From positions 1 to 36,165 of the forward strand of contig CANGOE010000023.1 of the NCBI GenBank assembly GCA_947455455.1: 36,165 nt of DNA, in the 5' to 3' direction. Of this stretch, positions 1-36,165 are shown in pieces. The DNA comes from Hyphomicrobiales bacterium (GTDB lineage: Bacteria > Pseudomonadota > Alphaproteobacteria > Rhizobiales > Beijerinckiaceae). The position numbers and the translations under genes are program-made. Numbering within the stretch: position 1 is the stretch's first letter; each line of letters starts with the position of its first letter. The notes beneath the pieces are model-generated. The model searched no databases. It was not told the origin of the DNA and was given only the letters and a program-made list of their open reading frames with translations.

Positions 1-1
1 C

Positions 2-757
2 AAGGAATCGGTGTTCCTCGGACTTGGTGAAGCCCGTCAGGGCGTGCCTGCTCCTTGGCATCCCTACTTCCCCGGTGAAGAACATGCCAAGAAATATACC
101 GGCTATGATCTCGCCAAAGCCAACAAGATGCTCGACGATCTGGGCCTGAACAAGCGTGACGCACAGGGCATCCGCCTGTTGCCGAGCGGCAAGCCTGCGA
201 CCCTCGAAATCTCGGTTGTGCCTGCCTTCGGTGCCTGGCCGGATGTGGCCCAGCTGGTCGCCAAGGATTGGGAAAAGGCCGGTATCAAAACCATTGTGCA
301 GATCCGCGAACGCGCTTTGCACTTCAAGATGCGCGATACCAACGAGCTGATGACCGAAATCTGGAACGATGACACCACGGCCTTCCCGTTTACCGGCAAT
401 GCCAAGGTTGACGTCCGCAATTCGGTGATCCTGACTTTGGGCCCGCTCTATGGCCAGTGGTTCAACACCAAGGGCAAAGAAGGGCAGGAGCCAACTGCCG
501 AAATCAAGAAGATCATCGAGTTGATCGACCATGCCCGCACGGTCGGCACCGAAGGTCAGATCAAGGACGCTCAGGAACTCTACAAAATCTGGGCTGATCA
601 GATCTATGAAATCGGCATTGTCGGCCTCACCCCGATGATTCAGGGCGTGGTTGTCGTCAACAACAAGATGAAGAACGTTCCTGCACAGTTGGGCAATGAT
701 TGGCCCCTGCGCACGCCGGGCAATGCACGCCCTGAACAGTTCTATTACACCCGCTAA
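2..757 (+). CDS. ABC transporter family-5 solute-binding protein, C-terminal part
   Basis: This is the C-terminal portion (about 251 codons) of an extracytoplasmic solute-binding protein of the SBP_bac_5 type (DppA/OppA-like), cut by the left edge of the window. The frame is open from base 2, and the GTG at 11 is internal, not a start. Visible family features are the ACAKANKML-like segment (YDLAKANKMLDDLGL), typical of the region where these proteins read 'D...A..LL...G', followed by a 'LEI.......A...V.....KAGI' lobe-crossing segment. Such proteins bind a peptide, sugar or opine in the periplasm and pass it to the permease pair encoded next. The gene heads an operon with two permeases and two ATPases. 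The signal peptide and most of the ligand pocket lie outside the window, so the ligand cannot be inferred from this part. Confidence 0.9.
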   Translation, partial: KESVFLGLGEARQGVPAPWHPYFPGEEHAKKYTGYDLAKANKMLDDLGLNKRDAQGIRLLPSGKPATLEISVVPAFGAWPDVAQLVAKDWEKAGIKTIVQIRERALHFKMRDTNELMTEIWNDDTTAFPFTGNAKVDVRNSVILTLGPLYGQWFNTKGKEGQEPTAEIKKIIELIDHARTVGTEGQIKDAQELYKIWADQIYEIGIVGLTPMIQGVVVVNNKMKNVPAQLGNDWPLRTPGNARPEQFYYTR

Positions 758-773
758 AACATGTTTGCTTCCT

Positions 774-802
774 GCACGCGCTGTCATCCCGACAGTGCGT
801 GC
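774..802 (+). other. intra-operon hairpin between binding-protein and permease genes
   Basis: GCACGCGCTGTC (774-785) pairs with GACAGTGCGTGC (791-802) around the loop ATCCC, giving 12 pairs including one G-T wobble. No T run follows, so it is a poor intrinsic terminator. Hairpins at this place in transporter operons often protect the binding-protein mRNA and dampen permease expression; that role is inferred here. It also buries a GTG at 799, which argues that the permease starts at the ATG at 829. Confidence 0.6.
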
Positions 803-828
803 GGGACCTTTTGGGATGCGAGAACTTT

Positions 829-1815
829 ATGGCCCGTTTCATCATTCAACGATTGATGCTGTTGCCGCTGTTGATGGTGATCTTCTCGATCATGATTTTC
901 GCGATTGTGCAGGCACCACCCGGTGATTTTCTCACCTCCTATGCGGCCACGCTGGCTTCGTCCGGCTCCTCTGTGAGCATGGAACAGCTCGAAGCCCTGC
1001 GCCAGCAATACGGGCTCGATCAACCGATCCCCGTGCAATATTACCGCTGGATGGTGTCGCTGTTGCATGGCGATCTCGGCCTGTCTCTCGAATATCAGCG
1101 CCCCAATATCGAATTGATCGGCGAGCAATTATGGCTGACGCTGGCTCTGGCTGTGTTCAGCTTTGTGCTGACCTGGCTGATTGCCATTCCGGCAGGCATC
1201 TATTCGGCAACCCATCAACGCTCGGTGCTCGATTATGTGCTGACCGTGTTCAATTATGTGGGCGTTGCAACCCCCAATTTCATGCTGGCTCTGGTGCTGA
1301 TGTGGGTGGCCTTTTCCTATTTTGATCTCAGTGTCACCGGCCTGTTTTCCGCCGATATGGCCGGACAGCCCTGGAGCTGGGCAAAATTTGTCGACCTGTT
1401 GAAACATGTCTGGTTGCCAGCCACCGTGCTGGCCATTGCCGGCACCGCGCGTCTGACGCGTGTGATGCGGGCCAATCTGCTGGACGAGTTGAACAAGCCC
1501 TATGTCATGACCGCGCGTGCCAAGGGCATGTCGGAATGGCGCGTGGTTCTGCGCTATCCTGCCCGTCTGGCGTTCAATCCTCTGGTCAGCACCATCGGCT
1601 GGTATCTGCCGCAGCTGTTCTCCGGCAGTCTGATTGTCGCCACCGTGATGAACCTGCCCAATATCGGCCCGTTATTGCTTCGCGCGCTGGTCAATCAGGA
1701 CATGTATCTGGCAGGTGCGATTTTGCTGATCTATTGCTTCCTGACCATCGTCGGCACGTTGTTGTCGGATATTTTGCTGGCGGTTCTCGATCCGCGCATC
1801 CGGATGGGGCAGTAA
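829..1815 (+). CDS. ABC transporter permease, DppB/OppB type
   Basis: Inner-membrane permease of 328 residues, the usual length for DppB/OppB-type subunits. It begins MARFIIQRLMLLPLLMVIFS, the characteristic N-terminal membrane helix of the family. A periplasmic stretch of about 65 residues with the family-typical 'LRQQYGLDQPIPVQYYRWM' follows, then the TM core. The EAA loop that docks on the ATPase is visible as 'RAKGMSEWRVVLRYPARLAFNPL'. A GTG at 799 would add ten residues but lies inside a hairpin; the ATG at 829 gives the canonical N-terminus. It ends one base before the next permease gene, indicating translational coupling, and pairs with that product to form the channel. Confidence 0.92.
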   Translation: MARFIIQRLMLLPLLMVIFSIMIFAIVQAPPGDFLTSYAATLASSGSSVSMEQLEALRQQYGLDQPIPVQYYRWMVSLLHGDLGLSLEYQRPNIELIGEQLWLTLALAVFSFVLTWLIAIPAGIYSATHQRSVLDYVLTVFNYVGVATPNFMLALVLMWVAFSYFDLSVTGLFSADMAGQPWSWAKFVDLLKHVWLPATVLAIAGTARLTRVMRANLLDELNKPYVMTARAKGMSEWRVVLRYPARLAFNPLVSTIGWYLPQLFSGSLIVATVMNLPNIGPLLLRALVNQDMYLAGAILLIYCFLTIVGTLLSDILLAVLDPRIRMGQ

Positions 1816-1816
1816 C

Positions 1817-2956
1817 ATGAGCACCCCGCAGACCAAACCTGTCGACCCGATCATCGAAACCGAATCACTGGTCGAAGAACGCATTTCGGTGGCTTCCAAC
1901 TGGACCCTGGTCTGGTGGCGGTTTCGCAAGCATCATCTGGCCATGGCCAGTGCGGCCATTCTGATGGCGCTTTATGCCATTGTGCTGTGCCCCGATTTCT
2001 TCTCGACACAGGACCCCGAATTCACCGAGGCGCGGCAGGCTTTCATCCCTGTTCAGGGAGTGAATTTCTTCGATGAGGGCCGGTTGGATCCATGGGTCCC
2101 CGCCATTGTCGGCAAGCGCAATCCCGTGACCCTCAGAATGGAATGGCGCACCGACCCTTCGCAAAAGGTCCGCGTCGGCTTTTTTGTGCCGGGCACCGAA
2201 TACAAGGTTCTGGGCCTGTTCAAGAGCAACCTGCATCTAATCGGTTCGCGTGACCAGAGCCAGCGGATTTTCCTGCTGGGTTCGGACAGGTTGGGCCGTG
2301 ACCAATGGTCCCGCATCATGCATGGCACACAGACATCCATGACCATCGGTCTGGTGGCGGTGACGTTGAGTGTGATCCTCGGTATCGTCTTGGGCGGTAT
2401 TTCCGGCTATTTCGGCGGTTGGATCGACCAGTTCATCCAACGATTGATTGAATTGCTTCAATCCGTGCCGACCATTCCGGTCTGGCTGGCCCTGTCAGCG
2501 GCTTTGCCGCGTGAATGGACGCCGATCCAGGTCTTCTTTGCCATCACCATCATCCTGTCGCTGATCGGCTGGACCACTTTGGGCCGCGAGGTGCGAGGGC
2601 ATTTTCTGGCGTTGCGCGAGGAAGATTTCGTGCTGGCCGCCGAGCTTGCGGGCTGTTCGCGCGCCCGTATCATCCTGCGGCACATGGTGCCGACCTTCTT
2701 GAGCCATATTATTGCGACCTCCTCGCTGGCGATCCCTGCGATGATCATCAACGAGACCTCATTGTCCTTCCTCGGGTTGGGCATCAGACCGCCCGCGATC
2801 AGTTGGGGCGTGTTGTTGCAAGAGGCGCAGAATATCCAGACCCTGGCGCTTGCGCCGTGGTTGCTCATTCCGGGCCTGTTGGTGATCGTGGCGGTGCTGG
2901 CCTTCAATCTGGTCGGCGACGGTCTGCGCGATGCCTCCGATCCCTACAGCAAGTGA
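1817..2956 (+). CDS. ABC transporter permease, DppC/OppC type with long first periplasmic loop
   Basis: Second channel subunit, 379 residues, longer than the roughly 280-310 usual for DppC/OppC. A cytoplasmic N-terminus of about 45 residues leads into a first helix (HHLAMASAAILMALYAIVL). A periplasmic segment of roughly 100 residues follows before 'LLGSDRLGRDQWSRIMHGTQTS', the conserved entry to the permease core. The EAA loop reads 'AAELAGCSRARIILRHMVP'. The C-terminus 'FNLVGDGLRDASDPYSK' is classic for the family. The extra periplasmic length occurs in a subset of these permeases and may contact the binding protein; this is inference. Confidence 0.92.
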   Translation: MSTPQTKPVDPIIETESLVEERISVASNWTLVWWRFRKHHLAMASAAILMALYAIVLCPDFFSTQDPEFTEARQAFIPVQGVNFFDEGRLDPWVPAIVGKRNPVTLRMEWRTDPSQKVRVGFFVPGTEYKVLGLFKSNLHLIGSRDQSQRIFLLGSDRLGRDQWSRIMHGTQTSMTIGLVAVTLSVILGIVLGGISGYFGGWIDQFIQRLIELLQSVPTIPVWLALSAALPREWTPIQVFFAITIILSLIGWTTLGREVRGHFLALREEDFVLAAELAGCSRARIILRHMVPTFLSHIIATSSLAIPAMIINETSLSFLGLGIRPPAISWGVLLQEAQNIQTLALAPWLLIPGLLVIVAVLAFNLVGDGLRDASDPYSK

Positions 2957-2963
2957 GATCATC

Positions 2964-4013
2964 ATGACGGCTCCATTGCTCTCGGTGCGCGATCTGCATG
3001 TGACATTCGGCCTTGATGAAGGCTCTGTGCGTGCGGTGGATGGCGTGAGTTTCGATGTTCTTCCCGGACAGGTTGTCGGGATTGTCGGTGAAAGCGGGTG
3101 CGGCAAAAGCGTCACCATGCGCTCGATCCTGCAATTGGTGGACGAGCCCGGGCGGATCAAGCAGGGAGAGATCCTGTACCGCATGCCGGGCGTTGACGGA
3201 CAGCCCGAGACTGTGGTCGACCTGACCAAACTGGCCAAACGCGGGCCGCAAATGCGCGCCATTCGCGGTGCCGAAATTGCGCTGATCCCGCAAGAGCCTA
3301 TGGCGGCCTTCAGCCCGGTCCATACGGTGGGTGACCAGATCATCGAGGCGATCCAGTTGCATCACCGCCAGTGGCGGCCCGATGGCAGTGGCCTGAGCCG
3401 TGCCGAAGCCCGCGAGATCGTGGTCGATCTGTTCCGCGATGTCGGTATTTCGATGCCGGACCAGCGCGTCGATGCCTATTCGTGGCAGTTGTCGGGTGGT
3501 TTGCGCCAAAGGGCGATGATTGCCATGGCCTTGTCCTGCAAGCCGCGCCTGCTGATTGCCGACGAGCCGACCACCGCGATTGACGTGACCACGCAAGCGC
3601 AGGTGCTGGCTTTGTTGCGCGAGTTACAGCGCAAATACGGCACGGCCATTATCTTCATCACGCATGATCTGGGCGTGATCGCGCAAATGGCCAATTCCGT
3701 GGTGGTCATGTATCTGGGCCGCGTGGCGGAGCAGGGGCCGGTGGATGCGATTTTCCATGCCCCCAAACATCCCTATACCCGTGCCTTGTTGCGCTCGATC
3801 CCCAGCATTGTCGGCCAGACACAGGTGGCCCTGCCCACGATTGCAGGCACCTTGCCGCATCCGTTCAATCGCCCGTCGGGCTGTCCCTATCATCCCCGCT
3901 GTGACGAGCGCAAAGGGCCTGAATGTGCCGCCCGCGTGCCCAGTTTGAAGCCGGTGGATCAGGGCCAGTCGGTCAGTTGTTTTCTCCATCACGACAGTTC
4001 GGACACACAATGA
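2964..4013 (+). CDS. ABC transporter ATP-binding protein, DppD/OppD type
   Basis: Cytoplasmic ATPase of 349 residues. Walker A is GESGCGKS, the signature is LSGGLRQR, Walker B is [12 protein letters not shown], and the switch histidine is in [10 protein letters not shown]. The C-terminal oligopeptide-transporter extension has the Cys-containing segment [15 protein letters not shown] that characterises this family and carries an iron-sulfur cluster in some members. An in-frame ATG at 2931 lies inside the preceding gene; the ATG at 2964, eight bases after that gene's stop, is the better start. It forms a heterodimer with the following ATPase. Confidence 0.92.
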
Positions 4014-5041
4014 CGGCCTCACATTCGGTGGATACCAAACAGCCGCTTTTGCAGATCCGTGATTTGCGGAAATTTTTTCCGATCACAGCAGGCGTGTTCA
4101 ACAAAACAGTCGGTCATGTCCGCGCGGTCGATGATGTCAGCTTCGATGTGTTCGAGGGTGAAACTCTGGGACTGGTGGGCGAAAGCGGTTGCGGCAAAAC
4201 CACGACGTCGCGTTGTATCCTGCGGGCGGTCGATCCGACATCGGGGCAAATCCTGTTCCGGCGCAAGAATGACGAGATCGTCGATCTTGCCAAGTTGACC
4301 CGCGAGGAATTGCAGCCCTTGCGGGCTGAAATCCAGATGATTTTCCAGGATCCGTTCGGCTCGCTCAATCCGCGCATGACGCTGTTTGACAATGTCGGCG
4401 AACCTTTGCTGGTCAATGGCATGACCAATCGTGCCGAGCGCACCGATCGGGTGGCCGATTTGCTGAAACTGGTCGGATTGCGGCCCGAATTCATGCATCG
4501 CTTTCCCCATGCTTTCAGCGGTGGCCAGCGCCAGCGCATCGGCATTGCCCGTGCATTGTCGACCAATCCGCGCCTTGTGGTGGCGGATGAGCCGGTCTCG
4601 GCGCTTGATGTGTCGGTGCAGGCGCAGGTGCTCAATCTGTTGCTGGAATTGCAGAAGCGGCTGGGTCTGACCTTCTTGTTCGTGGCGCATGACCTGTCTG
4701 TGGTGCGCCATATTTCGGATCGTGTCGCAGTGATGTATGTCGGCCAGCTGGTCGAGCTGGCTCCGACCAAGACGCTGTTCAGCCGTCCGCGCCATCCCTA
4801 TACCTCGGCCCTGATGCGGGCGGTTCCGGTGCCTGATCCTCGGATTCCGGTGGGTGAGGTGACGCTGAAAGGCGAAGTGCCAAGCCCCGCCAATCCGCCG
4901 ACCGGATGCTATTTCCATCCGCGGTGCCGGTTTGCGACCGATCGTTGCAAGGTCGAAGCGCCTGCGTTGCGCGAGCCGACACCGGGACATTTCGTGCGGT
5001 GCCACTTTGCCGACGAGCTTGATCTGACCACAGCCTTCTAA
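4010..5041 (+). CDS. ABC transporter ATP-binding protein, DppF/OppF type
   Basis: Cytoplasmic ATPase of 343 residues. Walker A is GESGCGKTT, the Q-loop region is [14 protein letters not shown], the signature is [10 protein letters not shown], Walker B is [12 protein letters not shown], and the switch histidine is in FVAHDLSVV. The C-terminal extension carries [14 protein letters not shown], the matching Cys-rich tail. The ATG at 4010 overlaps the stop of the preceding ATPase gene in an ATGA junction, so the two are translationally coupled. This completes a five-component importer (binding protein, two permeases, two ATPases). Confidence 0.93.
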
Positions 5042-5056
5042 CCACGGAGCCGCCTG

Positions 5057-6295
5057 ATGGGCCACACGGATGTTGATGCGCAACTGGCCGTTTGGCGCAG
5101 TGTCTATGTGACAGCCAATCGCGGCACGCTGGACTGGATGCTGGATCGCCCTGCCTTGCGCGGGGCTTTTCTCAACACCAAAATGAACCACATCACCGGG
5201 CGTGATTTTACCCCTGCCGATGGCTGGAAAGGTCCGCAAACGATCCTGGGCTGGATACAGGGGCGTGGTCTCGAGGCTCTGGTAACCCATGCCTCGTTTT
5301 TCGATCACGAGGATGCGGCCTATGCCGAAAAGCTGGACCTTGCGGGACGGCGGTTGTTCGAGGCACTTTCAGAATTGTATGCCCGGACCTGCAAAGGCTT
5401 TTTTGCCTATGACGAGGCCCTGAACCCCGTTTATCCCGATGCCGAGGGGCAGTTGCATCCGCAATCGGTGGAACCGGACCTGTCGACCTTTTCAGACATC
5501 TTTATCGTGAAAGGGCTTCTGGCCGCCGCCTTGCGCTATGACCGTGCCCAAGTGCCGGCCTATCTGAAGGCCCTGCACAAGATTGTGTCGGATATCGAGG
5601 CCAAGCGCTTTGTCAGCAACGAGCGGCAAAGGCTGGGGGCCGAGGCCGTGGCCAATGAACCGGGTGATTATGGTCCGCGGATGATCATGGTCGGCGGCGC
5701 CTCGATGCTCAAACGTTTCGGCCTTGGCGCGGAAGCCGCCTTCGGCGCCCGTTTTATCACCCATATCCTGAAGACCCATCAGGCGATGAGCGCGGCGATC
5801 TCTGCCCCTGTTCTGGTCGATCTGCCCGGCCATCCCGTCTGCAATCCCGGCCATGCGCTGGAATTTTCGGGCTTCGGGCTGGAATTTTTAGGCGACGAGG
5901 CCGATGCCGCAACGCTTGCCGCATTGCAAAGCCTGCTGAAAAACCATTTCGCGCTCGGTTTTTCACCGCCCGGTATCAGGCTCAAAGTCGACAGCCTGAC
6001 AGGGGAAAGCCTGTCGCCCTATTTCCCGTGGTGGTCGGTGGCCGAAACCATCCGTGCCGCCGCTCTGGGTTTCGAACATGGGCATGATGGCGCGATGCTG
6101 GCGATCTGGCGGCAGTGCCATGAGGCCTTTTTCAACGGCTATTGGCGCACATCCCCCGCCATCGCCTATCAGACCAAAACCATTGATGGTCCTGTTGATT
6201 TCGTTCCTTCCACCCCTGATCTCGATCCCGGCTATCATACAGGCATGAGCCTGTTGACGGCGATCGAGGCCATTGACCGTATTTCTCATTCCTAA
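5057..6295 (+). CDS. probable AGE-family (alpha/alpha)6-barrel sugar epimerase/isomerase-like protein
   Basis: A 412-residue soluble protein with no signal peptide. It looks like the N-acylglucosamine 2-epimerase superfamily: about the right length, alternating helices, a GRGLEAL segment near residue 72, NPGHALEF in the middle (compare the PGH.LEW motif of that family) and PWWSVAETIRAA further on (compare WW.QAE). These regions supply the barrel-centre histidine, glutamate and tryptophans in known members. It follows the transporter by 15 bases and precedes a Gfo/Idh/MocA oxidoreductase by 11, which fits a sugar-processing step after import. The exact reaction, and whether it is an epimerase, isomerase or hydrolase, cannot be told from sequence alone. 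Confidence 0.6.
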   Translation: MGHTDVDAQLAVWRSVYVTANRGTLDWMLDRPALRGAFLNTKMNHITGRDFTPADGWKGPQTILGWIQGRGLEALVTHASFFDHEDAAYAEKLDLAGRRLFEALSELYARTCKGFFAYDEALNPVYPDAEGQLHPQSVEPDLSTFSDIFIVKGLLAAALRYDRAQVPAYLKALHKIVSDIEAKRFVSNERQRLGAEAVANEPGDYGPRMIMVGGASMLKRFGLGAEAAFGARFITHILKTHQAMSAAISAPVLVDLPGHPVCNPGHALEFSGFGLEFLGDEADAATLAALQSLLKNHFALGFSPPGIRLKVDSLTGESLSPYFPWWSVAETIRAAALGFEHGHDGAMLAIWRQCHEAFFNGYWRTSPAIAYQTKTIDGPVDFVPSTPDLDPGYHTGMSLLTAIEAIDRISHS

Positions 6296-6306
6296 AAGGC
6301 CAGACT

Positions 6307-7338
6307 GTGACAAAACCTCTCGGATTAGCCATTATCGGCTTGGGCATGGCGCATAAGCCGCATGTCGAAGCCCTGCGCAACCTGTCCCACAAAGTGTCGA
6401 TCGTGCATTGCTTTGCGCCCTCGGAAAGCCGGCGCGCGGCCTTTTCAAAACAGCACCCCGACCTGCCGATGGCCACGTCGCTGGAACAGGTTTTGGGTGA
6501 CCCCAAGGTCGAGATGGTGCTGATCCTCACCCCGCCATGGTCACATCATGAATTGGTGGCGGCCTGTGCCAAAGCGGGCAAACATGTCCTGCTGGAAAAG
6601 CCGCTCGATGTCACGGCCCAACGCGCCCAACAATCGGTTGCGCTGATGGAGCAGGCCGGTTTGAATTTCGGCGTGGTGTTCCAGTTCCGCTTCAGGGCCG
6701 CATCGATCGCCTTGCGCGAGATGCTGGACAGCGGTGCGCTGGGCGAGTTGATCTCCGGCTCGGCCTCGATCCGCTGGTGGCGGTCGCCCGAATATTATGC
6801 CGAGCCGGGCCGTGGCATGAAAGCGCGCGATGGTGGCGGGGTCTTGCTCACGCAGGCCATCCACACGCTGGATTTGTTCATGAGTCTGGCAGGGCCGGTG
6901 TCCAAGGTGTCGGCGATGGTCAAGACAACGCCTTTGCGCACCATCGACACCGAAGATCTGGTGGCCGCGGCGGTGGAATTCAAAAACGGAGCGATCGGCA
7001 CCATTGATGCCACAACCGTCTCCTATCCCGGCCAGCCGGAGCGGATCGAACTGGCCTGCACCGAGGCCACGGCGATTTTGGCGGCCGAGGAATTGACCGT
7101 CTATTTCAAGAACGGGCAGGTGGTCACCACGCAAGGGGCCTCCGGCAATGGCGGCGGGGCCGATCCGATGGCGTTTTCCTGTGCGGCCCATCAGGCGCTA
7201 ATCGAGGATTTCGTCGATGCGGTGCGCGAGGGCCGTCCGTCGCGGTGCAGTGGTGCGGAAGCCGCCAAGGTTCACACTTTGATCGAGGCCCTGCTGGAAA
7301 GCGGCGCGACCCACCAGCAGGTTCAACTTTCCCTGTAA
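6307..7338 (+). CDS. Gfo/Idh/MocA-family NAD(P)-dependent oxidoreductase
   Basis: A 343-residue cytoplasmic dehydrogenase starting with GTG. The N-terminal Rossmann fold shows LAIIGLGMAHKPHVEAL near residues 5-20. The hallmark EKP motif is in VLLEKPLDVTA. The C-terminal substrate domain contains GGGVLLTQAIHTLDLF, which carries the catalytic-region histidine and aspartate of the family. Members oxidise or reduce sugars, inositols, amino-sugars or their acids. It is the last gene of the transporter operon and supports a carbohydrate substrate. It is followed by the hairpin at 7351-7376, which may also stop transcription from this side. Confidence 0.9.
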   Translation: MTKPLGLAIIGLGMAHKPHVEALRNLSHKVSIVHCFAPSESRRAAFSKQHPDLPMATSLEQVLGDPKVEMVLILTPPWSHHELVAACAKAGKHVLLEKPLDVTAQRAQQSVALMEQAGLNFGVVFQFRFRAASIALREMLDSGALGELISGSASIRWWRSPEYYAEPGRGMKARDGGGVLLTQAIHTLDLFMSLAGPVSKVSAMVKTTPLRTIDTEDLVAAAVEFKNGAIGTIDATTVSYPGQPERIELACTEATAILAAEELTVYFKNGQVVTTQGASGNGGGADPMAFSCAAHQALIEDFVDAVREGRPSRCSGAEAAKVHTLIEALLESGATHQQVQLSL

Positions 7339-7344
7339 AGACAC

Positions 7345-7376
7345 AAAAAAACCACTGGCCCAACAAGGCCAGTGGT
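7345..7376 (-). terminator. intrinsic terminator of the M20 amidohydrolase gene (possibly bidirectional)
   Basis: ACCACTGGCC (7351-7360) and GGCCAGTGGT (7367-7376) form a perfect 10-bp stem with a 6-base loop. Read on the minus strand the stem is followed directly by a run of T (complement of the A run at 7345-7350). It therefore fits a rho-independent terminator for the minus-strand gene ending at 7401. On the plus strand no T run follows, so termination of the transporter operon here would be weaker. Confidence 0.85.
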
Positions 7377-7400
7377 CAAAACCCTTAGTGGTCAGAGCCT

Positions 7401-8555
7401 TCAGGTTTGGAGACTGCGCTCGGCGACGGTCGCCAGCACCGCCGCCCCATAGGGTGTGCAGGCATCGTTGAAATCATAGGCAGGGTTGTGCAACTGCGCG
7501 GAATCGCCATTGCCGACCTGAATATAGGCCCCCGGCACTTTTTCCATCATGAAGCTGAAATCTTCCGAGCCCATGGTCGGCGGCTTTTTGCGGTCGACAT
7601 TGCTTTCGCCCACCAGCAGTGCGGCTGAATCGGCAATCATGTCGGTCGGGCCCGCATCATTGATCAGGGGCGCGAAGATCACGCGGAAATCGACCTCGGC
7701 GGTGGCTCCGAACCCTTCGGCAACCCCTTTGGCAATCCGCTTCATATTGGCCTCGATTTTGGCCATGACATCCGAGTTGAAGGCGCGGGCCGTGCCGGCA
7801 ATGCTGGCCGATTCCGGTATGACATTATAGGCCTCGCCCGCCACGATCCGGGTGACGCTGAGCACGGCGGTCTCCGATGGCGGCACATTGCGCGACAGGA
7901 TCGATTGCAAAGCGGTCACAATATGGCTGGCCACCAGAACCGGATCGACGCTGACCTCGGGTCGTGCGCCATGGGCGCCTGTGCCCGTGATCTTGATGTC
8001 GAAAAACGCACCTCCTGCCGAGGACGGCCCCGGCGAGATGCAATATTTGCCGATTTCAAGGCCCGGCCGATTGTGCAGGGCATAGATCGTGTCACACGGA
8101 AAACGCTCGAACAATCCGTCATCCAGCATGGCGAGCGCACCGCCAATGCCTTCTTCGCCCGGCTGGAAAATCAGGTTCACGGTGCCGTTGAACTCGGCTT
8201 GCGACAGATATTTGGCGGCGGCCAGCAACATGGTGGTATGGCCGTCATGGCCGCAGGCGTGCATTTTGCCCGGTGTCTGGCTGCGATAGGGCAGGTTGGT
8301 CATTTCATCCATCGGCAGGCAATCCATATCGGCGCGCAACCCGACCCGTTTGCCGCCGGTGCCTTTGCGGATCACCCCGACAACGCCGGTAACACCCACG
8401 CCGCGATGGACCTCGATGCCCCAGCTTTCGAGCTTTTTGGCGACAATATCGGCGGTGCGGTGTTCTTCCAGCCCCAATTCGGGGTGGATATGGAAATCAC
8501 GGCGAATGGCGGTCATTTCCTCGGCATAGGTCTTGATGGTCTCTAACGCACTCAT
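7401..8555 (-). CDS. M20-family amidohydrolase (hippurate / N-acyl-amino-acid hydrolase type)
   Basis: A 384-residue cytoplasmic metallohydrolase of the M20D type (HipO, AbgA, IAA-amino-acid hydrolase relatives). Metal-site motifs in order are HPELGLEE (24-31), ADMDCLP (75-81), MHACGHDGH (98-106), with the ligands Cys101 and His103, GEEG (133-136), and the distal LHNPAYDF. The Cys in place of Asp in ACGHDGH is typical of the M20D group. These enzymes cleave N-acyl or N-aroyl amino acids. The start is the ATG at 8555, preceded by AAGGACAAG; an upstream in-frame extension to 8621 lacks a matching ribosome site. It is transcribed alone and ends at a strong terminator, divergent from the binding-protein gene at 8710. 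Confidence 0.9.
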   Translation of the reverse strand: MSALETIKTYAEEMTAIRRDFHIHPELGLEEHRTADIVAKKLESWGIEVHRGVGVTGVVGVIRKGTGGKRVGLRADMDCLPMDEMTNLPYRSQTPGKMHACGHDGHTTMLLAAAKYLSQAEFNGTVNLIFQPGEEGIGGALAMLDDGLFERFPCDTIYALHNRPGLEIGKYCISPGPSSAGGAFFDIKITGTGAHGARPEVSVDPVLVASHIVTALQSILSRNVPPSETAVLSVTRIVAGEAYNVIPESASIAGTARAFNSDVMAKIEANMKRIAKGVAEGFGATAEVDFRVIFAPLINDAGPTDMIADSAALLVGESNVDRKKPPTMGSEDFSFMMEKVPGAYIQVGNGDSAQLHNPAYDFNDACTPYGAAVLATVAERSLQT

Positions 8556-8709
8556 GGTCTTGTCCTTGTCGCTGTCATGATGGTTGAGACGCATCAAAGG
8601 CGATATCGGGCCGTGACGCAACCCGTGTCGCGACCTGTATTGATTGCCATTGCCTGCAGGGTGAGGGTGTGACAGGATTCACGTCAAAGAACTTTTGAGG
8701 GGAAACACA

Positions 8710-9762
8710 ATGTTTTTATCCATTTTGACGGATCAACCCGTCGCAAAGATCGTGCGGCGCGCGGTTGTGCTTGCGGCTTGCGCCGCTCTGCTCTGTTTTT
8801 CTGCCGCAGATCGTGCGGGGGCCGAGGTCAAAGAGGTTCGCCTTTCCAAAGGCTACGGGATTCTCTATCTGCCACTGATCGTGATGGAACAGCAAAAGCT
8901 GTTGGAAAAGCACGCCGGAGCTGCCGGCTTGGGGCCTGTGCAGGTGAATTGGGTGACGCTGGACGGCGGCAATGTCATCAATGATGCCATGCTGGCCGGC
9001 ACGCTGGATATTGCAGGCATTGGCGCGCCCGGTTTTATTACCCTCTGGGCCAAGGCCCGTGGCATTGCCGCTTCCGAGGTCATCGGGGTCAGCGGCCTGA
9101 GTGCGACCTCGCTTTACCTCAACACCAACAATCCCAAAATCAAATCGCTGAAAGATTTCGGCCCGACCGACAAGATCGCTCTGCCCGGCATCAAAACCTC
9201 ACTGTCGGCGGTGGTGTTGCAAATGCTGGTGGCGCATGAATTCGGCCGCGAGAATTTCAACAAGCTCGACCCGCTCACCGTGGGCCTGTCCCATCCCGAT
9301 GGCCTGATCGCGCTGACCGGTGGCAAGACCGAAATCACCGGCCATTTTACCTCGCCGCCCTTCTCCTATCTGGAATTGAAGGACCCGAAAATCACCCGTG
9401 TCGTCAATTCGGTCGATGTCATCGGCAATATCACGCTTGATGTGGTGTTTGCCCCCAAGAAATTTGTCGAGGCCAACCCGAAAATGATTGCGGCCTTTCT
9501 GGCCGCGCAGGAAGAAGCCAACGAGCTGATTGCCAACAAGCCGGAGCTTGCGGCCGATATTTTCGTACAAAGCTCGAAGGTCAAAGTGTCGACCGAAGAA
9601 GTCCTGTCGATTTTGAAGGATAAAGATACCCGCTTTTCTACCACGCCCGACAAAGTGATGAATTTTGCCGATTTCATGGCTTTGGCAGGCTCGATCAAGA
9701 CCAAGCCGAAGGATTGGAAAGATCTGTTTATTCCGCAATTGCACAACCGTTCGGGTTCCTGA
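8710..9762 (+). CDS. NMT1/TauA-type periplasmic ABC substrate-binding protein without neighbouring permease
   Basis: A 350-residue exported binding protein of the NitT/TauT (NMT1-like) class. The signal peptide has basic residues around 13-17 (KIVRR), a hydrophobic core (AVVLAACAALLCFSAA) and likely cleavage after AGA at 36-38. The mature part opens with VRLSKGYGILYLPLIVMEQQ, the family's first strand and helix, and continues with VTLDGGNVINDAMLAGTLDIAGIGAPGFITLWAKA. The start is the ATG at 8710, preceded by a strong TGAGGGGA ribosome site. No permease or ATPase of the matching class lies nearby, so it either serves a transporter encoded elsewhere or acts as a sensor. The ligand is unknown; the adjacent amidohydrolase, cupin and crotonase suggest an organic acid. 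Confidence 0.88.
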   Translation: MFLSILTDQPVAKIVRRAVVLAACAALLCFSAADRAGAEVKEVRLSKGYGILYLPLIVMEQQKLLEKHAGAAGLGPVQVNWVTLDGGNVINDAMLAGTLDIAGIGAPGFITLWAKARGIAASEVIGVSGLSATSLYLNTNNPKIKSLKDFGPTDKIALPGIKTSLSAVVLQMLVAHEFGRENFNKLDPLTVGLSHPDGLIALTGGKTEITGHFTSPPFSYLELKDPKITRVVNSVDVIGNITLDVVFAPKKFVEANPKMIAAFLAAQEEANELIANKPELAADIFVQSSKVKVSTEEVLSILKDKDTRFSTTPDKVMNFADFMALAGSIKTKPKDWKDLFIPQLHNRSGS

Positions 9763-9908
9763 TCTGGGACGAATGGCACGCAACCCTGCTTGGTGCTGGA
9801 TGCGCGGGTGAAGGCCCGATCGTCCCTAGCCGCTGGCAGGGCCTTGGGGTAGCATAAGCATCAATCAAGGCACCGGAAGCGTGCCGCCAGTCAAACCAAG
9901 GAGCCAGC

Positions 9909-10427
9909 ATGACCGATCCAGCACAGCAGGATGCAAGCCAAAGCAAAGCCTTTGTCATTGATTGGGAGGCTTCCCCGACCTTCTGGCAACCGGTGCCAGC
10001 CAATGGCTATATCCGCAACATTCTCAATTCGACCACCACAGGCGGGGCTACCAGCTTTTCGATGAGCACGCAGACAGTCGATCCGGGCTGTATGATCCGC
10101 GAGCACGTGCATGATCACGAGGAGGAACTGTTCTTCATGCTCGAAGGCGAGGGCTTTGCCCGCCTCGACGGCGAGGAATTTCCGCTGAAGAAGGGCTCGA
10201 CGGTCTATATCGGCAAGGGCCGCCGCCACCATTTCATCAACCGCAGTGACAAGCCCTTCACCTTTCTGGTCATGATGATGCCGGGCGGGTTGGATACGTT
10301 TTTCGAGCGCATCGGCCGTCCGCGCAAAGAGGGCGATCCGGCTCCGGAACCCTTTGCCCGTCCCGCCGATGTCAACAAGATCGAACAGGAAACAGTGTTC
10401 GGCTGGGTTGATAAAAGTTTCGATTGA
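9909..10427 (+). CDS. single-domain cupin protein
   Basis: A 172-residue protein with one cupin barrel. The first metal motif is seen from Gly60 onward: GCMIREHVHDHEEE, with His66, His68 and a following Glu as ligands. The second motif reads GSTVYIGKGRRHHFIN (96-111), keeping the His and Asn but with Gly where Pro is usual. Preceded by AAGGAG (9898-9903). Such proteins can be isomerases, dioxygenases, decarboxylases or sugar/acid-binding domains, and the sequence does not decide which. It lies 29 bases before a crotonase gene and is probably co-transcribed with it. Confidence 0.85.
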   Translation: MTDPAQQDASQSKAFVIDWEASPTFWQPVPANGYIRNILNSTTTGGATSFSMSTQTVDPGCMIREHVHDHEEELFFMLEGEGFARLDGEEFPLKKGSTVYIGKGRRHHFINRSDKPFTFLVMMMPGGLDTFFERIGRPRKEGDPAPEPFARPADVNKIEQETVFGWVDKSFD

Positions 10428-10433
10428 TCAGAA

Positions 10434-10447
10434 CACTGTCACAGTTG
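10434..10447. promoter_or_regulatory. candidate operator, ACTGTnACAGT palindrome (copy 1)
   Basis: The short gap between the cupin and crotonase genes contains ACTGTCACAGT, an 11-bp odd-centred palindrome. The same core, ACTGTGACAGT, is found in front of the MmgE/PrpD gene at 22822-22832. The role as a regulator site is inferred only from recurrence and position. Confidence 0.3.
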
Positions 10448-10456
10448 GGGGATGGG

Positions 10457-11242
10457 ATGGAACCGGATTTTATTCTTGTCGAACGTCACGGTGCCATTGC
10501 CAAAGTCACCATCAACAATCCGCCGATGAACATCATCAATCTCGATCTGACCCGCCAATTCAGCGCGGTGCTGGATGAACTGGCGCAAGATGACGGGGTG
10601 CGGGTGGTGGTGCTGACAGGGGCCGGTCAACGCTCGTTCTGCGCGGGGTCCGATGTCAAGGAAATGCACACGATCACCGGTCGCGGGGCGATGGTCGAAC
10701 AGAAACTCGCCAATGAGAACCGCGTCTATAGCCAGCTTGATGATTTCCCCAAACCGACCATTGCCGCCATTCACGGATTGGCTTTGGGCGGCGGGCTGGA
10801 ACTGGCTGTCTGTTGCGATCTGATCGTCAGCGATGAGGATGCCCGACTGGGCTTGCCCGAAATCAATCTCGGCTGGTTCCCCGGCAGTGGCGGACCCGCG
10901 CGGGTCACCAAACGGATCGGCGATGCCCGCGCCAAGGAATTGATGTTTTTCGGCGATTTTATCGCACCCGCCACTGCACTGGCCTGGGGCTTGATCAACC
11001 GCGTCTCTCCCAAAGGCGAAGCTGGCCTTGTGGCCATGGAGATGGCCGAACGTCTGGCGCAAAAGCCCAACAAGGCTTTGCAGGCCTGCAAACGCGCCAT
11101 CGATATTGCCGCAGACGAGGCCGAGGATGTGGCCATCGCCAAGGCTTTGCAACTCAGTGACGATGTATTCGACACCAATGATGCGCGCGAAGGCGCACGG
11201 GCCTTTTTCCATAAGGAAAAGCCCGAATTCACCCATAGCTAG
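10457..11242 (+). CDS. enoyl-CoA hydratase/isomerase (crotonase) family protein, copy 1
   Basis: A 261-residue crotonase-fold enzyme acting on acyl-CoA thioesters. The CoA-binding and oxyanion region is FCAGSDVKEM (61-70) and IHGLALGGGLELAVCCD. Both classical hydratase glutamates are kept: Glu115 in GGGLELAV and Glu135 in LGLPEINLGWFPGSGG, so hydration of an enoyl-CoA (or the reverse) is plausible. The ATG at 10457 follows TTGGGGGATGGG; the longer frame from 10424 overlaps the cupin stop and is less likely. The product is clearly related to the crotonase at 18348, sharing the ending 'FF.KEKP.F.HS'. Its partner CoA-transferase is probably one of the two encoded at 14530 and 20260. Confidence 0.9.
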   Translation: MEPDFILVERHGAIAKVTINNPPMNIINLDLTRQFSAVLDELAQDDGVRVVVLTGAGQRSFCAGSDVKEMHTITGRGAMVEQKLANENRVYSQLDDFPKPTIAAIHGLALGGGLELAVCCDLIVSDEDARLGLPEINLGWFPGSGGPARVTKRIGDARAKELMFFGDFIAPATALAWGLINRVSPKGEAGLVAMEMAERLAQKPNKALQACKRAIDIAADEAEDVAIAKALQLSDDVFDTNDAREGARAFFHKEKPEFTHS

Positions 11243-11245
11243 GGG

Positions 11246-12169
11246 TCAGAGTGCGGCTTTGCGGGCCTTGCGATTCTTGCGGATCGCATACCAGGTATTG
11301 GCAATGCCCGAGAGGGTAATGATGACAATGCCCGTGCTGGCCAATGCATCCGGCACATGGGAAAAGACCAGATAGCCGCCCAACACGGCAAAGCCGACTT
11401 GGGCATAGAGATAGGGCATCAGCGAGGAGGCGGGGGCACGCTGGTAGGCGGTCGACAGCACGAAATGGCCAATCGCCCCGAAAATCCCCATCACCCCCAT
11501 CAAGCCCCAAAGCGACATGCTGTCGATGCTGGCCCAATGGGAAGGCACGACCACGCTGGCACAGATCAAGCCGATCCACGACGTATAGAAATGCGTGGTG
11601 GCAGGCTTTTCGGTGCGTCCGAGATGACTGCTCAACAATTGGAACAGTGAACTGGTCAGCAGGCAACTGATCGGCAACAGGGCTGACCAGCCCATGCCAT
11701 TGCCCATCCTGTCGCCCAATTCCGTTCCCGACATGCCGGGCCGCACAATCATCAACATGCCGACAAAGCCGCCGATCACAAACAGCCATTGGCGGGGATG
11801 GATCCGCTCGCCCAATATAGTCACAGCCAGAAAGGTCACCAGCATGGGCGTGACCATCAATATGGCGGTAAATTCGCCGACTTGGACCACTTTCAGGCTG
11901 TAAAATGCCAAAGTTGTGCTGATGATCACCATAACACCGCGCAACAATTGCATCAGCGGCTTGCCCGTCCGGAACAGGTCGCGCCCGTGCATCGGCACCA
12001 GCACGGCTGTTGTGGAAATAGCCTGCACCACATAGCGCACCCACAGGGCCATGATTGCAGGCACGGTCAGGATGACGAATTGGGCGACTGTATCAATCAG
12101 GGAAAAGCAGGCCGTCGCCCCCAATATACAGGCGATGCCTCCCAATTCGGCAGATTTTGAACGGTTCAC
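11246..12169 (-). CDS. EamA/DMT-superfamily membrane permease
   Basis: A 307-residue integral membrane protein with about ten predicted hydrophobic helices in two repeats, the drug/metabolite transporter (EamA) layout. The first repeat begins GGIACILGATACFSLIDTVA and the second ILLTSSLFQLLSSHLG-like after residue 155. The C-terminus is basic (RKNRKARKAAL), consistent with the inside location. Such proteins export or import small metabolites. It is the last gene of the minus-strand operon that starts with the CoA-transferase at 15744, so it may move the pathway substrate or an overflow product. The start is a GTG at 12169 without a strong ribosome site, and the true start could lie a few codons away. 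It converges on crotonase 1, three bases apart. Confidence 0.85.
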   Translation of the reverse strand: MNRSKSAELGGIACILGATACFSLIDTVAQFVILTVPAIMALWVRYVVQAISTTAVLVPMHGRDLFRTGKPLMQLLRGVMVIISTTLAFYSLKVVQVGEFTAILMVTPMLVTFLAVTILGERIHPRQWLFVIGGFVGMLMIVRPGMSGTELGDRMGNGMGWSALLPISCLLTSSLFQLLSSHLGRTEKPATTHFYTSWIGLICASVVVPSHWASIDSMSLWGLMGVMGIFGAIGHFVLSTAYQRAPASSLMPYLYAQVGFAVLGGYLVFSHVPDALASTGIVIITLSGIANTWYAIRKNRKARKAAL

Positions 12170-12217
12170 GTCAGGCGGCTTTCGGCAGGCAAAATTGGCT
12201 CGGGACGAGACAACAGA

Positions 12218-12967
12218 TCAGATGATCCCACCATTTACATGGATGACCTGTCCGGTGATATAGCTGGCTTCCTCACTGCACAGAAAACCGACCAGAGCCG
12301 CTACATCCTGCGGCTTGCCCTGCCGTTTGAACGGGATGTGGTCCAGCATGGGTTGCATTTCCTCATCGGTCAGAAACTGCTCGGTATCCTTGTCCTTTTC
12401 GATCAATCCGGGCACCACGGCATTGGCGGTGACACCGTAAGGGGCCAGCTGTACCGCAATGGCCCGCAAAAAGGCTTCCGAACCCGCTTTGGCGGCGGCC
12501 GAAGCCGGATAGGTCGGATAGTTGGGCCGGAAGATATGGGCATTGAGCGTGCTGATCGTGATGACGCGGCCATGCGGGGACTGGATCAGCGAGGGCCAGG
12601 CCCGCGTGACCAACTCGAACAGACCTGCCTGGATGACCTCGTAACAGCGGTCGAACTGGTCTCGGGTCAATTCGCCTATCGGAGCGATTTCGGGAAAGCC
12701 CGCATTGGCGACCAGAATATCAATGCCGCCCCATTGCGAGACCACCCGATCAACCAATGTGGTTGCCGAAGCCCTGTCGCGCAGATCGGCCAGCAGATAG
12801 TCGGCTTCGGCTCCCAATGCGCGCACCTCGGCCAGCACTCTTTCGCATCCCTCGTGGTTCTCGCGGGCGTGCAACAGGATGGCCGTATCGGGACCGGCCA
12901 GACGTTTGGCAATCGCCTTGCCGATGCCGGAGCCCGAGCCGGTAACCAGAATACGCTTTTTCGCCAT
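12218..12967 (-). CDS. SDR-family oxidoreductase with Y-x6-K active-site spacing
   Basis: A 249-residue short-chain dehydrogenase/reductase. The cofactor loop is VTGSGSGIG (8-16), a VANAG motif is at 86-90, and the active-site Ser139 is in TISTLNAH. The usual YxxxK is not present: the segment is NYPTYPASAAAKAG, with Lys160 in place but Ser156 where Tyr normally sits and Tyr153 seven residues before the Lys. The C-terminal VIHVNGG is typical. The start ATG is preceded by AAGGGG. It lies 12 bases after the hydrolase gene in the same operon. Its substrate is probably a hydroxy- or keto-acid (or its CoA ester), inferred from context only. Confidence 0.88.
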   Translation of the reverse strand: MAKKRILVTGSGSGIGKAIAKRLAGPDTAILLHARENHEGCERVLAEVRALGAEADYLLADLRDRASATTLVDRVVSQWGGIDILVANAGFPEIAPIGELTRDQFDRCYEVIQAGLFELVTRAWPSLIQSPHGRVITISTLNAHIFRPNYPTYPASAAAKAGSEAFLRAIAVQLAPYGVTANAVVPGLIEKDKDTEQFLTDEEMQPMLDHIPFKRQGKPQDVAALVGFLCSEEASYITGQVIHVNGGII

Positions 12968-12979
12968 GATCGCGTCCCC

Positions 12980-13771
12980 TTACAACACGGTTGATAAAAA
13001 TGCGCCGATTTCGCTGATGACCCGCTCGCGCGCCTGAAAATGCGGGACATGGCCGCAGGCATCGATCATCACACAATGCACCTGTCCGCTGACCCGTTCA
13101 CCGATATCGCGCAGTTGTTGTGGACTGCCATGGTCATCATCCGCGCCCTGCAAGGCCAGCAGAGGGCAGGTGATGGCGGGAAGCATATCAAGCATGGTCC
13201 AGTGGGCCAGTGATGGGCGCAGCCATGTCTGGGCCCATTGGGTGACCATCTCGCTCGTATTGGCCCCGTGGTGGCGGGCCAGCCCTTCCTGCAACTGCAG
13301 ATCGGTCTGGAAACGCTCGTAAACAGCCGACAAGCCCTGCCGGGTGATCGGTTCGAACACCACATGCGCGGCCTCGGTGACAACGGCCTTGATCCGGTCC
13401 GGATACAGGGCCGCCACCATCAGGGCAATCGTGCCGCCATCGCTGTGTCCCACAATGACAGGCTGTCCAATACCGAACTGGTCCAGAAGCTCGGCGAGTA
13501 TATGCGCTTCGCGGATGAGGAAATCATCGGGTCGTGGCTCGTTGAGCGGGTCCGACAGGCCGTAACCATAGCGGTCATAGACCAAAGCGGGCAGGCCGGT
13601 TGCCGCACACAGGGCTTGCGGAAAATCCCGCCACTGCGTGATGCTTCCCAGTCCTTCATGCAGGAACACCAGAACAGGTTCATCCGGCGTCCACTGTCCG
13701 AGGCACCGCACGCGCAAGCGGTGTCCGCCCGCATGGCAATCGCTGTCGCGGGCGGTCAGATCAATCGGCAT
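12980..13771 (-). CDS. alpha/beta-hydrolase fold protein
   Basis: A 263-residue alpha/beta hydrolase. HEGLGS (38-43) marks the oxyanion region, GHSDGG (108-113) the nucleophile elbow with Ser110, LQGADDDHG the acid segment and ACGHVPHFQ the catalytic His. The start ATG at 13771 shares a base with the stop of the preceding SDR gene (TGATG junction) and has AGGTG before it, which is better than the frame extension to 13834. Members are esterases, lactonases, C-C bond hydrolases or thioesterases. In this operon a lactonase, esterase or acyl-CoA thioesterase role is possible, but the sequence does not choose between them. Confidence 0.88.
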   Translation of the reverse strand: MPIDLTARDSDCHAGGHRLRVRCLGQWTPDEPVLVFLHEGLGSITQWRDFPQALCAATGLPALVYDRYGYGLSDPLNEPRPDDFLIREAHILAELLDQFGIGQPVIVGHSDGGTIALMVAALYPDRIKAVVTEAAHVVFEPITRQGLSAVYERFQTDLQLQEGLARHHGANTSEMVTQWAQTWLRPSLAHWTMLDMLPAITCPLLALQGADDDHGSPQQLRDIGERVSGQVHCVMIDACGHVPHFQARERVISEIGAFLSTVL

Positions 13772-14514
13772 CAATCCATCACCTGCTGGCCACCATCGAT
13801 CCCGATGGTCTGGGCTGTGACATAGCCGTTGCACATCAGATACATGGCCCCCATCGCGCCCTCTTCGGCCGTGCCGATCCGTCCGGTCGGCAGGCGGGCG
13901 GCCATGCGGGCAATCCGCTCGGCCTTGTCATGCGAGTGCAGGACATCGTTGAGCGGAGTATCCATCAAGCCGCAGGCAATGGTGTTGACGCGCACGCCCT
14001 GTTCGCCGAAATCCAGCGCCAGCGAGCGGGTGACCGCATTCAGGGCCCCGTTGATGCTGGCCCCCATCATATAGCCTTTGACAGGACGGACAGCCGCCAC
14101 GCCGCTGAAAAACACAATACTGCCACCGCGTCTGATCATCGGACGGCAATCGAACGCCGCCCAGAATGGCCCCCAGAATTTCGAGTTGAAGGCCTCATGG
14201 GCGTTTTCCTCGGTCAATTCGTCATAAACGAACGGTTTGACTGTCGAGCCGGGCATCACCAGATGGTCGAACGGCGCGTTCTGCTCCATGAAAGCCCGCA
14301 CTGCGGCGCGGTCTTCGATGCTCAGCGCCGTATAGGGCACTTTTACACCCGATTTGGCTTCGAGCGACCGTGCCGCCGCCGCCAGCGTCTCGGGATTGCG
14401 TGCGGCAATGGCGACCTGTCCGCCGGCCTCCAGCACCGCTTCGGCGGTTGCCAGACCCATGCCGTAAGAGCCGCCGATAATCAGGACTTTTTTGTCTTTC
14501 AATGAAAATAACAC
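13771..14514 (-). CDS. SDR-fold protein lacking the canonical Tyr-Lys pair
   Basis: A 247-residue protein with a clear SDR Rossmann fold: VLIIGGSYGMG (10-20) gives GxxxGxG, and the end IGIDGGQQVMD is typical. The NNAG motif is replaced by VMPGS (86-90). Ser137 of the catalytic set is present (FFSGVAA). At the YxxxK position the residues are Gly151 and Asn155 within GYMMGASINGALN; Tyr148 stands at the Y-x6-K distance used by enoyl-ACP reductases, but the Lys is Asn. Either the chemistry differs or it is a weak or non-catalytic homologue. It lies between the CoA-transferase (16 bases upstream) and the overlapping hydrolase gene. Confidence 0.85.
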   Translation of the reverse strand: MLFSLKDKKVLIIGGSYGMGLATAEAVLEAGGQVAIAARNPETLAAAARSLEAKSGVKVPYTALSIEDRAAVRAFMEQNAPFDHLVMPGSTVKPFVYDELTEENAHEAFNSKFWGPFWAAFDCRPMIRRGGSIVFFSGVAAVRPVKGYMMGASINGALNAVTRSLALDFGEQGVRVNTIACGLMDTPLNDVLHSHDKAERIARMAARLPTGRIGTAEEGAMGAMYLMCNGYVTAQTIGIDGGQQVMD

Positions 14515-14529
14515 GCTAATCTCCGGTTT

Positions 14530-15744
14530 TTATGAGGTGCTGTCTGGCGAAAAGACGACTTCTTTGCTGATCAGACTGGCAATGTCGGAACTGCTGAAGC
14601 CACATTCGGCAAGAATGTCTTTGGTATGCGCGCCCTGCGACAGGGCCATGTGGCGGATTTCAGCCCCTTGCCCGTCATAGCGGTTGGGGTGGTTGACCAG
14701 TTTGACAGGGGTGCCTTTGACATCGAAATCCATGAAGGTGCCGTTATAGGCCACCTGCGGATTGCGGGCGAGGTCATCAAGATTGTCGACCCGCGCATAC
14801 CACATTTTTTCAACATCGAAGACCTCGCTCAAACCGGCAAAAGTCCAGTTTTTCACGGCTTTTGCGACGGCTTTTGCATAAACATCCCGTTCAAAATAGG
14901 TATTTTTGCCGATCAAAGCGGCAATATCATCCGATTTCAGGGCGCGGGCGAGTTTTTCGGGCGGGTTGAGCGAGATGGCAATATGCCCGTCGGCGATCTC
15001 GTACACGCCGTATGGCGCCTCGTGGAACCAGGTGCCGAGATGGTCGTCACGGTCGATCATGCTGTCCTGCCCGTTGACGGCATAATAGGTCACCAGCGAC
15101 TCGGTCTGCAGATCGATGCCGGAAGCCAGCAGGCTTGATTCCACCCGCGTGCCTTGCCCCGTGGTGAGCCATTTGGCATAGGCCCCGACAATGCCGAGCG
15201 CGAACAGCGCCGCGCCGTGCTGGTCGGCGATGGCCGAGCCGATCGGGGTCGGGCGGTGGGCTCCTCCCCCTGTGGTTGAAATCAGGCCCGACATGGCCTG
15301 GATCAGCAGATCCTGACCCGGGCGGGTCGCATAGGGGCCGGTCGCCCCGTAGCCGGAGGCCGAGGCATAGATGATGTCGGCCTTGCGGGCTTTGATATCC
15401 TCATAGCCGAAACCGAGCCGGTCCAGCGTCCCGGGGCGGAAATTTTCGGTGACCGCATGTGCGCCGTCGATCAGGCGATGGACAATTTCCTTGGCGTCGG
15501 GCTTTTTGAGATCCATCGCAATCGACCGCGAATTGCGATTGGCGCTGAGATAGAAAGCGCTGACGCCGTTGACCTTGGCCCGATTGGCTCCGGCCCAATG
15601 GCGCTCATAGGCTCCCTGGGGCGGTTCGATCTTGATCATGTCCGCGCCCATATCCGCCAGATATTGCATGGCGGCCGGACCTTGGAGAAAGTGGCAAAAG
15701 CTAACGATTTTCATTCCATTGAGCAGCACGGCCGGTTTCCTCAC
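14530..15744 (-). CDS. class III (CaiB/BaiF) CoA-transferase, copy 1
   Basis: A 404-residue family III CoA-transferase that moves CoA between carboxylates through an aspartyl-CoA mixed anhydride. The N-terminal strand MKIVSFCHFLQGP leads to LADMGADMIKIEPP, the family signature. The HWAGANR segment follows, then TENFRPGTLDRLG, and the catalytic Asp145 in RPGQDLLIQAMSGL. The start is a GTG at 15744 with AGGA just before it. It heads a five-gene minus-strand operon, and a LacI-type palindrome lies 12 bases upstream of the start. A relative is encoded at 20260, sharing the HW.GAN feature, so both may act on related acids. Its likely job is activation of the pathway acid to a CoA thioester. Confidence 0.92.
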   Translation of the reverse strand: MRKPAVLLNGMKIVSFCHFLQGPAAMQYLADMGADMIKIEPPQGAYERHWAGANRAKVNGVSAFYLSANRNSRSIAMDLKKPDAKEIVHRLIDGAHAVTENFRPGTLDRLGFGYEDIKARKADIIYASASGYGATGPYATRPGQDLLIQAMSGLISTTGGGAHRPTPIGSAIADQHGAALFALGIVGAYAKWLTTGQGTRVESSLLASGIDLQTESLVTYYAVNGQDSMIDRDDHLGTWFHEAPYGVYEIADGHIAISLNPPEKLARALKSDDIAALIGKNTYFERDVYAKAVAKAVKNWTFAGLSEVFDVEKMWYARVDNLDDLARNPQVAYNGTFMDFDVKGTPVKLVNHPNRYDGQGAEIRHMALSQGAHTKDILAECGFSSSDIASLISKEVVFSPDSTS

Positions 15745-15755
15745 CTGTCCTAAAA

Positions 15756-15769
15756 TGTAATTGATTACT
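15756..15769. promoter_or_regulatory. predicted LacI-family operator in front of the CoA-transferase operon
   Basis: TGTAATTGATTACT closely matches the palindromes at 18211 and 19158. It sits 12 bases upstream of the GTG start of the minus-strand operon. A LacI-type regulator is encoded 1.4 kb away. Binding by that protein is inferred from motif recurrence and even-centred symmetry, which is typical of LacI-family sites. Confidence 0.65.
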
Positions 15770-15855
15770 TCGCGGCTTCGATCATGCGATCGGGTCTTGT
15801 CGGATGGAGCGGATAAAACCGGTTAAAGCTCCGATTTTGTCTCTGTTCTTGTTGT

Positions 15856-15885
15856 ATAATGCTATCAATTTATAAAATTCGTCAA
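15856..15885 (-). promoter_or_regulatory. candidate sigma-70-type promoter for the CoA-transferase operon
   Basis: On the minus strand, TTGACG (15885-15880) and CATTAT (15861-15856) are 18 bases apart, a fair -35/-10 pair. Transcription would start near 15849, upstream of the LacI-type site. The whole 340-base gap 15745-16084 is AT-rich and must hold divergent promoters. On the plus strand a TATAAT occurs at 15855-15860 but without a good -35. A lone half-site (ATTACA) is at 16006-16011. Confidence 0.35.
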
Positions 15886-16084
15886 TCTGATGCGTCATTT
15901 ATTCGTCACTTTTTGTTTTTGGGATGTTTCCATGCGCGTCTGCCATGGTCAATCCGGTGAGTTCCAGTTTGACTATTGTGAAGAAATCGGCATTTTATTT
16001 TGAAAATTACATTGTTTTGCAAATCAATTTCAGGCATGTCATGCGTGACCTGATAGAGTTGTGACAGGTAGGGGGAGCGGGGCG

Positions 16085-17116
16085 ATGCGATTCGGGCGGA
16101 TGCTTACGGTTGTCGGCGCACATGCCGAAGGGGAATTGAACGAGGTGATTACCGGTGGCGTGGTCGATGTGCCGGGTCACACCATGTTCGACAAAATGCG
16201 CTATCTGGAGCAACACGGCGATCAGGTGCGGCAATTGTTGCTCAACGAGCCACGCGGCAAGATCAACCAATGCGTGAATCTGGTTTTGCCGACCAGCAAT
16301 CCGGAAGCCGATATCGGCTTTGTGATCATGGAATCGGATTTTTACGTGCCGATGTCCGGCACCAATACGATTTGCACCGTCACGGTTATTCTCGAAACCG
16401 GCATTTTGCCAATGCAGGAGCCCGTCACCCATTTCACGCTGGAGGCACCCGGTGGTTTGGTCAAAGTCAGGGCCGAATGCGAGAATGGCAAAGTCAAAAA
16501 AGTGGCCTTTGCCAATGTGCCGTCCTTCGTGTTCGGGCTGGATCTGCCTGTCGAAGTGCCAGGCCATGGCACGGTCACGGTTGATGTCGCCTATGGCGGC
16601 ATGATCTATGCGATGGTCAACGGGGCCTCGCTGGGCCTGAAAGTCTCCAAAGACGAGGCGCGTGATCTGGTCGAACTGGGTGAAAAGATCAAGGCGGCCG
16701 CGGCCGAACAAATTCCGGCCATTCATCCCGAAAATCCGGATATTCATACCATCAACCAAACCCTGTTTGCCGGGCCGTGGCAGGACAGGGGAGCCGAGAT
16801 CCATTCGCATAATGCGGTGATTGTGTCGCCCGGTCGCATCGATCGTTCGCCTTGCGGCACTGGCACCAGTGCGCGCATGGCGATCATGCATGCACGCGGG
16901 CAGATGAAGCCGGGGCAGACCTTGGTGCATGAATCGCTGATCGGTACCAAATTCTATGGCCGGATTCTGGAAGAATTGACCATCCATGGCGCGCCCGCCA
17001 TCCGTCCCGAAATTGCCGGGCAGGCATGGATTACGGCCTTCCATCAATATGTGCTTGATCCGACCGATCCGTTCCCGAACGGTTTCCGGCTGGGTGATCT
17101 GTGGTTGGGGAGCTGA
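16085..17116 (+). CDS. proline racemase superfamily enzyme with Ser/Cys active site (epimerase or dehydratase)
   Basis: A 343-residue member of the proline racemase superfamily, which includes 4-hydroxyproline 2-epimerases and trans-3-hydroxy-L-proline dehydratases. The C-terminal catalytic motif SPCGTGTSA is intact (Cys257). The N-terminal motif, normally MCGHG.I, reads MSGTNTIC, so the first catalytic Cys is Ser91 and the His after it is also replaced. Members with Ser or Thr there need not be racemases. The ATG at 16085 follows AGGTAGGGGGAG and is better than the upstream start at 16061. The gene precedes the LacI regulator by five bases and is probably co-transcribed. Substrate is unknown; a hydroxy-amino acid or a branched hydroxy acid is conceivable. 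Confidence 0.88.
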   Translation: MRFGRMLTVVGAHAEGELNEVITGGVVDVPGHTMFDKMRYLEQHGDQVRQLLLNEPRGKINQCVNLVLPTSNPEADIGFVIMESDFYVPMSGTNTICTVTVILETGILPMQEPVTHFTLEAPGGLVKVRAECENGKVKKVAFANVPSFVFGLDLPVEVPGHGTVTVDVAYGGMIYAMVNGASLGLKVSKDEARDLVELGEKIKAAAAEQIPAIHPENPDIHTINQTLFAGPWQDRGAEIHSHNAVIVSPGRIDRSPCGTGTSARMAIMHARGQMKPGQTLVHESLIGTKFYGRILEELTIHGAPAIRPEIAGQAWITAFHQYVLDPTDPFPNGFRLGDLWLGS

Positions 17117-17121
17117 CTGGA

Positions 17122-18162
17122 ATGAAATTCCCGAAGGCAAAAATCAATCATGATACGGGCAATATCCGGTTGGTCGATGTGGCCAAGCGGGCTGAGGTCT
17201 CTGTCGCCACCGTCTCGCGGGTCATGAACACGCCGCAAGTGGTGCGGCCCGATGTGCGCCAGCGTGTCAATGAGGTGATCAAGGACATGGGCTATACCCG
17301 CAATGCGGCCGCCCGTGCCTTGCGCTCGCAATCCAACCGGCTGTTCGGGGCCTTGGTGCCCACACTCAATCATGCGATCTATGCGGCCATGATCGATGCC
17401 CTGCAACGCAGGCTGTCCGAGAAGGGCTATCTGCTGGTGGTCGGCCAGACCGATTTCTCGCCCGATACCGAGCTGTTGCACGTCAATGCGCTGATCGAAC
17501 ATGGCGTGGAAGCACTTGTGATGGTCGGTCATGCCCATTCGCCGGACCTGTATGACCTGCTCGACCGCAAGAAAATTCCTTTCATCAACACCTATACCTA
17601 TTCCCCCGATAGCGGACATCCTTGCGTCGGGTTCGACAATGTTCTGGCGACGCGGCAAATGGCCGATTTCGTGATGGATCTCGGCCATCAGGATGTGGCG
17701 GTGATTGTCGGTGTGACCAAAAACAACGATCGCGCGACCGAGCGGCTGGATGGTGTGCGCCAAGCCCTTGCGGCGCGGGGCATGACCCTCAATACCGATT
17801 ATGTGTTTGAAAGCCGCTACACCATTGATGGCGGCCGCCATGCCATGCGGCAATTGTTGCGGTTGGAACGTCCGCCCACAGCTGTCCTGACCGGTAGTGA
17901 TGTGCTGGCTTTCGGAGCCCTTGTCGAATGCAAGGCGCAAGGGATTGCGGTGCCCGAACAGGTCTCGATTGTCGGTTTCGACGATATGGAATTTGCCGCC
18001 CACCTCGATCCGCCTTTGACCACCTTGCAGGTGCCGGTGGTCCAGATGGGCCAGAATGCGGCGGATTATCTGTTGGCCTGCGTGGCCAACGAGCCGCGTT
18101 ATGATCAGGTGGAACTGGAAACACGGCTGGTGGTGCGCAAGACCACGGCAAAGCGCAAATAA
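17122..18162 (+). CDS. LacI-family transcriptional regulator
   Basis: A 346-residue LacI/PurR-type repressor. The N-terminal helix-turn-helix is IRLVDVAKRAEVSVATVSRVMN (two pieces, about residues 15-36), followed by the hinge helix region YTRNAAARALRS. The periplasmic-binding-like effector domain then runs from LFGALVPTLNHAIYA to the C-terminus, with the typical DVLAFGAL and VSIVGFDDMEFA segments. It lies five bases after the proline-racemase-type gene. Three matching even palindromes at 15756, 18211 and 19158 are its probable targets, which would place both divergent arms of the cluster under its control. The effector is unknown, most likely a pathway substrate or intermediate. Confidence 0.93.
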   Translation: MKFPKAKINHDTGNIRLVDVAKRAEVSVATVSRVMNTPQVVRPDVRQRVNEVIKDMGYTRNAAARALRSQSNRLFGALVPTLNHAIYAAMIDALQRRLSEKGYLLVVGQTDFSPDTELLHVNALIEHGVEALVMVGHAHSPDLYDLLDRKKIPFINTYTYSPDSGHPCVGFDNVLATRQMADFVMDLGHQDVAVIVGVTKNNDRATERLDGVRQALAARGMTLNTDYVFESRYTIDGGRHAMRQLLRLERPPTAVLTGSDVLAFGALVECKAQGIAVPEQVSIVGFDDMEFAAHLDPPLTTLQVPVVQMGQNAADYLLACVANEPRYDQVELETRLVVRKTTAKRK

Positions 18163-18210
18163 TCATCCGGATGATCCCCTGCGCATGCAGAGATCTTTAT
18201 GAACAGATCA

Positions 18211-18224
18211 TGTAAACGATTACG
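18211..18224. promoter_or_regulatory. predicted LacI-family operator upstream of crotonase 2
   Basis: TGTAAACGATTACG has the central CG typical of LacI-family sites and the same outer arms as the copies at 15756 and 19158. It lies 49 bases after the regulator's stop and 124 bases upstream of the crotonase start, a position suited to control of the plus-strand operon. Confidence 0.65.
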
Positions 18225-18347
18225 AAATTATGCTTGGCGATCCCCTTCGGCAAGGGCATGATCGCAATGGCCGGTCAATGTCCGGATATCGGCCGGAGCG
18301 GAACTAATGAGCCAATCCCATCGGATCGGCGGGCAGGAAACAACGTG

Positions 18348-19130
18348 ATGAGCAATCTTCTTTTAACCCAGATCGACGACGGTGTGGCGGTGGTCACATT
18401 GAACAATCCGCCTTTGAACCTCGTGACCCTGAGCCTGTCGAAACTGCTTTACGAGACAGTGCAGGGACTTGCCGCAAATCCGGCTGTGCGGGTTCTTGTG
18501 CTGACGGGCAGTGGCCACAAGGCATTCTGTGTCGGGTCCGACCTCAACGAGTTTCCCGACATGATGGCGGCCGGTGCGGTCGTGCCGAAAAAGCTGAAGA
18601 TGGAAAATGATGCCTTTTCAGCCATCCGCGAATTTCCCAAGCCCACCATCGCCGCCCTGAACGGGCTGGCCTATGGCGGTGGTCTGGAAATGGCCCTGTG
18701 CTGTGACATGCTGATTGCCGAACAAGGGGGGCGGATTGCCTTGCCGGAGATCAAACTGGGCGTGTTTCCCGGCAGTGGCGGCACGGTGCGGATGACACGC
18801 AGGATCGGTGAAAGCCGCGCCAAGAAGATGATGTTTACAGGTGAGCCGGTCACCGTGGAAGAGGCCCATCAATGGGGATTGATCAACGAGGTTGTGCCGC
18901 AAGGCCATGCGCTGGAACGGTCGGTTGCGCTGGCCCGCACCATTGCCGGACAACCCAATATCGCCCTGCAATTGTGTAAGGCTTCAGCCAATATGAGTTT
19001 TGATATGGACGAGAAATCGGCCGTTTATGCCTCGCTTCCGCTCAGCGAAAAAGCCTTTACCTCGCAAGATTGCAAAGAAGGGGTGCGGGCGTTTTTTGCC
19101 AAGGAAAAGCCCACGTTCAGCCATTCGTAA
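18348..19130 (+). CDS. enoyl-CoA hydratase/isomerase (crotonase) family protein, copy 2
   Basis: A 260-residue crotonase-fold enzyme. The CoA/oxyanion region is FCVGSDLNEF and LNGLAYGGGLEMALCCD. The two hydratase glutamates are present as Glu114 and Glu134 (ALPEIKLGVFPGSGG). The ATG at 18348 follows AGGAAA by seven bases; the frame extends to 18234 without a ribosome site. It resembles crotonase 1 (10457) over its whole length. It is controlled by the LacI-type palindrome at 18211 and followed by the DHDPS-family gene. A hydration or retro-hydration of a CoA thioester made by one of the CoA-transferases is likely. Confidence 0.9.
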   Translation: MSNLLLTQIDDGVAVVTLNNPPLNLVTLSLSKLLYETVQGLAANPAVRVLVLTGSGHKAFCVGSDLNEFPDMMAAGAVVPKKLKMENDAFSAIREFPKPTIAALNGLAYGGGLEMALCCDMLIAEQGGRIALPEIKLGVFPGSGGTVRMTRRIGESRAKKMMFTGEPVTVEEAHQWGLINEVVPQGHALERSVALARTIAGQPNIALQLCKASANMSFDMDEKSAVYASLPLSEKAFTSQDCKEGVRAFFAKEKPTFSHS

Positions 19131-19157
19131 GGGAATAATGCCGGCATAAAGCAAAAA

Positions 19158-19171
19158 TGTAATAGATTACA
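19158..19171. promoter_or_regulatory. predicted LacI-family operator upstream of the DHDPS-family gene
   Basis: TGTAATAGATTACA is the most symmetric of the three copies: 6 bp arms match exactly and the symmetry continues into AAA/TTT on both sides (19155-19174). It lies 28 bases after the crotonase stop and 60 bases before the next start, implying an internal regulated promoter. Confidence 0.7.
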
Positions 19172-19230
19172 TTTCCGCTTGCGCCATCCTGACAATGATG
19201 TCAGGATTATCCAAATCAATCGGAGTGAAG

Positions 19231-20190
19231 ATGATGAGCCGTTTCAAGAATTATAGCCCCCGCGGTGTTATTCCTGCCACTTTGCTGGCTTTCAATGATG
19301 ATTATTCGATCAATGACAAGGAAACCGCCCGCCATTTGCGCCATGTTGCCGCAGTGCAGGGGCTGAACGCCATCACGGTCAACGGCCACGCCTCCGAGGT
19401 CCATGCCTGCACCTTCGAGGAGCAACAGCACATTCTGTCGGTCTCGATGGCCGAGGTGGGCGACAAGATTCCCCTGATCAACGGGGTTTATGCCGACGGC
19501 ACACTGGAAGCCGTGCGGATTGCCAAAATGGCCGAACAGGAAGGCGCGTCCTGCCTGCTGGTGTTCCCGCCCAACAGCATGTCGATGGGCGGCCAGTTGC
19601 GGCCGGAAATGGCGCAGGTGCATTACAAGATGCTGGCCGATGCCACCGATCTGCCGATGATCCTGTTCCAGTATCCGATGTCGACCGGACTGGGCTATCC
19701 GTTCGAGACCATGATGCGGTTGATCGAGGATGTGCCGTCGATCCGCGCGATCAAGGATTGGTGTGCCAATCCGATGATGCATGAAAAGCATATCCGGACC
19801 CTGCAGGGCCTGTCGCGTCCCGTGACTGTGCTGACAACCCACAGCGCGTGGCTGATGGCCTCGCTGAGCATGGGAGCCGATGGCTTGCTGTCGGGTGCGG
19901 GCAGTGTGGTGGCCGCCCAGCAGGTGGCTTTGTTCAACGCGATCAAGGCGGGTGATCTCAAACTGGCGCAGAGCATCAATGACCGTCTCTATCCGATGCA
20001 ACAGGCGTTTTATGCCGAGCCGTTCCTCGATATGCACAACCGCATGAAGGAATGTCTGGTGATGCAGGGCTTGCTGGATCGCGCCGTTGTCCGTCCGCCT
20101 TTGATGAAATTGCGGGATTCGGAACTGGCCTCCTTGCGTCAGGCACTGGAGACTGCCGGTCTGTTGAAAGATCGCATCGCCGCCGAATAA
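19231..20190 (+). CDS. dihydrodipicolinate synthase (DHDPS/NAL) family lyase
   Basis: A 319-residue class I aldolase-type TIM barrel. The Schiff-base Lys175 is in IRAIKDW and the Tyr148 of the catalytic set in LFQYPMSTG. The usual G-T-T-GE loop is replaced by VNGHASEVHACT, the NGHA-E form seen in many non-lysine members of the family. Such enzymes cleave or condense pyruvate-type substrates or deaminate/dehydrate hydroxy acids. Starts at 19231 and 19234 are both possible, behind CGGAGTGAAG. It has its own LacI-type site upstream and is followed by CoA-transferase 2 in 69 bases. A retro-aldol or dehydration step of the pathway is the best guess; it is not a lysine biosynthesis gene by context. 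Confidence 0.9.
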   Translation: MMSRFKNYSPRGVIPATLLAFNDDYSINDKETARHLRHVAAVQGLNAITVNGHASEVHACTFEEQQHILSVSMAEVGDKIPLINGVYADGTLEAVRIAKMAEQEGASCLLVFPPNSMSMGGQLRPEMAQVHYKMLADATDLPMILFQYPMSTGLGYPFETMMRLIEDVPSIRAIKDWCANPMMHEKHIRTLQGLSRPVTVLTTHSAWLMASLSMGADGLLSGAGSVVAAQQVALFNAIKAGDLKLAQSINDRLYPMQQAFYAEPFLDMHNRMKECLVMQGLLDRAVVRPPLMKLRDSELASLRQALETAGLLKDRIAAE

Positions 20191-20259
20191 GGCTGTGGTC
20201 TCTCCCTCTGGTTTGCGTCTGTTTCCCCTCGAATATCCCTGTGATTTTTGGAGATGCCT

Positions 20260-21453
20260 ATGCTCGACCTGTTGAAAGGCACGCGGATCATCAGCTTCAA
20301 CCATTTCCTGTTGGGGCCGGTCGGGGTGCAGCATCTTGCCGATATGGGTGCGGATGTGATCGCGGTTGAAACCGTCGGCGGGGCTTGGCAACGCCATTGG
20401 AGCGGTGCCAATGCTTTCCGCGATGAACAATCCATGCTGTTTTTGTGCGGCAACCGCAACAAGCGGTCGATCGCGCTGGATTTGCGGCAGGACGAGGCCC
20501 GCGAGATTGCCTTGCAACTGATCGACACCGCCGATGTGGTGATGGAAAATTTCCGTCCCGGGGTGATGGAGCGGCTCGGTCTGGGCTGTGAGGCCTTGCG
20601 CAAGCGCAAGCCCTCGCTGATCTATGGCTCGGCCACCGGCTACGGGCCTGATGGCCCCTATCTGGAAAAGCCGGGGCAGGATTTGCTGGTGCAGGCATTG
20701 TTCGGGCTGATGGCGATTACCGGCGGCGAGGAAACCGGCCCGCGCCCTGTCGGCGTATCGGCGGGCGACCATCACGGGGCGGCTTTGTTTGCCATGGGAA
20801 TTCTTGCGGCGCTTGTCCGCAGGGGTCGGACCGGCGAAGGCTGTCGGGTGGATGCCAATCTGATGCAATCGGTGCTGGATTTGCAGGCCGAACCGCTGAC
20901 CGCCTGGCTCAATATGCCGCAAAAGCCGGAGTCGATCCGCGCGCCCGGTCACGTTGCGGGCTGGTATTATCCCGCCCCTTACGGGGTCTATGCCACGCGC
21001 GACGGACATCTGGCGATTTCACTCTCGGCCGCCGATCTGCTGGCCGAGGTGCTCGAAGAACCCCTGATTGCGGGCTTTACCGGCGATGATCCGTGGACAC
21101 GCAAGGCCGAACTGGCCGCTGTTGTCAGCAAGGCCGTGGCCAAAAAGACCAATGCCGAATGGATGGCGGTGATGGAACCGCGCGGTGTCTGGCATGCGCC
21201 GGTCAATGACTACGAGGACATCCTCAATGATCCGCAGGTGATTCATCAGAACTGTTTCGTGACGGTAGAAGGGGCCGGCCCCAATAAAGAGAGTCTGACT
21301 TTTCTCAACCATCCCTTGCGCTATGACGGGCAGGCGGCGGAAATTGCGTTGCCACCCCAACCCTTGGGTGCGCAGACCGAAACCATTCTGCACGAACTGG
21401 GCTTCTCGCCGGAACGCATATCCACCTTGAAGGACAGTAAAGTCATCGCCTGA
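20260..21453 (+). CDS. class III (CaiB/BaiF) CoA-transferase, copy 2
   Basis: A 397-residue family III CoA-transferase. LADMGADVIAVE is the N-terminal signature, HWSGAN (46-51) matches copy 1, MENFRPGVMERLG is conserved, and the catalytic Asp141 is in KPGQDLLVQALFGL. The ATG at 20260 lies seven bases after TTTGGAG; the frame open from 20248 begins inside that ribosome site. It belongs to the plus-strand run that follows with a MaoC-type hydratase and an SDR. Sequence similarity to the product at 14530 suggests related but not identical acid substrates, for example entry acid and a later intermediate. Confidence 0.92.
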   Translation: MLDLLKGTRIISFNHFLLGPVGVQHLADMGADVIAVETVGGAWQRHWSGANAFRDEQSMLFLCGNRNKRSIALDLRQDEAREIALQLIDTADVVMENFRPGVMERLGLGCEALRKRKPSLIYGSATGYGPDGPYLEKPGQDLLVQALFGLMAITGGEETGPRPVGVSAGDHHGAALFAMGILAALVRRGRTGEGCRVDANLMQSVLDLQAEPLTAWLNMPQKPESIRAPGHVAGWYYPAPYGVYATRDGHLAISLSAADLLAEVLEEPLIAGFTGDDPWTRKAELAAVVSKAVAKKTNAEWMAVMEPRGVWHAPVNDYEDILNDPQVIHQNCFVTVEGAGPNKESLTFLNHPLRYDGQAAEIALPPQPLGAQTETILHELGFSPERISTLKDSKVIA

Positions 21454-21487
21454 TCACAACCAACAACGAATAAAGCGGGAGGAAAAT

Positions 21488-21925
21488 ATGAGCGATTTCT
21501 ATGTGAAGGTGGGCGATAGCGTGTCGTTCTCCAAGACGGTCAGCGAGTCCGATGTCTATGGCTTTGCCGGCATTACCGGTGATTTCTCCGGCAATCATGT
21601 CGACGAGGAATTTATGAAAAAGTCGGCCTATGGCCGCCGCATTGCCCATGGGGCGTTGATGATCGGTTTCATGTCGACCTGCTCGACCAAGATGATCGAG
21701 CATTGCAACGGCACCGAAGGCGGCGAGACACCGGTCTCTGCCGGTTATGACCGCATCCGCTTGCTGGCGGGTGTGCCGTTCGGCGATACGGTGTTTCTGA
21801 CCTATACGATTGCCGAAATCGATCCGGTCAAGCGCCGGTCAGTGGCTAATATCGAGGTCAAGAACCAGCATGGAGTGATGGTGGCGGTGGCCCAGCACAT
21901 TCTGCGTTGGGTCAAAAATCCCTGA
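21488..21925 (+). CDS. MaoC-like (R)-specific enoyl-CoA hydratase
   Basis: A 145-residue hot-dog-fold protein of the MaoC/PhaJ type. The hydratase-2 motif is complete: FAGITGDFSGNHVDEEFMKKSAYGRRIAHG (in two adjoining pieces), with the catalytic Asp32 and His37. A GCGGGAGGAAAAT ribosome site precedes the ATG. These enzymes hydrate trans-2-enoyl-CoA to (R)-3-hydroxyacyl-CoA, and members also act on branched dicarboxylyl-CoAs such as mesaconyl- or itaconyl-CoA. It follows CoA-transferase 2 by 34 bases, so its substrate is probably the product of that enzyme. The SDR that follows could oxidise the resulting hydroxyl. Confidence 0.9.
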   Translation: MSDFYVKVGDSVSFSKTVSESDVYGFAGITGDFSGNHVDEEFMKKSAYGRRIAHGALMIGFMSTCSTKMIEHCNGTEGGETPVSAGYDRIRLLAGVPFGDTVFLTYTIAEIDPVKRRSVANIEVKNQHGVMVAVAQHILRWVKNP

Positions 21926-21975
21926 TCTGTTCTGTCGCCTTTTCTTTTGATTTCATAGCATAAACGAGGATAGCC

Positions 21976-22737
21976 ATGCGTCTTTCCGATAAAGTCTGTA
22001 TTGTGACCGGAGGTGCTTCGGGCATCGGTCTGGCAACTTGTGAGGTCTTTGCCCGCGAAGGGGCCAAAGTGGTGATTGCCGATCGTGATCTGCCTGCGGC
22101 CAACAAGGCGGTTGGGGCTCTGACCCAAAAAGGCGGCAAGGCCATGGCGGTGCAGTGCGATGTGGCGGATGCCGACAGCGTCGCCGCGATGATCAAGGCC
22201 ACGGTTGCCGCCCATGGCCGTCTCGATGTGATCGTCAACAATGCCGGTTACGGCATTGCCGGGTCACTGTCGGAAACCTCGGATGAGGATTGGGAAGCCC
22301 TGATGGCGGTCAATGTCCGTGGTGTGTTCTTGTGTTGCAAACACGCGATCAAGCAGATGCAGAGCAACGGCGGCGGGACCATCGTGAATGTCGCGTCTGT
22401 GGTCGCCGCCGTGGGCATCCGCAATCGCGCCGCCTATGTGGCCTCCAAGGGAGCGGTGGCGGCGATGACCCGTTCGATCGCCCTCGATTATGTCGCAAGC
22501 CATATCCGTTGCAATGCGATTGCACCGGGCACGATCGATACGCCCTATTATACCGAAATTCTTGCCAAGGCGGCCGATCCGGTGGCCATCCGCCAAGGTC
22601 TGGAAGCGCGTCAGCCGATGGGCCGTCTCGGCACGCCGGAAGAAATTGCCAATGGCATTCTCTTTCTTGCATCCGATGAAAGCTCGTTTGCAACCGGCTC
22701 GATCCTGACCATCGATGGCGGCATGACCGCCCAGTAA
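21976..22737 (+). CDS. classical SDR-family dehydrogenase
   Basis: A 253-residue canonical short-chain dehydrogenase. TGGASGIG (11-18) binds the cofactor, Asp36 at the end of strand 2 (VVIADRD) favours NAD(H), NNAG is at 88-91, and Ser141, Tyr154 and Lys158 (YVASK) form the complete active site. The end LTIDGGMTAQ is typical. In contrast to the two SDRs of the minus-strand operon, every catalytic residue is present. It is the last gene before an intrinsic terminator and likely oxidises the hydroxyacyl product of the MaoC-type hydratase or a hydroxy acid of the pathway. Confidence 0.92.
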   Translation: MRLSDKVCIVTGGASGIGLATCEVFAREGAKVVIADRDLPAANKAVGALTQKGGKAMAVQCDVADADSVAAMIKATVAAHGRLDVIVNNAGYGIAGSLSETSDEDWEALMAVNVRGVFLCCKHAIKQMQSNGGGTIVNVASVVAAVGIRNRAAYVASKGAVAAMTRSIALDYVASHIRCNAIAPGTIDTPYYTEILAKAADPVAIRQGLEARQPMGRLGTPEEIANGILFLASDESSFATGSILTIDGGMTAQ

Positions 22738-22755
22738 GGATGAGTGACCGATTTG

Positions 22756-22788
22756 AAAGCGGGGAGCCGATGGGTCCCCGCTTTTTTT
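22756..22788 (+). terminator. intrinsic terminator of the plus-strand CoA-pathway operon
   Basis: AAAGCGGGGA (22756-22765) pairs with TCCCCGCTTT (22775-22784) around a nine-base loop, and the T run continues to 22788. This is a clear rho-independent terminator 18 bases after the SDR stop, separating the operon from the MmgE/PrpD gene. Confidence 0.9.
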
Positions 22789-22819
22789 ATGGCGCTTGCA
22801 TGGTGGGGCTGTGATGGCC

Positions 22820-22834
22820 ACACTGTGACAGTGT
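22820..22834. promoter_or_regulatory. candidate operator, perfect 15-bp palindrome (ACTGTnACAGT copy 2)
   Basis: ACACTGTGACAGTGT is a perfect odd-centred inverted repeat, 25 bases before the start of the MmgE/PrpD gene and after the terminator of the previous operon. Its core recurs at 10435-10445 in front of crotonase 1. Partial TGTGACAG sequences also occur at 8669-8676 and 16060-16067. No regulator can be assigned. Confidence 0.45.
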
Positions 22835-22859
22835 TTCGGCAATGTGTCAGGGGAACATC

Positions 22860-24167
22860 ATGATCGAACTGTCATCGGGCCATTTGCGGGATGTGCTGTC
22901 CTGGCTGGACCAGGCCCGGCCCTTGACCGACCCGCGCATTGTGCAACGCGCCCGCTGGATCGTGCTCGATACCTATGGATGCGTGCTGGCCGGTTTGCGG
23001 GCCGAGACCGTGCGCAAGATCGGCCAGGTCTATGCCGCACAGGATGCGGGGCCTGTCACGCTGGGGGATGTGTCGGGCCTGTCGGTTCTCTCTTGTGCGC
23101 AATTGTTTGCCTATGCATCGTGTTGGGACGAGGCCTGCGAGGGCCATGCCGGAGCCCATGGGCGGCCTGCGCTGGCGGCATTGGCGGCGCTGTTTCCGCT
23201 GTGCCGGGACAAGACCTTGGGCGAGATGCTGGAGGCGCTGATTGTCGGCTATGAAGTGGGGGCGCGGCTTGGCCATGCCTTGCGGATCAAGCCGGGCATG
23301 CATGTCGATGGCAATTGGCCGGCTTTGGGCGCGGCGGTGGCTGTCGGCCATTGTCTGGGGCTGACGCAGGACCAGATCATCCGCGCGGTCGAGATTGTGG
23401 CGTGTCAGGTGCCATTGAGTCTCTATCTGCCGGTGCGGGCGGGGGCCACCAGTCGCAACGCCTATCTGGGTCATGCCGCCGTGCTGGCGATGCAAAGCGC
23501 CTGGTCCGCTCTGGCGGGGGTCACGGCTCCGGATGGAGCCTTGATGGACTATGCCCGCATCGGCCTGTCACGCGAGGCTGTCGATTGGATCGGGGCAGGC
23601 GGGTATGAAATCCTGAAAGGCTATTTGAAGCCCTATGCGGCGGTCCGGCATGTGCATTACGGGGCCAATGCCGCCCAATGCCTGCGCCGCAGGTTCGAGC
23701 CGCAACAGATCGAGCGGATCACTCTGGAGATTTACGAGGAAGCGACCATCTATTGCGGCAACCGGAACCCTGCCACGCCGATTCAGGCGCAGTTTTCATT
23801 GAGTTTCGGGATCGCGGCCATGCTCGCCTTTGACCGCCTCGATGCCGAAGTCTATCGCGCCGGCTTGTTCGACGATCCGTTGTTGCGCCATCTGGAAGCG
23901 CTGGTCGAGATCAGGATCGATCCCGTCCGCACCGGACAGAACACCCGTGGCGCGACCCTGTCGGTGCTGGTGGACGGGCAATGGCACAGCGAGGCGGTGG
24001 ATGCCGTCTGGGGCGACCAAGCCTGCCCGCTGACGCAAACACAGGTCGAGGATAAATTTATCGGCTATGCCACACCGAGCCTCGGCGAGGCCGAAAGCCG
24101 TCTGTTGGCGGAACGGATTCTGACAGCCGATCTCGCCATGCCGATGCGCGGGATTTGGCCGGTTTGA
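22860..24167 (+). CDS. MmgE/PrpD-family protein
   Basis: A 435-residue member of the MmgE/PrpD family (2-methylcitrate dehydratase, cis-aconitate decarboxylase, iminodisuccinate epimerase relatives). The N-terminal ARWIVLDTYGCVLAG is the family's conserved helix, EGHAGAHGRPALAALAALF corresponds to the 'H.g....pA.lALA' region, and LGHAAVLAMQSAWSALAGVTAP to the 'G..AA..g..AA.LA..G..gP' region. The usual KPYP.C...H motif is KPYAAVRHVH, with Val in place of Cys and Arg following. The ATG at 22860 follows AGGGGAAC. It is transcribed separately, behind a perfect palindrome. The reaction (dehydration, decarboxylation or epimerisation of a carboxylic acid) cannot be settled from sequence. Confidence 0.9.
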   Translation: MIELSSGHLRDVLSWLDQARPLTDPRIVQRARWIVLDTYGCVLAGLRAETVRKIGQVYAAQDAGPVTLGDVSGLSVLSCAQLFAYASCWDEACEGHAGAHGRPALAALAALFPLCRDKTLGEMLEALIVGYEVGARLGHALRIKPGMHVDGNWPALGAAVAVGHCLGLTQDQIIRAVEIVACQVPLSLYLPVRAGATSRNAYLGHAAVLAMQSAWSALAGVTAPDGALMDYARIGLSREAVDWIGAGGYEILKGYLKPYAAVRHVHYGANAAQCLRRRFEPQQIERITLEIYEEATIYCGNRNPATPIQAQFSLSFGIAAMLAFDRLDAEVYRAGLFDDPLLRHLEALVEIRIDPVRTGQNTRGATLSVLVDGQWHSEAVDAVWGDQACPLTQTQVEDKFIGYATPSLGEAESRLLAERILTADLAMPMRGIWPV

Positions 24168-24169
24168 CC

Positions 24170-24916
24170 TCAGTGGCCGGTCAATTGCGCCGCCAGTTGC
24201 GGCGCGGCTTGGGTAAAGAGCGGGCTTGGGCGGATGCCCTGTTCACGCATCAGCCACCAGGCACAACAGATGTTGGAGGATAGAAACGGCGGCACGGAGG
24301 CACTGGCCCGCTTGGCAATGGCGGGCAGGGTGATCATGCCGGTACCGCTCATCACGATCGCATCGATGGAATCCATATCCACTTCGCTCAATGATTGCTC
24401 GACCTCCTCGGTGCTGAGCTCATAGGCGCGGAAGGTGTCCGAGACTTTGACGATCTGGGTGATTTGATAGCCCGCCTCCTGCCAATAGCGGGCCGCTTCA
24501 TCGGTCAGCCATTGCGGATAGGGCGAAAACAGGCAAATGCGCTTGGCTTGCAGGGCTTGCAAACTCTTGCGGATGGCATTGCTGGCGGTTTCAACCGGCC
24601 TGCCGGCTTCAAGGCTTAATTGCCGTGTAAAAGCCTCGTCCCCTTGCGGACCGAGCCGATAGCTTGGACCGGTCAGGGCCACAATCATGGCCTTGATCGC
24701 CAGCGTCCCGAAGGAGCGGGCGGCGGGCAGATAGGTGTCGAGATAGGCGCGGTTGCGTTGCTCCAGCGTTGTATCCGGCATGACCGGCAGTCGGGTTGCA
24801 AACAGGCGCGCGCCTTCGGGCATCAGGCGGGCCATTTCCGGTTCCACGGTGGGATTGGCCGAAGGCACAATCAGGCCGAGGGCAGGCTGGCCGGTCAATT
24901 GATCAAGATCACTCAT
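24170..24916 (-). CDS. Asp/Glu racemase superfamily protein, arylmalonate decarboxylase/maleate isomerase type, without the catalytic cysteines
   Basis: A 248-residue protein of the Asp/Glu racemase superfamily. GLIVPSANPTVEPEM at the N-terminus and FLSSNICCAWWLM near the end are typical of the maleate isomerase/arylmalonate decarboxylase branch. At the two positions where superfamily enzymes carry the reactive cysteines I read Leu81-Thr82-Gly83 (ALTGPSYRLG) and Ser190-Gly191 (VMSGTGMITL), so neither is Cys. Two cysteines, 217 and 218, sit elsewhere. The start ATG overlaps the stop of the monooxygenase gene by four bases, so the two are coupled. Family activities are isomerisation of maleate, decarboxylation of malonates and racemisation; this one may differ. 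Confidence 0.8.
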   Translation of the reverse strand: MSDLDQLTGQPALGLIVPSANPTVEPEMARLMPEGARLFATRLPVMPDTTLEQRNRAYLDTYLPAARSFGTLAIKAMIVALTGPSYRLGPQGDEAFTRQLSLEAGRPVETASNAIRKSLQALQAKRICLFSPYPQWLTDEAARYWQEAGYQITQIVKVSDTFRAYELSTEEVEQSLSEVDMDSIDAIVMSGTGMITLPAIAKRASASVPPFLSSNICCAWWLMREQGIRPSPLFTQAAPQLAAQLTGH

Positions 24917-26112
24917 GACGCAAGTCCCTGATGGTGCGGCCGCTCGAGCATATCGAGCATGGCGGCGGTGGCGAGATAATCGGCGGCGGCCTGTTTGTCG
25001 GTCGCTATCTCTCTGATGGTGTCGAGCCAGCCTTCACCACCGGCAATATTGCGGTCGGTGCGCGGGATCAGCATGTCTTCGGCCACACGCTGGCGCTCGC
25101 GCGAAGCGGCTTCAACCAGTGCGGGATTGTTGTCACGCAAGGCGGCGATGATGGCTTTGGCGAGGCTATCGGCATCATGGATGCCGCAATTCATGTTCAT
25201 GCCGCCTCTTGTATTGGTGACATGGGCGCTATCCCCCGCCAGAAAGGCCCGCCCGACGGCATAGCTTGAGGCGACACGGCGGCTTGCGCCATAGACATCC
25301 CGCCCGACAATTTTGGGCAGGTGTGTCCATGTCGGCATGACGGCCTGAATCTGCTCGCTGACCCAGGCATCCTGCAAGGCGGTCTCGTCGGCGGCGGTTT
25401 CGGGGACGCGGATGATGATGCGCCAGCAATCGGGCATTTTGAGAAAGCTCAAGGATTTGGAGCCGTTGAACAGATAGGTGATCGGCGCGATGGTCGGCAG
25501 GATCGGATCAAGATCATCCGTGGTCATGACCCGCAGGATTTTGGTGGGATAGACCGTGCCGTCAAAGGCAAGGCCCAAGGCCTGCCGCACCGCGCTGTTG
25601 GCGCCGTCTGTCCCCAACAAATAATGGCCGGTGATGCGCTGTTCTTCGCCGTTGTGGCTGACAAGGGCGGTAATGCTGTCGCCGGACTGCTCGATGCCGT
25701 GCAATTCGGTATCAAACAGGGTGATGGTGCCGGGCAAAGCCCGGAATTTGGCCAGCAGGGTCGGGGTCAACTTGGATTGTTCTAGATGCAGGCGAAACGG
25801 ATAGCGGGTGCGGTCGGCCAGATCGGCCAGTGCGAATTCGGCAAACGGGCCTGCTGTTGTCCGGTACTGGATGCGGTGGACCAGTTCGCCTTGGCTTAAT
25901 AAAGGCTCGATGGCGCCCAGATCATCGATGATTTCAAGGGTCGGCGGATGGAAGGTCGAGGCTTTCGAGGCGGTGTTGAGGCTGTTGCGTTTTTCCAGCA
26001 ACACAACCTTGATGCCGGCTTGCGCAAGCGTAAGCGCGGCCACCAGCCCGACCGGTCCCGCGCCGGCAACAATGACCTGTGTCGTGATGCTGGTGCTGTT
26101 TGGGGTGCTCAC
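24913..26112 (-). CDS. FAD-dependent aromatic-hydroxylase-type monooxygenase
   Basis: A 399-residue group A flavoprotein monooxygenase (p-hydroxybenzoate hydroxylase/UbiH type). GAGPVG (17-22) binds FAD, Glu40 ends the second strand (LLEKRN), GTDGANSAVR (167-176) is the DG motif and AGDSAHVTNTRGGMNMNCGIHDADSL the GD motif. These enzymes hydroxylate aromatic or heteroaromatic acids using NAD(P)H and oxygen. The start is a GTG at 26112 with GGAGG nine bases before it; the frame extends upstream into the ATPase gene but without support. It lies 19 bases after the ABC ATPase gene and overlaps the isomerase-type gene, so uptake, hydroxylation and a later step appear linked. No ring-cleavage dioxygenase is present. 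Confidence 0.9.
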   Translation of the reverse strand: MSTPNSTSITTQVIVAGAGPVGLVAALTLAQAGIKVVLLEKRNSLNTASKASTFHPPTLEIIDDLGAIEPLLSQGELVHRIQYRTTAGPFAEFALADLADRTRYPFRLHLEQSKLTPTLLAKFRALPGTITLFDTELHGIEQSGDSITALVSHNGEEQRITGHYLLGTDGANSAVRQALGLAFDGTVYPTKILRVMTTDDLDPILPTIAPITYLFNGSKSLSFLKMPDCWRIIIRVPETAADETALQDAWVSEQIQAVMPTWTHLPKIVGRDVYGASRRVASSYAVGRAFLAGDSAHVTNTRGGMNMNCGIHDADSLAKAIIAALRDNNPALVEAASRERQRVAEDMLIPRTDRNIAGGEGWLDTIREIATDKQAAADYLATAAMLDMLERPHHQGLAS

Positions 26113-26131
26113 CGTGATATCCTCCGACAAT

Positions 26132-27223
26132 TCATTCTTGCTCGCTGAAAGGCAAAGCGCGGCCACAATCACGGCTCCATGATACCGGAACCGATGCGCC
26201 GCGTTGCAGATCGCGCAATCCGTCCTTGAAATCGGTGCGCGCCATAAAGCCCGATGAGCCACCCAGCGACAGCCGCAATTTGGTGTGATCCCCGAAATAG
26301 ATCAGTTCTTCGATCCGTGCGGTAAAGGCATTGGTGTCGGGCTCGCCCGGTCCCACCCTGACACGTTCGGGCCGCAAGGACAGCACCGCTTTTGACCCTA
26401 TAGCCAGATCGCCCGCCAATCGGGCTTCGATCTGCGTGCCGTCCTCAAGCCTTAACTGGCAATAGCGGTCGTCGCGCGCCACAACGGTGCCGACCAGCCG
26501 GTTGTTCTCGCCGATGAAAGAGGCGACGAAGGCATTGGCCGGTTCCTCGTAGAGGGTGGAGGGAGAGGCCAATTGCTGGATGCGGCCCTGATTGAACACC
26601 GCAACGCGATCGGACATGGTCAGCGCTTCGCTCTGGTCATGCGTGACATAGACCACGGTGACACCAAGCTGTTCGTGGATATGCTTGATCTCCATCTGCA
26701 TATGTTCGCGCAATTGCTTGTCGAGCGCGCCCAGCGGTTCGTCCATCAGCACCAGTTTGGGCTGGAACACCAAAGCACGCGCCAGCGCCACGCGCTGTTG
26801 TTGGCCGCCCGACAATTCGGCGGGTCTGCGTTCACCCAAGGGGCCGAGTTTGACCATATCCAGCGCGGCCTTGATGCGCTGGTCGCGTTCGGACCGGCCG
26901 ATGCCCTGCATCTCAAGCGGAAAGGACAGATTGCCCGCCACAGTCATATGCGGAAACAGGGCATAGTTCTGAAACACCACGCCGATGCCGCGTTGATGGG
27001 CGGGGACGTGGTTGAGCAGGCGGCCATCCAGTGTGATGGTGCCACCCGACGGCTCCTCGAAACCCGCCAGCATCATCAACGTTGTGGTTTTGCCGGAACC
27101 GGACGGACCGAGAAGCGTTACAAATTCGCCGCGTTCGATGCTCAAATCAAGCTCGTGCACGACAGTGTTGATGCCGTCATAGCTTTTGGTGATCTTGTCA
27201 AAAACGACAATCGGATCGGACAT
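26132..27223 (-). CDS. ABC transporter ATP-binding protein, polyamine (PotA) type
   Basis: A 363-residue ATPase. Walker A is GPSGSGKTT, the Q-loop region is VFQNYALFPHMTV, the signature is LSGGQQQRV, Walker B is LVLMDEPLGALD and the switch His is in YVTHDQSEAL. A C-terminal TOBE domain follows (LSLRPERVRVG, FGDHTKLRLSL), typical of PotA/FbpC-type transporters. The ATG at 27223 has GAGGAGCACG directly before it. It energises the two permeases encoded upstream in the same operon. The TOBE domain often senses ligand or partner proteins. Confidence 0.93.
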   Translation of the reverse strand: MSDPIVVFDKITKSYDGINTVVHELDLSIERGEFVTLLGPSGSGKTTTLMMLAGFEEPSGGTITLDGRLLNHVPAHQRGIGVVFQNYALFPHMTVAGNLSFPLEMQGIGRSERDQRIKAALDMVKLGPLGERRPAELSGGQQQRVALARALVFQPKLVLMDEPLGALDKQLREHMQMEIKHIHEQLGVTVVYVTHDQSEALTMSDRVAVFNQGRIQQLASPSTLYEEPANAFVASFIGENNRLVGTVVARDDRYCQLRLEDGTQIEARLAGDLAIGSKAVLSLRPERVRVGPGEPDTNAFTARIEELIYFGDHTKLRLSLGGSSGFMARTDFKDGLRDLQRGASVPVSWSRDCGRALPFSEQE

Positions 27224-27231
27224 CGTGCTCC

Positions 27232-28077
27232 TCATGGCGTGCGGTCTGTCGGGGTGAGACTGTGGCGGGCGGCGCGTTTGCGGATGGTTTCGTTGATCAT
27301 CAGCAGGACAACCGAGAGCAGGATGATCAAGACCGCCGCCGCCGCAATGGTCGGGCTCAAAAATTCGCGGATGCCCGCATACATCTGCCGGGGCAGGGTG
27401 AATTGTTCGGGGCTGGCGATAAACAGCGCGACGATCAACTCGTCAAACGAGGTGGCAAAGGCAAACAATGCGCCGGTGGCCACCGCCGGGGTAATCAGCG
27501 GCAGAACAACCCGATAAAAACTGCGCAAGGGATTGGCCCCAAGGCTTGCGGCCGCCCGCAACAGGTTGGGGTCGAACGCCTGCAGACTGGCCAGCACCGT
27601 CAACAGCACATAGGGCACCGACAGCACGGTATGGGCCAGCACCAGTCCCGTCAGGGTACTGCCCAAGCCCACAGCCGAAAGCGAGAAATACAGGGCAATC
27701 GCGGTGACAATCACCGGTGTCACCATCGGCAAGGACAGAAGCGCCAGCACAAAGGCCTTGCCGCGGAACCGCCCGAGATACAGCCCGATCGATGCCAGCG
27801 TGCCGAGCGACGTGGCAATGAGAGTGGTCAGAATGCCGACCACAAAGCTGTTATAGGTGGCCAGCAACCAGCGGTTCGAGGTGAAGAAATCCGTATACCA
27901 TCGCCATGAATAGCCCGGTGTCGGTAAAACCAGCAATTCGCCCGATGACAGCGACAGCGGAAACACCACGAGAATGGGCGCAACCAGAAACACCAGCAAC
28001 GCTGTGGTGATGGCATAAAGCAACAAGCGGCCTGTCGGGATGCGCTGTCTGGTGAAGGGGCGGGATGCTGTGGTCAT
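27232..28077 (-). CDS. ABC transporter permease, PotC type
   Basis: A 281-residue inner-membrane permease with about six helices. The first helix is LLLYAITTALLVFLVAPILVVF and the EAA loop is AAASLGANPLRSFYRVVLPLITPA, which docks on the ATPase. The ATG at 28077 lies two bases after the stop of the partner permease; a much longer open frame upstream overlaps that gene in another phase and is not used. The C-terminal end is basic (RKRAARH), consistent with a cytoplasmic end. Confidence 0.92.
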   Translation of the reverse strand: MTTASRPFTRQRIPTGRLLLYAITTALLVFLVAPILVVFPLSLSSGELLVLPTPGYSWRWYTDFFTSNRWLLATYNSFVVGILTTLIATSLGTLASIGLYLGRFRGKAFVLALLSLPMVTPVIVTAIALYFSLSAVGLGSTLTGLVLAHTVLSVPYVLLTVLASLQAFDPNLLRAAASLGANPLRSFYRVVLPLITPAVATGALFAFATSFDELIVALFIASPEQFTLPRQMYAGIREFLSPTIAAAAVLIILLSVVLLMINETIRKRAARHSLTPTDRTP

Positions 28078-28079
28078 GG

Positions 28080-29264
28080 CTAAACCCTGACCCCGCCCGA
28101 CCGGAATCCGGGCACCAACAGCCAGGCAATGGCCACCAGAATCCCTGTCATGCCCATCAACAAGGCCGCCAAGGCGGCGGCAATGCCCCAATTCACCGAT
28201 GTATTGGTGAAGAAGGCAATGAAATAGCTGATCATCTGGTCGCCCGATCCGCCCACCAAAGCCGGTGTGATGTAGAAGCCGACCGACAGCATGAACACCA
28301 TCAAGGCTCCGGCGGCGACACCGGGCATGCTGAGCGGCAGATAGATGCGCAGGAAACGCCGCCAACCGGGCGCACCCAGCGAGGCCGCCGCCCGCATATA
28401 ATCGGGTTTGATGCCTCTCATCACGCTGTAAAGCGGCAGGATGGCAAAGGGCAACAGCACATGCACCATGGCCAGATAGACCGCAAAACGGGTGAAAATC
28501 ATCGTGACGGGCTGATCCACCAGTTTGAGTGAAACCAGCAGGGCATTGATCGGGCCTTCGCGTTGCAAGATGATGAACCAGGCGGTGGTGCGCACCAGAA
28601 TCGAGGTCCAGAACGGGATCAGCACCAGCATGATGCCGATATTGGTCCAGACCTGCGGCAGGATCGACAGCGTATAGGCAATCGGATAGGCCAGCACGGC
28701 GCAGATCAGGGTGACCACAACACTGATTTCAAAGGTGCGGATGAACAGCTTGATGAACACCGCTTCCTCATCCGCGGTCGGCACGACCACGCCGCCGGGT
28801 CCGAGTTTCAGATCGACCGAGCGCAGGAAATACAGCGGTGTCCACGGGCCTGTACTGCGTTTGATCAGATCCCAGACATGCGGATCAGCCCAGCGCGGAT
28901 TGAGCGCGATCAGGTGTTGTTTGGTGGAGCCATTGAATTGTTGGGATGCGCGCAAGCCCTGCAACAGCAGGGATCGCAAGCCGGTCTCCTCGAAATTCAG
29001 GCGGTTGAGCACGGGGCCGGCTTTTTGTTGCTCCTGAGCCTCGCGCAATTCGTGGATCAGCGTGTGATAGACCTGCTCGGATGGCAGGTCCTTTCCATCC
29101 CATTGTTTGAGCAAGGCGGTGGTCTGCGGCAGGATCGAGGGCACTTCCGCATCCTCCACCGCCCGATAGAGCGTGGCCCCCAACGGCACAATGAAGCTGA
29201 CGAGAACAAGCAACAGCAGTGGCGCAATCAGCGCCGCCGCCAGCAGGTTTCGTCTCGTCATCAT
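28080..29264 (-). CDS. ABC transporter permease, PotB type with very long first periplasmic segment
   Basis: A 394-residue permease, about 100 residues longer than usual PotB-type subunits. The first helix (LLAAALIAPLLLLVLVSFIVPLGATLY) is followed by about 145 mostly hydrophilic, helical residues (30-175) before the permease core begins with FIRTFEISVVVTLICAVLAYPIAY. The EAA loop is AAASLGAPGWRRFLRIYLPLSMPG. The extra segment would face the periplasm and may dock the binding protein or ligand. Starts at 29264 and 29261 are equally possible; no strong ribosome site is seen. Confidence 0.9.
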   Translation of the reverse strand: MMTRRNLLAAALIAPLLLLVLVSFIVPLGATLYRAVEDAEVPSILPQTTALLKQWDGKDLPSEQVYHTLIHELREAQEQQKAGPVLNRLNFEETGLRSLLLQGLRASQQFNGSTKQHLIALNPRWADPHVWDLIKRSTGPWTPLYFLRSVDLKLGPGGVVVPTADEEAVFIKLFIRTFEISVVVTLICAVLAYPIAYTLSILPQVWTNIGIMLVLIPFWTSILVRTTAWFIILQREGPINALLVSLKLVDQPVTMIFTRFAVYLAMVHVLLPFAILPLYSVMRGIKPDYMRAAASLGAPGWRRFLRIYLPLSMPGVAAGALMVFMLSVGFYITPALVGGSGDQMISYFIAFFTNTSVNWGIAAALAALLMGMTGILVAIAWLLVPGFRSGGVRV

Positions 29265-29292
29265 GATCAACGGCTATCGTTGGGCTTGGACC

Positions 29293-30330
29293 TTACTTGG
29301 CGACCCATGCATTGAACTTGGCTTCGAGATCAGCCCCGTTCTCCACCCAGAAATCGGTGCTGATGAACAGCCCTTCCTTGGAATGGCTGGCCACCATGCC
29401 CGGATTTTTCTTGATCACCTCGGGATTGTTGGCCACCGATGCGGTTGCAGGCGAGACAGCCCAGTCTTGGGCGAGATTCATCAGCGGCTTTTCGTCGGTC
29501 ATATAATTGACCAGTTTCATGGCTTCGGCCTTGTTGGGGCTGTTGCGGACCACCGACCAGTAATCGAAGGAGAACAGCAGTGTGTTCCACTGGATCGGAT
29601 ATTTCGCGCCGCCCTCTGTGGCCTTGATGGTGCGGCCCACATAGCCGACCGCATAAGCGACTTCGCCACTGCCGACCAGTTGCAAGGGCTGTGCGCCGGA
29701 CTTCCACCACACGATATGCGGCTTCAATTCATCGAGCTTGGCAAAGGCGCGTTTCTGGCCGTCGGGTGTGGCCAGAACCTTGTAGACATCGGCCATCGGC
29801 ACGCCATCGGCCATCAGGGCGATTTCCATGGTCATCTTGGCACCCGAACGCAGGGAGCGCTTGCCGGGGAATTTCTGAACATTCCACAAATCGGCGTAAT
29901 TGGCCGGTCCTTGGGGCGTGCGGGCCTGGTCGTAAAACAGGCTGACACCCCAGCCCACAGCGCCCGCACCACAGGTGCTCGCGCCGCCGGGGATGAATTT
30001 ATCCTTGTTGATCAGGCTCCAGTCGAGCTTTTCCAGCACACCGTCTTCACAGGCGCGCACCATTTCGGGCGCTTCGACCATGATCACGTCAAAGGTGATG
30101 TCGCCGGATTTGACCATCGAATAGAGCTTGGCTATTTCGCCGTTATAGACATCATCGGTGACTTTCACGCCCTTTTCGGTGGCATAGCCCTGGAACAGAT
30201 GCTTGCGCGCATTGTCCTGAAAGCCGCCGCCAAAGCCCACCACCATCAGATCCCGCGCCGAGGCGAGCGATGGCAGGGCGCAGGCCAGTATCAGGTATGT
30301 GACTGTCGAAACCAAAAACTTACTTTTCAT
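29293..30330 (-). CDS. polyamine-type (PotD/PotF-like) periplasmic binding protein
   Basis: A 345-residue exported binding protein of the spermidine/putrescine class. The signal peptide has MKSK, a hydrophobic core (LVSTVTYLILACALPSLA) and probable cleavage after ASA before RDLMVVGFGGGFQ. The mature N-terminus and 'FDVIMVEAPEMVRACEDGVLEKLD' match the family. The ATG at 30330 is best placed after GAGGGG; a second ATG lies at 30333. It heads the operon with two permeases, the ATPase, the monooxygenase and the isomerase-type gene. Despite the family name, members bind many amines and organic acids, so the monooxygenase partner makes an aromatic or heteroaromatic ligand plausible. Confidence 0.9.
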   Translation of the reverse strand: MKSKFLVSTVTYLILACALPSLASARDLMVVGFGGGFQDNARKHLFQGYATEKGVKVTDDVYNGEIAKLYSMVKSGDITFDVIMVEAPEMVRACEDGVLEKLDWSLINKDKFIPGGASTCGAGAVGWGVSLFYDQARTPQGPANYADLWNVQKFPGKRSLRSGAKMTMEIALMADGVPMADVYKVLATPDGQKRAFAKLDELKPHIVWWKSGAQPLQLVGSGEVAYAVGYVGRTIKATEGGAKYPIQWNTLLFSFDYWSVVRNSPNKAEAMKLVNYMTDEKPLMNLAQDWAVSPATASVANNPEVIKKNPGMVASHSKEGLFISTDFWVENGADLEAKFNAWVAK

Positions 30331-30394
30331 CATAGTCCCCTCGTTCATGTGACAATGCAGTGATTCAAGTCCGGTCAGTTTCTCGTTTGCAGTT

Positions 30395-30431
30395 ATAGGC
30401 CCCTATGCGGCTCGGGCCTATTGCTCATAGG
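30395..30431. promoter_or_regulatory. array of four ATAGG/CCTAT half-sites upstream of the transporter operon
   Basis: ATAGG (30395-30399), CCTAT (30402-30406), CCTAT (30417-30421) and ATAGG (30427-30431) form two inverted pairs arranged symmetrically. They lie 65-100 bases upstream of the binding-protein start, in the 207-base gap shared with the divergent aldehyde dehydrogenase gene. A regulator site is likely by form, but the protein is unknown. Confidence 0.35.
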
Positions 30432-30537
30432 AATAGTGGTTCATGACCCATTGAAGATCGGGCGGGCATTGGTATTCTTGATATGATGATGATACATATT
30501 ATTCGCCCGATTACCACAGCTTAAACGAGGTGCCGTC

Positions 30538-32106
30538 ATGACCGCTCCCCATGCAATGTCCGATGACAGATTATCCCTTGCTCCGACTTCGGGAAAGGTC
30601 TCCCAGACAGCGCGCGATGCCGATGGGCGTTACCGTTACCGGCATTATATCGATGGAGCCTTTGTCGATCCTGCCGGCGGTGAATGGTTTGAAACCTCGG
30701 ACCCGGTTGAAGGCGATGACTGGGCCTGGATCGCACGCGGCAATGCACAGGATGCCGACCTTGCGGTGATGGCCGCGCATCGCGCGTTTTCAACGGGCGC
30801 TTGGCCTGCTTTGTCGGCCTCGGGGCGCGGGGCGCTGATGCGCAAGCTCGGTGATCTGATCGGCGAACATGCCGAATGGCTGGCGCGGATCGAGATGAAG
30901 GACAACGGCAAATTGCTGTCCGAACTCACCATGCAGATGCGCTATATGTCGAATTACTATTATTACTACGGCGGGCTGGCCGACAAGATCGAGGGAACGG
31001 TGATCCCCACCGACAAGCCCGGCGTGTTCAATTTCACCAAGCCCGAACCCATCGGTGTGGTGGCCTGCATCATGCCGTGGAATTCGCCACTGCCCTTGAC
31101 CAGTCTCAAACTGGCGCCCGCTTTGGCGGCCGGTTGCACTGTGGTGCTCAAGCCGTCGGAATTTACCTCGGCCTCTTTGCTCGAATTCGTCAAACTGGTG
31201 GAAGCGGCAGGCTTTCCCAAAGGGGTGGTCAATGTCGTCACCGGTTATGGCGCGGAAATCGGCGATGCGCTGATCAGCCATCGCCATGTCGAACGGATTG
31301 CCTTTACCGGCGGGCCGGAAGCCGGACGGATCATCAACGAAAAAGCCGCCCGCCATATGAAGCGGGTCACGCTGGAACTGGGCGGAAAATCTCCCAATAT
31401 CATCTTTGACGATGCCGATCTGGAACAGGCGGTCAAAGGCGCGGTTGCGGGCATTTTTGCCGCCTCCGGCCAGACCTGCGTGGCCGGTTCGCGCTTGCTG
31501 GTGCAAGACAATATCTATGACGAGTGTCTGGACCGCTTGACCTGCTTCATTGCCGATGTGCGGTTCGGCCATCCCGGTGATCCGCAAACGCAGATTGCGC
31601 CGATTTCGACCAAACCGCAGATGGACAAGATCAAATCCTATGTCCAGATCGCCAAGGATGAGGGGGCGCGGTTGGTGACGGGCGGGGAGACTGCCGAAGT
31701 CGCAGGCTATCCGAAGGGACTGTTCTACAAGCCGACCATCTTTGCCGATGTGCGCAACGAGATGCGGATTGCGCAGGAAGAGGTGTTCGGGCCGGTGCTG
31801 TCGGTCATCCGCTTCCATGACGAGGAAGAGGCGATTGCCATCGCCAATGACACCCAATTCGGTTTGGCGGCAGGCATCTGGACCCAATCGATGAGCCGTG
31901 CGTTGACTATGGCCAACCGGATCCGCGCAGGGACAATCTGGGTCAACAATTACCGGTCAACCAGCACAACCTCGCCCTTTGGCGGGTTCAAGATGAGCGG
32001 TGTCGGGCGCGAAGGCGGGATTGCCGGTATCTGGGAATATCTCGAAGTCAAAAGCGTCTGGATTTCGACCGTGACCGATATTCCCAATCCGTTCATCCGC
32101 CGCTGA
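30538..32106 (+). CDS. NAD(P)-dependent aldehyde dehydrogenase
   Basis: A 522-residue aldehyde dehydrogenase with an N-terminal extension of about 30 residues. Asn182 is in MPWNSP, Lys205 in LKPSEF, the general base Glu280 in LELGGKSPN and the nucleophile Cys314 in SGQTCVAGSR; the C-terminal PFGGFKMSGVGREGG is classic. All catalytic residues are present, so it should oxidise an aldehyde to an acid. The ATG at 30538 follows GAGGTGCC; a second ATG at 30556 is possible. It is divergent from the transporter operon and convergent with the GntR gene. The nearby aminotransferase would produce a semialdehyde substrate, which suggests an amine-to-acid route. Confidence 0.93.
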   Translation: MTAPHAMSDDRLSLAPTSGKVSQTARDADGRYRYRHYIDGAFVDPAGGEWFETSDPVEGDDWAWIARGNAQDADLAVMAAHRAFSTGAWPALSASGRGALMRKLGDLIGEHAEWLARIEMKDNGKLLSELTMQMRYMSNYYYYYGGLADKIEGTVIPTDKPGVFNFTKPEPIGVVACIMPWNSPLPLTSLKLAPALAAGCTVVLKPSEFTSASLLEFVKLVEAAGFPKGVVNVVTGYGAEIGDALISHRHVERIAFTGGPEAGRIINEKAARHMKRVTLELGGKSPNIIFDDADLEQAVKGAVAGIFAASGQTCVAGSRLLVQDNIYDECLDRLTCFIADVRFGHPGDPQTQIAPISTKPQMDKIKSYVQIAKDEGARLVTGGETAEVAGYPKGLFYKPTIFADVRNEMRIAQEEVFGPVLSVIRFHDEEEAIAIANDTQFGLAAGIWTQSMSRALTMANRIRAGTIWVNNYRSTSTTSPFGGFKMSGVGREGGIAGIWEYLEVKSVWISTVTDIPNPFIRR

Positions 32107-32120
32107 TCAGCGGTGACTGC

Positions 32121-32948
32121 TCAGGAGTGGTTGTCGGTGATCATGGCTTTCCAGTCGGCGCCGCCCTTTTGGTCCTTGCCCTGATATTCGACCCGGTATT
32201 CGTAGCGGTCAGGGCGATAGAGGGCTTGAAGCAATTCGACCGTGCGGCCGCTATCATCCTCGATCCAGCGGGTCATCATCAACAGGGCCGAGCCGACATC
32301 GACCTCAAGCTGTTGGGCGGTTTCGGAATCGGCCAGCACAGCGGTGATATGTTCCTTGAAGCGCGACAGCGGAATGCCTGCTTCTGTCAGGCTGGCTGAA
32401 ATCGGCAGAGAGGAAATGGTTTCTCTGGGCAGGTAGGCCGCAAATTCCTGCGGCAGGTAGCAGATGGTTTTGGAAATCGGCGAGCGCGCATCAAAGCGGA
32501 TGCGGGTGATCCGCAACACATCCTGATCGGCCTTGACCCCGAACTGGCTCTGCCATGGCGCGGGCAATTTGGTAAAAGTGTAATCGAGCAGGACAATATT
32601 GGTTTTCTGGGCCAGTGAAATCTGGCTTCGCATGAAGCGGTTTTCATGCTCTTGCGCGCTGGCATGCTGGACGAGCGGGAAGGTGCCGCGCCCGCGCTGG
32701 CGGACAATGCGGCCTTCATGCTCAAGCCGTTCCATCGCCTTGCGGATCGTGACGCGCGAGACATTGAAACTGACCGCCAATTCATCCTCGCTCGGCAAGG
32801 ATTGCCCGACCGGATAGGAGCCATCCGTCAATTTCTGCAACAAGATGACATAGATACGGTGATAGAGGGGGACGACATCCGAGCCCCGCATATAGCCCGA
32901 TGCGCCCGAACCGGTTGCCGCGCTATGCGCGATGGTTTTGTTGATCAT
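32121..32948 (-). CDS. GntR-family (HutC subfamily) transcriptional regulator
   Basis: A 275-residue regulator. The winged helix-turn-helix occupies about residues 25-95: VPLYHRIYVILLQKLTDGSY, then LPSEDELAVSFNVSRVTIRKA and LEHEGRIVRQRGRGTF. A UTRA effector domain of the HutC type follows (DVLRITRIRFDARSPISKTICYLP and near the end LLMMTRWIEDDSGRTVELLQALYRPDRYEYRVEY). Such proteins sense a small metabolite, classically histidine- or amine-derived. It lies between the aldehyde dehydrogenase and the aminotransferase genes, divergent from the latter. The 16-base near-palindrome at 33078 is a candidate binding site. Confidence 0.92.
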   Translation of the reverse strand: MINKTIAHSAATGSGASGYMRGSDVVPLYHRIYVILLQKLTDGSYPVGQSLPSEDELAVSFNVSRVTIRKAMERLEHEGRIVRQRGRGTFPLVQHASAQEHENRFMRSQISLAQKTNIVLLDYTFTKLPAPWQSQFGVKADQDVLRITRIRFDARSPISKTICYLPQEFAAYLPRETISSLPISASLTEAGIPLSRFKEHITAVLADSETAQQLEVDVGSALLMMTRWIEDDSGRTVELLQALYRPDRYEYRVEYQGKDQKGGADWKAMITDNHS

Positions 32949-33069
32949 AACCTGTAAACTGCTCCCCGATGATCGCGCATCCTGCCGGCCTCCTGCGGAT
33001 CGGTCCCTTTGCCGCCATGTCTGGGGCGCAGGATCGATCCGGCTGACCGATGGTCATGTATGGCGTTAA

Positions 33070-33096
33070 ATACGATTGAATACAATTGCATACTTG
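33070..33096. promoter_or_regulatory. candidate GntR/HutC operator with 10-bp phased repeats
   Basis: GAATACAATTGCATAC (33078-33093) is a near-perfect even palindrome centred on CAATTG. It overlaps direct repeats ATACGATTGA, ATACAATTGC and ATAC at exact 10-base spacing, one helical turn. It lies in the 385-base gap 32949-33333 between the GntR gene and the divergent aminotransferase gene. The rest of that gap is AT-rich toward 33230-33290, with TACAAT at 33262-33267 as a possible -10 element; no RNA gene or further open frame is evident there. Confidence 0.5.
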
Positions 33097-33333
33097 GACC
33101 AATGACAGAACCCTGCAGAAGGCCTGTTCAATGGGACACGGTACCACACGACAAAATACTCGGCCGCATGGCCCGGAAAAAGAGCTTCACAGTCCGGCAC
33201 GAACCTGAAAAACCAACAGGAAAGACGTTTATTCGGTATTTGTATTATTATTAGACCTTTGATACAATATTCCCGTTCGAGAGACAATATGACCATCTGT
33301 CGATGTGTCGGGTGGCTTTGGAAAGGCGCAACA

Positions 33334-34662
33334 GTGGACGCTCAACAGCACTCATCAGGGCAACTTGATGTCTATGACCGGCACAGTTTTGCGAATTCCA
33401 AAAGCTATCGTGCCCATGCCGTCGACCATCTCGCTTACGGGGTATCATCGACACCACGTGCCTCGCAATTGCCTTTTCCGGTGGTGATCGACCATGCGGA
33501 AGGCGTGCATATTACCGATGTCGACGGCAATACCTATCTGGATTACGGCCTGGGCTATGGCCCGTTGATTCTGGGACATACGCCGAAGCCGGTGCTGGAA
33601 GCGGTCCAGCGCGAACTGGCAAAAGGGTTGCGGACAGCCTCGATCCATCGCGGGGAAGCGCGTCTGGCCGATCTGATTGCCGAGCTGGTGCCTTCCGGCG
33701 CTCAAAGTGCCTTTGTCAGTTCAGGATCGGAAGCGATCCAACTGGCGTTGCGAATCGCGCGTGCGGCCACCGGACGCAATGCCATCGCCAAATTCCGCGC
33801 CAATTACCATGGCTGGTTCGACAATCTGCATATTGCCAACAGCATCGGCAATGACGGCGCGGCAACAATCGGGCAGGATCCGGAAGCCTCCCATTCTGTC
33901 GAATTGTTCGATTGGGGGACGGTCGAGGGCTTGGCCGAGCGGCTCGATAACCGTTTTGCCGCGGTCATTGTCGAGCCTGCCGCCATCAATGCCGGATGCT
34001 TCGCCCCGCCTGACGGCTTTTTGCAGGCCTTGCGCGATATCACCACCCGTTTGGGTATCGTGCTAATCTTTGACGAGGTGATTACCGGCTTCAGACTCGC
34101 GCTCGGCGGTGCCCAGCAACGCTACGGTGTCACGCCCGATCTCAGCGTGCTCGGCAAGGCTTTGGGAGCCGGACTGCCGATCGGCGCCGTATCGGGCCGG
34201 CGCGAGGTGATGCAGGTTGTGGCCTCTGGCCGCCTGTTGCATCGCGGGACGTTCAACGGCAATCCGGTATCGCTCGGGGCGGGCATTGCCTGTCTGGAGA
34301 CCCTGAAGGCCGAACAGGCCACGCTTTATCCGAGGATCGAACGGATCGGCGGGGCGATTGCCGACCATGTCAATGCCGAGGCGAAAGCCCATGATGCGCC
34401 TGTTTTTGCCCAGAATGTCGGGGCCTGCGTGCAATTGTTTGCCGGCGTGACACAGATGAAGGGCATGGCCGATTTGTCGCAGGTCGACCGCTCGCTGACC
34501 CTTTGCCTGACTTCGAAATTGTTGCAACAGGGCATTTTCACGCTCCCGCGTGGCCTGATGTATGTGTCGGCCGTCCATTCCGATGATGATCTGGCCTTCA
34601 CCAAACAGGCGGTCTCGACCGCCATCGAGCACTTTGCCCAAGGGCTGGAGGCCAACCGCTGA
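33334..34662 (+). CDS. class III PLP-dependent aminotransferase (glutamate-1-semialdehyde aminomutase-like)
   Basis: A 442-residue fold-type I PLP enzyme. VSSGSEAIQLALRIARAATGR binds the cofactor phosphate region, FDEVITGFR contains the PLP-ring Asp247, and Lys275 in VLGKALGAGLPIGA forms the Schiff base. It resembles glutamate-1-semialdehyde aminomutase (RLALGGAQ, GTFNGNPVSLGAG) but lacks the GGVNSPVRAF entry motif of true HemL, so a catabolic transaminase or aminomutase is likelier. The GTG at 33334 has GAAAGG seven bases before it; ATGs at 33259 and 33289 are alternatives without good ribosome sites. It is divergent from the HutC-type regulator and convergent with hemC. Confidence 0.88.
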   Translation: MDAQQHSSGQLDVYDRHSFANSKSYRAHAVDHLAYGVSSTPRASQLPFPVVIDHAEGVHITDVDGNTYLDYGLGYGPLILGHTPKPVLEAVQRELAKGLRTASIHRGEARLADLIAELVPSGAQSAFVSSGSEAIQLALRIARAATGRNAIAKFRANYHGWFDNLHIANSIGNDGAATIGQDPEASHSVELFDWGTVEGLAERLDNRFAAVIVEPAAINAGCFAPPDGFLQALRDITTRLGIVLIFDEVITGFRLALGGAQQRYGVTPDLSVLGKALGAGLPIGAVSGRREVMQVVASGRLLHRGTFNGNPVSLGAGIACLETLKAEQATLYPRIERIGGAIADHVNAEAKAHDAPVFAQNVGACVQLFAGVTQMKGMADLSQVDRSLTLCLTSKLLQQGIFTLPRGLMYVSAVHSDDDLAFTKQAVSTAIEHFAQGLEANR

Positions 34663-34675
34663 GGCTTGATCAGCG
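34657..34675. terminator. weak hairpin between convergent aminotransferase and hemC genes
   Basis: CGCTGA (34657-34662) and TCAGCG (34670-34675) can form a 6-bp stem with a 7-base loop that includes the aminotransferase stop codon. No T run follows on either strand, so it is at best a weak bidirectional terminator. Confidence 0.25.
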
Positions 34676-34677
34676 AC

Positions 34678-35619
34678 TTAATTGATGAATTTATAATGTC
34701 CGCAGAAGCTCTTGTAGGAGTGCTCGAGGATTTTGACGCCGCCGCGCTGGCGGATCACCTCTGCGGTGCGGGTGCCCAGATCGGCCGCCTGTGATGGAGC
34801 CGAGGTTTCAACCGCCGTCACGCATTCCTCGCCGTTGAGCGAGGTCACCTGTCCGGTCAGCACCAGATTGCCGTCTTTCCATTCCGCATTGACACCGACC
34901 GGCAGGCTACAGCCCGCGCCCAAAGCGTGGAGCATAGCGCGTTCGCAATCGACCTCGGCCCGTGCTTTGGGACATTCGATGTCCTTCAGAATGGCAAGGA
35001 TATGATCGTCTTCGGCCCGCGCCTCGATGCCGAGCGCGCCCTGACCGACGGCATAGGGGAACACTTCGGGGGCCATCACCTCGGCTTTGGCGGTGCCCAT
35101 ATTCAGCCGTTGCAGGCCTGCATGGGCCAGAATCACCGCATCAAGTCCGTCCTCGCCATCAATGCGCGCCAGACGGGGACCGATATTGCCGCGGATGGGA
35201 ACCACATTGACATCGGGCCGCAGGCTGAGAATTTGCGCCTTGCGCCGCAACGAGCCTGTCCCGACTGTTGCCCCCTGTTTCAGATCGGCCAAAGTCGTGC
35301 CGCACAGGATATCGCGAGGATCCTTGCGCTCGGGCACGGCGGCCAGCACAAGCCCTTCGGCGAGGTTGGTCGGCAGATCTTTCAGGGAATGGACGACAAT
35401 ATCCACCTCGTGCGAGGTCAACTGCTGTTCGTGCTCGGTCGAAAACACCCCGACAATGCCGAATTGGTGGAATTCGGATACGCGGTCTTTGTCGGCGATG
35501 GTGGTGATGGAATGGAGCGAGAATTCGGCTTCGGGATATTTCTGCTTGATCAAATGGATGACGTAGTTGGTCTGTGCCAATGCCAAAGGACTACGTCGAG
35601 TGCCGATCTTGATGAGCAT
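34678..35619 (-). CDS. hemC: hydroxymethylbilane synthase (porphobilinogen deaminase)
   Basis: A 313-residue cytoplasmic enzyme that joins four porphobilinogens into hydroxymethylbilane in tetrapyrrole synthesis. IGTRRSPLALAQ opens the protein, VVHSLKDLPT holds the catalytic Asp81, GTGSLRRKAQ and IRGNIGPRLARID supply substrate-binding arginines, and Cys237 in GAGCSLPVG attaches the dipyrromethane cofactor. The flexible-loop motif usually written GGKGLF reads GIVGVF (54-59), with Val56 in place of the conserved Lys. The ATG at 35619 follows AGGTGAATTTG; a GTG at 35628 overlaps that ribosome site. It stands alone, without hemD or hemE beside it. Confidence 0.95.
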   Translation of the reverse strand: MLIKIGTRRSPLALAQTNYVIHLIKQKYPEAEFSLHSITTIADKDRVSEFHQFGIVGVFSTEHEQQLTSHEVDIVVHSLKDLPTNLAEGLVLAAVPERKDPRDILCGTTLADLKQGATVGTGSLRRKAQILSLRPDVNVVPIRGNIGPRLARIDGEDGLDAVILAHAGLQRLNMGTAKAEVMAPEVFPYAVGQGALGIEARAEDDHILAILKDIECPKARAEVDCERAMLHALGAGCSLPVGVNAEWKDGNLVLTGQVTSLNGEECVTAVETSAPSQAADLGTRTAEVIRQRGGVKILEHSYKSFCGHYKFIN

Positions 35620-35801
35620 CAAATTCACCTGAAAGCGGATAGTTAATCAATAATATCAATGAAATAACCGATTAACCATCATCATATTTGCGGTATCAGC
35701 TAAAGCAATCGGGCCAAAGTGTCAACGGATCGGGGCGGGCAGGACAGTCGATTGGCGGCCCATTCAGGGGCCACTTTAGGCTAGGCTGAACCGCTTTGAT
35801 G

Positions 35802-35871
35802 ACAAATGTGGTGGGCCCGGCAGGAACAAATGTGGTGGGCCCGGCAGAAACAAATGTGGTGGGCCCGGCAG
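35802..35871. repeat. three tandem 24-bp repeats derived from the tRNA-Ile 3' end and flank
   Basis: A 22-bp unit beginning ACAAATGTGG and ending CCCGGCAG occurs at 35802-35823, 35826-35847 and 35850-35871, each separated by two variable bases (period 24). The third copy covers the CCA end, the 3' acceptor strand and the first T-arm bases of the tRNA gene. The other two copies lie downstream of the tRNA in its transcript direction. The array could come from slippage or from repeated recombination at a tRNA-end attachment site. Confidence 0.95.
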
Positions 35872-35932
35872 GACTCGAACCTGCAACCAGTCCGTTATGA
35901 GCGGACGGCTCTAACCATTGAGCTACAGGCCC
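35857..35932 (-). tRNA. tRNA-Ile with CAT anticodon (lysidine type)
   Basis: A 76-base tRNA gene with encoded CCA. The acceptor GGGCCTG pairs with CGGGCCC, the D arm contains TAGCTCAATGGTTAGAGC, the anticodon stem GTCCG/CGGAC encloses the loop CTCATAA (anticodon CAT), and the T arm has GGTTCGAGTCC. The loop and the D-arm resemble the minor isoleucine tRNA whose C34 becomes lysidine to read AUA, not initiator or elongator Met, so Ile is the better call. The 3' end is part of the tandem repeat array. Confidence 0.93.
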
Positions 35933-36037
35933 ACATTATGTCCGGATACGCATACCGCTACACGCATCATTCTTAATCCGATTTTTGACAGGAGTGCAAC
36001 GGGGTCGTGCGGGGGTTCACAAGTTTGGCAACCGTGA

Positions 36038-36154
36038 TCACAGGTGAGCCGCCTTCACAAGACACTTGCCGCAAGACAGGCGGACAGTATAGACACGGGG
36101 CAACAGGGCGATCTGTCCCTCACGTGTGGTCTCAAGCTCATAAGGGTCCATCAT
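36038..36154 (-). CDS. possible small protein with CxxC motif
   Basis: A 38-residue open frame with two adjacent ATGs (36154, 36151) and an upstream in-frame stop. The product is MMDPYELETTREG, then QIALLPRVYTVRLSCGKCLVKAAHL in two parts, with a CGKC pair. No clear ribosome site and no recognised family. It lies upstream of the tRNA gene near the window edge. Codon use is not decisive at this length, so it may be a chance frame. No other feature is seen in 35933-36165. Confidence 0.2.
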   Translation of the reverse strand: MMDPYELETTREGQIALLPRVYTVRLSCGKCLVKAAHL

Positions 36155-36165
36155 GGCCGCTCATC

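Follow-up and report, generated by a model that had tools for sequence, protein, structure and literature searches.

How did the 3' end of one tRNA gene come to stand three times in a row, and do the additional copies matter to the tRNA that precedes them? The question arises near one end of the window, by which we mean the whole 36,165-bp stretch of DNA analyzed here, that is, contig C23 of a draft genome (2.71 Mb in 127 contigs, estimated to be 86% complete). A preliminary description had suggested, as the source of the repeat, mobile elements that integrate at tRNA 3' ends and leave att copies behind, had named slippage as the alternative, and had proposed that the extra copies compete with the mature fold of the tRNA. 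We consider it highly probable that a recent local tandem duplication in one lineage, by slippage or unequal exchange, left the tRNA gene intact and added copies that probably have no special function.

The tRNA gene lies on the minus strand, with bounds of 35857-35932 (anticodon CAT) according to ARAGORN and 35860-35932 according to Rfam. ARAGORN labels it 'tRNA-Met', a label that we consider less likely. Among the four E. coli CAU tRNAs used in the identity comparison (ileX, metT, metU, and metZ), the gene is closest to ileX (58 identities in 76 columns), followed by metT and metU (53/77) and the initiator metZ (48/80). Because of this resemblance, Ile(CAU) is the likelier name, and the identity given in the preliminary description is better supported than Met. 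A tRNA of the Ile2 (CAU) type presumably reads AUA codons here. At the gathering score, the tRNA was the only Rfam match across the window. The opposite (plus) strand at 35859-35932 scored 32 bits (E 8.6e-05) against the Rfam family Plastid-ycf2 5UTR, which has a gathering score of 65.7, and this match is probably a tRNA-like look-alike. Promoter and terminator scans of positions 35600-36165 found neither. The next gene downstream, hemC, adjoins the same tRNA end in three congeners (G098, G069, and G121), although with about 1.3 kb more DNA between the two in G121. On the upstream side, the final 54 bases of the window (36112-36165) are found again, at 98% identity, where contig C106 of this genome begins, which is probably an assembly overlap that reveals the upstream neighbor.

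Features of the tRNA-hemC region, in coordinates of the window
Feature	Coordinates	Strand	Description	Source
tRNA gene	35857..35932	-	CCA encoded; anticodon CAU; tRNA-Ile2 (CAU) the most likely identity	ARAGORN; Rfam RF00005 (69.9 bits); nearest E. coli ileX
Unit 1	35850..35873	-	end of the tRNA gene (17 nt: 3' T-arm strand, 3' acceptor strand, CCA), then 7 trailer nt	TRF, script
Unit 2	35826..35849	-	additional copy, TTCT for TCCT	TRF, core search, script
Unit 3	35802..35825	-	additional copy, same as unit 1	TRF, core search, script
Net 48-bp insertion	35802..35849	-	excess over congener G069, in the tRNA-hemC spacer	spacer lengths of 158 vs 110 bp
hemC	34678..35628	-	porphobilinogen deaminase, next gene downstream	Pfam PF01379 and PF03900

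The array occupies positions 35802-35873 on the minus strand and consists of three contiguous 24-bp units arranged head to tail, with a single mismatch in 72 bases. TRF called it with a period of 24, 3.0 copies, 95% matches, and no indels, and its score of 137 is the highest of the 15 TRF arrays in the window (the next best scored 63). In the 5' to 3' direction of the minus strand, the first four bases are TCCT in units 1 and 3 and TTCT in unit 2, the rest of the three units being identical. A 21-base core, searched with up to three mismatches permitted, was recovered in three places, all of them exact, and in none of 100 dinucleotide-preserving shuffles; the three-fold repeat is real and exceeds chance expectation. 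Unit 1 contains the gene's own end, and units 2 and 3 lie entirely inside the trailer. Thus, the three copies at 24-bp spacing that had been reported earlier were confirmed, but the '22-bp unit' given for them is 2 bp short, as the copies are contiguous and the unit has 24 bp. The state of the assembly gives some reason to suspect the array itself: the genome is a draft in 127 contigs and probably metagenome-assembled, the window stops at a contig end 233 bp upstream of the tRNA, and a contig of the congener G098 ends within the 3' end of the same tRNA. Nevertheless, an assembly or sequencing artefact is improbable. The mismatch private to unit 2 speaks against a plain k-mer loop; the flanks align cleanly to those of G069, and a length of 72 bp fits into an ordinary sequencing read.

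We compared the site among five species of the genus (one genome per species, including the window's own), in which the relatives found via hemC (G098, G069, and G121) are metagenome-assembled genomes. The closest congener with the whole site, G069, has a single copy of the unit, and the flanks of the array in the window align cleanly to it. The distance from the CCA to a conserved mark upstream of hemC is 158 bp in the window and 110 bp in G069, a difference of exactly 48 bp. Because 158 = 110 + 48, the window carries a clean net excess of two additional units. The tRNA end is likewise single in G121 and G030, in which the downstream DNA differs (in G030, it belongs to another context). The contig of G098 opens on the final 16 nt of the tRNA, followed by a remaining spacer of 111 bp, and this genome was left out of the copy-number comparison because its contig starts inside the tRNA. 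An intact copy of the tRNA was not found in the G098 assembly, and variation at this site, perhaps a repeat there as well, might have broken the assembly. The additional DNA in G121 (about 1.3 kb, positions 1517-2900 of the locus taken from contig C27) begins within 1-2 bases past the CCA and contains a DUF1828/DUF1829 gene, preceded by a reading frame that is broken by an in-frame TGA; inspection by eye revealed no tRNA-end copy at the far side of this insert. The preliminary description had expected simple slippage to show itself as variable copy number in related genomes that have no element at the site. With one genome per species, the comparison speaks to half of this expectation, at the level of species and not of strains.

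Elements that time after time integrated site-specifically at the tRNA 3' end and were excised could, in principle, have left att copies, and elsewhere in the order the same tRNA does serve as an integration site, in line with the general claim of the preliminary description. Seven genomes of the order sample contain more than one exact 20-nt tRNA end per contig, and 11 places in five of them were compared (five full and six partial copies, at a threshold of our own choice of 66/76 identical positions), with G233, G408, and one more place in G387 outside this set. A full copy is accompanied by one or two partial copies on the same contig in G387, G541, and G161, and G365 has two partial copies on one contig; G486 has two full copies. 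Integrase matches were found close to such copies: in G541 at about 170 bp past the full tRNA, in G161 at about 350 bp from the partial one, and in G365 next to a further tRNA copy, on contig C151. No integrase is among the matches listed for the G365 contig with the two partial copies, and the integrase match between the copies in G387 is found only below the cut-off. In the region 5.92-5.95 Mb of contig C1 of G387, one full and two partial Ile(CAU)-type tRNA ends follow each other in steps of 10-11 kb, an arrangement that looks like elements stacked at one tRNA. The last 22 nt of the tRNA also occur in 53 stretches of IMG/VR contigs (at the same threshold, 18 full, 29 partial, and 6 at an edge), and 18 of the 29 partial stretches share 45-49 nt with the consensus. 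Since match lengths to the consensus stop at a variable position even in full genes, each copy was compared to the full tRNA on its own contig. We relied on the cellular copies because the remaining IMG/VR stretches may include other tRNAs.

The cellular copies do not resemble the array. Set against the full gene of its own contig, each partial copy matches over a block that ends at the CCA: 48 and 22 nt in G387, 48 nt in G541, and 49 nt in G161. Past the CCA, the match continues for 4 and 2 nt (G387), 1 nt (G541), and 0 nt (G161). In G365, the two partial copies agree with each other over 49 nt and also for 14 nt past the CCA. The blocks of 48-49 nt start in the anticodon arm, whereas the array unit starts in the T-arm, includes just 17 nt of the tRNA, and extends 7 nt past the CCA. 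Neighboring copies in G387, G541, G161, and G365 are 10-59 kb apart, whereas the array units recur every 24 bp with nothing between them. Using an exact search, we found the 22-nt unit core with its trailer in no IMG/VR contig, and no plasmid record matched the 86 nt across the array. The site itself holds no integrase or other element DNA, as hemC follows the tRNA directly and, after subtraction of the 48 bp, at the spacer length of G069. Integrase matches were present in 31/31 genomes; among those listed, the closest to a tRNA-region match on its contig lies about 326 kb off (G055), and in the window's own genome (G000), none of the three listed out of five matches is on contig C23. Because the integration copies at this tRNA differ from the array in both extent and spacing, the att-scar origin put forward in the preliminary description is unsupported, and we regard it as very unlikely. 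Slippage, which had been named there as the alternative, is the better reading, given the contiguous units and the 48-bp excess over the single-copy site of G069.

The survey for similar arrays covered 774 distinct genomes from the family or the order (two samples of 397, with 20 in common), which makes 773 without the window's own. The exact tandem pattern (GGGCCCACCA twice, with 4-34 bases between) occurred at a tRNA in 0/773 of them, and the one positive among the 397 family genomes and the one among the 397 order genomes were both times the window's genome. Genomes with a different tRNA end could not match this pattern, and its reach can be judged from the 120/397 genomes of the order sample that contain the exact 20-nt tRNA end; in the family, 190/199 genomes match the tRNA region at E <= 0.001, some of them weakly. 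A pattern match in G108 was not counted, as it is located on a different contig from the tRNA of that genome and the 3-kb stretch contains no tRNA. In the window's own genome, 30 distinct tRNA genes were listed: that of the window, one that lies at a contig end, and 28 others whose downstream DNA could be read; 2/32 tRNA matches are without a locus. The last 14 nt of the gene were repeated within 400 bp downstream in 0/28 of the other tRNA genes (best case: 11/14 positions), compared with 14/14 positions for the tRNA of the window. The trailer of tRNA-Arg(TCT) in this genome contains a short direct repeat, CTTGCTTTGCGAGT two times consecutively, possibly another slippage tract behind a tRNA. 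In the literature search, which reached few subscription papers, no title or abstract start dealt with tandem arrays of this short kind at the end of a tRNA.

A local tandem duplication accounts for these observations, because the array has the structure and length that such an event produces: three gapless, near-identical 24-bp units head to tail, and a single copy with the same flanks at the orthologous site (110 bp in G069, equal to 158 - 48). Slippage as the mechanism, the order of the events, and the neutrality of the copies are what we infer from there. In G069, the unit's first four letters, TCCT, follow the unit exactly 24 bp from the unit start. At a direct repeat of this kind, the polymerase may have slipped and duplicated 24 bp, in which case the segment comprising the tRNA 3' end and 7 bp of trailer would have been copied beside itself. 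Three copies would then have resulted from another such event between the repeats, which had become longer, either by slippage during replication or by unequal exchange. The tRNA gene, which ends in unit 1, would have been kept intact throughout, and the two additional copies in the 3' trailer are probably cut away during 3' maturation. The array in the window is followed by CATC at the place that corresponds to the TCCT at offset 24 in G069, with no net change in length. If the G069 state is ancestral, the four bases after the array changed later without altering the length. The TCCT microhomology could also be due to chance, for which we estimate odds of about 1 in 256 at a single specified position.

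Neutrality of the copies has to be weighed against a role in folding, in which the additional acceptor strands and CCA ends would pair with the 5' acceptor strand of the tRNA and regulate or delay its maturation. In the nearest-neighbor model, the competition that had been proposed for the fold is indeed seen. The free fold of a 124-nt precursor has a predicted energy of -51.0 kcal/mol, compared to -45.9 kcal/mol with the native cloverleaf imposed. Copy 3 is predicted to pair with the 5' acceptor strand at a mean probability of 0.98 in precursors of 124 and 154 nt, the native T-stem is at 0.145 in the 124-nt precursor, and the T-arm carries a 48-nt insert in this fold. With trailers of 24 and 48 nt, the native acceptor stem has probabilities of 0.967 and 0.947 in the single-copy G069 vs 0.001 and 0.000 in the window. 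The same calculations, however, make ordinary precursors misfold as well. The native acceptor stem fell below 0.5 in 10/28 other tRNA precursors of the genome with 78-nt trailers (it was at least 0.5 in 27, 26, 21, and 18 of the 28 with trailers of 0, 24, 48, and 78 nt, respectively). It dropped to 0.035 in the single-copy G069 at 78 nt, and the single-copy G030 has 0.43 without any trailer. In a 224-nt transcript, the pairing with copy 3 was lost (0.003). Nearest-neighbor folding leaves out tertiary contacts, modification, and co-transcriptional folding, in which unit 1 is made first, and the exact-pattern survey found the array in no relative.

Hence, the model shows fold competition that is weak as evidence. 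An effect on folding in the cell is conceivable but unsupported, because the native half is transcribed first and the tertiary contacts are ignored, and we hold a regulatory or delaying role to be most unlikely. A more specific version, in which the repeated 3' ends would act as decoy acceptor strands, with the 5' half of the tRNA pairing with copy 3 in the uncleaved precursor to give a tRNA-like fold that has a 48-nt insert in the T-loop, and with trailer cleavage setting the amount of tRNA, would be more doubtful still and has hardly any probability in our estimate. If the array did alter maturation, nature would have set up an experiment on the degree of mispairing with the trailer that a tRNA gene tolerates. 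Returning to the local duplication, we consider the array to be an ordinary short tandem duplication, so far known from one lineage, and of little importance beyond being a clear small example. It illustrates that not every duplication of a tRNA 3' end has to be the scar of a mobile element, and that extent, spacing, and flanks tell the two apart.

Among known systems, the nearest case is tyrTV of E. coli, in which copies of a tRNA gene's 3' end also follow downstream in direct orientation. This locus is known as rttR/tpr, and its spacers carry the annotated genes rttR and tpr. In K-12 MG1655, a 2.2-kb stretch contains the last 19 nt of tyrV six times (two of these are the tRNA genes' own ends), with four copies in a row at 178-bp steps. 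The E. coli unit thus measures 178 bp and includes spacers, whereas the unit described here has 24 bp, is contiguous with the next, and leaves no room for a gene, so that a 178-bp unit with a spacer RNA or peptide gene is not what we found. The matches listed for positions 35640-36165 in an Rfam search at E <= 10 include no tyrT-type RNA family. The partial copies left by elements resemble the array in that the duplicated tRNA 3' end reaches the CCA; for prokaryotes, such remnants of element integration are described in PMC9897764. Within this order, however, these copies mostly start in the anticodon arm, extend 0-4 nt past the CCA, and stand 10-59 kb apart, whereas the array starts in the T-arm and repeats every 24 bp without an element. 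The likeness is closest to short slippage duplications, with which the array shares contiguous and near-identical units, occurrence in one lineage only, and perhaps the direct repeat seen in a relative. Nothing essential separates it from them; that the repeated segment includes a tRNA 3' end is incidental.
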